A stretch of DNA of 64,000 nt from Gymnogyps californianus (lineage: Eukaryota > Chordata > Aves > Accipitriformes > Cathartidae): contig NC_059477.1 in assembly GCF_018139145.2 (NCBI RefSeq), positions 33,087,502-33,151,501 of the forward strand. The letters run 5' to 3'. The stretch's first letter is position 1. Each line of letters starts with the position of its first letter. Both the position numbers and the translations under genes were made by a program. Of this stretch, positions 1-64,000 are shown piece after piece. The notes under the pieces are model-generated. The model worked only from the letters and a program-made list of their open reading frames with translations, did no database searches and was not told where the DNA came from.

Positions 1-889
1 CCTCCCCCTGGATCTGCGTGGTTGGTTGTGTTCACTCCCCAGCACAAGCCACGGAGGCAGCATCAAGGCAACTCACCCCGACTCCCCCCTCCTTTGGCAG
101 CATCTCCAAATCACCTACTCGAAAAAGAGTTGGGATGAACTGCAGCCAGCCCAGGAACTGCTCATGCATGCAATGATCTGGCTAAAAAACGCACAGAGGT
201 GTACCTATCCCCAGCCCAGGGGTCTTTTTGGAGTAGCTGATGGCACAGAATATGGGGAAGCCACCAGCTCACCCAGCGCTTGCTCTCAACTGACCGAGGG
301 CCACATGGTTGAGATAGCATGGCTGAGGAAACTTCACCAAGAGGAAGGTATGTTTGGGTGGGTGCTGCTGCTGTGTTTCATCCCATGGGGTTTGGCTAAG
401 AGCAAGGTGGCACCAGCTGCAGTCCAACCCGCCCCAGCACCTGTGAGATTTACTGATGAACGATGAAGCCCAGAGTTACTGTTTTGATGTTTGACCTTGG
501 AGGATCACTAATGCCCTTTCAAGGTCTGGAAAAGGCAATGCAGCCAGAAGACACTAGGAAAGGATGGAGGCTATAGAAGCGTGAACCCAGCGACACCACT
601 TCACGAAAAGGGCTTCAGGATTTTCTGGGCAGATGTGCTGCCTTAAGCCCCATAGGAGCCAGATCTCTCCGTTGTTGTCTTGACAGCCTGAGCAAGGCAG
701 GGGAGAGAAGTGTGCTGGGATTTAAAAGTGTACGTCTCACCAGTCCTACTTACACCAGACCAGGATGGTTCGATGATAAAAAAGGCTAAATCCACGCTAC
801 AGAGTCTTGTGGCTTCCCATGACAACCGTAAGAGGAGCGAAGGGGACCTGTCCCATCAGTATTGCCAAAGTCCCAGCAATGACACTCAC
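1..889. other. HEG1 intron, nothing assigned
   Basis: This should be intron downstream of the first SEA-like exon. I looked on the minus strand for the Cys-containing continuation of the SEA-like/EGF-like region and saw no splice-bounded match. The open frame at 26-466 on the plus strand has no recognisable domain. Confidence 0.4.
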
Positions 890-984
890 CATCGCCAGAA
901 TTTCACTCTCGACGTGGAGGAGCTCTGCATACTTTCCATGGGTAATATTAAGTTTCAGGGGGACCTGGCCGATAAATATTCTTA
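890..984 (-). CDS. HEG1: HEG1 exon: start of juxtamembrane SEA-like domain
   Basis: Acceptor CCCCTTTTCAG and donor ATG|gtgagt bound 95 nt that enter in phase 1 and leave in phase 0. Joined to the EGF exon (which ends in TTA G), the first codon becomes GTA and the read-through is CNLVRIFIG. This matches the human CNLVRTFV junction I remember. The rest reads VPLKLNITHGKYAELLHVES, ending EILAM. It has the alternating pattern of the human segment that ends LQEVENEI, with one N-glycosylation sequon (NIT). No further exon is visible from 889 down to 1. Confidence 0.75.
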
Positions 985-2613
985 CTGAAAAGGGGAGTAA
1001 GACAAGTTAGTCGGAACACATGTCTCCGTGCCATGTGTAGCTGTCGTTTCATCTGCCTTACATGAGAGACTGTCTGCACGGAAAACCCCTTCATGCAGCA
1101 GACAGAAAACTCAGTCTGAGAGTCACTGCCCCAATAAAGCAAAGTCCCAGCCTTGGGATTTTTCCCAAGGGTTGCTGCAATGTTCCCACAGCCCCAGTCA
1201 AATTCCAGAGCTCAACGCTGCTGAACAGCCAGCATTTCACCACAGCATTCATACATTTCATATAGAAACACAGACTAATTTAAAAGGACCCCTGAACACA
1301 GAGAGAGCTGGGTAAACTTAGTAACAAGACAGTTTCAGGTACCAAAGCTATTTATAATAATTTGGGGTAAACGTGTCAAATCTCTTACCCCTCCCTGCAA
1401 CGGAAGGAAAGCAAATCAGCAAGTCAAAATAAAGCACTGTAGAAAGAACATTTTCATTTTTCAAATTGTTGGACAGAATGAGCAATGACATTTGAAAACA
1501 GGTCCAAAAGATGCATTTTTCCGTGCTTAGATTCATATTTGATTCATGGCAGCAGAATGCAATAATCCGAGTTGTCCAGACTCAGAGAGATAATATCCCT
1601 AAATCTTGTATTGTCATGAGATACTTGGTGGAAATGAGAACTCAGAGCTCCAGTTTTATGTTCCACCAGAAAAACAAATACGGTTGCAGATAACATTATA
1701 AAGCCTCCAATTCTTTCCCATTTTTTCCCATCCACAGAGCCTATCTTCACCACAAATTTTATGTCAGACAGCTCTAATGTAACAACTCCGGGTAAAAATA
1801 AGATGAGAATCACCTTCACAGTATTTATATAATCTGCCCGTATCCCAGTTCAAGGCATAATCAAAACAACTCTCTAAATTAGAAGCTGACACATTCCAAC
1901 TCAAAGAAATGTTTCAAAACACCCTTCAGGGACACCTCACCCATGTTTCCTTAGCAAAATTTCCATGCCTCTAATCCTCGCTGATTAAGGGTCAGAAGAA
2001 ACTCTAGCAAATAAATTCTCCTTTACAATGGGACATTGTGAGTCCTTGAGATTGAGAGTCCTCTAATAGAAAGGAGGGGGTCAGAACCTGAGTTCCAACT
2101 AATAACTGTGCTGCATGAAAAACGCTAAAGGTACAAAACAAGACCTTGATCTTACAAAGACTTTCACGGCTGCTTAATTTTCCGCACATGGCTGATCCCA
2201 CTGAAGCCAGGTGACACAATAACCCCACTCACTTCTCCCAAGCCAAGCACCGTCGCCCGGGTTTGCAGGGCTGCAAGCTACAATAAGCTGCTGAACACTT
2301 TTTGGGGGTTGTAAAACATATTAGGAACAGAAGGGGTACATCTGTCCTTACTAACAAGCCTGAGCCCACCACCCTGTTGCTGTGTTTTTAAGAAACCCTC
2401 AGCCATCACTGCGCCTGCTCCCCGGGGCAGCCCAACACAACAGGCATTGGACACTGCACTTGTATAAACAGTAAAAGGCTCTTGTTAAAAGTGGTGGCTG
2501 GGAGGAACATTAAGCTCCTGAACTAGTCTGAGCCTAGGTTAATTTATTTTAGAAGATTACAGATAATTATTTCCATCTTTTTCTCCCCTGGCTTTTCACT
2601 TTTGTTTTCTTAC
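985..2613. other. HEG1 intron
   Basis: AT-rich intron between the EGF and SEA-like exons. A short minus-strand open frame around 1544-1819 shows no domain that I recognise. No repeat was identified with confidence. Confidence 0.5.
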
Positions 2614-2733
2614 CTAAATTGCACTTTCCTTTTTCCAGCTCATATCCAAGAGGACACTGACAGATATAGGAGCCACGGGTGTTGTTGCAGGTGGCCAGCG
2701 CAGGACAAGGGTTGGAAAGACATTTATCCACAT
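2614..2733 (-). CDS. HEG1: HEG1 exon: calcium-binding-type EGF domain
   Basis: A 120-nt phase 1-1 exon with acceptor CCGCTTTTGTAG and donor TTTAG|gtaaga. It encodes [16 protein letters not shown], then [20 protein letters not shown] and KCNL. The six cysteines have EGF spacing. The leading D-V-D plus the Asn and Tyr between later cysteines fit a calcium-binding EGF consensus. It corresponds to the second human HEG1 EGF domain (DVNECLSNPCP...GYQLEKG). The exon's last G completes the valine codon of the next exon. This is the strongest folded-domain evidence that the locus is HEG1. Confidence 0.93.
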
Positions 2734-4986
2734 CTACAAAAGCGGAAAAAAACCCCAGATTATAATTACAGAATCACAAAAATCATCAACTGTTGGGCTA
2801 AAAAAGATCAACTTGGCTCCTCTTCTGTGACCCCCTGAGCATTATCAGATGCTTCATTGCATCATTTGCACGTACTATTTATCCTGTTCTTAATTATTCT
2901 GTTGGAGCTGAAAGAATAAATACAAACCACTTTCTCTTGAATATTCATTAAAAAGCCCTTGGGATCCAGTGTTGATCCATGTTAATATGAATACCCAGCT
3001 TCTCTACAGCACTGCTCATCTGCAGATCTCAGGGTGCTTTCCAAAGACAAACAACCCTACAGTTATGGATGGAGAGACCAAAGAAGGGACCTCGACAGAC
3101 AGAGCTAGACACGGCAGCATGGGCTGCTTCAGCAAAGTCCTGCCCTTTTCATCCAAGCCCTGTTTCCGTGATCCAAAGCTAGTGCTTGAACACTGATGCA
3201 GTCTGTAGATTACCCAGTAATGGTGGAGGCAGCCCTGGCTGCCGTCACCTCCTTTACGGGGGCTGCAGCCTCCTCCGTTCCGGGCTGGGGATGGTCACAG
3301 CAGTGATACCTGCCTGTGCCACCACTCATAAAGCACTTCCCGCTGGGTGAGAAAGGGCTTGGGGATGAGACACCAACTGTGAAATACAGAGTATCTGGGG
3401 ATTAATGACCGTAGTCTCAGATGCTTCATAGATTAGCCAACTCAAACTGCAAATTCTGGAGAAGATATCCAATACTTCCCTTTGGAAAAAAACATGCCCT
3501 GGTCAAAAATGTTCCTCTTGCTGTGTGTATGACTCACATGAGCACAAACGCACGTCACACACTTGTCCAAGGGCAGACCGTAGGCAGGACTACGGACTTG
3601 TTGACGACAAGGCGCTACAAGATGAGCAAGACAGCTTACACACCACTCGTACCTATTTTGCAGCTGCTGCCGAGCACTGCAGCAGAGGCAGGAAGGACGG
3701 GCTTTGCGGTTAAAGCACAAAGCGCAAGAGCCAAACCTGTGTGTGTATTTCCGACGGCGCCGCGAATACCCCGTGGCACCATGCAGGCCCTGCAGACCAG
3801 ACAATCCCGAGCCGACCTCCACATCAGGACACACCATTTGACGCAATCTCCATGTCTCAACTAGCCTGGCACAGCCACCTCAGCATCAGCGAGAAGCAGA
3901 TTTGGTGTCTCTGATATAAGCAGCCAGAAATGAGTGGGCGTATTTTAAAACGTTGGCTTTCACTTTGCTGTCCTTCAGTTTGCGCTTTGCACAGTGGGGA
4001 CTAGGGAAGCTTCTTCTCTCGCGGCACTGAGTGCCCACGTACAAAGCACCACGTCCAAGGCAGCAGAAGGATCTTTTGCATTCTGGTAAATGGCAAAACT
4101 CGGTATTTAAAGGGAAGAGCAACTTGGCAAATGTGTGAATCAGTTGGTAAAAAGGATACATTACCTTAATTTTTTGATAAAAAAAATCCATTGCTCTACA
4201 GTGAATTTTTTTTGCATGAAGCTATAGCTATAATTAAAACCAATATCAGCCTGAGAAATAACCTTTAAATACTTAATTATTGGATAGAATATATACTATT
4301 GCTGGTATTTCACTGAGATTAATGCCATTAGCACACGCAATATCCTACAGTGGCATGAGGGCCAGGCTCCTGAACTTTAAACACACAATCAATTTCCATT
4401 CACATAAAACTTCGTTCAGTGTATTTACTTGAGGAGATAAGGAGCCTGGCAGCAGTAATAAATGATTGTAACAACACACTCAGCGAGACTACGGTACGTA
4501 GCCTACCAGGAGAAGCAACAGGCCCTTGAGTAGATTATTTATTGAGGTGGGGAGAAAACAACCGTAGGTTGTAATAACAGAAGAAGTTCCAACACAAATA
4601 CCAAGTGCTGGCCAACCACCTTTTCTCATGAACAAGATAGGTATTGATCAACATCGATCAATATTGTCGACTGATTGACAAATATAAAATGCATCCTGTG
4701 CTTACCTGGAAGGTCAGTCAGCTTTATTTTCTTAAAATTCTCAAATTTCAGCTTAACATTTCTATCAGAAATGTTCACCAAAATGCTCAGCAGTTCAGCT
4801 TGATTGCTAAACCCTTAGCTTAAAAATACCAACATGGAGACCAAGTTCTTATCCTCAAACCCTGATGACAACAGACTTGTCATACATACATACATAACCC
4901 TTCAAAAACCCTCAAAGTGGGATCCAGGCGTTCCTGGTCCCCTTGTCCCTGGCCCCACCACTGATGAGCACCATTAGACACGCTAC
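2734..4986. other. HEG1 intron(s); expected first EGF exon not seen
   Basis: Human HEG1 has an EGF domain between the mucin stalk and the calcium-binding EGF. I searched both strands here for six-Cys EGF spacing ending in a CPPxWxG-like motif and found none. A donor-like CTTCCAG|gtaagc near 4704 follows a short open minus-strand stretch (ending KIKLTDLP) that does not look like HEG1. The sequence is otherwise AT-rich, with a small CATA repeat near 4880. Confidence 0.4.
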
Positions 4987-6353
4987 CTGTTGCTGGAGAC
5001 GACATCCTCAGCCCAGCCGTGCTACTTGACAGAGGAGCGGTGGTTGGCTTGGTAGCAGCCAAAGTAGTTGCAATGCTTACAGTGGTCTTGCTGGTTGGAG
5101 GGGCTTCAGAAGGACTCGTAACAGGGATGTTTTTCTCAGTGACTTTACCAGGCCTTGCAGTGGTGGGATCCACAGCTTCTGTGCTTTCACCAGTGGTATA
5201 CACATGCTTAGTGGCAGTGGGCGTTTGAGCTCTGTGGGCTTTCATGGTGCTAGCATCACCTGGGGTTGGCCAGTGACTGGCTGGTGTTGTCAGCACAGAA
5301 GGTTTCACTGTGGTCAGTGCCACTGCTGGAATGATGACGCTGTGGTTTGTTGCACTTGGTGAAGGACTAAGGGGTGCATCTGTTGGCCCAGCCCGTGGGG
5401 CATCGCTGGCCGTGGTGAGCAGCAGCGTTGCTTTCCCAAAGCTGTCCCCGTGGGTGGTGGCGACGCTCGGTGAGGCAGTCTCCGTTACCATCATGGGAGC
5501 GGACACGGATGCAATGTGTCCACCGAGCTGCTCTGTGGGTGCCGTAGGGAGAGGAGACCCAGAGGCGGTGAAGGTGGTGCTGTTTTGGGGCTGGGGCGTG
5601 ACATCGTTGTGCTTGTTGGTCCCTCTGGGCGAGCTCCCAGCCATGGCGGCTGTGGAGGACACACGCCTGACCACAGTTGTAGCTACAGAGGTGCTGTTTG
5701 ATCACTATCGTTGGACTGCGAGACGGATGATGGTGATGAAAACAGAGGCAATAAAGATGCTAATGAATAAGATGGGGAAAGCAAGGAGGAAGTTGGCAAG
5801 GAGGAAGACAAAGCCTGCAGAGGGGGTGAAGATGCCATCACAGAGGACAAGAGTGGCTCAGATGATTCTGATGATGTAAACAGATAAGTTGGTGGTGGTG
5901 TTGATGACAGCGAGTGAGGCAGCGATGACAGTGAGGAAGAGGCTGGAAATGCTGATGAAGACAGAGATGATCTGCCAGTGGTCAACAATTCAGAGTCAGT
6001 GTTGAAGAGAGTCGTATTTTGTACGCTGCCTGCAGAAGCAGAAGTCAATGGTTTGGAAGAATGTACCAACAATGGCTCTGTCGATGGTTCAACAAAACCG
6101 CCATCGCTGGATATGTTGCTCCTCCTGTCCTGTGCCACGGAAGATTTTGATGAATCAGAAGGGTTGGAAATTTCAGAAAAAAAGGTGGAACTTTCTGAGG
6201 AGTCAGCAGAGGTGCTGCTATTCGAGATAGACAGGAGGGTCCTTTCTCCTCCTCTGGTATATGTGGTTGAAATGTATGTGCCATCCGTATGAGAAACTGA
6301 GGTCCTTTTCTCAGCATCGATGCTACTGACTGGCTGATGGCTACTTGAAAAGC
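4987..6353 (-). CDS. HEG1: HEG1 large mucin exon, with one apparent frame break
   Basis: Acceptor TTTTACTCCAG and donor CAACAG|gtagcg bound 1367 nt. It starts FSSSHQPVSSIDAEKRT, the same SSH opening as the upstream array exons. It continues with GGERTLLSISNSSTSADSSE and AQDRRSNISSDGG, which align well with human HEG1 as I remember it (GERALLSI, ERSNISS, EPSTE). The remainder is extremely Ser/Thr/Pro-rich, with NST and NHS sequons, fitting a heavily O-glycosylated extracellular stalk. The frame changes once near 5697-5701 (…SNDSDQ to …STSVATTVV). The length is 2 modulo 3, where a phase 1-1 exon needs 0. One extra base would restore both frame and phase, so a missing base in the assembly is the simplest reading. 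Confidence 0.92.
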
Positions 6354-7355
6354 CTGGAGTAAAACGACAAAATATATTAGAAAGAGAGAGTAATATGAAA
6401 GTATTTTGATATCATATTAAACTCACTTGCTAAATACATAAAATATTCTTTTCTGTGAACTGGCCCATGCTCTTCTAAAAATTCGGAGCACCATCCAAGC
6501 ATGGGTATCGAATTAGGAGTCTTCTGTGCTCCTTAATTGATTCTAAAATGGTGAACTCGGGCAGACACAAGGCTCCGTGAAACATGTAGGTTTCTAAAAT
6601 ACTGTTCTTCCAGTATTGCTTTTCTAATATGATTGAGCACTTATCGTTCCGTGATGTTTTGTGGCAAGCTAAGCAGGAAAACCCATCTTGTTCTCTTTAT
6701 TACTCATAATTTATAAAACTCATATCCTCTCCCTCTTATCCTCCATTCCCAACTAAAGAATATCCATCTTCTTCAGTCGATTTGTTTTTAGACACAGTGA
6801 ACTTCATGCCTCTGCAGGATGAAATTATTACATTATGTCAATTTGCAGCTTATCATGAACTCATTGATTGAAAACTTTGCAGTCAGGAAATCCTAAATGA
6901 GTAGCACATCAGTCTGCAAAAAATTCATATTATTTAGCATAAAAGGTGCAGTCAATCTTATAAGACGAATTTCAGGATGTACAGCTAAGTTCAGTAATCT
7001 CTAAAAATAAAAAATAGGGTATTGAAAATTTGGTTTAATTCTGCAGTTGACTTAGGTCATCATGAAACACTTCTGAAAGCATCACCCAAAAGAAACCAGT
7101 TAGGATGCAAAAAAATAACGCGGCCATCACAACAGGAGAGTTTCCCTGCTCAGGTTCATGGCTTCACTTCTGGAACGATTCCCCAGCTAGGCGGGGTCTG
7201 GCTTTGAGTCCTTTGATGAAAACATCCCGCTGAGTGAACCCGCAGGTGGCATTTGCATGTACTAGTGAATGAGAACTTTGTATACAACATAGATAAATGA
7301 AGGACAATGTGAACTTCCCTCTCCACAAAATGTACGCCGAGAGACACTAACTTAC
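6354..7355. other. HEG1 intron, nothing seen
   Basis: AT-rich intron of about 1 kb between the large mucin exon and the first array exon. No repeat family or conserved frame was recognised. Confidence 0.5.
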
Positions 7356-7696
7356 TTGTGAGATCATTTTGGAAAGAAGAATAAGTGGGTATCTTGGAAG
7401 AACGTGTGAAGAGCGTCTCCGTCGCAAAGCCCGCAAAGCCCCGCTGCTGGTGGAGGTGTTGGCCGTCCCACTCTGCTCCACCGACACCGGCTGAGCCGGC
7501 CCTGGAGAGCTGGCAGTTTCAGCGTAGGAAGCGGAGCTCTCCGTGCCACCGGCCAGTGCGCCGTCTGTCACCAAGTGCAGCGTCCTCTCTCTACCGCCAG
7601 CAGACATGGATGAACTGTACACAGGATCAGTGATGGGGCTGGACATCCTTTCCTCAGCACTCGAGCTGCTTAGGGAGTGATGGCTGCTGCCCACGG
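7356..7696 (-). CDS. HEG1: HEG1 mucin array exon, with apparent frame break
   Basis: Acceptor AATCCTATTCCAG, donor CACAA|gtaagt, 341 nt. It opens VGSSHHSLSSSSAEERMSS, the array signature, and has an RTLHLV block where sister exons have RTLRSL. The first two thirds are Ser/Thr-rich, up to NTSTSSG. Staying in that frame gives a basic, non-mucin end that leaves the exon in the wrong phase. Shifting by one base at the C-run 7439-7442 gives FATETLFTRSSKIPTYSSFQ and the phase 1 exit seen in all sister exons. One missing base is inferred. Confidence 0.8.
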
Positions 7697-8233
7697 CTGG
7701 AATAGGATTGAAAAGCAGGCATCTGATTTTATCATCTCAGAGCAGAGAGCACTTGTGACTTCTACAATAATTCTGTTTGGAAATGCAGATTAATAAAATT
7801 GCACAGATAAACACAGATTAAACACAGATTAAGTAGATCTCACATATCTATCACCTTAAATGTGGATTTAACACACAAAGCCTACTCCAAAGAAACAGGA
7901 CTGTCCAAATACAGAGGGACAATCAGTACCATTAGAGTCATAATGGCATATTTATGTTATTTATAATTATCAGCCCAACCCAGGCAGGGAGTAGATGTGT
8001 CCTACAGCAAGAAGCTACACATCTCATTCCTGAGACTTTTTTGTTAAGCATCAACAGCTGCAGATATACAACACCAAGGAGCAGAATCACCACCACTTAT
8101 AAATCCTGCCCACGACACCCACAACAGCTCTGACACGTGTTGGTGGTCATATCAACCCCACAGAAGAGGGGAAGGGAGAGGCAGTGGGTTTTTTCCTAGT
8201 TCAAACACCATCCCAGAGTTCAGAAAAACTCAC

Positions 8234-8533
8234 TGGAAGGTTCACTGGTGGCTGTGAAGTAGGTGGAGACCTCGGATGAAAGGGTGACCTTGGGCTCTGA
8301 GTACCCTGCTTGGCCAGGTGAGACGTGTCCTGCTCCAGGCCATGCTGTGGAGGATGGGAGGGGGCCGGTGTGGGGCTGCCCAGCTGTGTCCGGGTGAGAC
8401 GTGGAGCTGTCTGGCACTGTGCTCCACGTGCCGTGGCTAGCTGCAGCCTGAGATGTCCCCTCCTGGTGGCTGGAGAGTGTGGTCGAGACATACATGGTCT
8501 CAGTAGGAGCACCAGAAACTCTTCTTCCTCTCT
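8234..8533 (-). CDS. HEG1: HEG1 mucin array exon
   Basis: A 300-nt phase 1-1 exon with acceptor TTTGCAATTCCAG and donor TTCCA|gtgagt. The translation starts RGRRVSGAPTETMYVSTTLS and continues with many Ser, Thr, Pro and Gly, ending TATSEPSS. It lacks the SSH opening of its neighbours, so it is either divergent or an older unit. The alternative longer open frame here is not Ser/Thr-rich and does not fit the phases. Confidence 0.75.
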
Positions 8534-9237
8534 CTGGAATTGCAAAGCAGAGATATACATAGATGTATATAAAAATATATATTTTGTATATTAATAATAC
8601 CTTTGAGTCCTCTACAGGGACTAAAATCTGAATATTTCAATCCCCACAGTGGAGGTGGCACTTGGTGACCAACATCACTTATTTGCTAAGTGGGGTTCCC
8701 AAGCAGTCTGTACTTTTCCCCTTTACACCAGAAAAATAAAACAGATTGGGGTGCATGGCGTTTCTGAAGGAGAACAGTGGGAGGGAGGTAGGACCTGGTC
8801 TTGAACGTCCTGCAGAAAATTCCCTTGGGCGGACCAGTGGGTTTCAAACCAGCTCTGGTGGGACCCTGGCAGCAGAGCTGAGGCTGAAACACATGATAAC
8901 TGCGATATAAGGAACGGCAAGAGGTCTACTGATCCCTTGCCACGTCTCGTGCCAGGCTCCCCCGGTTTGAGGGCTGAGGTCAAGGCTCCATGGCAGCCTT
9001 CACATGTGGCCCAGAAGAGCTGCATGGCCATCTAGTTCCCAACATGAGAAGCACTACCCCAAGTGCTGTGAGGTGAATAACTCACCAACGGTGCAGTGCT
9101 CAGATGCCCTTCACTATAAACCAGGCTTACTAAAAAGGCAAATCTAGTTTAAAGCTAGAAAAGGGAGGGTGGGACCTCAGGAGTGGGGTAAGGATGAGGG
9201 ATGTCCTCCACGGCAAACTGGGAACCACAAGACCCAC

Positions 9238-9567
9238 CTGAAGCACTTGGTGAAGGTGAAGGCACTGAAATGCTGGGAGAAAATGCAGGCAGCAGCTTCG
9301 TTGGAAGCTCCCTGAGTCCAGCATCGCTCTGTGAAACATCGCTCTGCCTCCCAGACTCTGTTGCTGATGAGGACGGCAGAAGGACCACATCCAAGGAGCT
9401 GGTGCGGGGTGAAGCGGGAGCGGAGCTCCCTGCTGCGCTGGATGCTGTGTGGGTGTCTGACACAGGCACTGTGCTCCTCTCCCCACTACTGGTGGCTATC
9501 ACTGAGCTGGGCGTACTGGTGAGAGGAGCATCGGGCAGGTGTCCTCCTGTAGCTGAGGTCCCTTCTG
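9238..9567 (-). CDS. HEG1: HEG1 mucin array exon
   Basis: A 330-nt phase 1-1 exon with acceptor GCCCTTTCTCAG and donor CTTCAG|gtgggt. It starts AEGTSATGGHLPDAPLTSTP and ends SPSPSAS. It is dominated by Ser, Thr, Ala and Pro with few hydrophobics, as expected for an O-glycosylated stalk. The end motif (SPS-SAS) resembles the SPSASES endings of the sister exons at 10291 and 13667. Confidence 0.8.
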
Positions 9568-10290
9568 CTGAGAAAGGGCAAAGCAAAATGGATTTATACA
9601 CCCTGAGCTATAAATAAGTGGGTGTGCTCTCTTCCATCACCACCCTTAGGCTGACAGCACAGATACAATGTGGTGGAAGATCCAAACCTGGAGAAAACAC
9701 TAACTGTGAAGACACAACCCTTTCCTGTGCAAGGAGGTGCTGCTCACAGAAGGACACCCTGAAGAGGGTACTAGGAACAAGTCGTGGGAGCGCTGTTGGG
9801 TTTGCTTCCATTCGGCGCTGCTCCCGGCGCCACAGTCCAGCCACGGGCGCCATGCGCCCGCACTGCCACCACAGCACCCGTGGTGAGCAAGGTGGGGTTA
9901 CAGCAGCACCTAACTCCCTGAGACTCGAAACAAAGCACGACAGGCTTGTATGGGATCAGTAAATACTGCATTTGCATCCCAGCGTGGGAGTCAGGAATGA
10001 CTGGTGTTGCCTCCTGCTTGTATAAACACAGCCAACGGGGCAGTCTTGAAATTGTGCTGTCTCAGAAAACACACCAAATCTCGGGGCCAGACTGCTCTTG
10101 CAGTAAGGCTGGGTTTTTCTGGTGACTAAATGCAAAAAACAGCTAATGCATTTTTCTCTGGAAGTTGAAATTTTCCTCCATAATGCCCAACGCCATTGTC
10201 CAGCACCTTCTAGCATGCCCTCACTCCTCCATACAGAGCGGATGTTTGAGGTCTACAGGAGGAAGCCCCACGGGGACGGTCAGAGCTCAC

Positions 10291-10599
10291 CTGGGGAAGG
10301 GCTTTCCGAAGCAGATGGCGAGCCTGTGAGCAACGGGTCCATGGATGACATGGTGGCACCTCTGCCAATACCACCCTGGGCTCCCAAAGAGGACCGGGTA
10401 TGGTCTGGAGAGCTGATGGTTTCGGTACCAGAGGTGGAAATCTCTGTGGTTTGGGCCAGTCTGGTGCTGGCTGACAGAGACCTTAACGTCCTCCCTCCAC
10501 CCTTGGCGGCTGTTGTGGAAACGGAGGCACTGGTGGTAGGGAAATCAGTTCTTCTCTCTGTTGACAGGATGCTGAATGACACATGGCTGCTTCCAGTAG
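10291..10599 (-). CDS. HEG1: HEG1 mucin array exon, twin of 13667-13972
   Basis: A 309-nt phase 1-1 exon with acceptor TCACATCTTAG and donor CCCCAG|gtgagc. It opens ATGSSHVSFSILSTERRTDF, carries GGGRTLRSLSASTRLAQTTE, and ends GSPSASESPSP. Nucleotide identity to the exon at 13667-13972 is evident along nearly the whole length (for example, the shared run covering accttaacgtcctccctccac). The GGRTLRSL block also resembles GGPRTLRSLTVS in human HEG1 as I recall it, which anchors the array to this gene. Confidence 0.9.
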
Positions 10600-11124
10600 C
10601 TAAGATGTGATAAAGAAACAATTTACATTTTTACACATGTGAAACTATAAATAAACAGATGAGTTTTCTTCCAGTAACACCCAGAGGCAGCAAGTACATG
10701 AACAAGTAGAAAATATGAGAAGATGTCAATCCAGAGAAAATAGGAAATTTCTAAAGATGTGAATCCTTCCTACAGAAATTTGTCTTCTAAAAAACATGGT
10801 TTGATACTGAGAAAAGTGCTATTATATAAAAACTGTTGAACTACTAACGCTGTGCACTTGGTTTCATCATTATGTGCCTGAGTGCACTCTGTGCTGCTAG
10901 AACAAATACCGTAACAACCCAGAAAAGCCTGGAAATCAGTTCAGACAAGGCACAATGCTGAGCAGTGTGAAGGTCTTAGAGAAGAAGTCTGAAGAAATGG
11001 GATCAGGGGGATCAGACCCCTTCAGCACTGCAGTGGGGTCTAGGATCAAAAAGTGGCATGAAGGACCTCAGAGACCACATTCAAAGTTGCCTTAAATTTG
11101 TTGAGCTGGTTCAATTTCTGGGAA

Positions 11125-11240
11125 GCAGCATGGTCCAAGGGGTAGGACAGAGGGCAGGAACTGGATTCCAGTCCCTGGGACTGCCGGGACATGATCTAAT
11201 CCTTGCTTGCTTAGTTCTCTTGCCTATAAAATGGAGATAG
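11125..11240 (+). repeat. Ancient MIR-like tRNA-derived SINE remnant
   Basis: The segment runs from gcagcatggtccaaggggta to cctataaaatggagatag. It follows the layout of the old amniote MIR/CORE-type SINEs (tRNA-like head, a ttcnagtccc box, and a tail with aaaatgg-gata). It is heavily diverged, and the call is by eye only. Confidence 0.4.
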
Positions 11241-11514
11241 CAACTGGAGATAGTAAAAAAAGAATCATGATTTGAAAGTTAATTATTTTTCTTGGCATAA
11301 TGAAACTTTCCACACATGTGCCCTTTCTGTAGAAAACCCAAATCACATTTTTTGGTCAAGCAAGAGCTGAAATATTTCAGACACAAAATCACACTGCATC
11401 CTTCCAAACAATATATTCGGCATAGCAGAAAAGAGTCGGGCAAGTGTAAGATACACTAACAGTCCTCCTTTTACTTACAAGAAAAATGGTATTTCACTTC
11501 TAACTTGAGCTCAC

Positions 11515-11847
11515 CTGCGGAAGGATCTTCCGAAGGAGAGTGAGAGCGTGTTAGCGAAGGGTCTGCCACGCGCTCGGTGAAATCCGTGCTTTCTCTAGAC
11601 CCATGAACTCCGTAGGTCTCTCTCTCAGAAGACGCGGATGAGGATTGGATCATGTCCAAGGTCCTGTACATGCCACCACTGGACGTGGAGACTTCTGCTG
11701 CCCATCGGCTGCTGCCTGTGGCAGACCTCAGGGGCCTCCCGCCACTGCCGGTGGCTGTGGCTGAAATGAAAGCGCTTGTAGGAGAGGAAGCAAGGGAGTT
11801 TTTCTCTGTCGTTGAGCTGTTAACTGGTCGGTGGCTGCTTCTGACAC
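11515..11847 (-). CDS. HEG1: HEG1 mucin array exon
   Basis: A 333-nt phase 1-1 exon with acceptor TTGTATCTTAG and donor CGCAG|gtgagc. It starts GVRSSHRPVNSSTTEKNS and carries GSGGRPLRSATGSSRW, clearly homologous in position to the GGRTLRSL block of its sisters. It ends SPSEDPSA. It shares the donor context gtgagctc with several array members. Confidence 0.88.
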
Positions 11848-12539
11848 CTAAGATACAATAATACCAGGTTTGATTTATGCATATAGAGCTATACATTTGA
11901 GGGATTGTTTGTACAGCGTACGTTTCTATACTGTTCGTTGAGAAATTGAAGAGACCAAGTTCTCAAGCTGGAAAAGGCGCTGCTCTGAGAAGAGGTGAAT
12001 CCCTTACGTTCAAGCACATGTGGCTTACAAAAAGCCATGAAAATCTCAACTTAAAACCATGTTTTTTAACTGCAGGCTGTGCACAATATCCAATTTATGC
12101 ATTTAAGCTGCCTTCGAGCCTGTTTAAATCAGGAGTATACATCTCTAACTTCAAACCAAATCTAGAGGATGAGCTTAAACAGGCCTGGTTTAGATTTTCT
12201 AGTGACAGTCCAGAGAGCCAAGCTGCCGTCTCAGTGTCGGGTTGACGGCATGGCTGTGGGGCCGAGCCCCCCACAGCACTGGACACCCAGGGCCACGCAG
12301 GGCCAGACACAGCCTCACCCGTAAGATGCTCAGAAACACCCCAGCACCCCAGCCTGGCGTTTGACCCAGCCTGATTTACCCCATGTTTAGTGGCTGTTTA
12401 GAGCCCCAGGGCTCTCCCAAACGGCAGCGCTGGGGATGCCGATATTTCACCAGCTCACCAGGAGCAGGAGCTGCACTACGACTCCACAGAGCGATGGGCT
12501 TAATTGTGAATTAATGGTGAATGGTGGGGCAGAGCTCAC

Positions 12540-12733
12540 TTGGGACCACTCCAAGGGCACTGGGCGAGTCAGCACTGTCACGGCTACGGGGAGTCCCAGA
12601 ACGCTGCCTCTCTTACAGACCAGCCTGCATGGCAGACGCAGCACCGGGTGACGGCTGCAAATCCCCAGCAAAAGTGTCTCCGGCAGGGAAAAAGTGCATG
12701 CACATATTTCCAACCGATGGCTGCTCTTCCCAG
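12540..12733 (-). pseudogene. Decayed HEG1 mucin array exon
   Basis: Between the live exons at 11515 and 12964 lies a remnant. On the minus strand, CTGGGAAGAGCAGCCATCGG matches the GSSHR-type opening of array exons (read GKSSHR). The base pair before it is TG instead of the acceptor AG. The far end keeps the family donor CCCAA|gtgagctctgcc, almost identical to that of the exon at 10291. The length (194 nt) is not a multiple of three. The frame that fits the donor has an in-frame TAA but is still Ser/Pro-rich (TPRSRDSADSPSAL). I infer an exon copy that has lost its acceptor and drifted. Coordinates follow the two homologous ends. Confidence 0.6.
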
Positions 12734-12963
12734 CACGGGAGTTTCACTAGCAATGAGGACATTGAAGTTTTCCACTTTTTCACCCAAAAGCTGACACCCA
12801 CTCCCACCCTTCCCACCAGCCCCGCTGCCAGCCCGATACAGCCGGTAATAAAAATATCTATGTATCCAATAGTGACTGATGGCCATATCTAAAGAAAAAC
12901 AGCATGAGGATGCAAAATCTCATCCAGTCCCAAAGCAGCCAACTTTCAGACTAACAAATTTAC

Positions 12964-13260
12964 CTCTGAAAGTACTTTCGGAGGCAGAGAGGGAGCTTGT
13001 GAGCAAAGGCTCCCCGGGAGGTGCTGGGAGATCGGTGGCTTCCCGTGAGCTGTTAGGACGGTGTGTCCCAGCCCTCGAGGAGGAGAAAGTCTCCCCCAAC
13101 GAGCTGGTGGGGTCAGTGCTGGTGGCAGAGCCCCTTGTCACTCGGGGGGACCCCAGTGCCCCCGCTGCCACGCTGGGCATGTCAGCACTGTGGGCGTCCG
13201 AGTGCAGTGTCGCCTCTTCTGCAGCTGGGATGCTCTTGGGTTCGTAATTGCTGCTAAAGG
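12964..13260 (-). CDS. HEG1: HEG1 mucin array exon
   Basis: A 297-nt phase 1-1 exon with acceptor CTCCTTTTTTTAG and donor TCAGAG|gtaaat. It opens AFSSNYEPKSIPAAEEAT (compare the GSSYQPSNVSAMERR opening of the next exon), then runs Ser/Thr/Pro/Ala-rich to SSLSASESTFR. The SASES end motif is shared with the exons at 10291 and 13667. Confidence 0.85.
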
Positions 13261-13666
13261 CTAAAAAAAGGAGAAAAGAAATATAAAACTGCATACACGT
13301 AAATGAAAACAGCTGGATAGGTTTCATCCCACTATCAGTAGATGTAGACAATGTATGTGTGAATATTCAATACGGAAATATTTAATACTGGGAAATAATT
13401 AAGACAAGAAAAAAAATGGTCTCTATATAGGAACTCCTGAAGTTATTGCTTGCAAAATTCTACTGAAAGTTTTCAAGGAAAATTTATCTTCTTCCAACAA
13501 GAATAATATTTATCCATACTTTCATTTCTGTGAAATGTTTTTAAATGTACAGAATGTGCCAAATACAATATTATTCCTCCTTTCTTTAAAATAAAAAGGA
13601 TGTATTTTGTTTATAAAGGGTCTTTAAATAATGTTCTGAGTTATACAGCTAGCTATCAAAACTCAC

Positions 13667-13972
13667 TCGTGGAAGCGCTTTCTGAAGCAGACGGTGAGCC
13701 CGTGAGCAACGGGTCTACACCTCTGCCACCACCACCCTGGGCTCCCAAAGACATCCCAGGGGACTGGGTCTGGTCCGAAGAGCTGGTGATTTCGGTACCA
13801 GAGGTGGAAATCTCTGCTGCATCAGCCAGTCTGGTGCTGACTGGCAGAGACCTTAACGTCCTCCCTCCACCCTTGGTGGCTGTTGTGGAAACGGAGGTGC
13901 TTGTGGTGGGGAAATCCGAAACTCTCCTCTCCATGGCCGAGACATTGGATGGCTGGTAGCTGCTTCCAACGG
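13667..13972 (-). CDS. HEG1: HEG1 mucin array exon, twin of 10291-10599
   Basis: A 306-nt phase 1-1 exon with acceptor TTGTGTCGTAG and donor CCACGA|gtgagt. It starts AVGSSYQPSNVSAMERRVSD, carries GGGRTLRSLPVSTRLADAAE and ends GSPSASESAST. It is the closest relative of 10291-10599, differing by a few small in-frame indels. The upstream intron flanks of the two also match (tataaa…acagatg…ttttcttcc), so the duplication included intron. Confidence 0.9.
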
Positions 13973-14477
13973 CTACGACACAATAAAAAAAACTGGGTTT
14001 ATACATATGAAATTATAAACAGATGGATCCATTTTCTTCCCAGATGCTTACAGCGCACATACGGATATTAAGCATAGGAAGTTTTCAATCTGGACAAAGT
14101 GCTCTTTTGGAAAGGCATGAATCCCCTCGCCGCAGGAAGACCTTACACAAAACCCAGGGCTCGCTGCCAGGACAGCACGGCTTCACGAGAGCCGGGGCGG
14201 CTCGGCCAGCGGGAAGCCCCACGGGACAAGGACTGTGGGGACTTGCCTTTAATTCCCACCTTTGCTCTAAGACTGGTGGAAATTGGCCCAGGCTCTCTTG
14301 GGATTTTTTTGTAGCTTGAACACGGCATCAAACAGCAAAGGGGGGAAACCTGAGCACAGCCATGTTCCCATATGAGCCTGCAACTCACTACACATCCCAG
14401 AGCTTAACAGGACATAGGGAAAAATGCTTAAGCACAAAATAGGGTAAAACAACAAATCATAGACTAACCGAGCTCAC

Positions 14478-14666
14478 CCGCAGCAGTGTTTTCCAAAGCC
14501 AGGTGGGAAGGGGTGAGCCGGCGCTCCGTGGAGGGCCCGGGGGAGCGTCCCCACGCCGGGGCCACTGAGGAGGGCACCAAGGCCAGGGGCTGAGCCGTGG
14601 AGCCGGGCACTTCCCTTTGGATACTGGACCTCGGGTTTTCTGCAGCCCTGATGCTGCTCCCAGCAG
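14478..14666 (-). CDS. HEG1: HEG1 mucin array exon, short
   Basis: A 189-nt phase 1-1 exon with acceptor CCCTCTGTCACAG and donor CTGCGG|gtgagc. It starts AAGSSIRAAENPRSSIQRE, keeping the GSS opening, then is Pro/Ser-rich (ALVPSSVAPAWGRSPGP) and ends LALENTAA. It is shorter than its sisters and lacks the GGRTLRSL block, so the middle may have been lost. Confidence 0.78.
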
Positions 14667-15296
14667 CTGTGACAGAGGGAAAGGACATGTCAATATGAGA
14701 ACCCTGGAGATGTGTTTGCTCCTGGCAAGCCCTGGGCACAGGATAAGGACTCAGCAACACCAAGGTCTTCAATAAGTTCATGTGGAGTGGGTCAAAGCCT
14801 CCGTTTTTGAGACCTCCAGCAATTAGCTGCTTGCAAAGCAAGTGAGGGGAAGCCGCGGAGCCCAGGGATCTCGAGTTTGTTGTCCTGTACAGGTTGTTGA
14901 AGCACAGGCATCTCACCCTCTCTAGCCGAGAGCAAACCCACTGGTGTGTCCGGGAGCGTGGATTACCAACCTCACGCCCCACTACAGCACCACTTGGGTG
15001 GGACACACAGCTCAGGTGGGGCTGGGACCTTGCCTTTGCTCTGCAGCTGGCACTGAACCAGCCGAGATATTTCGCAGCTGCAGATGCCCACTCTGCAGAA
15101 AATGTTGGGGGGTTTTGGACCAAATGATTTTTTCCAGTGCTTTTTCCTGCTTTTGGCAGGGAATTTCAGCTAACCATCCAAATAATAACAAACAGAGCGC
15201 ATGCAAAACACAGCATCTTCTCTGTTTCAAGAAAGCAAAAGCTATATAAAGGCTTTTCAAAGCTATAAAACAAATCCATGGGCCAGCAAAGCTCAC

Positions 15297-15590
15297 CTCC
15301 AAAAGTGCTGTTCGTGGCAGGCGATGCTGTGAGCGAAGGGCTTGTGGAGTCCCCTGTGACATCCCTGGGGTGTAGCATGGTGTGGTTTGCACCAGTCTGA
15401 GTACTGGAAGCTTGGGAGGAGGACTGGGGCTGTCCCAGAGAGCCAGGGAGGGGGGTGCTGGGAAGGGGCTGCAGTGTCCCCCCGCTGCTCCCCAAGGGGC
15501 TGGGTGAAGTGGCTGCAGTGCCTGTGGGAGGGCTGCCAGGCAGCTCAGTGCCCACCCAGCCGCTCGCCGGTCGAGAGGGGCCGCCAGTGC
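15297..15590 (-). CDS. HEG1: HEG1 mucin array exon
   Basis: A 294-nt phase 1-1 exon with acceptor CCCATTGCCTTGCAG and donor TTTGGAG|gtgagc. It encodes a Thr/Ser/Pro/Gly-rich stretch (TGGPSRPASGWVGTELPGSP to SLTASPATNSTF) with two N-glycosylation sequons (NHT, NST). The GSSH opening is absent. Placement, phase and composition make it part of the stalk. Confidence 0.78.
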
Positions 15591-15966
15591 CTGCAAGGCA
15601 ATGGGGGAAAGCAAATGAGAGCACAGAGACGGGCTGAGATGCCCACACAGCATCCTCCGCTGTCACCCTCCGCCTCCGCCCACAGCCCGCAGTCCCCTTG
15701 CCAGTACTCTGGCTACAGCAACTTCGTGTTTGGGAGCTGCATCGAGTAATTCATAATTTTCAAGGCCAGGAGAAGCTGCACAGATCCTCCTCTCCACCCT
15801 CGTGCATGAAGCAAGCCAGAAAACTGCCCTGAGCACATGGTGAGGATGGAGGGCCGGATCCAGTGCACAAAGCTCTAGCAATGCAGGGGAGCCAGGCTTA
15901 ACTGATGCCCGGTTTCTCTGGGGAACAGCATCCACCTTGTTCCCAGGCTGAACTGGGATGGCTCAC

Positions 15967-16197
15967 CCAGGTGATGAGTCTCTGTGGATGAAGGCAGCAG
16001 CACCGTCCTCATTGCATTGTCAAACCCCGTCACGTCCCAGGCCCCACGGTGCCCGCCTAGCGTCCTCTCGGCCGAATCGGTGCTGACGGCTGCCAAAACC
16101 AGCGGCGTGCTCTCGGCATCTGCAGGGGTGCTGGGAGAAGCCAGAGCCCTCTTGTCTCTCTCCTGGCTGCCCACAGCACGGTGATGGCTTCCAGTGG
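15967..16197 (-). CDS. HEG1: HEG1 mucin array exon
   Basis: A 231-nt phase 1-1 exon with acceptor CATTGCTTTCCAG and donor CACCTGG|gtgagc. It opens ATGSHHRAVGSQERDKRAL, a clear variant of the array opening. It carries STDSAERTLGG in the place of the RTLRSL block and ends LLPSSTETHHL. Confidence 0.8.
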
Positions 16198-17221
16198 CTG
16201 GAAAGCAATGCAGAGAGGGTCATGTTCCCCCTGGACAAGTTAATTTGTCTCGGCTGGGGTGGCAGCAGCATCACCCGCAGTGGTACCCAGCCCTACCATA
16301 TGCAATAGGTAGGGTCACAGCTGCATCCCCTGTGTTTCCTCTATTTAACACAGAGCACCCTGCAAGAGGGACTGCTGGGAACAGAGGGTTTGTGTCACCA
16401 AAAAATAATGGTATTTCAAAATTTGTCTTCATTTGTGCATGGCAAAAGAAATCCAGATTTTTTAAAAAAACATTACAAATGCAGAAGGCAGTAAGGAGCT
16501 TACACCAGGAGAGCCAGCAGCTGGCAGCCTGGGCATGCCAGCTCCACACTCTAGTCCCTAAGCAGGAAAAAAAATGAGGAATTAAAAAATTAAAGAAAAC
16601 CTCTATGCTCATATCTCAGCAAGACACTTACTTCATCCAGGGATATTAAGAAAAAACCTGAAGTTGGGACAGGGCAATCAGCACAGCCTTGTCCTGCTGG
16701 TGTGGGAAACAGGCTTTGATTTAGCACATGCTTTAAAAAGTACATTGGTTTACTCATGACCACAGTCCCACCAAATGTGGTGAAGATTATGAACAAGCCC
16801 AAAGGTAAGTGTTCACTTGCACGACTTCCACACAAGGACCTCAGCCATAAATCATGATGCAGCTGGTCAGATATTTTTAACTTGGGCACTTATAATTTAG
16901 GTTGGATTCGCAATGGGGTTCAGCTCCTCCCGGGAGGAGGTGTGGGGATGCCGGCGGTCTCCGCTCTGCGTGCAGCCTTTGAGCTCCGTGGATGGGCAGG
17001 ACTCTCTGGAGTGCTGCTGGGTGGTGAATAATGACAGCGGCAGCTCCTGAGAATCACCTTCATTGTCACATTAAAAAAAAAAATCTGCTTTCCTGGGATT
17101 GGATTTCTTCCAAAAATCAGAATTTCTAGCAGTGGGGCGGGAATACTTCCTAACCCACCAGCTATGCTCAGTCCATGGGCTGAGTACAGCAAACAGGGAC
17201 TCTTGCATCGATAAAACTCAC

Positions 17222-17500
17222 CGGGAGGACGGCTGTGGGCGGGCAGGCGGGTCGCTGTCCCGGCAGACGGGCTGTCCGGGGGTCCTGCTCCCGATGGGGT
17301 GACATCCCCACCACCAGTGGCGGGACCAACATGCCCCGTGACCCTGCTTGCTGCCGGCACCGTACCATGCCTGGCAGGCAGCGATGCCCGCTCCTCGCTC
17401 CCGGCCAGCATCGTCACCAGCTCCACACTGTCCACAAGAGTAGCAGAAGTCCTTATCTCCGTGTCCGAACTTCTTCTCACCTGATGGCTGCTTTCAATGA
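17222..17500 (-). CDS. HEG1: HEG1 mucin array exon, most 5' one recognised
   Basis: A 279-nt phase 1-1 exon with acceptor TTTTTCCTTTCAG and donor CTCCCG|gtgagt. It starts VIESSHQVRRSSDTEIRTSA and continues LVDSVELVTMLAGSEERASL, ending PAHSRPP. The SSHQ opening matches the large mucin exon (SSSHQPVSS). Its phase 1 entry is compatible with the phase 1 exit of exon 1, though other exons probably lie between. Confidence 0.82.
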
Positions 17501-20500
17501 CTGAAAGGAAAAACAAGAAAAAAATTAAAATCCCATCAGCACTGGACATGCAGGTTTGGCTCATTGCAGTAACACCGAGGCCAAGCTCTGATCTCATTTA
17601 CACTAGAGAAAATTTTGCATAATCAAAACACAGACATAAAATTTATTTTTGGATTCACACCAGTGGAAATTAGATTGGTGTGGGGGGCCAAATGCCGAAA
17701 CCCACCTTTGTGCACAAGATTAATTCAATTCAGCACCCCCCTGCTTTTTTTGTGTGTTAGGAGAAATAAGTCTTTAAAGGAGCAAAAAGAAAGTCTTAAA
17801 CAAATAACCAATGGAGATACATGCAGTGTGGAGTCCATGGGAGGAGTGTGTAGGTCTCCAGAGCTGATGGCCAGCTGGAGCCCAGTACAGTCCCTGTGCC
17901 ACATCCCAAGGGTGTGATGGGAGGGGGGAGGGCCCCAGAGCTCTTCCTCTCTCTCTGCTCGGCGGGTGCTTGCTGGATGCCTGACCTCAAATCCCATCAC
18001 CTCCAGAGAGCTGACATGAAGCTGGCTGACAACTGCAGGGCAAACAGGAGGGTTGGCATAACCCATCCAGCCACGACGGGGCACCGGGACGGAAGAGATC
18101 AATGTATGGTGTGGATTACACTGGCCATCCAGGTGCTGAAGCACCCCAGGGTGATGGACATTTTAGCGTATCTGACGTTAATGTCTACCAGAACATGAAA
18201 AACAAGATGGAGAAGAAGTTTATGCACCTGCAGGTCCATTTTCTGTGAGCAAACGTGGCCAGAGCCCCTGCTCCATCCTAAAAGTGTTTGGGTCTGCTCT
18301 CTTGCTCCTGCGGGAAGGCTGCTCCAAACTCCCACCTCTCCCATCATCCAGAATAATTTTCTCATTTCATTAGAAAATGAATAAAAACATTTATGGAATA
18401 AATGTTGGTTCCCAAGCCAGCATTACCCTTTAGCTTAGCTAGCTCTTCCCCTCCCTCCACTTGCTCCCCACCGTGCTGATGTGTAACAACAGCAATCTCA
18501 TCCCATCTTTGCACAAGTTTCTTCTGCATTTCTACCATCTGCTGTATCTCATGGACCCAAAAATGACTTCTCCCAGGGATGTCAACAGACATTACATGCT
18601 TTACGCGATCTCCAAAAGCACACAGATGTTCCCAAATCGGGCCCTAAGCAAGGACCGAAGACGTTACTCAGTAGCCAACTTCTCGGCTCAATCGTTAACG
18701 CTGACCGCCAGCAGCAGCAGCAGGACTCAGTGTGGTAGCTGTAGCTTCAGCCTTGGGTCTGCCATCCAGCCCGATACCGCCTGGAGCACGGCATCTAGTG
18801 ACAGCTGCCGTCAGCAGTTCCAGTGAGATTTGCCAGGGGAATCGGGGTTTCCAGCCCACGGTACCAGCCAGGGCTGCGCAAGGATTTCCCTGCACATCGG
18901 TCACGTGAAAACCAGCAGCAACTGTCCCTGCCCTACGTTACAGCCCCAAGGCTTGGCTGGCACTGCAGCCTCAGATGCTCTTCAAAGCCCACAACAAGTC
19001 AAGCGAGTCCAAATCACAGCTATGTCATCTGAAATGGCAATATCCCGGTTTTGCCCATCTTCCTAATAACCAAAACGCAATCTCTGGGCTGGAATAGCCC
19101 AACGCACGCTTCACTTGCTGAGCGGGCAGAATGGGAGCCTGGCTAGGGAAACTGCAATGTAGGGTGACAGGGTCTGAAGCCTCTCAAGAAATTGAGAAAA
19201 GTTGTATATTTTGGGAAGGGAACGCTCCCCACTTGGCAGCTCGGAGATCCACCAGGCTATGGGACATGTTCTGCCTGTCACGCACATGGCGTCTCAAAAC
19301 AGGACTGCGGACGATACACAGGCAGCAGCTAAAGGCACCACTCAGTCTCTGCCCAAAAGCTCTGATGTTGAAGGTTAAGCCTTGCACATCTGTCCTTGGC
19401 CTCCAAGCACTTTCTGTAAGAAAGCTGTGCCTCGGAGAAACACCCATGGGACACCCACTCCTCCTTGCCTTGCGCGTCTCCTTTGGGGTTGCTGTACCTG
19501 CCACACCAGAGGTGGCAATTTCGGGAGTGGTCTCCTCTGTCCATCTGCAATAGCTTCAGTGGGAACTCACCAAGAAAAAAGAGGTATGTAGGTAGGACCG
19601 TCTGCATTTCATCCTGGGAGTCTGAGCACCACGAGGCTCAAGGAGACAAGAGCTGCAGTAGAGCAGAGCTCCTCAGCTGCCTTTACTGACAGCCGTAGCC
19701 ACAGCTGCGATGCCCACCTCGCCGAGCACACGGAGCAGCCGCTGCCGTCTGGAGCCCGCTGTGAGCCACCTCCTGTCCCATGTAACAAGCTGCTTGTTGT
19801 TGCCATTTGGACGAGGGGATGCGAAGTTGCAGGGGAAGCTTGCTACACTCATTTGCAAGCCAATACCCAGCCCATAATTGTAGCCCACACGTCCATTTAT
19901 AGCAGCCCTGATGCTGAAAAATTTGGGTGTGCTGGAGGGCGGCACACTGAATTTCTCTCATTCCCCTCTCGCTAAAAGCTTTCAGCTGTGCAACCCGTGC
20001 TTACCATGCCCCAGCAGCCGGCTTTGCTGCGGAGAAAAAAGGCAAAGCAGCAGATGCTTAAAGAAACCCTTAGGGGATGAGTATAGACAGAGGGAAATTC
20101 GCTTTCTCAGGTTGCCAAGTCATTTGTCAACAAGGGTTCTGGCCAGGCACACTAAAATATATAGTGGGGCACTGCAGCAGGCATTTAATTACCACTTCTT
20201 AAAAATAACCCTGGAAATGCCAGCAAGCAGAACCTTCAGCTACGACCCTTGATTGAATGCAACTGGTTTGAAAGTAAAATGCTGCTGGTTGCTTGTCTGG
20301 TTGTTGTTTGCCCTGCAAATCCACCTCGGAGTTTTCTCTATCCTCTTTTGGCTCTGCAGAGCTGCTGGAAATAAATCGAAGCAAAACCCTTCCCCTTATC
20401 ATGGGCGCCAGCAAACCTGGCTTTGAAAGCAGCCAGGGAGTGGACAGGCTGAATAAGAAGGTATTATTTACACAGGCTTTTTAGAGTCACCTGGCATTTT

Positions 20501-23500
20501 TAACTCTGCCCTGCAAGGTATGCCAGGTCCTGGTGCAGGGAGGAAAACCTCGTGCCAGCACAGGCTCAGCTCCCCGGTTCGATGGGTGCAGAGCGTGAGC
20601 CATGCTGGAAAATCAAACCCACAGCATGTAGTAAGGAAACCTGAAAAAATCAGGCTGTTCAACAAAATAGACATGAAATCTCAGCTCTTCACACAGCCAT
20701 CAAACCTGCCAGAAGTGCAAGACAACCACAATCTCCTCTTTGACTTGCCTGCAGAAATTAGCCTTCAAAGATGACCCTCCGCTGGAGCAGATGGACCAGA
20801 TGCAAACTTCTTCAAAAAAATACACGCGGGACCATCTGGCCTTCCCTAATGCATTAAAGGCTTAAAGCAGAGCGGCTCTTTAGCTCAGGTACTGATTTGT
20901 CACTAACAATTTTGTCACATCCTAAGCTGCCAACTGCTTTCCACGGTTTAACTCCACACGACCACAGCCGTCGAGAAATATTTGACTTCCAGTGCAAAAC
21001 CCTCCTGCCACCCGCCGGACCGGTGTTTTCCTTCCCAGTTAAAACTAGCAGTGATGCTCACCAGACAGGTCGAGGCTTGGAGTAACTTTTTCTTCGCAAG
21101 CATAACAAGTCCACAGCTTGCTGGGAGCTGACTTATAACGTGGCCAGGACAAACAGATCAAGTTCCAGCTGATTTCTCGAGGCTTTGAGTTTGCCCCTGG
21201 CAGCCTGGCTGGATGTCTACCTTGTGAGACTCCTGAAAAATCCTTTTTGGACCAGCAATTTTCTGTCTCCATCCCTGGGTGCAGCATGGGCATTGCCCTG
21301 GCCAGGAGGTGGCTGCTGCTGGGGCAACATCATGGTGACGCTCAAGGCTCAACCATGGGACAGCACAACACCAAAAAGCACAATACTGCAAGTTTTCAGC
21401 AGCGGCTGTGATTGCTCACGGACATTTTAGGGCAGGGAGCGGGGAGCGAGGAGGGATGTATCCCGCTAATGCCAGGGGAGCAGGATCCCTGCAGACAGCA
21501 TTTGGCAGGAGCATCACAGCCAGCCAACGTGCACCACGAGCTATCCCAGCCCCGCTGCTTTCCTGCAGAAGGGATTTTTCTCCTCAAAGGGCAGAAAAAT
21601 ACTCCCTTGACTGGGGAATGCAAATTTAATCTGTGTTTGCACACAAGGAAAGCCAAGAGCAGTTGCTTGGCTGCCCAGAGCAGCCGTTCACCCCAGAGCA
21701 GTCCCTCCTCAGGAGGGTGGCGATTCCCTGGGGACCGTTCCCGGTACGGCTGCCCATGCAGTGGCTGTTTTGCCAGGGCTACGGCCACCTCAGGAGCATC
21801 CCATGCTGAGCTGAGTGCGCACGAAGCTAAAGCAGGCTCCTCCCGAGGACAGGCAGCTATAATTATAAAGCCCACATCTGTTAACGTTGCATAATCTTAA
21901 CATCATCCGAGGCTCGCGGAGGGAAAAAAACTCATCTCAACTTAGAAAACTCCTTGCCGGCTGTAGGAAAAGGTTAGGAAGAAAGGCAGGCTGCGAGGGA
22001 GGAGAAGTGGGGAGCAAAGTCAGGGCTGCCGGCCCCGCAGCCGGTGGCACGGATGGCTGCCGGTCCCTGCCGGGGCTGGGGCCGGGGCCGGGCTCTGGGC
22101 TGTGTTTTGAACGGCTGCTGCGGATGTCGGGATCATGGGTGGAGGCCGGTTAGGAGCCAAGTGAGTTTGTGCGAACAAAAGCTACAGCCCTAAATCTGGA
22201 CCGTCCAGGGCTCTCTGGGATTTTCAATTTCCTTCCTTGTTCTTGCCCTGAAAGAAGCAGTTTGAGGCAGGGGGGGAACGGGGGGGCTGAAGTAGAGCTT
22301 AAAAAAAATTTTTCATACTTGAGACGGGTCAGTTGAGCGTAAACACACTGATAATATTGCTTGGGGAAGGTCCCTCGTGTGCACTAAGCACGGGAAGAAT
22401 GCGAGAGGTTTTTAACCACATGCGGTCAACCCTTTTTTGCTAATTCTTTCGATATTAATAAAAGGAATTATTCAGGCTGGATGAAGAAAGGTGGCGAGAG
22501 AGGGTGGATGGGGAAGAGAAGAGGTGCAGGAGCCCTGCCAGCACCTCCCACCCCGCTGTGGGACTCGGTTTGGATGGGGTACCCTATAGACACATCCCCT
22601 GGCAGCACCTTCCTCTGGTCCTTGTGCTCCTCGTCCTCTCCCCACCAGGTCCCAGGCAGAGCAGGACAGCAATTCGCAGGACTTTAAATCATTTTAACCA
22701 TAATATGAAGGATTTATCCAGCCACCAAAGGTGACTGGAGCTTTAATATGTCAGCTCGAGAAAGGTGATGGGGGCTTAATGCCAGCAGCAGACCCTGCAA
22801 GCTCTGAGTGCCAAGGTCTAGGTGGTTAATGCCTACCTGGCCGCTATGGGTGATGGGTGCCCACGGGGCTGGGGACATCAGCATTGTCCTCAGCCCCTCC
22901 TATGCCAGGCCATGGCACTTTGCTTGCAGTGCTGCTTAATGAGACAAAAACACACTGCACTTCCACACCGCCTCCCCTTCGGGACCTGAAAAACCACGGA
23001 GGATGCTAAAGGCCATTTTTGCTTCCTATCCTTTTTTTCACGATCCCAGAGCCTGATGCTCAGAGATGCCATAAGAAAAAAAAGGATCCAATTATTGCTC
23101 TTAAGAGCAGTACCCTAAAGCAGAGAAACAGGTACTCCAAAAGAGCACACAGAAACCTGTGGTCGTTTCCAAAAGCGTGGGATGCATGCATGCGGCCTGC
23201 CTGCAACTGGGGATGAAATCTGCACAGTGCAGGGACAGGATATTGTCCTGCTTATCCAGTGGTTTCCAGCCTCTTAATTTTGGTGTCCTAAACATTTCCC
23301 TGGGGAGGTGCAGGCTCCCGAATCACTAGCTCAAGCCTATGAAAGCCTGAGCTTCTTACTCATCTTTGTTGGACAGTTTGGGTTCAATCCACAGATCCCT
23401 GGGACCGCATGGACCCATACTGCCTGAAAACCACCAGCCCAGGGCTCAGAGCACCACCTTAAACCTCTTTTCATGAGCTTTTGTTTTTAAATAGCTTTTG

Positions 23501-26500
23501 GCAACTGAATTAAAAAAAAAAAGTCCTGCTTTATTGTCGAGTCTTTGGAAAACACGTTCAAATACAAGTCCACTTGTAACAGGGATAAGCTGTCTCATGA
23601 CTACCCATACTCCTAAAAAACCCCATAACCATGCTGAGGCTCCGGTAAAATCCCAATCCAGCCAGCCAGACAGCCAGTGAAGAGGAGACCAAGCCTCCAG
23701 CCCCAGGGAGGCCCCACAGTGCCCTGGGACCCATGTCTCTGCTGCCTTTCCTGAGCAGAAAGCCTGAATTAGCTGTATTTGCTTGCTCGCTGGCTCGTTT
23801 ATTTTCTTCCTCAGAAGCGTCCCCTCCAGTGTTGTCTCCTGGTGTTGATGTGGGAAAAGCCCCTGCAGCGCCAGGGAGTGCGAAGGCAGCTCTGCCCCAG
23901 CACCAGCTGACAGGGCCCAGGAGCACTTACCAAAGGGATTTCTTTCTCACCATTTTCAGTAAACATCAATAAAAATAAGCCAAAAGAAATCTCCCGAATG
24001 GCACAGCTCTTGCACCTCCTTTCCGTCCCCTCTCCCACCGCCCTGCGATGCTGAAATGTCTCCTACCACCCTGCCTGCACCACAGATCCCAAATGCTAAA
24101 TCCCAGCACCGCCTGATTCGCTTCTAAAACCCCCCAGGCTTTTCTGTAACATCCTGCAGAAATGTTACAGAAAATATCACCTATGCAGCGCTTGTCCTTC
24201 CTTTTTCCAGGGTTCTTAAAGTCCCCTGGAAGCTTTGCTCGGCAGGAAGGCAGCGGTACCCTTGCTGGCACTCGCGAGGCCAGAGCAAAAGCCGTGCAGG
24301 GACCCAGCCCGGTGTCATTTTAACTTGTGCTCCCATCCGAGGGCAGTGCTGCTGGAGACTGTCAGACGGCTCGGGGAGGAAGTCTCCTGGCAGGGCTCCA
24401 CCAAAGTGGAGTTGCTAGGTCACTGGAACAATAAAAAGGCAAGAAAAAACATCCTGGCTGCAAAAAAGAAAGGGGAAAAAAAAAAGGAAAAAAGCCATGG
24501 CAGTGTGTACAGTGCTGGTTAAGTGGAAAGAAACAGGGCTGGAGAGAGCAGGACGATGCCGCTGCTGGCTTTTGTAAGCCAGGTTTGCAATTGGTAAAAA
24601 TCTCACATGGGGCAAAATTTCCAGGGAAGCTAGCCCGCTGCTGCTATGGAGAGATTAATTACCCTTTGCATGTTAACCAGAGCATCACAATCCATCGTGT
24701 GACTTTCTTGCACCATCACACCCCCCCAGCAGCTGCCCATGTTCATTTAAACTGGTAATATAAGAAAACTGCCTCCAAGCAGGGCTATATTTTGGCAATA
24801 AGGGGGTGAGCACCCTCACAAGATGCAGAGTGCTGCGCAGCCCCAGGGCTCAGGCTCCTCTCTAAGCAAAGGTGCTAGCAGCTTAGAAGCTGCAGGATGA
24901 AATTTGGCTTTCTGAAAAGTTTCTTTTCAAGGCCAGAAGGGAGCATTAGCTCATTCTGTCTGACCTCATGTATAACCAAAGTCATTCCGTGTAGCTTATT
25001 TACTCTCAATATAAGCTCAGTGACTCGTATTTGACTTAAATGGATCTTGCAGGGAAAAAAACCCAAACTATTGGTATTTATGATTATTTGGGATTGTGCT
25101 TAAAACGACGAGAACCATGGGCCGAAGCACAGATTTTTCTGCACAAAACCTCAACGTGCATCAAAAAGCGATGCCTGGTGGTGTGAAGCATACGTGCGGC
25201 AGGAGCCATCCGCCCCAAGAGCCAAGGACTCTGGCCCTTTGCAGACCCAGGAGGAAACAAGGTGGTATTTTCATGTCAGACTCTGGAAACAAAACCACAG
25301 GTCCCTGCTCCAAAGTAGTCTGAGACCAGGAGCTGCTTCCCACAGCCAGAAGGGGACAATAAATACCGGGAAGAGGGAGGAGGGAGTAGAAAAAAGGGTG
25401 CTGCCACGCTGAGAGGCCACGCCGGGAGCAGCCGGGGGCTGCCACAGGTCCCTGGGGGCCGAGTGATGCTGCCCACCGCTGCAGGGTGGGCTTTGGTCCA
25501 GGTGTCTTGACCAGAGCCTCGCTCCAGCAATGCACTTAAGAAGAGCTCCCCGGGGAACTGTTCTCTGTGCTTAACGCTAAGCACGCACCAAAGAGCTTTG
25601 CTGGCCGGCGGCCGCATGAGGCGTGATGACCAACCTGGGAACTGAGTAACTTCTCAAGGACATGGTGGGGACGAGAGGGATGAAGGGCCCTCTTGGATGC
25701 AGGAGGATCACAAGGCCACCAAGGGGTGGATGCAGCTTGGTGACACACAGATACAAGGCTCGCTGGATTCTTCCCTCCATGTGGACTAGCAAAACCCAAC
25801 CCCATCCCAGGGGAAAACTGACAGCAGCCCAAGCCTTACACCCAGGCCTTGCCTCCCAGCTGAAGGTGGGATGCAGGGCATGGTGTGCAGGGCACAGATC
25901 TTCTCGTGGCTCCCACTCTTCCAGCAAGGGATGGTGAAAACATCCATCTTGGGAGGAGATGGAGAAAAAGGCAAACAGGCAAAAAAATAAAGCAGCTTAA
26001 AAAGAAATTAATCCCCAGAAGAGATAAGGGCCCCCACCTCCCTTCCCCCCATCTGATGCAAAAGGATGATGATCTAAATCGCATTTCCTAGATGACACCG
26101 CACTGATCTGCTGCCGGAAGCAGCGGTGGCAGTGCTCAGGATGGCGCCGGACCTCCTTCTTCCAGGGGACGAGCCAGGTCCTTCCCTGCTGGCACCTGCC
26201 AGCCGGTCACCACTGCCGCCATGGAGGAGCAGCATGCCCTGGGGTGGCTGGAGCAGGTGTTCCTCCCGCTGTCCCCCACCACTCTCCCACTGCCTCTGCA
26301 GTCACACGTTTCCTTTCCGAGAACTGGAGGGGAAGGGATTTACCACTTCCAGTGCCTTTCTGCATGTGTTTCAGGGAGGCTGAAAACAAGACGCCTTCTT
26401 TTGGCTGCATGCGAGTCTCTGCTCTGCAGCAGGCAGCCCCACAGCCAAGCCCTGCAGCCAGCAGTGGAAATGGGTGATGGAGAAGGGCAGGATTGGGCTG

Positions 26501-27649
26501 TCACCCTCCAAGCTGTCACTGAGGACTCACAGGAGTCACAGTCAGGTCACAGCCTACTGTGGTGCATATGGGTGCTGTGTGCTGACCAAGGCAGCGCAGA
26601 GGATCAAGAGGCCAGAAATCTGTGCCCAAACCCTATCTGCCCACACACTGACCCATATTACCCAGCACAGAGCCACCTCACACCAACTGCCTTGGCACAC
26701 TCTTGTCATCAAGTGACCATCAACTTCGGTCTTAACTCAGCATGTGACACGGCTTACCCAGCACCGTACGATCTCCAGGCGTACCAGCAATTTGCAGGAC
26801 AGGATTACAAGGATCTCTGACCGCACGGTATGGGCTGTTCTCGGAGGCCACAAAATTGCTGGTACTCCCATTCCCCAGATCAGAAGCCTCCTGGTCCTCA
26901 TTTGGCTTTCTTCATGCATCATATTTGCTCCATGTCCCTCAGAAAAGGCCATCTTCACTATTATTCTGCACTCTCCGATCAAGTTTCCCTCCTAAGAAAC
27001 ATCCTTTCAAAGGGCTTTTATCTGCAGGATTGGCTGCCAGTCTAATACTGCAGCCCCATTTTGTATTTGCTGAAAGAGCTGATAATGTCCTAAAAAGAAT
27101 TAACATTTAGATATTAGTCTTGTAACTGAATCCGAATCAAACAATGGTGACTGTTCAAATGCCTAAAGCTACTCAGGGGTATTTTCCTTTGAGCTCTTCC
27201 AAGCTTGTACCAGGGGTAAGGAGCTTTCTAAAGATGCCTTTGTGAGCACCAGCTACTGAAACCCTTCTCCTTGTCCCTCCAGACACAGATACAATTATGC
27301 CCAGCTCCGGCACAAAGATAAAGGCTGAATTACAAGAGCAGTATTATGCTTTACAATCACAGTCCTTGATTCCAATTGACAAGGAAAGCAAATCATGCGC
27401 AGTTGGTTTGCTGATGTTTCCACTCCTGGAAATTCATTCTACCACAGGAGAAGAAATTAGTTCAATACACAGGGTTACTTTTTGCATTACCTCCCCAGAT
27501 TGCTAAATTACCTTAACTTGTCAGTTCATGAGCTCTTACAAGTTATGCAGGGTCAAACCTGGCCACCACTCATATGGGACATCTTTCTTTGCAGAAGGTT
27601 TAACCACCAGCTGCTACAGTTTCCCTGATAAGAAAGTGCTTTCTTACCT

Positions 27650-27815
27650 ACAATGGCATGGATGCAGTGGGACAGCCATTCAGAGAAGCTGTGCAACCTT
27701 TCTCTGGAGTAAATTTTTAAAAACGTGTTAGATAAACATCTTCTGGGGTGATCCTGCAAGGGGAGACGTCTTGAGATCCCTTGGAAGGTATTTTGACATC
27801 CCTTCCAGACCTGCC
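27650..27815 (+). repeat. Old CR1 LINE 3' fragment
   Basis: The text cagagaagctgtgc, gttagataaacatcttctgg, ggggtgatcctgcaag, and the closing cttgagatcccttgga followed by catcccttccagacctg are the terminal phrases of older CR1 subfamilies. It is diverged and truncated, without a clear terminal octamer repeat. Confidence 0.6.
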
Positions 27816-30800
27816 TTCTGTTTTTATAGAGTGGTCAAAAAACAAAAACAAACCAAAACCCCCTCAAATATCCAAACTCCAACCTCCACCCCTCAACTTA
27901 AGTATACTCCTCCCCCCAAGACAGGTCCTGCCTCCCTGGGTGGGCTGCAGTACCCTCCTGCTAGGCAATCACAGAAGGTATCTTTCCAATAATATATTGA
28001 AGCCAAATCTTCAACTTAGTGTGATTCATCCCCGCTTCAGCGAAGTTCAACAGAGCATGACGTTTCATGCCGGTCCTCGGGGCTTAAGAGATTTTCCACA
28101 AGAGGAAGGGTGTTAACGCCAGTGTCCTAACAAGCGGTGACATGGATAATTGTGCTCTATAGATCCAAATTCCTCTTGTCACTCCAGATGCAGAAGTGCC
28201 TTTTAGCATGCTCTTCAAGAAAAAAAGAGCCCTCCTTTGCTACCGGGAACCCAAAGGAACCTGCCCATCAGTCCAAAACTCCTGCACGGGGTTTCTTCCA
28301 TGGTCTGGAGATCTCTGAGGGAATCTGAGGGTGGTTCTGGTAGCAGAAATGATAACAATGTCTGCCTGGTTATAGAGGCAAGAGGTCAGACTGATTCCTG
28401 TAATAGCCTTTAAAACCTCTGCCATCACAGAGTGCTGAAAAATGCTGAGAAAAACGTCCTGAATGTGTGTGTGCAACACGATGTCCTCTGGGAGATGCAG
28501 CCTGGGCTGCACCGCTGGGACAACCACTAACCATGCCCAGTTAACCCTTCACCTATCAGACGATTTAAGATGCCTCCTCAGTCCTTTCCCAGCTGATTTC
28601 ATCCCAGAGCTAAATTAGCTCAGGGTTAAAAAGAAAAGGGTGTTTTCTCCCAAACTTCAGCTGCAAGATCCTCGTTGCCATCTAACCACTGTGCAAAAGG
28701 TCCCTCAGACATCTCTGTGTTTGCCTTGGTGAAAGAGCTGCAAAGGTCACGGCGTATCCAGAGGACTTTTTGCAAGTGCTAACTTGGAAGACCAAGAAAG
28801 GCTGCTCAGGCAGAAGGGCCAAGGGAAGGACCTGCAGCGTTCGGTCGCATTGCAAGTGACACGGTCACCCTCAAACAGCTTAAACTGGCCAGATCACAGT
28901 CGGGATGCTGCAAAAGCAGTTTTAAAAGTCCTCCTAGCTTCATGTCCTTGCAAAGAATGAAAAGGCAGATGGTGCTTGCTTCTCCCAGTGGAGAGTCAAT
29001 CTGCCAAGGTCAAGGCGCTTGCACAAGGTATTCGGACAGCTGGAGAGAAAACAACGGGGTTTGCACCTAATTTTCCTGCTGCATTGCCTTGCACTTCTTT
29101 GCGCACCCTCTTTTTTCCTAGCAAAGCAAGATGATTAAGATGGTTGCACTTCTCCTGCAGACACACAGGCAGAGCCCTGCCAAGCAGGAGTGTCTGAAAC
29201 GGCCCCTCTGCCTGGACTCAAAAGCCTCGGGAGATCAGCTTCGGGCTAGTGGTGTTTTTAAATACAGCCAACCTGGACCTCTTGTGTGTCTCCTGGATTT
29301 GCAGCTCACGTTTTCAAGGGGTTTTTATCTACCACCTCGACAGCCAGAAGCTCTTTTTCTCCCCCTCTAAGCGATTCTCCTGTAACAACAACTCCAGGAG
29401 TTGGGGTTTTAAGGAAAGACAGCCAGATCTTAGGAGGCTCTCAACACAGATCCTGACTTTTGGCAGCAGTGCTCCCTCGCCCACAGCCGAGATGCTGACT
29501 GCAGCTTGGGAGATGCTTAAGTAACCAACTGCAAAACTATTTATCAAATGACTCCAAGTAAAGGGCACGGTGGATGCAGAAGCAGATATAACACTCCTCA
29601 ACAGCTCTGCCTGCACAGAAGACAGGCAACGGGAAATACCTTCAACCAAAGCCATGGGAGGAACTGGGGGCAGCAGCACGGGAGCAGCGACAGCTTGTAG
29701 GATATTTCCTATAAGCGCCCTGCTTATAGGAAATAGGTTGGGTTTTGCATTTCAGGCACTTTTTAAATGATATTTTTATATCTACTATCATCTCATACAT
29801 TTTTTACTGGTTTCTGAAGAGATGAAGCTCCTGAGACAGCTTTGTCTGTCCTCCTACATTGAAACAAATTAGCCTGGAAGGCAGAGACCTCCAAGACAGC
29901 AAGTTCCTATAGGTGTTATGAAGACCAGCACTTTGCTAGAGAAGACTCTACTGAGTGTCCAACTTGGGGACCTGCTGCACTCAGGCCAAGGAGGGTCCCC
30001 GTGGTTCAGTCCATGCCCTGGCCGTGGGACCTGTACACACTCAGCACCCACGGAGCCCAAAATAAACCACGGCACACGCTAACACCACCCACCCTGTGGC
30101 GAGCAGAAGGAAGCAAACCACAGGTACTGCTCACAGAGTAACTTTATCACATGTCTCTCCCTTGCATGGGTTTGCCCAAACACTGACAGCTCTAAAAATG
30201 AGCCTCTCTTTCCCCTGGTTTTACACAACCAGACTTTTGACCCCAGCACCCCAGCGAGTGGAAGCCTCACATCGTTTTACCTTCCTCGATCCCTCTGCTC
30301 ACCCTGGCTCTGCCTGCCCATTCTCCAAGCTCTTCAGGACCAGGGGTGACCATCACCCCATCCAGCACCCACCTGAGATAAAAAACAAATTAATAGCAAA
30401 GAAGAGACGTGACCCAAGATCCTAAAATCTGTATTATAAACCTCACAGTATTCCGATCCTACAAGAGGTCCTCATTTTAAACAGGAACTGGTTCTTATTC
30501 CCTTTTTCGCCTGTTCTGTCCTGAGCACTTCAGCAGACTGGGTCTGACAGCAGCGTTACTAACACAGGCAAGAGCTACGCTAACAGCTTGGAGGAGCTGA
30601 AGTTTACAGAGCTTCCTTTACTCGAGGGAACCGCATTTTTCTAAGATTATATTATTACTTGGGCTGGTCGCTCAGTAATGCAACATCATTTCCCTTTTGG
30701 GTGGGAAAGTTCTCTCCTTGTCCTCAGATGCGAATGATTTCAGCCTGAAAGGATGAATGCGAACTCTGCATAATCAAAGAGCCATAAATGAACTGTGCCC

Positions 30801-31299
30801 CTTGCTGAAACAGCAGGATGTTATAGTATAACACCTGGGCATTAAAAAATATATGGTGATGGGTGTACGCACATCAGCTGTATGTATGCAGAAAAGGGTG
30901 AGAGGGAAGGGTGGCCAGGTGTGACAAAACCATTTTCTCCTGATAGGCACCCACAGACTTCATTCTTTCACCAAGCCTGTGCTTGTAGCCCTCCTGCATC
31001 TGCTCTGGATGAATATCCCAGCAAACGAACCTCTAATATTTATGGAAACAGCAAATTACAATGCAAATGTCACAAAACTGCTCAGAGAAACAGAAATTTG
31101 AATTTGTAATCAGGTCTACTGCCACTGAAAACTGGATTCTGCCTTTTACGCTCAGCCGATCAGGAAAGAGAAAAATCGTATGACCTACATCTTCAATTGA
31201 ATGTAAATAACAGAGCCTGTGGTTGGGGTATTAAGGCCTCGTGACGAGCTTGCTCACGAGCTACAGACTATGGATTTTGTATTGGACATTATCAGGGGA

Positions 31300-31684
31300 A
31301 TGAAGAGAGAAGAGAAGGCTCTGGGGAGACCTTATAGCAGCCTTCCAGTACTTAAAGGGGGCCTACAGGAAAGATGGTGAGGGACTCTTTATCAGGGAGT
31401 GCAGTGATAGGACGACGGGTAATGGTTTTAAACTGAAAGAGGGTAGATTTAGATTAGCTATTAGGAAGAAATTCTTTACTGTGATGGTGGTGAGGCACTG
31501 GAACAGGTTGCCCAGAGAAGCTGTGGATGCCCCCTCCCTGGAAGTGTTCAAGGCCAGGTTGGATGGGGCTTTGAGCGACCTGGTCTAGTGGAAGGTGTCC
31601 CCGCCCATGGCAGGGGGGTTGGAACTAGATGATCTTTAAGGTCCCTTCCAACCCAAACCATTCTGTCGTTCTATGATTCTATGA
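31300..31684 (+). mobile_element. CR1 LINE, 5'-truncated 3' end
   Basis: The sequence holds the typical avian CR1 reverse-transcriptase end and short 3' UTR (gattagctattaggaagaaa, cactggaacaggttgcccag, aggtcccttccaacccaaac). It finishes with the diagnostic attctatgattctatga octamer repeat. The element is 5'-truncated, as most CR1 copies are, and sits inside HEG1 intron sequence in antisense to the gene. The left edge is approximate. Confidence 0.9.
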
Positions 31685-34604
31685 ATATTACAAATGACCA
31701 ACTTTTAATTCGGTTGGAGCACCTTCTGACCCTCTGGCTGGTCAAACTGCTCTGAAAGCTTCTTTGCACCATTGCAACAGCAGAAAGACACCACAACAGG
31801 TGCCAGGATCTGGCCATGCCTCTTTCCAGAGGAGTTCCGTGCATCTCCGAGTGGATCAGCCCAGGCGTGAGCGGTGCTGTTAGTCTGCGCAGACACCCTG
31901 ACCCACCCAGACCCTACTCACCCCCCATACCTGAGAAACTCTTGAAACTATGCAGGGAAGCAAAGCCAGAATCCAGAGGGTTTACGCTGGCTATCTATGA
32001 TCCATCCAGCTCCGGATCATTTCCCCAGGGTATTTAGGAGGTTGCAGCCCTGCCCTGAGCACCCCACGCATGGCAGGGGCAGCCGGACTGGGCGCAGCAC
32101 GCCGTGCCCCCCTCCTGCCTCCCCACAGCAGCAGACACAGGCAGAAAGACAGAGTTTTTGTGCTGCAAAAAGGCAGCAGGCTCAGCCATAGCTGAACCCT
32201 ACCACTCTGTACCTATCCTTATTTTGGAAATGGTATGTAGCTACCGTTGATGGGGAACCCATGGCACCAGCTAATGGGTCCGTCCAGCAGCGACTCCAGA
32301 AGAGCTACAAACTTTGGTGGTGCCTTAGTCTCTACACCACAGCACTGAAACACTATTGCTACACTGACAGGTTTTATTGGCTTGATTAACTTGTTAATTG
32401 AAATAGTTCCTTATTCTGTGCTTTTTTTTTATTAGCTTGGATGAATGCTTCATAAATAAAACCATCACAACCAGACTGATGCTACTAAGGCCTCAGTCCA
32501 CTTCTGTACAGCCATAAGAGCAGTGTGCGGTGCCAGCAGCAGCTCCCGCAGCAGCCGTGCATGGCCCCGGAGCCCGGGCTGACCGGTGGCAGCACCCAAG
32601 CAGGCAGCCAGCACGCACCTACAGTCAGCCGGGCTTTGGTCCCCACTTTCACCCAAGGGATGGCTCAGTGCCCGGTTTGGTACCTAGCAGGACAGCACAA
32701 TCCCCTACTCCTATTGCTCAGACACCTCCCAAAATCCCTTTTGCAAGATTGCCTGAAATGCTGCGGGTTTGAAGAAGTGGCTTTACATTTCAGATGCACA
32801 GGCACAGTCCCAGCCATGGCAGCATGCATTCGAGTTTTCCACTACAACCACACCAAGACCAACTACCTTTCTAGCCTGGTACCACACCCCCTCCCCAAAA
32901 TGAGCATAATCCTCTGCCACCTCCGAGAGATGCGATGGTGATGGAGCCATTAGCCTCCGCAGAGTGCTCAGCTGCTGTGACATGCCCCCTGTAGATGAAT
33001 GGGACAGGGAGGATGGAGGCAGCACACAGAACAGCTTGGGAGCTCAATCATGGAAGGTTTCTGACTGCCAGCCCAAAAATTGGGAGCTGTAAGAGCCGGT
33101 GAAGGAAGCAGAAACGCCACACTCCTCTAAACTCATCAGTATCTGCAACTTTTGATAGTGAAAATAATATTCCCTGAGGAAGGCACCCCTGCACCAGCAA
33201 GGCTGGCATCAGCCCCTGCAGCAACCGCCCGTCTTCCTCGTCCTCCCAGCCACGAGAGAAAATTAAAGCAAATTAAATTATCCCTCTGAAGTGGTGATGG
33301 CTGCTGGAGCAGAGTGCGCTGCGAACGCCTGCTGAATGGGCGCGGGCTGGCTCTGGTGGTTTGCTACTGGGAAATTAAACTTTGCGGAGAGCCCAATAAC
33401 GGGATTTAGCTACAGCTGTCCCTTTACCCACTGTGCCTGGTCACAGCTTAGCACTCACATTCACTGCGTATGGAGGTGTAAATGAATACGCATCACTACG
33501 TGCTCCCTGCCAGTCGGGTTACACAATTATCTCTTGGACCATATTCATTTACCACTTAAATATCACGCAAAGTGCTTTTACAGACTGATGCGGGCCCAGC
33601 CAGTCAGTGCATGATCCTTGTTACCTTCAGGGGCCTGGGATGGGGAACAGGCAGGGAAGCTGGTCTCTTATCTCCTCCTTTTCTGAAACACTTTTTTTTC
33701 CTTCTCTTTTCTTTTTTGCTTTTAATTATGTACCCCAAAGGAGCAGAGCTAAATCTATACAACTCCAGGGACTTCACGTTCGCAGCACACCAACCAAATC
33801 CACTTACAGCTCACAGAGAGGAGCAGCAAAGATGTCCAAGAAAAGAAAACCCTGCAGCCTACGGGTCTTTTGATAGCAATGCAGAGGCACGGGAGGTGAT
33901 CCTTCCTTGTCCCCATGCCACAGGGGAAGGAAGCATCCTTCCTGCACCACCGGCGGTCACCTTAAATCCTGTCAAAGCTAAACAGCAGCATCTTACACCT
34001 CTCTGCATCGGCGTGACTGCACAGGGAGCCAGGTTTCTGTCGCCCGGGAGCCACGAAATCCGTACTGTGAAATTTGAGGCAGGTTTGGAGGCACTACCAT
34101 ACTTTTGTGCAAACAGGCATTCTCATCATCTTCTTCCCTCACCCCTAAATTTGCTTCTTCCGCACACAGAAAGTTTCAAAGATAGAAAGTTAAAAAAAAA
34201 AGGTAAATAAATGCAGACTGTTCTGCCCCTCTCTTTCTTAGGGTTGGGAAGTTTCTCCTAGCAGCCAGTCTAAATCTCTGCTGCAAGCTAAGCCGATTCT
34301 TTCTCGGGTGATTTCACGCCTTATTTCCAGGGCTCCCACTGGGGAAGCTGCAAAGAAAGGCGGCAGCTGGCACAGGAGAGAGGGAGAAAGGACAGAAGGC
34401 CGGACACAGATGGCAGAAAAGCAGATCAACTTCTCAGGGCAAGCCCATTGCCGGCGGCCCCGCACTGTGCCGGGCGGCATGGCAGGGCACTGGTGCAGGT
34501 CAGAAGTAAAGGGAAAAGGGACATTGCAGAAACAGGGGGAGACCCCAGCCATAGTGACTTTGTCGGGGACTCAGTGCCACCTCTGCCGTCCCTGTGGTGT
34601 CACT

Positions 34605-34710
34605 GCAATTATTCCCATTTTACAGATGGGAAACCTGAAATAAGGAGACCTGCAGGAGGACGGAGCTTGTAGCCGAACCTCCACCCGACCCAGGCTGGCA
34701 GCAGACGGTG
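34605..34710 (-). repeat. MIR-like SINE remnant, antisense
   Basis: The sequence ttattcccattttacagatgggaaac and what follows is the reverse complement of the tail region of MIR/CORE SINEs (cccatctgtaaaatggg). It is short and diverged. Confidence 0.4.
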
Positions 34711-35844
34711 CTCTTCGGCTCACCCAGCACCCATGTAAAACAGAGGAATTTCAAAGAGGGGTTTGATGACTCTTTAACTCTACTGTCACCAGCTTTCTCG
34801 CTTCCTACTTCACCTATTTTTTCCTATGTTCCTCTCCCCCAATTCAGCCTGTACTTTAAACAACATGCGAAAGCCATCTGTCCTCATTTCTTCACCAGAC
34901 AAGCCCACGGTGGGTTTGGCAGGGAGGGGTGGCAGATGTGGTCTGAGGCGCCGGCAGGCTGGGGAAGGCAGCTCCGCAGGGCAGCCCGGCTCCTGCCCCA
35001 CTCCCTCGCCCCATGCTTTGTGAGAGACTCAAAAGCCCCATTTCTACACCCACTGCCTCACCATCTGCTCGCTAAGCCCTGCCTGAGAAAGGGCTTTTGC
35101 CGCCTAACCTCAGACTCATTTCAAACGGAGATGTTATCGTCATTTCCACGTAGTGCCGGTGTGATGGGTTCACAAGAAACACTCCCCGTCCCGCTTCAAG
35201 CAAGCATTTTCAAAGGCGAAAAACATCTCAGAGAGGCAGGAGCAGTGGTGAGACAGACAACAGGGATTTCTCAAGCATCTACAGCTCAACCTGAGAGTGA
35301 TTCAGGAGATCCCATCAGCCCGCTCCCATAACACCAAACAATTCCCTTGACTGACAAGCATAGAGCTGTAGCTAACAGCAAGTGAATCGCAGCTGTCAGG
35401 ACCCAGCATAATTCATGATGCTGTTTGCTAGGGAGCGAGCTACTGCCGGGCTATTTATCACTCCTTCACGATGCGTCCCCTGTTCTTTCTGGATAGGGTT
35501 GACATGAATCACGAGCACCTGTAGCTGCCGAGCACGGGCTGCACGGAGCAAAGCCTCTGCCGCTGAGCCAGGCAGCCAGACGCTGGTAGCCAGACAAATG
35601 GTTTTTCCAGCATATGGACAGATAGCTCGGGCTTTTCAGACTCTTAACAAAGGAAATGCATTCCTCCGCTGACTCTCAGGAGTCATCAAGGTCACAGGAA
35701 AAGATGCCAGATCGAAAGCTGAGATGAAATTAAATAGTTTTTTCTGTCCACTGAGGAATTTGCGCAGCTCTCATCAAATAATAGGCGAGCCCTTTGCTGG
35801 CAAGTTGCAGATTTTATCTTCACAAGATTGGTAGCAGGTAAGAC

Positions 35845-35970
35845 AGCGTTATTCTCTCCCTGTTTGGAGGGCAAACTGATACTTGGAGTGGCACAAAGAA
35901 GTGGCTGAGCTGGGAACAGACCCAAATCTCCTTCATTTCGGTGCAGTATCCTAGCCACCAGGCTGCTCTC
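35845..35970 (-). repeat. MIR-like SINE remnant, antisense
   Basis: It starts with ttattctctccctgtttgga, passes gctgagctgggaacagaccc, and ends with gcagtatcctagccaccagg. The last is the reverse complement of a tRNA-like SINE head. The reading is by eye only. Confidence 0.4.
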
Positions 35971-36246
35971 ACACAAACACTGTTAGTTAGGAGCTTTCTA
36001 AGCCACTGCAGGGTACATTCCAGTCAATATCTCAAACTATACATTTGATCTACTGTGGACATATCTTACAAAGGCACGCCTTGGGTTTGTGACAAAAACT
36101 AAAATGTTATAAATGTAGTTTTGTCACATTTCCTGAAATTGTATAGCTCCGTGAAAGTAAACTTAACTGCAAGTACCAAAGCATGATATTCTCTCCACAT
36201 CAGAAATTAAAAGATGAAATTTGACAGTCCAGCTCAGGCAGGCGAT

Positions 36247-36284
36247 CAAGCCTAAAACCTACTTAAAACCTACTTAAAACCTAC
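36247..36284. repeat. Three tandem copies of an 11-bp unit
   Basis: aaaacctactt is repeated with a last copy aaaacctacat, in HEG1 intron sequence. Confidence 0.8.
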
Positions 36285-37047
36285 ATAGGACTAATTTGAC
36301 GTATTGGATTTCCTTATACCACCTGCAGACACCCAGCGTTTTCCAAACATCGAGAATTAGTCATCCTTAGACCTATGTGTCTTCTTCAGCAAGTAAGTGA
36401 ACCAGTTTACTGGTGAAATGAGCCCCACTTGTTCTGGGAAAAATATGGTTTATTCGGTGCTGAAACCAAATTCAGCATCATTTGTAAAGCGCCAAACTAG
36501 TCATTGCTCCTGATAATGACACTGTAGATGTGGCATGCAAAGAAAAATGTGACTTTATACATGACTAATCTGACAGTCTGTAGGCGACACAGAGAGAGAG
36601 GGTATTTATAGAGAGCTGATGGCATCTGTCCCCACACCTGGATGTGGGTCAGCACCTAAGGTGAAATGAGGGCATGTCGGGAGACGAGCAGTAGGCAACT
36701 CAGACCCTGAAGACCACCTACGGGAACCACCGATTTCCCACCTGGGAAGCATTTTGGTGGGTGGACACGTGTTGGCCGTGCCCCTGGTACCCACCAGAGC
36801 CTTCCTCGAGTTCCTCTGTGAAGTTTCCACTGCTCGCCTTCGAGTCACTCCACGCAGCTACAACGCGTTTACAGTTTCCCACCCACGACTCCCATCCCAA
36901 ACCTTCACCCATCGAAGCGCTTGCCTGTACCACGACGGGCTGGGGCAAGGTTAAAAAGGGAGAGGGATTTGGAGGGAGGGAGGGAGGGGGGGGTTGCACT
37001 TCGCAGCCGATGCAGCTCTGGGTGATGCCGGGATGCTCAGCAACCCT

Positions 37048-37139
37048 CGGTCGCGGTGCGGCGGAGGGGGCGCGGGTCCCACGCCGCGCGGGTCCCCGCG
37101 CGGCGTGGGACCCGCGCCCCCTCCGCCGCACCGCGACCG
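37048..37139. repeat. Perfect 45-bp-arm GC-rich palindrome with 2-nt spacer
   Basis: Positions 37048-37092 and 37095-37139 are exact reverse complements of each other, separated only by TC. The centre reads ccgcgcgggtccccgcgcgg. It sits about 50 bp inside HEG1 intron 1, just downstream of the exon 1 donor. The arms contain no mismatches by eye. Confidence 0.92.
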
Positions 37140-37190
37140 CTGCCGGGACCGAATCCCATCACCATCCCCACGGCGGAGCGGGGCACTCAC

Positions 37191-37349
37191 CCGGGCTGCC
37201 GGCGTGTCCCGCGGCGGGAGGCGAGCAAGGGCGGCCGAAACGGCTTCGGGACGGAGGAGGAGGAGGAGGAGGAGGAGGAGGAAGACGAGGAGGAAGACGC
37301 CGTGGGGAAGCGAGGGGCAGCGACCCGGCCGGCGGGACCAGCCCCAGCC

Positions 37350-37381
<32 letters not shown>

Positions 37382-37398
37382 GTGCAAGCTGCCGGCAT
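37191..37398 (-). CDS. HEG1: HEG1 exon 1: start codon, signal peptide, Pro-rich segment
   Basis: The ATG at 37398-37396 sits in a good context (gcgccATGC, with G at -3). It opens MPAACT followed by ten Leu and GLGLVPPAGS, a textbook cleavable signal peptide. The ten Leu are all CTG codons (the 37351-37380 repeat). A Pro run (residues about 40-49) from a CCT repeat and a basic stretch follow. The exon ends at CCCGG|gtgagt after 208 nt, in phase 1, matching the phase 1 entry of the mucin exons. Human exon 1 also encodes a Leu-rich signal peptide and Pro/Arg-rich low-complexity sequence. No upstream in-frame ATG was seen. Transcript support is not available. Confidence 0.85.
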
Positions 37399-37844
37399 GG
37401 CGCTGGGGGTGGATGGGGAGGGAAGTGGGGGGGGGGGGGGGGGGGGCGGGGGGGAGTGGGGGTGTGGTTGTTCACATGCCCGGAGCAGGGCAATGAATAA
37501 CCACGTAAATACCGATTTTTAATTAATTCACGGTGCCCCCCCCCTCCCGGGGCGGCGCAGAGGGCGGCCGCCCCGGTCTTAAAAGTGCAGGGTGCCCATC
37601 ACGGAGGGGGTGAAGGGGGGGGGGGGCGGCCAGCAGCGGCAGCAGCCTGCGGCCAAGTGCCGGCGCCCGAAAGTAAAAGGGCAGGCGGCAGAGGCTCCTC
37701 CTCGAGCCTGACATCACCCAGCCGCGGCTCGGCTCGGCTCGGCACGGCCCGGCTCCGCACGGCCCCCCCCGGCCCGGCCCCGAGCGGCCGCCCCTCCCGC
37801 CCCGCGCAGCCGTCGGGCCGCCCGCTCCCTCACCCGGCTGTGTG

Positions 37845-37885
37845 CATTATTATTATTATTATTATCATTATTATTATTATTATTT
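37845..37885. repeat. (ATT)n microsatellite
   Basis: About thirteen ATT units with one ATC interruption, in the otherwise GC-rich region upstream of HEG1 exon 1. A T-rich tail to about 37917 follows. Confidence 0.9.
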
Positions 37886-38450
37886 TAATTCTTTTTACTT
37901 TTACTTTATTTTTCCTGATGCATCTCCCAGCCGCGCCGGGCGAGCAGGAAACCCCCTTGCCCACCACCCCCAGCCGCCAGCCGCCGAGGAGGTGCCCTGC
38001 CGCCGCAGCCTTATCGCTACCGCGTTTAAATGCGGACTAGCGCGCAAGTCCCGCGCACCAGCCCCCGGCGGGGTGCGGCGGCCCCGCTCCCGGCAGGACC
38101 ACCCCCCGGCTCCCGGCACGGCCACCTCCGCGCTCCCGGCACCGTTGTCCCCCCCCCCCCCCGCTCCCGGCAGTGCCGCCCCCGGCGCATCGCCCCGCGG
38201 CACCAGCTGCCGCACGAAGGCGTTTGGCTCTCAAAGGGCAGCACTACCCTGTTTCATTTTCCAGGCCCCACGCGCGATGGCGGGAGGTCAGGGGGAGCAG
38301 GCCAAAGCAACCCGGCTGCAATAAGGGCGTCCCGCACGCTGCCTCGCCCTGCCCGGCCCGGCCCGGCCCGGGTCCCGCACGCCGCTACGGGGAAGTCGGC
38401 TCCGCGACGCTCCCGCGCTCGTTTTTGAGCTACAGGGAAACAAAGCAGGG

Positions 38451-41400
38451 ATTGATCGATCGAGTCCGGTATCACGGCTCTGGCTGCGACCAATACAGCT
38501 TCTGAAGCGGATGAAAACCTGGCCGGTTGTGCGCTGCTTTGCAAGATTGGAAAGTTTCTTTCCAGACGAGCGTGGTGAACATTAGGTAGCCCCAAACTTA
38601 ATTCCCGTCGAGATCAAGTCCTTGCCAAATAACTTCAAATCTTTTATTGATTATAAAGCTAACCCGCTCTCCTTTAAATGCCAGCAGCAGCGTTTGAGGC
38701 TGCAGCTTCTTGCAGTGGTGAATTTCCCAGGCTGGGCTGTACGGGAGGCAAAGGATTTCCCTTTATTGTTCTGAAATTCCCTTTCATAACTTCATGCTCC
38801 TGGTTCTGTGAGAGAGCACGCCACGGAGCAGCAGGTCGGGCTTTGCCGAGGCTGCTGCCATCCCGATGCGCCGGGTTTACCGTCCCCGCTGAGCTCCCCC
38901 TCCCCAGGGAACAGAAACCCTCCCTGGGCAGCCTCTCCCCTCTGAGCCGCTCCTGGGCCCTTTGCTTTTCCCTTGAGTTATTTCAGAGTCGGGCTTAATT
39001 TCCACAAGCCAAGCAGAATCCGACATTTCAAAGGGGGGGTGACAAGCGACAATACACCACATCCTGGTATCTGCAGCCTCGGACAAAACCCGGACCTGGT
39101 CCACAGCCCCCCGCTCCCCGATTCTCCCTTCACAAAAGCAGAAGTCGGTGGCTGACACACACACTCTCCTGAAAGCCTCTTTTCACCCAAAAGGTGGCAC
39201 TGATGAGCCCACACCAGCATGTTGATGACCCTGGCTTTACCCAGACACAGGACCTGGTCTCCCCTGCTCCTATGCTTTTCTCTCAACATGCGGGTGCTTT
39301 CTGCACCTTCCCACGCAGCTTTGCAATGAAGCACACTTGGAAATCTTCACTCTGATGCTTGCATAATCATAGATGAAAGCCTTTTCCAAGGCAGCCCTTT
39401 GAGGCACCCCTTATCAACCCATTCTCTATTCTATTGCCTACAACTTTTGGCATCTTCTTGCCTCAGATTTGCTTAAACTCAAGGAACAAGTCAACCTAGT
39501 GTCAGTTTGGGAAGTACCACACGTTAGGAAATGAAGCACAAACAAATCACAGCGACACTTTAATTATTCAAGTAAACATCCCAGTCCTGGCAAAAGGGGA
39601 CATTTGAGTGACCCAGAAACCACAGGCAGTTACCACCAAGGTGCATGGTCACGCAGGACATCTTTAGGCTCCTTCAGCCTATGTCAATGTACTCATACGT
39701 TCTTTATGGAATAGGTTGTTTAAAAAAAAGCTTCCTCGTTGACAAGATGGAGCTACCAATACGCAGCTAAGTGATCTGCCATCATGGGATTGAGTTATAG
39801 CTCAGGTGAAGAGCTGTGAAGAATTTTGATACTTTGGGAGGTGGCACAGGGAGCGTAGAGCAGCAGCTCAAATACTTGAGGATATCTGTATACATGAAAT
39901 GCAGGACTCCACATTATCAATTCCTAAGATAATATCAGTAATAATTATGATTCTTCAGAAAGTTTTGTTAGTCCCTGGAACAAAAGTCTTGCCAACAAGC
40001 AAATCTGACACCTTCCTACATCCTTTACCTGTGTGATACAGGTGAGGCAGCAGGGGCAGAGAAACCTCTCCGAGGTCAACAATATGCAATCAGGGCTGCG
40101 TGGGGCAAATGAAAGCTAAACCCAGCCCTGACATGAAATGGATGCTCTTGTGTCTGCTCACGCTCAAGCCTGAGGGCCCTAACACTGAGCCTAGAGCTCT
40201 CATTCCCTTTCCCCCCGCCTTTCCCAAGAGACTTCCCCAATGTCTAAGCCATGTAGCAGCTCCCTGCTCTTACTGCATCCTCCCAAGCTGTAAATCCAAC
40301 CAGCAGGAAGCACAGTAACAAATGCTTTTCCCAAAAAGTCTCAAGTTCTTCCTACTGTTTTACTCAACAGGCACATCGAGAGCAATAGCAGAAGCAGGCA
40401 AATGCAACACAAACGTTGCTGAAAGAACAACCGGTGTCTGTATTGAATGGCTCCATCTCCCCGTGCCCCTGCAGTGCATCCATAGCATGACCCATGGAGC
40501 CATGAGCAGTGAAGACCCGGATTAACCCCATGGGGGGGGGGAACAGCTAATGCCCTCTCCCAAATTGCCATTAAACCTGCCCGAGCTGGCGTAGCACTGC
40601 ATTTCTGAACCAAACAGGGTATTTGTGACCGTCAGGGGGGTAACCATGAGGACCATACACCCACAGGCAGGGCTAGCACCAGGAAACGCCGGCCAAACGG
40701 CCCTGCACTGCCCTTGAACCGGCCACATCCCGGCAGAGCTTAATATAGGTGGGAAAACACACCGCTGGGCCGGCCGGCGGGGCTGGGGCTGGCCCATTGC
40801 AGCCTCCAACACACACAGCACCGGTGAGGCTGCTGCCTTTGCCGGCCCTAGCTGGGGCAAAAGCCCCGCAGTGTGAACCTGTGCATTTAAACCAGTATTT
40901 ACTGTCAGAAAATAATCTCTCTCCTCTCTCCGTCACGGTTCCAGTCACAAGCAACACATTATTCACAAGCACCTGGAAAGGAAACACTGATATTCAGGCA
41001 GTTTCAGACTTCCCAAATGTAATCCCTTCCCCCCTCAGGTGCCTAATTTGCCAAGGTTTAGTGGCTGTAAATTTAAGGCTACTGTGTTTTCCTGCCATGT
41101 TATTTTATTCCTACCTTCACTGCTTCAAAGGAATACCCCTGCACCAAAGAAGTCAATTTATGACTGATTTTTTGAGCTCCAGCTCCAACAGCCACATGAA
41201 AACATGGAGAAAAAAAATCACTTTTTTTTTTAAATTGATTTTTTTTTTATCCATTGGGACTGCAGAGGGTGGTGTGGTGGGGATACCACCCCTGCCACCC
41301 ACGTGTCACGTTAGACACCCTCCTGGGAGGCTGGGGAAGAAGCATCGGTGGTGGGAGGAGGATGCTCTGCAGCAGGATGAAAGTGGCTGCGTGGAGCGTG

Positions 41401-44171
41401 AGAGCTCAGCGAAGGCCACCGGCGCTTGGCTTTTCCTCATGCGGTCCTAGATTTGTTTATCCCCGTGGCACGACTGCACGCTCTGCTGCTGCATCCTGCT
41501 AATAATTGTTACAGGGCAGCTCCGGGCTGAGGGCTGCTCCCCTCCCTCCTTCAGAGCACAAAACTAATAGGAGATTTAAATGCATGAAATCGTGCCTGAG
41601 GAGTCAGACAGGCCAGGCAAACCCTGATGTAAAATAATGCCACCACATCCTCCTGAAAGACGCTGTGACCTCAAACGTCTCCCCAAATTATGTATAAAAT
41701 ACATTTAACACTTCCATCTGAAAGCAGCCAGCATGTTCAACACACAAAGGAGTTAAAACCAAACAAAAACTTCATCAACACAGGAAGCCTCTAACATAAC
41801 TATATAAAACATGATTGATATCATACACTGATTAATTGAATCCCACCCATCACCTTGTTTTGGGGGAGGAAAAACAGTGTGTGTTTTTATTTCACCTCGA
41901 TTTCCACTCTCCAGATTGAGGGGCTGGAGACATGTGATTGGATTTGCCCAGTTCTGCATTGTTTCGGTCTGAAATCACCAAAAACCACAGGAGTCTCTAC
42001 AGAAGAGGCATCTCGATAGCACTTCGTCAGGATTACATTGACCGGTCCCTTCTCTCCGGTTCTATAGAAGCCTTTTGCAGCCCCGGCCAATGTCATGAAA
42101 CTCCTGCAGCTCCCTTGAAACACAGCCCAGATCTGTCCAAAACTTGGACCAGGCTCATAAACCTCAGACAAGTTTTAAGCTGATGATGAATTAAGGTACA
42201 AAGTGAATGTTTTCTACTCCTGGAATTTGTTATTAAAAGTCCTGAGTTTCCGAAGTGGACAGATAGTTCCTAACCGAGTAATTAATTACCTTTCCCATCT
42301 CCTCTCGATGCCGTAAGCCATCCATTAATGGATCCCAATCATCCAAAAGGCACTTAGTACCTGACAATTTTTCTTGAAATTTTGGGGGTGGTGGTATTTT
42401 ATTGATTTATTTTTACAAGAACTGCTTGCCTTGTACCTCGCTTGGAAGCAGCTTGTTCCGGATACTTGACATTTGGAGGTCAGGATGGATATGGGTCTTG
42501 TGATCTCTTCTCATCCCTCACAGAAAAATGCACAACAAATTAAAATGATGTTGCATTTTGAATTCTGTCACTGGAAATAAAACCCATATTTTCAGGGGGG
42601 GGCAGGGGGGGGAAGTAGGAATCAGCCATTTAAATCTAGCTAGGAACAAACAATTCTAAATTTCTGGTTTATTTCTTTTAGGACGCTTTTCAGCCAGCTC
42701 TGGTTTGGAGCGCATCAAGAAAAACACGGCCATTTCAGAGCTGAGCACAACACTGCACAGCAGCGCCCTTAAAATCCAGAAAGAAGCCCCTGCCAAAGTT
42801 TACAAGCAACATTTGGATCCGATGAAGTTACAGGTGCGCTCCTTGACCGCTGTATTTCTGGGAGCGCGCCCGTGCTTCCATTCGCTCTCGCACGAAGGGG
42901 GGCAAATCCCAGGTATCGGGGGGTACGTGCATGAAAATCACATGAAAAAAGCCACAAGAAGCAGAAGGCGGAAAGGGAAGGAGCCTCTCTTGAGCCATAC
43001 GGGCTTTTAAGCTATTTATTCCTAGCCTGCACTTTGCTGCTAGAGCCTCTCATCCATAGCTTTTATGGCTGTTACTGCTGAGGTCTCACCTCGTCTCAGG
43101 TTTAAGTGATGCTATGCCAAATGTGGGTCTCGGCAACACACCGCTGTGGAATATAAGCAAGTCCATTATATACCTCTTTTATATGGAGTTAGCAAATTTA
43201 TAGGTTGTCTACAAAATTTTCTTTTATCCTAGTAATTGCCTTTTCTAAAATTCAGCAGGCAAGGGCAATAATTCAAATAACCTCGGTTTCCCACTAACCT
43301 AAATGTTAATCCTAGGCTGGCTCCTGCGATTCAGCAAATCTCTTCCAACCTTGCAGGTGTATGATGCTGTTTAAGAAACTCTGCCTGTCTGAACCAGAGG
43401 TGCATGGGCGAGAGCATACCAGCTCATGGGGCACAGAGAGCCCCCCGTGCCTAAATTCGGCCATGCACAGAGGCATAATTTCTTATTTTGTCACCATTCT
43501 TTGCTACTTCAACACTGTGGTCACAACTATCTGCTATGAATAAGTGACCATGGCAGGTGTGTGATTTTTTTGGCCACCGTACACAACAAAGACCATCCAA
43601 GGAAATGCAAAGCTGATCAAGAGAGAGACAAGAGGGCAGAAAAAAAGACAGGTTTGAGCTAAGCTATGGATTTAAGGAGCTTGGTTCTCCCCATGCAGAC
43701 TCCTCATGGGACACAGAGGCAGATCCAGGGGGATGATGACAATTTATGTAAGAGCTGTCTCTTAATGCCAGTATCACAATAAAACTTCAGTTTTCTCCTG
43801 CCCATTCTTAGTCTTGACTATTTGTGCTGCAAGTTTTTTGAGGCAGAAGATTCTGATTTCTGGACCCGTTCAGTGTTGTGGGATCACAAATGCAGCACGA
43901 GCTTCCAGGCAATACTGCAAGGCAAGTAATAAAATCTTTATCCTTCACTGCCTTCTGTGCTTGTATGTTCCGCAAAGGAAGCCATCAAAACTAGAGGCAC
44001 CAATTTACAGCTGGAGTCTTCAAAAAGAAACAAAACCGAGCTTTTACATCCACATCTCTCTCGAAAACAAATGTTTTCACACCCTGACCCATTGCAAAAC
44101 ATTCTCATTTCTCAAATAATAATAATAAAAAAGTAAAATTTCCAGCTGAAAGGAAAATAATTATAGATACT
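38451..44171. other. Intergenic, nothing assigned
   Basis: This is sequence upstream of HEG1. It contains diverged low-complexity patches, including a MIR-like stretch near 40020-40120, and no splice-bounded or domain-bearing frame that I could recognise. Confidence 0.5.
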
Positions 44172-44569
44172 TATCCTGGTTTCGGCTGGGATAGAGTTAA
44201 TTTTCTTCTTAGTAGCTGGTACAGGGTGTTTTGGACTTAGTGTGAGAATAATGTTGATAACACGCTGATGTTTTAGCTGTTGCTAAGTAGCGCTTATCCC
44301 AAGTTAAGGACTTTTCAGTTTCCCATGCTCTGCCAGCAAGCAGGTGTGCAAGAAGCTGGGAGGGAGCATAGCTGGGGCAGCTGACCCGAACTAGCCAAAG
44401 GGTATTCCATACCATGCAACGTCATGCCCAGTATATAAACAGGGGGGAGTTGGCCGGGAGGGGCGGATCGCTGCTCGGGCATCAGTCAGCGGGTGGTGAG
44501 CAATTGCATTGTGCATCACTGGTTTTTTTCCTTAGGTTTTATTCTTTTTTTTTTCTGTTATATTCCTTT

Positions 44570-44601
<32 letters not shown>

Positions 44602-44762
44602 GTTAGTATTATATTTTATTTTACTTTAGTTATTAAACTGTTCTTATCTCAACCCATGAGTTTTACTTTTTTTCGATTCTCCTCCCCACCCCACTGGGAG
44701 CGGGGAGCAGTGAGCGAGCAGCTGCATGGTGCTTAGCTGCTGGCTGGGGTTACACCACAACA
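44172..44762 (+). mobile_element. Avian endogenous retrovirus solo LTR
   Basis: It opens tcctggtttcggctgggata and closes ggctggggttacaccacaac, the ends of a common avian ERV LTR family. Inside are a TATA box (tatataaa, 44432-44439), an LTR-type polyadenylation signal (attaaa, 44632-44637), and tatctcaacccatgagtttt typical of the family's R-U5 end. No retroviral coding sequence flanks it, so it is a solo LTR left by recombination. The terminal TG appears mutated, and the edges are good to a few bases. Confidence 0.85.
44571..44601. repeat. (ATT)n microsatellite inside the LTR
   Basis: About ten ATT units lie between the TATA box and the polyadenylation signal of the solo LTR, preceded by T-rich sequence. 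Confidence 0.85.
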
Positions 44763-47700
44763 ATGCTAACAAAGATTACATGGCTTAGAAGATAGGAGGG
44801 CCTTTACACAATGACATTAACCAAACTGCAACCTATACACGACATACGATGCTCAGAGCTGGGTCCCAAACCCACCTTCAGGGAACCTGAATATTCATGA
44901 AAGCCGCAGCATCTGGAGTCACAGCCTGGCTCCTGGGGGGGTGAAAGCAGCACATTCCCGCTTGCTGTGGCAATCTCTACCTGCATTTCTTCCCTTCAAC
45001 CACTAAACATGAAGCTGATAAATTCCTACTCCTAATTTCAACCATTTTTTTTAGAGTGCTACAGAAGCTACAGACATTTTTGACACAACACCCTGATCTT
45101 TGGCAATGCAACTGCTCTTTCTTTCTTGCTGGAAAAGCTTCCTTGATGTGCAAAGCACTGCATACCTGTACAGCCTGAATTCGAGTCTCCAACGCTATAG
45201 AGCCTGTGGAGTTATCAGTGCTAAAACAAGGCTTCCCTCCACTCTTACCATGCCAGAGCTAATGCTCCGGGAAGATCAGCATGTCCCTTTTCAAGCATTA
45301 AACAGGAAAGTTGCTCTACTCATGACCTGTAACGGCAGCAAGGAAACCAGCCCTATGTGATGCGTTCCTCCCTTGCAGATACGAGGGGAGGAAAGGACCA
45401 GGTGCCCATACTTACCGGGTGGCAGAGGCAGCTGGTTCCTGCTGTGCTGGTGGTGCCAGTGGAGGAGGTGGCAGAGTTTCTCCAGCAGCAGCATGTGGAG
45501 CCCAAAGACCAGAAACCTCTGGAACGATGTGCTCCACAGAGCATCTCCTCTGCTGCCAGGCCCCAATAGCAGCTATTGCCATCCGGCGCTGATGCCAGCC
45601 CTGCTGCTGCCTTTCTCCAGACATAGCGAGGCATGACCCACCCCTGCACCCCAGAGCCCTCTGAATGTCCTCTCACCAGGCCCCTGCACGGTGTGGTGCC
45701 TTCCTCCGGCAGCTGGCGGAGGCTTTGCCAGGAGGCAAACACAACTGAAATTGTTCCAGAGGACGTTGGGATGCAAAGGGCTGCTGGAGCTAAAGGGGGA
45801 GGACGGTGGTGGCAGGGGAAAGGGACAGCTGCTGCAGACTTAGCTGCCCGAAAGCAAAGCTGTGGGGCACCTTCCCAATACTGCTAGACCAAGGGAGAAG
45901 CTGCTTGTATTTCGGGTCCATCACATCCCAGTTTTGGGGACGAGCAGGGACCACAGTGCCAGAGAGGCAAACACTCCCCCCCACCAAGTCATCTGGCTTC
46001 AACCAGCACAGCTCCTCAGCGAGGTACACGGCCAAGGGACCTTCCCCATCCTCCCTCTCTGGATCTCCTGATTGCTGCCTTATTTTAAGAAGGGAACTAA
46101 ATTGTTTAGGAGCTAACAAAGAAGTTAACCCAGGAATTTCTGCCCATTAATCACTTCATGCCGTGCTCTGGGGTTTTCTTTTGTTCAAGCTACAGAGAAA
46201 CGCAGGGCTGGACAATCCCCGTCTTGGGAGGGAAGGCACTCCACAATATTTTGATTCGACAAGACTTTATGAAATACAAGATTTTACAGTAATGGCATTA
46301 TGGTTGTGTATCAAACTGTAACAGGGATAACACAGCATCATGCAGCTTGCCAGCAGTTGATCAGCACCGAGGAGCGTTTGAAGTTTGCACAACAGCAGTA
46401 GCTGCCAAGGTCAAGGATGCTACAAGCACAGGGAGGGCTCTGGAGCTGCTGGTTCAAGGGAACCCACAGAAAGCTTCAGCACGGAGCCACATCCCCACAA
46501 CAGATCCAGACTCTTTGGAAACCAAAGGCAAAAGGCAATGGAAGGAAGGAACCTGGAAGGAGCGTTTCCAACACAGAACGACTGACTTGAGGTGGCTCAG
46601 AGCCGGCCACACAAGCATAACTTCCCTTTTGCCTCTACTGAGATAATTAAAGTTAAAAACACTTACTAAAAGACCTGTGACCTTGAAAAATGAATACGCT
46701 TTCTGCAGTGCATCAGGATTGCTCTCTTCTTCATCTCAGCAGAAAGCCTCCTTTGCTTCCCTCTGTAAGAAAACTGGAAGAGCCAAAGCTGCAGCTGGCC
46801 GGACCACAAGATGGGACGGAGGGTCACAGCTGGTAATGCCAGGGCACCGAGCACTGGCAAGCAGAACAGCGCTCAAAGGCATCGAGTGTGCCCACAGCAA
46901 GCATGGAGAGGAGTTCCTGGTGTCTCGAGCTTCTATTGCACAGAAGGAGAAATAAATAATCTAAAGGCTGAAACGATCAGAGACGAAAGGAAGGGAAAGG
47001 CAGTGATTTCCCCCTCCTTGTAGCATCAGAACTGATTTGTGGTGCTGGGGCTTGCCTTAACCCAGAGCCCTCCCTCACACCTCTGCGGGTCTCTGCCAGG
47101 ACTGCTGCCTGCAGGCAAGACAGCGCTCAGCAGAGGGGTTTTTCCCCGGGGAGCAGAAGCGACGGTGATGGGGGTGTCCACGTAAGACCTCACCCCACCC
47201 CACAGCCACTGCCCACCAACCCTAAGGCCTGCGCGGGAAATCCTGCACCATCCCCAGCTGAACCTCCCGCATCCCAAATCATAGCAGCGGGAGAAACGGC
47301 TCCTTGTGGGAGCTCACTATGGGATGGGCTTTAAGCAAAATAAGCAAAGACGAGGCTAAACGTATTTTGTTAAGGCACTTCTGAACCATCTGTCCCTTCA
47401 GCCAGCAGATGCTCTATTTGGACCCAGCTATGTCGTCAGGTCCCAGGTGTCACGTCAGAAAGGATGTGGGAAATCACTATGAACAGCTTCTAAGACATCA
47501 TTTCACAGTTTTACAGTAGAGGTCATTATAATGCATTACTGCATTTAAATGTGCGATTCCAGTTGTGAATATATTTCATAATCTTCTTGCACTTGCCACT
47601 GATTCTGGCCTATTGTCTAATGCCTTAAAGTACTTTCTAAGACCTTGGTAATTGAAACGCTGAGGTAGAAAATCACTGTATTACAAGCAGGCAAATTCAT

Positions 47701-48157
47701 GCCGAGAGGAGAAGTGCGTTGACCTGGAAGGTCGCATCCACCCGTGACACAGCTGGGAGCGGGGCGCTGGCTCCTGCTGCCGAGGTCACCGCTCCCAGGC
47801 ACAAAGCATCCCTAGTCACCCAGAGGACATTTGAAATGGGGTGTTGTAAGCTTTTATAGTGGCGACAGTCTTTAGAGCTCAATAGCGCTTATAATTGAAT
47901 TCTTTAAAAGGATTATATTGTCCTCAGTAACTCATCACTTCCCTGGACTGGCCCTTTCATTTGCATTTTTTCCCCCATTTTGGGTAAGATTTGAAACCCA
48001 GCAATGTTGTAGTTTGCATAAACAAACAAGCCTTGAATATATAAATAACTATTCACATCCTTTTCATACATATTCAAGTATTTCACAATGCACCGTGGCA
48101 GCCATTAGCATTTCTAAATGCTTTTTGAAGTGACGGCTTGATTTTTTTTTGTGTCCT
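44763..48157. other. Region 3' of SLC12A8, probable 3' UTR plus intergenic
   Basis: The SLC12A8 stop codon is at 48158-48160, so its 3' UTR should extend leftwards from there. I saw no canonical AATAAA on the minus strand over about 3 kb. A TATAAA variant lies near 47850. The 3' end is therefore not placed. Open frames at 45.3-45.9 kb have no recognisable domain. Confidence 0.45.
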
Positions 48158-48323
48158 TTACTGGAATTGATTCCCAAACTCCTCTCTGCTGATAAGCGAG
48201 GACTGGTGATAGCGGTCCCGCGAGGCAAAGTCTGCGTTCTCCTCGGTGAGCTGTGTGGTCTCCATGCCAACTGTTGCAAAGGACGGTGTCACCACGATCT
48301 GCTCCTTGGGAGATGGCCTTCTC
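48158..48323 (-). CDS. SLC12A8: SLC12A8 last coding exon
   Basis: Acceptor CTTCTCTGTTTGCAG, then GAGAAGGCC and a stop TAA at 48160-48158. It encodes RRPSPKEQIVVTPSFATVGM, then ETTQLTEENADFASRDRYHQ and SSLISREEFGNQFQ. The human tail I remember has SPQEQIILAPS, QLTQENADFATRDRYHHSSL and NREQLMPHY, so the cytosolic core is conserved while the last residues differ. The first G completes the Arg codon begun in the exon at 51003. Confidence 0.95.
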
Positions 48324-51002
48324 CTGCAAACAGAGAAGCAGAGGCGCCTGCATCACCCCTTGTTTGCCATCCATTAGCAGCCGTGCTCTCGGCTGCGCAA
48401 ACAAGGCAGGGCGCTTCGAGAAGAGGCTAAATCCTTCTCAGCACCCTTGGGAGGCATAGAGCTAATCTGAAAACATTTTTCTTAGAAGGCGCACAAAAAA
48501 TATACTCCCTTCCCCCAACAAACAGTGGAAAATACACATTTTCTTAACAAATAAGCTTCCTCTTTGGACATTGGCTATGGCAAACGCTTTCCACACCGTG
48601 CAGGAGAAGAAGGAGCATGAACCATTTCTAATGAAAAATACCCTTCTTACAGTTTCCTAAGCTTTAGTGTACAATTATTTTTGTAACTCTTTTAAATGAA
48701 AGAGGAGATTTTCCTGCAATCTTTTTATCCCAGAGGCTGATTTTAAGAAAACCTTATTGCACACCAGCAAATCAAAACTGTAAGAGCTTATAGCACTGAC
48801 TCAGACCTCGTTGAGCACTTAAGAGCCTTAGAGGTGTCAAGGTTCCTTGGTTGCCTCCAACTGTCCTGCAGTCTAACGGGATTTCTTCTTTACCTCCAAT
48901 TCATTAAAGTATCTTGCTTGGATTTCAAGGAAACAAAGCTTAGGAAAAACCTGTAAATGACTTCAATGCAATTTCTTGCAGCGTAGCAAAGGTGGGCTTC
49001 AAAATGACCCACCTGAACCCCAAGCAGAGCCGAAATTGTCTTTGTGCCAGCACGAGCAGGAGCCCTGGCACTAGGATAAGGCGACCAAGCTGGCTGGCTG
49101 AAGCAGAGATTGCACTCTTTGAGGAGAGAGAAATAGGATCGGTTTCTGCCTTGGGCACTCGCCAGCTCCCCACTCAGCCCTCCTCAGCAGGGTCTTTGCT
49201 CATCGATTGCACTGATCAAAGCACTAAGGACTGTGCCGGCCTGGTAACCTGCAGGATAAAATCCCCCTGCAACAACAGCACCTCCACCCACGAGAAGCAG
49301 GGCTGCCTCTCTGGGAGGGATAGTTTCTCCTTTCCACATACGGTAACTCAAGCCTCGCATCTCAACCATAGGGAACCTCTGACAATGGGCAGGAGACAGG
49401 GCTGAGACGCACCGAGGGACAACCGGGAGGAAAATCCTGCTCTATCATCATAGCTGCACCGAGCTAAAACGACCTGCCACGAATCCTCCTGGATGCTGAG
49501 GTGGAACCGGACAGACAAGTGGCCAGAATATGAAGCAGTGGGGTCTGACTCACTGTGCCATGAGTAATTCTGGCAGTGCTTCAGCATGGCCCCACGCACC
49601 CTGTTCCCATCCTCACCTCCTCACCCTTGGCTTGGGCTCATGTCACCAGTCGAGGAGACGTTGTGAACAGGGGCAGGGAACAACCCCTTACTCCAAATGA
49701 GATATCCAGAAAACATAGTGCACACCCCCCTCTGCACCCCCTCACTCCTCCTCTTCTGGGTAGGCTGTCTAACCTGGGATCTCATCCCCTAACGCTCAGG
49801 CAAGCGTGCAGCTTTGCACAACTGCCGTGAGAGGCAGCAGCACCTGCGTGAACAAAGCTACTCACGGCAAGAGGTGTGCAGGACAGGTGGGTCTTCAGGG
49901 ACCCAGTTCGATACTCGGAGACATCCACTGGTCTGATAGAGAGAGGGATGGATGTGAAGCAGAAGAACCGACTTGTCTGTTCTCGGCCATGCCACAGACC
50001 TGCTGTGGGGACCTAAGAGAGGTCCCGTCACCCCCAGCTTCTTTCCCAAGCCACCTCTGCTACCAAAGGCATGTGGCCATGTTATAAGGACTGCTGGCAG
50101 AGGCAGGACCTGGCAAGACAGGCATGGGCATGTGCCAATGTGCTTAAACACCTAGACTTTCATTTATTTTAAAGAAGCCAACAAATTTGCACATATCATG
50201 CATGGCAGCTCGTGTTGTGCAGTCCTTACTACAGTGTTCACTCACTGCAACAAAAAAGCAACCCAACAGACTGAGAACCTCAAATCCCACTGCATTGCAG
50301 AGGCAGAGATGGTCACGACCTGCTACGAGAAACCCAAACGTGATGGAATTAATAATTAATAGGATCAAAACAGATTAACAAAACCAGTTAATAACCAACC
50401 AAACAAAACCCTTAAGGTCTTCTGGGAAGGAAAACCCCAAGACAATGCTACTGCAGTCCCATGCAAACTCACTACTGAATGGTTCCTTCACTGAAGACCT
50501 TGTTTATTGTATTTGCCCCGTAGCTATTGCAGCTTCCACCCAAATTTCCTCTCTGAATCTCAAGCACAGCTGCCACGCTTGCCTGTTCCACCACTACCAT
50601 AGTAATTTGCTTTCCATGGATGGTGGGTGGAAGAGATGGAGTCTCCCATTTCTCATTTCCTACCAGATTTTCCAGTTCAACCTGAGCCATGAAGGTTGAG
50701 CACAGACCTTTGGGGTAAGATAAAGCTTCAGGCACCAAGATACGGTTATCAGCTGACATGTCCGTGGACAAGGCAGAGGAGATTCCTGCTCCCCTACTTA
50801 CGTGGCCAGCCACATGCCAGGCTAACGGGAGCAAACAGTTATTTTTACCATTAAGTAAGAATAACTTTGAGTATGCAAGAAGGGCCAGGCAGACTGCTTA
50901 AGGTAATAAGCAAGTCAATTCTTCCACCCCTCTCGGTGCACATTAGTGGGTCACGGGAACAACAAGCACCGCCTTGGTCACTGCCAAGTGACTGGTACCA
51001 AC
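48324..51002. other. SLC12A8 intron
   Basis: About 2.7 kb without a recognisable exon. A minus-strand frame near 48980-49170 contains a FRW motif by chance but does not join in phase. Confidence 0.6.
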
Positions 51003-51063
51003 CTGCACGAGGTGATCCAAACCGACTTGATCCAGCCAAAGAAACTGAAATTCGCTGCTGCTC
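51003..51063 (-). CDS. SLC12A8: SLC12A8 small exon (61 nt)
   Basis: Too short for a simple open-frame scan. Acceptor CCTTTTCTCTGTAG and donor TGCAG|gttggt bound 61 nt that read, from the G left by the previous exon, GAAANFSFFGWIKSVWITSC followed by a split Arg codon. It matches human SASNFSFFRWMRSLLLPSC. It joins both neighbours in frame (phase 1 in, 2 out). Confidence 0.93.
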
Positions 51064-53279
51064 CTACAGAGAAAAGGCACGAGAAGTCAGTATGCTGCTA
51101 ATTCTCTCATAATAGCATTACACCATTGAATTTTTGCATAAAATCTCAAACCAACATGCTTGTTATTAGCCTTCAGTACCCAAAGATTTCGTGATGGTGA
51201 GAACATTCCTGCAGTCTTGCCACACACTGTGGCTTTTAAATGATTGTCAAGAAACGAACCCAAATTTCCCATGGAGAACAGCTATCTCTTCCCAGACCGA
51301 CAGCTTGTTAAATCCCAGTAAAGCCATGAGCAAAGCACAGACACCCGCTCCAGTACCTTTTCCTTCCTGGACTACAAAGATCATTCCCACTGCAGGGATG
51401 GGGAGACGGGAGGAGCCATTCACCGACCTCAGCCAGGGTGGCTGTGGTCTCACCATTCATTCCCTCTTGTCTGACCCCATGCAGAGCTGGCTTAGCTTAT
51501 TACACCAACACTAATTTTCTTCTGATTTCTCTGTAGAGTTAGTTTTCTGCACTGGCTCACTGCAGGCGCAGAGAAGTGCCGGAGCCGGCAGCCAAAGCAG
51601 CAGGAGAAGTTTGTGGTGAGGGACAGGGAACAGAACAGAGCAGAGACCTGGCAGCGCCTGCTGGATTTGGCATAGGCTGTTGGGGAGGAAGAGAGAGAAG
51701 AAGGGACGTGTCGAAATCCCAGAGCATTTCTGCTCCCAAGTTCTTCATCTAGTCCTTAATCCAGAACATCTCTCAAGCCAGTGTCTCCCAACCTTTCTAG
51801 ACAGAAGGGTCGTTCAGTCCTTTGGAGAACAAACTCAAAGATCATTGGATGCCATGTGACCACAAAATAACGTTCACTCACAGCCAAATAAAAATCAGGC
51901 TGAACTTTGAGTATTCTTTTCTAACTTTTTCTTTGCCGTGCATTGTTTTACTGTATGCATGGGAATGCACGTGCAAAAGAAACCAAGAAGAAAATGTCTA
52001 ATCATGCTGCTATTTCTCAGATCACCTTCCAAAATCCTCTACACACTGACTGAGGAATTCTTTCTAAAGTCATTTTTGGTAAATATTTCAAAAGCAGACA
52101 AGAGAGATATAATATAGTGAATATACAAAGGCAAAGAAAACTCCAAACCCTGAAAACATTATTTGTGTTTTGTTTAATATATGGGGGCCATAAAAATCTT
52201 TGTTAAAACTTAGATATATTTCAAAAGATACAAATTAGCAAGCACTATCCACAATCTCAGCTCTTTTCTACTTTCCCATACGGATACATAGAAAAGAAGT
52301 CACTTAAGAGGAGAAAGAGAAGAATTGTTGAGCAATGTTTTCATGGTTACTGAGTGACAACTAGTTTTTGGTTTCTCATTGTCTGGGTTTCTGAAATCTA
52401 GTACCTACTTACCTAGCGTCTAATAATCTTTCATCTAAATAAACCCAGGTAGCTATTTCTGCATTGCCTAAAAGACATATGACCTCAGGATCTTTTGACT
52501 TTTCTCATCTTGGACAAAAAATTGCACATCCACGCATGCACCTATGTATGTATGTATGCACCTACGTATGTACGTACACATAAGTACGTAAGTACACGCA
52601 TACTGTGTGCATATCACCCTCTCCCTTCAGAGACACAGACCAATGCAAACCCCTCCTGCGGCCGTGCCAAGGAGCTGTAGGCTCTCATGAGCTGCTTTCT
52701 GAATGTGCTTCACTGCTTAATTTTGAACTTGTTTAAGCCGATCACATGCACAGACCTTTCTAATGCCCTCTGCCTAGAAGTATTTTCCCAGATTATGTTC
52801 CCAACATATTCAACCTGTTCAGTTTTGGAATCAAAAGGCTCTCTTGTTCTGCAGTTATGAATGCCGAGATTTAATGAGATACTCGTCATAATTCCCATTT
52901 TCTCAGGTGGGTTTAGATTGATTAATTGAGTTTATTAAAACGTATTTATCGCAGATTTTTCTCATTGCTGTGATACATTTACAATCTGCCATCCCTGTTA
53001 AGTCTTAGTATTAGTATCTGGTTTTGCCATTTAAAGTACAATATAATAAAGCAATAAGCATAATGTTCAAACTATCAGACCAATGCTAGTTACAGTTAGA
53101 ATCCAATATAAAAATAAAGAGTCAGAGAGAAAATGTATTAAAACTAGGAATGAAACAAAACCTCATCATTCACTGTGTCACCTGCATATTAAACAGAAGT
53201 CTCAATTCCTAATTAAGTTAAATTAAAGCTTAATGAATTTTTAAGCAGATTTAATAATACAGAAAAAAAAAAAACTCAC
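51064..53279. other. SLC12A8 intron
   Basis: AT-rich intron. It holds a small TATG/TACG tetranucleotide patch at about 52545-52605. No other feature was recognised. Confidence 0.6.
52537..52605. repeat. Imperfect TATG/TACG tetranucleotide repeat
   Basis: It starts tatgtatgtatgtatgcacc and continues with tacgtatgtacgtacacataagtacg-type units, degenerating to either side. It is intronic. Confidence 0.8.
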
Positions 53280-53397
53280 CAAGGGGGAGTCCTGGGCTCA
53301 CTTGGCCGATGTAGAAATACAGAATAACCGCTGCACCCAGGCTGATGAGGGTGTAGATCCACTGAATGACAAACATTATGATGAGGGACATGATCGC
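53280..53397 (-). CDS. SLC12A8: SLC12A8 exon with C-terminal hydrophobic segment
   Basis: Acceptor TGTCTTTCCAACAG and donor CCCTTG|gtgagt, 118 nt, phase 0 in and 1 out. It encodes [20 protein letters not shown] and [19 protein letters not shown], a strongly hydrophobic re-entrant or paired helix segment. It aligns almost residue by residue with the human segment IMFVIQWVYTLV…YFYIGQASPGL. Confidence 0.97.
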
Positions 53398-55660
53398 CTG
53401 TTGGAAAGACACAGTTTGGGGTTACCCCAGAGTCCGTAAGATAATACGATGATGACAATCTGACAGTCCTTTTTCTGCAAAGCCCAGCGGCTCCACTGAC
53501 CTCCTGCTCTGGCCCTGTGGGAGAGCTGGCAGCGCAGTGCCCAGGCAGGACCGCTCACCTTCAGATGCAGCCTGACCCCGGGTCAGCAGTTTGTTTCTCA
53601 ACCTGGCAAGATGCACATGCATTGCAATTCTAATGGAAACTCTTCAATAACTGAGGCAGTGCTGAGGCTTTCAAGTTGTTACGAGACCATCAGTAAATGC
53701 TCTTTTTTTTTTTTTTGCCAGAAACGTTGCATCTTTTAAGTGCATGCAAAACCAGTGCTTTGATGGCATCTCCGCACCTCTGTCTTTCTCAGGGTCTTCT
53801 TGGGAGCATTGTGTAAGAGACATGCACAGTCAGGACCCAGGACGCAGCCACTCAGAATTATCCTGATGAGTGTTTCCTTTTAGGTGTCTCCCTCCTAATG
53901 ATGTCCTGGGATGGGGACACAACAGAGGCTCTCCTTGCACAAGACCTGCTGCACAGCCCAGGTCCTGCCCGTGGGAGGAATGATGCCAGCTGCAACTACG
54001 TGGGTGGATAGATGCTCTTAGGCATCGGTGGCTGAGGCCAGTGGTACAGCAGGACCCCTGGGGAACCACGTCATCTCCTGCCTGCAAAACACTCCAGAGT
54101 GCGTGGCTTTTGGCCACTTGTAGAACATTTTCACCCAGTGTTATCTGAAAAGATTTGGGTATGGCATGGCTGAGGTTTCCTGGTAATGAGGTTCCTGTGT
54201 TATAGTGAGCCTCGCTTAGTCTCACTGTTAAAAGGAGGGACAGCACAGGTTTACAGTGTCATCTTCAGCAGCATGGAGGTAGCTTTCCGTGAGCTACCCT
54301 GAGTCCTAGAGGCAGCGAGGACCTCAGGTCTCTGCTCGGGCTACTCCAAGAGGAGCATCCAGAGGCTCATCAGCTCAGGAGGCAGATTTGGCTCAAGGGG
54401 CATATGAACGGGGGCAGGGGTAGCATTTTCATGGGTGAGGTTAGGAACAGCAAGGGGCAGCACGCAAAGAAAGAGCTAAATGAGTCCAGACTGACATGAT
54501 CGGTGAAGCTCAAAGAGAGAGGGCAGAGGGAAAGGAGCCAGGATGAATAAATGCATCTGATTTTTGCTTCTGTGATTTTATTTTGCATCTTTGATCCCTT
54601 CTCAGCTCTGCTGCAACCTCCTCCCAAGTCTGACTATTGACAGGAAACCAACTCTGCTTTAATGAACACGTCAGTCATCCCCGTAAGCAAATTCCCCCAC
54701 AAAGGCAGAGAGCTGACAGCTCCGCGATGACACGCGCTCGGGAGCCACGTTAGTTACCGAGCCCAGAGACAGCATCAGCGCGCAACCTCCTAAAGATGTC
54801 ATCGCCAGAGAGGAGCCTCCACATCCATCCCACCCCTGGCACCACAATCCGGCGGGACCCCTCGCCAGGAGCTGGCTGCTGGCAGCAGCAGCAGTGAATT
54901 TGAAAAGTAGGTGTCAAACTCCATCTGAGGATTAAACTAAAATGGTTCAGTGTGCTGTTCGAGTGGGTTTGTTACATTTTACACACAGTTATGAAATCCC
55001 TGTCCATGCAGCAAAACCATATGGGTCATTCATTATGCATACCTGACCCTTTCCCCGTCATCTGCCCATTAATCCATCTTCCCAAGATGAATTTAAATGT
55101 CTTAAACTCCTCAGTGGCTTGAGACAGAAGCTATTTAAAAGTTATTTATTCTTTAAAGTAACATGCTGGAGGAATGCTCCGCTTTCCTCCTTCAGAAGAT
55201 GGAATTTCACAGCCGGGCTGCTGGTATCAGGAGGTCAGCACTAATGAAACCCCACCCGGAGCTTGCAGAAACTGGCTCATAAATAAAAGCAGCACAGCTT
55301 TGAAGCTGATGTCTCACTACATCGCACGGCAAGAAAAAGCAGGCAGGCACACAGTGAAAAGAGGGACACTGATTTTTTTCCCAGCCAGCCATGCATCTCT
55401 AAAGTCCTAAGATGCCAGACTTTGAATTTGTATCTTTTTGGTTTGGGTTGGGGTTTTTTTTTTCTGTTGTTGTTTTAATTAATATGTCATCTGGCTTTCT
55501 CTGAATTTGAATGGCTGGATGCATGGTACCTTGAGTACTTAATCCAGGTGACCTAGAATACTAGAAGTATTGGAGTGCATTTACGCTGCAGTAAGTTAGG
55601 AATTTCCTTCTGTTTTCTACAATCACAAACCAGTGCTCAAAATAAAAGAAAACTACTTAC
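53398..55660. other. SLC12A8 intron
   Basis: About 2.3 kb. A poly-T run lies near 53703-53716, and no exon or clear repeat was recognised. Confidence 0.6.
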
Positions 55661-55758
55661 ACCAGCAAAGGAAACCCAGTGGTTGCAGAATTTGGAGTAG
55701 AAGGATTCTGGTATTTGCTGAATTCCCAGCTCTGGATTTTGCTGCTTTATAGATGATT
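55661..55758 (-). CDS. SLC12A8: SLC12A8 exon, end of hydrophilic loop
   Basis: Acceptor TTTTTCCTGTAG and donor GCTGGT|gtaagt, 98 nt, phase 1 in and 0 out. After the Glu codon split with the previous exon it reads SSIKQQNPELGIQQIPESFY and SKFCNHWVSFAG. The end corresponds to human …FYTHMCNPWVSLLGA. The first part of the loop is poorly conserved, as expected for this region. Confidence 0.93.
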
Positions 55759-56640
55759 CTACAGGAAAAAAAAAAAGAAAGGAAAAAAATAAAACAAAAA
55801 AAAGAAGAGACATTAGAAAGGAGCTAAAGTGGATTTTTTTCTCCTACTTTACACTACCAGATTCCAGAAAACCAAAGCAGAAATTCTAGCTGGTAGTGGG
55901 GTATGGCAGAGTTAAACCAAAACCTCTAAAATGAAAACAAAAAAGAAGTGCAAGAAAAAAACCAAGTTGCCAACTCTGGTGCTGAGTCTATTTGAAGGCC
56001 ACATCTGCCTATCACTGCCTCAGTTTCCCTATTTGCAGAAGAAGAGAAATAAAGATTTTCTCCATTGGAAGGGTTTACAAAGCTTAATTGACTAATGCTG
56101 ATAAAACACTACAGCACTGAGATGGCAAACTCCAAGCAAACACACTGTATCAAATACCCATATCGCCAACAAAACAAATTCAGACTCTTAGCTGTGGATG
56201 TTGAATTACAGACTTCACCTGTGGCACGGGGATCACTGCATTTTGATAGCCTGAGTTTTAGACTCGCATGGCTCCATCCCTCCTACCCCGCACCAGGATG
56301 AAGTAAACCTCAAGATACGCTCAAAACCTTTTTAATGTACAGCGCTAAGAATGTATGTGTAGAGTAATGAGTACACCGTAAACAACCCTACACTAAATAT
56401 AGTCCTGCTTGTTTTCCTGTGATTAATCTTCCATAGGAAATTGCATTGGAACTTCTCCTGTGATGCACTGCGATGAACTCTACCCTCACCTGGAATAAAT
56501 GATATTATTGCTATGAATCACCACATGACACCCTCGTATAAAGCTAGTTTCACGCCTGCCTTCAGGAAAGCACCGGGAGGACCAAGGTCATAAACCATTC
56601 CCCCGTGAGCATGGAGATGTCCATCTCCTACAGCTCTTAC
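55759..56640. other. SLC12A8 intron
   Basis: An A-rich stretch at 55764-55808 on the plus strand (the gene's polypyrimidine tract) and a possible short MIR-like trace near 56010-56040. Nothing else. Confidence 0.6.
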
Positions 56641-57315
56641 CTTCTCCCCTCTGGCCGGGGAGTGCTGGCACCTCGCTGCAGAGCTGCTCCGGCTGCTCCA
56701 GCAGCCCGGGTGTCCGCTGGGCATCTGCAGCGGGTGACGAGCACAGACCTGTGTCACGCCGACAGCCCTGCTCAGCCAGGTCCTGCCGGCTCTCGTTGTG
56801 GGGCTGCATGGTCTCATCCCAGTCATACTGAGCTGGGGGAGCATCGTGATGGAGATCCAGGAGAAAGCTGTCTTGTAACATCTGCTTGGCTGGCTTCTTT
56901 GCCTTCTTTTGTTTGACCTTTTGGGTTAAATTCTCGTCTCCTCCTTTTTTGCAAGTACCTGGCTCACTACGAAATGGTTTAAAAAGCTGGTCCATGTCTT
57001 TGTGAATTCCAGCAAGGTGCCGTTTGATCTGCTTTGAATTACTCCATCTGCTGCACGGCTGGAGGGTTTGTTGAAAATTAAAGGCTGGGAAGAGTGAGCA
57101 GGTCTAGCGTTTTCCAGCTGGGTCTTGTCAGGTTTCTGCTGAACGTTGTAGCTCAAGGAGACTGAGAAATAGGAATAGTCTACAGCAATATACGTCAACA
57201 TGAAGTTGATGGTGACTATGGGAGCAAGAACGTTCACTTGCCCAATGAAGACAAAAGCCATGGTGATGAGACTTGTTAAGCAAATCGCAGCCACTGGCGT
57301 CTTGTTGGGTCCTTT
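56641..57315 (-). CDS. SLC12A8: SLC12A8 large exon, two membrane segments plus hydrophilic loop; one apparent frame break
   Basis: Acceptor TTTATGAACTAG and donor GAGAAG|gtaaga, 675 nt. It reads KGPNKTPVAAICLTSLITMA, then FVFIGQVNVLAPIVTINFML and TYIAVDYSYFSVS, two hydrophobic helices close to human SLC12A8. A long hydrophilic loop follows with GTLLEFTK, MDQLF, KKAKKPAKQMLQDSFLLDL and an acidic, Gln/Pro-rich end. The frame changes once near 56996-57002: human-like FTKDMDQL is read only if one base is added. The exon must be 1 modulo 3 to connect phase 0 with phase 1, yet its length is 0 modulo 3, which independently points to one missing base. Confidence 0.95.
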
Positions 57316-60259
57316 CTAGTTCATAAATAAAACAAACTTACATTTAAATTAATAACCACGAGCCTTGCCGTGAGGATTCCCCACTTGAGCAGCTGCCATG
57401 GGTGGTTACCTGGGCAATCTACAGTACCCCCCTAGTCATGAAATACATGCATGCATGTGCAAGCAGAGGCTCACTGGCTTGATAAACTAAAGAACAGGCT
57501 GGAAGCCAAAAGCTGCTGAGCTCCCACCTCACCTCTGAGCCTTACTCAAGCTTTGTCTTTGGAAAATTCATCCACTCTCGCTCTGTATCTCCGCAGTAAA
57601 ACAACGTCATTAAAGCAGAAATAAACCTTCAGAGACATTTGTGGGGCTTATGGGAAGTCTGGCAATAAAACGTGTTAATTAGAGTTAACCGTTCGTCTCT
57701 AATTTCTCTACAGGACTTCGCATCGCTGCCTACCCAAAAGGCTCCCGCACGCTGCTGTTGGAAAGGCTTCAACTGCCAGACACAGTCAAGGAAGCTCTGC
57801 CTGCATGGAGCACTGCCACCTTCAGATCAGCAGCTTCTGGCCCTGCCCTGACATGAGGCTGAGCTAAATCCATGGTCTGCTGAGCCTCTGCACTTGGGGT
57901 TTCCCTCCTTTCATCCACCCAAGCCGCATCTGTCCCGTGGCAAGAGGAAAGCAGCAGAGAGGTTAGGCAGCCGAGGATGCTGGAGGGCGGGAGTCAGCCC
58001 CCAGCAATGCTGGGCGTGTGTGGGAAGGCAGGCAGCCAGGAGAAACACTGCCTGCTCTTCTCCTTTGGGGTGGGGTGAAGGCAGGGAGAGGAGGAGAAAA
58101 AGAGAGACAAAGTAAAGGGCATCCGGGCTGGAAAGGCTTGAGCCACCAGCTCACGAACTTTAACCCCAGGTCTAACGTGTCCTTCCTTGGACCAGGCACT
58201 GTCTTGCCATTGTGGTATCCGAGAAGCCTGTGCAGGCTGAGTAAAGACCTCGCTGGAAAATATCTTACAAGATATCTTACAAAATGTCTTAGGTTTTCAC
58301 TTACTGCACGTGATTCTTTAATAAACACACAGCTCAAATGGAAATTATTTCTATTTCCTCCACTCTTATTTACTAATAGAAAAGGGGACCAGTTCTGGAC
58401 CTTACGCCTTTTCACAATGAAATAGAAATACGTCTCGGAGACAAAGGAACACAGTTCTCAGAAAGCATCTTCGGTATCAGAAAGATGTACTGAGATGGGG
58501 AACAGATGGGATGATCTCAGGATGCCTCTGGCTTGGGTTTAACTCTACAGAAAACACTCGTGTCCTTCCCATCAGCTGGGGTTATGGAAACTACAACACT
58601 TTCTTCAACCACGGAAAAGAAGAACTGATGTGGAACAGATTGGTAAGGGCAAACTAAATTTATTAACTCTCCATAAACCAAATCTAGGCAATTTTCAAGA
58701 GAAGGAAGTGGGGAAAGTGATCTGCCTTTGATTTCTCACCTCTTTTTGAGCCCTTCCCATCACGGCACTCTGCCCGGATAGAGTTCAGAGCACAAAATTT
58801 GACAGAAAGACAGAAAACTATCAGAGAAGAGAGGGAATCAACTTTGCAGTCAACTTTGCTAAATCACTGAGAATTTCACAAGGGTTCCCAAGTGGAGAAC
58901 AGACTGTTCTGGGATCACCTGACAACTGCCTTCAGGAGCTGGAAGTTTTTGCTGTCGTTTGTTCCTGCTTCCCCTATAATTATTACTATTTATTATTACT
59001 ATTGTTATTATTGTGACTTTGATTTTAGAAAATTACTTTGAGAAACATAAAACAAAGGATAGAAAATGATTACACTTATAAAACATTGAAATATTTTAAA
59101 ACATTCATAAATACCAATATTGTAAAATATTTTTCTGTATTTACAAGCTGCTCTGAAGGAGCAAAACATCATAAGGTTTTTCCAGCCACTCAGTACACAG
59201 TTAGGTACTGCAGGTTATTGAGAGTGACGGGATTATTCTCTCCCTGTTTAGAAGAAGGGAAAACCATAGCCCAAGACTACAGAGTCCTTAGTGACTGGTA
59301 CTTTGACTGATCTCAGTAGAACGGCTCATGTGAATGAGGATTATTTGCGAGGACAAGGAAAAAGCCTCTTGTCATATTCAAAGCAAGGCTTTGTTTCAAA
59401 GCATATCTAAAGCTTAGCAGCCCCCTAACTTAACCTTTCAAATCTATTCTTTGTTTTTATTTTATAGTGTCCAAAAGGCACCTCATCTTACAAAGAAGTG
59501 TCCTCTTCTCCAGTGCACACAGACTGAATCCACAGCACCATGACTAGTCATGTACTCAGCTATGAGGTTACCAAAGAGGATGGGAATAGCTCAAAGAAAA
59601 TGTGCAGGAAAGCAGAAGAAAAAAAAAGAAGAAAAGATGAAGAGGCAGTTACCATCCATTTCACCAAGTGCTTGGACAAAAGCTTCAGGCCTCTACCCTG
59701 GACAGGAGGGCAGAGAAGAACTAGGTACCTCCCTCGGTCACAGTTAAGATCAGCACCAGTGTAGATAAGGCGTTTGCAAAAAAACCTCACAGGCAAAGGT
59801 ATATCACAAGTGGCTCTTTTACTGGGGACCTCTCAAAGAAGCAGGTCTGAGGGAGGGAGGGGACCGATGGCAGCCCAGGAAGGGCTGTCTGTGCGTGGCG
59901 GCAGGACAGACAGCCCTGGGGCCGGGGCGCAGAGGTGGGTGAGCGAGATGCTGGGGTGAAGCAAGGCTGCTCCTGCGCGGTGCCGAGCCCCATGGCAGGG
60001 CTCGGGGCAGAGGCGGTGCGGCACAGGGGACAGGCAGGGAAAGGACCGCGGGCAGCCAGGCTCTTGGTTTTTTAATAAAACCACCTATTTCCTGGCTTTT
60101 CTGCTTATGCATAGGGTACCAGACCCCGAGCCTTTGCCTCCTTGCATTTCATACATCCCCCATCTCACCCTACAGACACACAGAAATCTTGCCTTATTAA
60201 ATCACCAGTTTTCCTTCAGGTGAAGGTTTGACAGCAATCACAGAGAAAGGATAACTAAC
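57316..60259. other. SLC12A8 intron
   Basis: About 2.9 kb. It is AT-rich near 58980-59130 and shows no exon. A short MIR-like tail may lie at 59230-59290. Confidence 0.55.
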
Positions 60260-60406
60260 CCCACGTCCAAGGAAGGCGAGCATGGGGATCACGTTCTCCT
60301 GGGCAATGCACTGCAGGATCCTGGGTGCTCCGTACAGCCCTCCCATGCAGGAGGCCAGGGATGAGATGTACAGCCCTAGCAAAAACAAGAAACCCACCAA
60401 GGATAC
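60260..60406 (-). CDS. SLC12A8: SLC12A8 exon, membrane segment
   Basis: A 147-nt exon, phase 0 at both ends, with acceptor CCTCTTCCTCCAG and donor CGTGGG|gttagt. It encodes [20 protein letters not shown] and [20 protein letters not shown], ending PMLAFLGRG. It is nearly identical to human SLC12A8 at this position ([20 protein letters not shown]). The following exon begins KGPN, as in human. Confidence 0.97.
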
Positions 60407-63400
60407 CTGGAGGAAGAGGAGAGAACACAGAGTTGATTATATTGTTCTTTAAAGACCCCGAGCAGTCTTAAATACATGTATTTCAAGAGATCACACATAT
60501 TTTGTGACATTGCTAAATGAACAGAGCGAGCTCTGGGAAAGCAGCAATTTAACTGGTCTGTGGTATAAAGTGCAAGCAATTAATACAGGAAAATTATCCC
60601 ATAAAAGTAATTTAACACTGAACATCCTGTACCGACAGAGCCATTTGACAAGCTCATATACAAGAAATTCTTTGTCACTTGGAGCAATTGCAGCAAAGCA
60701 GCAGCTATTAGATTCCCCTTAAGTAACTGGAAGTGAGTTTATTTCAGGAGAGATCACTTATATACAGAGCACATCATACAGGAAAAGCTGCCCAGGCTTC
60801 CAACCATCCAAAACAGGAAGACAAATCCCTGCGTCCCAGAGGGGAAAACCAATCCTGAAAGAAAATCCACAGTAAAACCAAATCAAAATTGCCACTTAAA
60901 CAAATGGCATCTCAAAAAATATGCTCCGAAGGATATAATACAATGACCTTACTTTCCTGTCTTCAATGAGAAAAGAATTTCCTTTGGCCAACACGAAACT
61001 TAAAAAAAAAAATCTTTAAAGCCACAGTGCTAACAAGGCTGGGTTTATTACCGGTTTCTAGTGAGCACCCTTTCAAATGGGGAGCATCTCCTGCAGGCGC
61101 GGAGGGAAAGGAGGGCAGCTCATGGTCTATCACACAGAAGCGAGGACTGGGGTCCCCCTGCGCAGGTCCCCGCTGTCAAGAGCTGCAAGCACAGGCAGCA
61201 TATCTGAAAAAACCCCACCCAAATACACAAAACCCCATAATATGAACACTGTGCAAGAAAGCTCTGAAATGGGAGTGCTCCTGGTACCGTGGTGTAAGGA
61301 CATGGGCAGACACAGCCAAGGAGACTAAGGTCTAGGGTCACCTGAGCCATCCTCAAGTCCTGCAAGACCACACGAGTCTGACAGCCAGCAGCCAGCCACA
61401 GAGAAAGGCGAGGCACGGGGAGTAACACCAGCACAAAGGCCAGGCAGGGAGAAAACCCCCAAATTTTGGTCCAGATCTGTCCTGCCCATATTCCACTGAA
61501 GCGAGCTGCTGGAGATGCAGACAGACATCCGTGGCAGAGGATGTCACCGAATGCAGGTCCCCTGCATCTCAGATGTCCTTTGCTCCCACCCCTCCTCTCA
61601 TGGAAAATAAGGTCTAAATGAACATGGGTCCTCCCAGCTTCTGCCCCTGTTGACGTCAGGTGGCGCATGCTTTATTAGAAGGAACTACAAAAACTTACAT
61701 GGCTAAAGATGATTCAAGCTACATCTGCCTTTTCCTCATCTATGAAATCCGCACGCAGCAAAAAGGAGATTGGGTAAAAAGCCATAAAATGCTTGCTGTT
61801 TGGGAAGGCATGTAAAATTAATGTTGTGGTCCAGAACCGTACAAACCTCCTACCACAACACTTCTTTTCCCCAAGAAAATCCACTTGGCCTTGTGAATTT
61901 TATTGTGTGGGACAGAAGAAACTTGAGAGAAAGATGAGCAGATACCAGCTTCCATTAGACCAATGGACAGACACTCGATGGGGAATCTTCCCTTCCCTCT
62001 CCTCTAATCCTGCTCTGCTCTGAGAAATATTTGGAAGAAACAATCAGTTGTGCCAGACATTGTATATTATTTTAGCTGCCAAAAATGCTTGCATTTAAAT
62101 GTACTACTCGACATTCAACTCAGGGTTAGAGGGGAAGAGTCCTTTTCACTGAGGCCGATGAAAGGGTTTGCTGGGGGTTTTGAGCACCGAGAGTATGAAT
62201 ACTTTGTAAGAAATTGGCACTCTGAGCTCATTAGAAGTGAAATTACTGAATCTCATTTTTATGTTTAAAAAGCCAAACAAGTATTGTAAGGGAGAAAAGC
62301 AGCCAAGCACTCGCTCACGTGTGAGTGACAGAAAGGGAGAGTTTGCATGTTGGATGTGTAATGGTCTCTCCCCACCCCTCTCTCTCCAAAGTCATTAAAA
62401 TCTAAAGCAGCTCGTAATAACTCAAAGAAGCAACATGAATATTGGGATTGCACCATTGTTTTGTACCATACTAGGGAAAAGAAATCTGAATTTGTTTTTT
62501 GTTTGGGGTTTTTTGTTTGGGTGGTTTTTTTTTAACATATTTAACATTATTAAATATCTTCACATTCTTTACTGGGAGGTTTTTCATCCCCCCCCCCCCC
62601 CCGAGGGTTTTGAAGTTAAAACACAGCTTTAACAATCTCTTTCTCTTCAGCTGATTCATTTAAAGCTGATTCTTTTAGTTACCGCACTTTTCGCCCACTA
62701 AGTCTGTCACATTGACATACAAAGACGTTGCCTTAAAGAAGGTAGGCTCATTCTTTTTTCCCCTGAAACAGAGGTGATTTTTTTACCTTAGCAGGAAGTG
62801 GCAGGAGCCCCACCAATAATCTGGAGTTTATTTTGGGGGCTGGAGAAAGTTTAGGGCTACGATTACTTAAGAAAGAAAATGAAGCCAGAGTTTCAAATTG
62901 ATATTTTAGATTAAAACCATGTTACAAATCAAATAAATGGCAAACATCTCAATTTTAAATTAATCACAAAAAATTGTGTCAAATATGATGAACCCATGAT
63001 TTTGGATTATGCTGAATAATAGAAAATTATATCCCATATCCCATTTAAAGTAAGACAGTGACACATACCAAAATCCTTTGCTCTCTTTTTAAAGGCCTGC
63101 AATGATAAGGTTCATTGCCTGTAGCACTACAAACCTCCCTCATGTATATACACCCATGTGGAATGTCTTGAGTTTAATAATCCTATTGCTCGCCCTGCAA
63201 TTACAGCCTGCTAGATATGGAAATGTAAGCTTCGCTTGACTTAGTAAAGATAAGCAGTGGGGTTCTTTAGAGATTTCAATTTGGTCTAAGCTTTCACCAA
63301 CAAGAAAGGATACACTGAATAAAATACAGCATTTATCATTAGACCACATTAGCATATTTTAGCTCTTAAAGCTATTGCTGGGTGATTATGCCAAGATTCA

Positions 63401-63605
63401 GCATTACTGGATATGCTGGTGAATGCAAAGCTATTCAAATCAATTGTACACTGGGATTTGCAAGGGGGAAATCCCCCTGAATTTCAATGAGGGATGGGTA
63501 CCCAAATTCCTTAGGCTTTTGGAAAAGTTCAAGCATTCAGTAAGGCAGATGGCAACCCAAAAGCACCATTATATAAACCCACACTGGGTTATTTGAACAA
63601 GTTAC
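60407..63605. other. SLC12A8 intron
   Basis: About 3.2 kb without an exon. A C homopolymer lies at about 62588-62602, and T-rich tracts lie nearby. No repeat family was recognised. Confidence 0.55.
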
Positions 63606-63693
63606 CTTCTCTGCTATCATGAAGTCATAGCGGAGTGACTGACGGGTACAAATGGCTCCCAGCAAAAAAACAAAGACCATGTACAGAAACCAC
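63606..63693 (-). CDS. SLC12A8: SLC12A8 exon, membrane segment
   Basis: An 88-nt exon with acceptor TATTGTTTGCAG and donor GAGAAG|gtaact. After one base finishing the previous codon it reads WFLYMVFVFLLGAICTRQSL and RYDFMIAEK. This matches the human FVFLLG-ICTREALR-DFLIAEK segment, and it ends in phase 0 so that [10 protein letters not shown] follows directly. Confidence 0.95.
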
Positions 63694-64000
63694 CTGCAAA
63701 CAATAAAAATAAACTATTTTCTTCCAGCAAGAGAAGACTATTGAGAATTCTGCCCATTAGCAGAGCCAGGAGGAGGTCAAGTACCCGCAAGCTGGGTCTT
63801 CAATCACTCTGCATGGGCTGTTCCTGCATGATTTAGCCTCAGGGCTATATTTAACACCGGCCCACGTTACTTACCCACTACAATGTACCAAGGACAGCCG
63901 CAGCGTGACTGTACGGTACCCCTGAGGGGAACATACCTGTACTCTTTATGTGTGCATGGAAGGAATAACCCAGTCCTGAGGGCAGGCTTTTTAATAGGGC
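63694..64000. other. SLC12A8 intron, window edge
   Basis: No exon is seen before the window ends. The remaining SLC12A8 exons should lie to the right. Confidence 0.6.

Follow-up and report, generated by a model that had tools for sequence, protein, structure and literature searches.

An apparently pre-avian array of small mucin exons in the HEG1 gene of Gymnogyps californianus, with two exons homogenised in birds

The HEG1 gene of Gymnogyps californianus very likely carries an old array of eleven small phase 1-1 exons, with a twelfth copy fused to a large exon, that predates birds, has turned over in its middle and has undergone recurrent homogenisation of two exons (E5 and E8) in birds. By this account, an ancestral array of ~110-residue units, in which the large exon began with the twelfth copy, would have had its middle units replaced separately in each lineage, and the E5 and E8 cores would have been overwritten by conversion repeatedly in birds. 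The stretch of DNA analysed (hereafter, the window) is 64,000 nt long.

As an earlier note on this DNA had proposed, there are eleven exons rich in Ser/Thr/Pro between 17500 and 7356 (Table 1); they are on the minus strand and have usable splice sites. Ten of the eleven have lengths divisible by three, and all are entered in phase 1. Phase 1 is open in each exon, Cys is absent from all of them, and S+T+P amounts to 29-51%; stop codons occur in 18 of the 22 remaining frames, the open exceptions being both of E4, one of E3 and one of E10. The two motifs that the earlier note had described were recovered as well. A GSS[H/Y]-like opener is present in E1, E2, E4-E8 and E11, is weak in E3 and is absent from E9 and E10. 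The second motif, a GGxRTLRSL block, is easily recognised in E5, in E8 and where E12 begins, and is degenerate in E7 and E11.

Table 1 Features of the HEG1 gene in the window.
Feature	Position	Strand	Remarks
HEG1 exon 1 coding part (signal peptide, Pro-rich; ends phase 1)	37191..37398	-	tblastn, residues 1-64 of the Sarcoramphus papa orthologue; donor read from sequence
Array exon E1	17222..17500	-	279 nt, phase 1-1; turtle-unit HMM E 8e-4
Array exon E2	15967..16197	-	231 nt, phase 1-1; groups with ostrich unit 2; no turtle-unit HMM match
Array exon E3	15297..15590	-	294 nt, phase 1-1; groups with ostrich unit 3; no turtle-unit HMM match
Array exon E4	14478..14666	-	189 nt, phase 1-1; cassette in crane models; no turtle-unit HMM match
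Array exon E5	13667..13972	-	306 nt, phase 1-1; apparent conversion partner of E8
Array exon E6	12964..13260	-	297 nt, phase 1-1; turtle-unit HMM E 1.8; upstream flank resembles that of E5
Array exon E7	11515..11847	-	333 nt, phase 1-1; turtle-unit HMM match
Array exon E8	10291..10599	-	309 nt, phase 1-1; apparent conversion partner of E5
Array exon E9	9238..9567 (or start 9564)	-	330/327 nt, NAGNAG acceptor; turtle-unit HMM E 0.013
Array exon E10	8234..8533	-	300 nt, phase 1-1; turtle-unit HMM match
Array exon E11	7356..7696	-	341 nt; 1-nt deletion near 7440; turtle-unit HMM match
Large mucin exon E12	4987..6353	-	1367 nt; first ~110 codons match as twelfth unit (108 bits); 1-nt deletion near 5693
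Probable decayed EGF1 exon relic (human exon 8)	3300..3380	-	32.7 bits with a turtle EGF1 query
EGF2 (calcium-binding EGF) exon, phase 1-1	2614..2733	-	Pfam EGF_CA 1e-8; boundaries read from sequence
HEG1 exon next after EGF2	890..984	-	tblastn; boundaries read from sequence

The assignment of the gene to HEG1 was upheld, bird HEG1 proteins being collinear with the window from exon 1 through the EGF2-proximal exons. The three protein searches were read from the best 120 of 238, 583 and 290 matches, respectively. Among the matches listed from the first, the closest protein is that of Sarcoramphus papa (94% over 80% of the query), and most bird matches listed are named HEG homolog 1. The large mucin exon E12 sits directly 3' of the small Ser/Thr exons, as expected of an HEG1 orthologue, and a calcium-binding EGF domain was found in the window. 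A match to PDB 3u7d chain B ('Protein HEG homolog 1', 1.2e-12) comes from the tail of the Sarcoramphus papa orthologue and not from the window itself; a tail-exon motif was looked for in the window sequence and not found. A separate mucin gene was ruled out by the bird proteins, which are continuous from the array into the HEG1 EGF region.

The window is without the two tandem EGF domains of the human HEG1 type, and the EGF1 and EGF2 pair was not found in it. The absence of EGF1 is no evidence against orthology, because it is common to birds: EGF2 could be located in 207 of 235 bird rows (in 28 it could not), and none of the 207 has a six-Cys EGF1 pattern. At 3380-3300, a turtle EGF1 query scored 32.7 bits, compared with a maximum of 28.5 bits over 200 shuffled queries; the EGF1 queries of gharial and lizard match the same site at 25.4 and 22.7 bits, but within the shuffled range. 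The site is thus a probable relic of a decayed EGF1 exon. Non-bird proteins were gathered with a query from the EGF1-EGF2 region (the best 120 of 290), a set biased towards EGF1-bearing proteins.

Most or all of the eleven exons, of 63-114 codons each, appear to be diverged copies of a unit of ~110 residues, and most are demonstrably related. An HMM built from turtle units only and run on 1420 six-frame peptides matched the start of E12, E5, E7, E8, E11, E10 and E1 at E<1e-3, and E9 and E6 more weakly (Table 1); E2-E4 gave no match with it. In 20 shuffles of each of the 1420 peptides nothing reached E<1e-3 (best 9.0 bits). The HMM aligns one unit per exon in six of the eleven exons and at the E12 start. 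For E4 a profile match was sought even in ostrich, and none was found. Because the turtle HMM fails or is weak for E2-E4 and E6, their descent is argued from position, phase, openers, flanks (E6) and ostrich intermediates. The short flanks said to be shared by sister introns were also recovered: of 66 pairs each, 6 reached z>4 upstream and 1 downstream, compared with none among random intron-1 pairs, and the upstream flanks are common to E5-E9. That part of the array would have been made by duplication of exons together with their flanks is therefore supported.

The earlier note had the stalk growing in this lineage by repeated exon-plus-intron duplication. The flanks of E5-E9 bear out the duplication, and the turtle and gharial arrays speak against its being lineage-specific. 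The painted turtle and gharial proteins each contain eleven small units and a fused twelfth, as does the lizard protein after HMM iteration. In species chosen by eye, full-length matches of the turtle-unit HMM numbered 12 in Chrysemys, 11 in Gavialis, 7 in Elgaria and 7 in Struthio; the iterated HMM, trained on matches that include birds and run without a shuffle control, gave 12, 12, 12 and 10, respectively. The gharial and lizard gene models begin at the first unit. The same exon count in reptiles had been named in the earlier note as evidence against its own proposal, and the counts do agree on units, with the reptile exon boundaries inferred from proteins, not DNA.

In the unit trees, for which support values were not read, each of bird units 10-12 falls with its counterpart in gharial and turtle, and one-to-one grouping of birds with reptiles is confined to these three. 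Gharial and turtle have units 1, 2, 3, 10, 11 and 12 in common; units 1 and 2 of birds have no clean pairing with those of the two reptiles, and the middle units turn over lineage by lineage. Since units 10-12 are shared one-to-one with reptiles, the common ancestor would have had an array, and the similar unit number in gharial and turtle, together with the grouping of units 10-12, argues that the array is not a bird invention. The ancestor would have had at least six small units, based on the gharial-turtle tree, and probably about eleven, although the equal counts of 11 could partly be a coincidence because the middle units turn over.

Growth of the array in birds by recent exon-plus-intron duplication, with reptiles reaching a similar number independently, would account for the upstream intron flanks shared among E5-E9, for an E5-E8 alignment of 71% over 499 nt that includes flank, for the fewer units of mammals and for the lack of clear one-to-one counterparts of the middle bird units in gharial and turtle. 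We consider it improbable, as the unit counts and trees of reptiles disfavour a bird-specific expansion: the unit number of gharial and turtle equals that of the bird, bird units 10-12 group across reptiles, gharial and turtle hold six units in common, and the closeness of E5 and E8 is accounted for by conversion of an older pair.

On the sequence comparisons, the cores of E5 and E8 have been homogenised more than once in birds, with an edge ~22 codons into the exon. In the window DNA, the identity of E5 to E8 is 0.888 in the core, 0.838 in the 3' exon part and 0.662 in the 5' exon part, and 0.692 and 0.604 in the upstream and downstream intron flanks. Twelve of 66 exon pairs passed a score filter and E5-E8 alone stands out, so that conversion among other bird exon pairs was rejected; ostrich pieces were among the queries of this comparison, in which ostrich presence is a self-match.

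Both exons are present in 103 of 234 bird proteins, which were compared over segments with limits (22, 34, 60 and 80) set by eye. The first 22 residues sort by exon (identity of E5 to E8 of 0.44 within species vs 0.72/0.79 between orthologues), and the ~60 that follow group by clade or, in three palaeognaths, by species. Over residues 61-80, the four palaeognaths have an identity of 0.99 within species vs 0.34/0.41 to Neoaves orthologues. When all 103 birds are averaged, the core is not more alike within species (0.75 over residues 35-60, vs 0.80/0.80 for orthologues), and the within-species reversal is confined to the palaeognaths and the four waterfowl/landfowl rows. In trees of 18 species picked by eye, the N-parts of E5 and E8 form two clades (100/99); the core tree needs 8 label changes and rejects a single E5 clade (p-AU 0.00016), and the own E5 core of ostrich, rhea and emu pairs with the own E8 core.

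The likeness of E5 and E8 could instead reflect selection for a shared peptide, by convergence or constraint, as the shared core includes a block that ranks among the unit's most informative. This is a quite improbable reading, because ostrich, rhea and emu each match their own E5 and E8 cores, the homogenisation extends to residues beyond the conserved block, and the high DNA identity of the core in the window drops to 0.60-0.69 in the 5' exon part and flanks. E5/E8 is a clear example of conversion acting between two exons of the same gene, in crown birds. As in the concerted evolution of duplicated genes by conversion (e.g., the part of PMC2720389 considered here), the paralogues are closer within species than orthologues are between species, over part of their length; the difference is that here the copies are two exons of one gene, with an intra-exon boundary, in several bird clades.

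Both E11 and E12 have a frame break in the window. E11 has one base fewer than in other birds, and the deletion, which lies inside the exon, splits its halves between two frames; E12 carries the second 1-nt deletion. An alternative E11 donor (7352, 345 nt) was rejected as a weaker site that would leave the second half in a non-conserved frame, and an intron within E12 was rejected because no donor of at least 6 of 9 lies between 6331 and 5550 and the Sarcoramphus protein is uninterrupted. These breaks would be expected if HEG1 were decaying in this bird, which we judge very improbable: the E11 deletion falls in a run of G, where assembly indels are typical, EGF2 and the later exons still match, and the Sarcoramphus papa protein is intact across both sites, although it is labelled LOW QUALITY and the model may have been corrected. 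HEG1 is also required for heart development, which counts against decay. Least probable of all is that the E5/E8 pattern is an assembly or gene-prediction artefact with one exon copied over the other, as both exons are in place with distinct flanks in the window DNA and, even though the evidence for other birds is from predicted proteins only, exon-specific N-parts are retained in both exons of each species in palaeognaths, waterfowl and landfowl.

According to the available portion of PMC5374711, human HEG1 has a signal/Pro-rich exon 1, five small Ser/Thr exons (2-5 of 424 aa together, and an alternatively spliced exon 6 of 100 aa), a large exon 7 of 456 aa and EGF1 in exon 8. Bird and human HEG1 are the same gene with the same layout, and E12 resembles human exon 7 in position and size; they differ in that human HEG1 has five small exons and EGF1, whereas the bird has eleven small exons and its proteins are without EGF1. 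The statement in the earlier note that mammalian HEG1 has fewer, larger mucin exons is right as to number and wrong as to size, the five averaging ~105 aa. In the same portion, human HEG1 is placed outside the MUC family, without typical tandem repeats, and is reported to carry dense O-glycans on its Ser/Thr region. Canonical MUC mucins have near-identical tandem repeats and a VWD or SEA domain; the bird HEG1 units are diverged copies. The chicken MUC13 PTS domain has one exon per repeat, with splicing proposed as a control of its length (Lang, Hansson and Samuelsson 2006, PMC1552070, in part); MUC13 adjoins HEG, which that part of the paper gives as a PTS/EGF/TM neighbour with its exon array unmentioned. 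Both genes spread a Ser/Thr/Pro stalk over many exons of one repeat unit each, but the units of MUC13 are almost identical copies of 20 aa, whereas those of bird HEG1 are 63-114 aa and mostly very diverged. Searches on HEG1 bird exons and mucin exon evolution did not find the HEG1 array by title or abstract start, and those on mucin exon duplication and on HEG1 gene conversion found nothing relevant; many subscription journals lay outside these searches, so absence from print is not implied.

Because each unit is symmetric and Cys-free, frame and fold could survive when a unit is added, lost, converted or left out in splicing, and the O-glycosylated stalk could therefore change in length with the EGF region and the KRIT1-binding tail fixed, which may allow tuning of stalk length. 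HEG1 is a binding partner of the CCM-complex protein KRIT1 and has been linked to blood-flow sensing (PMC5794256, in part). A bolder proposal, which we put forward as speculation and think unlikely as a whole, is that the stalk is an evolvable length module with fixed ends, a middle that is duplicated, lost or converted, and splicing of single units, that E5/E8 conversion was kept for a shared glycosylated core, and that length varies by lineage and tissue with endothelial shear. If the array does set stalk length, human (5 small units), birds (9-11) and turtles (up to about 14) would be natural length variants, and comparing species and isoforms would test the importance of reach above the membrane. 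A second natural experiment is the loss of EGF1 in birds.

Predicted gene models in the database annotation omit units in frame. In species picked by eye, the models of one species are distinguished by their array units in 8 of 11 birds and in all 4 turtles. E8 is missing from some models, and E4 is skipped, as 63 aa, in Grus model X4. Grus models X1 and X2 shift by one residue before E9, the acceptor of which is a NAGNAG.

HEG1 is encoded on the minus strand of the window, and the gene runs on beyond the window start. The closest protein among the matches listed is that of the king vulture, Sarcoramphus papa (94% identity, 80% query coverage, labelled LOW QUALITY). The tail of this orthologue, rather than window sequence, matched the HEG1 peptide in PDB 3u7d, and a motif search of the sequence past the window start did not find the window gene's own tail exon.

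Coding features assigned to HEG1 in the window
Feature	Position	Strand
HEG1 exon 1, coding part	37398-37191	minus
Small mucin exons E1-E11	17500-7356	minus
Large mucin exon E12	6353-4987	minus
Calcium-binding EGF exon	2733-2614	minus

The eleven Ser/Thr/Pro-rich, phase 1 exons of the earlier note were confirmed by splice sites, open frames and composition. Usable splice sites were present in all 11 small exons, all of which open in phase 1, and the length is a multiple of three in 10. They encode no cysteine and 29-51% S+T+P, and stops are present in 18 of their 22 alternative frames. At E9 the acceptor is a NAGNAG (9567/9564); crane (Grus) models X1 and X2 differ by a one-residue shift directly before this exon. 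E11 (341 nt) and E12 (1367 nt), the latter starting with a twelfth unit, are each one base short relative to Sarcoramphus, with frame-breaking single-base deletions at ~7440 (E11, in a G run) and ~5693 (E12, not in a G run). The Sarcoramphus protein, itself a LOW QUALITY model, is continuous across both sites, and the deletions are most likely assembly indels.

To profile the relatedness of the units, an HMM trained exclusively on six units from Emydura, a side-necked turtle, was searched against 1420 six-frame window peptides. It matched the start of E12 (108 bits), E5 (65), E7 (40), E8 (39), E11 (37), E10 (27) and E1 (16 bits, E 8e-4), with an extra 29-bit match in the second half of E11 in another frame. 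E9 scored weakly (E 0.013), E6 had only E 1.8, and E2, E3 and E4 had no match among these peptides. When every peptide was shuffled 20 times, no matches at E<1e-3 were obtained; relatedness is therefore firm for six small exons and E12, and it is likely for most of the remaining small exons. After iteration, with bird matches in its training set and no shuffle control, the HMM scored ostrich unit 3 and part of unit 2 and gave no score for units 1 and 4; E4 thus showed no relatedness by either profile (turtle-only on the window, iterated on ostrich unit 4). The unit HMM has its highest information at the opener (SSHQP..S.TEKR) and the FTRGGERTLRSLTN block, and 164 of 317 units carry an N-glycosylation sequon within 20 residues overlapping and following that block.

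The turtle-only HMM gave 12 full-length matches in Chrysemys, 11 in Gavialis, and seven each in the lizard Elgaria and in Struthio. With the iterated HMM, Chrysemys, Gavialis and Elgaria each had 12 units, that is, 11 small and the fused one (one of those in Elgaria being weak, E 0.003; the Gavialis and Elgaria gene models start at their first unit), and counts ran up to 15 in Lepidochelys and Macrochelys. Ostrich had 10, with unit 1 matched by window E1 and unit 4 placed by position alone. A unit tree that combined the window with ostrich, gharial, turtle, lizard, marsupial and elephant was read for topology only; in it, units 10, 11 and 12 clustered across birds, gharial and turtle, the lizard joining the unit 11 group and lizard and mammals the unit 12 group. 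Bird units 1 and 2 fell near turtle/gharial unit 2 without clean one-to-one pairs, and turtle units 4-9 and lizard units 2-8 clustered by lineage. In a second tree of seven turtles and gharial, with birds left out, units 1, 2, 3, 10, 11 and 12 each cohered across turtles and gharial, and the middle units were reshuffled within turtles. From this cross-lineage clustering, we infer six or more small units in the shared ancestor in addition to the fused one; the small units probably numbered about eleven. The proposed growth of the stalk in the bird lineage is thus disfavoured by the similar unit counts in turtle, gharial and lizard and by the cross-lineage grouping of units 10-12. Within birds, among the best 120 of 238 matches, 40 proteins had all twelve units and 38 lacked only E4; of waterfowl and landfowl, four rows were inspected, and none contained E2 or E4 in its protein model; absent bird units may be either exon losses or gene-model choices.

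Intron flanks were compared with splice-site bases excluded, in 66 pairs each for upstream, downstream and random intron-1 sequence. Six upstream pairs exceeded z >4 (E5-E8, E8-E9, E5-E7, E5-E6, E5-E9 and, marginally, E3-E11), as did one downstream pair (E5-E7) and none of the 66 random pairs, so duplication of exons with their flanks is supported for the middle exons E5-E9. The repeated exon-plus-intron duplication suggested earlier is therefore supported for these exons, but its placing in the bird lineage is disfavoured.

E5 and E8 were both present in 103 of 234 bird proteins among the matches listed. At residues 1-22 (the N-part), mean identity in these 103 birds was 0.44 within species versus 0.72 (E5) and 0.79 (E8) between orthologues. 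The core showed no reversal across all 103, either at residues 35-60 (0.75 within versus 0.80/0.80) or at residues 61-80 (0.55 versus 0.63/0.64). At residues 61-80 the order was reversed in the four palaeognaths (0.99 within species versus 0.34/0.41 to Neoaves orthologues) and in four waterfowl/landfowl rows (0.85 versus 0.39/0.47), and the remaining 95 rows alone had 0.51 within species. In trees of 18 species from short alignments (22 columns for the N-part, 63 for the core), E5 and E8 separated cleanly at the N-part (100/99). The core tree placed palaeognaths in a single clade (100/99), within which ostrich (98/87), rhea (96/89) and emu (97/85) each paired their own E5 and E8 and kiwi did not; in Neoaves the two exons were apart again (81/76 and 90/86). 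A single E5 clade was rejected by the 63 core columns (p-AU 0.00016). The pattern fits conversion between E5 and E8 in lineages ancestral to the main clades, with renewed conversion in individual palaeognaths and later divergence of the two exons in Neoaves. When 66 exon pairs were scanned across these 18 species, the score filter left 12, and only E5-E8 had a conversion effect (123.8 bits within versus 93.8 between, own copy best in 8/18); the other passing pairs had none. In window DNA, E5 and E8 were identical at 143/161 core, 57/68 3' and 43/65 5' exon positions, and at 90/130 upstream and 61/101 downstream flank positions.

In the open-access literature searched, we found no account of the HEG1 exon array or of its gene conversion. 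Chicken MUC13, which adjoins HEG, is the nearest known parallel, and PMC1552070 describes its 20-aa repeats, one per exon. Worth following up are the conversion between E5 and E8 and the ancient array, whose ends are conserved.

Among species with at least two predicted models, chosen by eye, models differed by array units in eight of 11 birds (Grus, Pezoporus, Neopsephotus, Aphelocoma, Corvus, Pogoniulus, Zonotrichia and Melospiza), including a dropped E2 with ~17 additional residues in Corvus, what is apparently a dropped short E10 in Aphelocoma and also a partial E2 in Pezoporus; the other three differed near the C-terminus only. Models differed by multiples of 114 residues in all four turtles, with small extra pieces in two, and by 100, 112 or 212 array residues in Callithrix; unit differences were less clean in the lizard Hemicordylus. 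Symmetric, cysteine-free units would allow stalk length to be adjusted with the EGF region and tail untouched. A glycosylated stalk extends roughly 0.25 nm per residue, and at that value six additional ~100-residue units would lengthen it by a distance of the order of 150 nm. The Ser/Thr region of human HEG1 is described as long and O-glycosylated (PMC5374711), and in zebrafish, flow is reported to induce heg1, which stabilises Krit1 (PMC5794256).

The first EGF domain of human HEG1 (EGF1) is encoded by exon 8. Its six-cysteine pattern was found in none of the 207 bird rows with a located second, calcium-binding EGF domain (28 of 235 not located) and in each of the 115 non-bird rows where that second domain could be placed (5 of 120 could not), both among the matches listed, the non-bird sample being biased because nearly all rows were collected with an EGF1-containing query. 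EGF1 is also present in two turtles found without this bias, Emydura and Gopherus, and in gharial. A probable relic of the exon lies at the expected position, 3380-3300 on the minus strand, with the acceptor and part of the frame kept and several cysteines lost. Turtle EGF1 matched it at 32.7 bits, above the maximum of 28.5 among 200 shuffled queries, and at this spot gharial (25.4 bits) and lizard (22.7) EGF1 scored no better than the shuffled sequences. By eye, read-through models of pelican, secretarybird and owl appear to include the relic. Three sea-turtle HEG1 entries (P0246, P0248 and P0272) have an additional PF02110 domain call, perhaps from fused gene models.

According to the exon description in PMC5374711, the small Ser/Thr exons of human HEG1 are 2-5, covering residues 107-530, and the alternatively spliced exon 6 (531-630); exon 7 (631-1086) comes next. 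Two human transcripts, one containing exon 6 and one lacking it, were cloned in that study. Of the earlier expectation that mammals have fewer, larger mucin exons, "fewer" agrees with these five small exons and "larger" does not. Tandem block duplication was seen in New World monkeys: residues 26-873 of Callithrix jacchus HEG1 (P0333) hold a 424-residue block in tandem duplicate, the copies 97.9% identical and each the length of human exons 2-5, and in Aotus HEG1 (P0334) the block start motif repeats after 423 residues.
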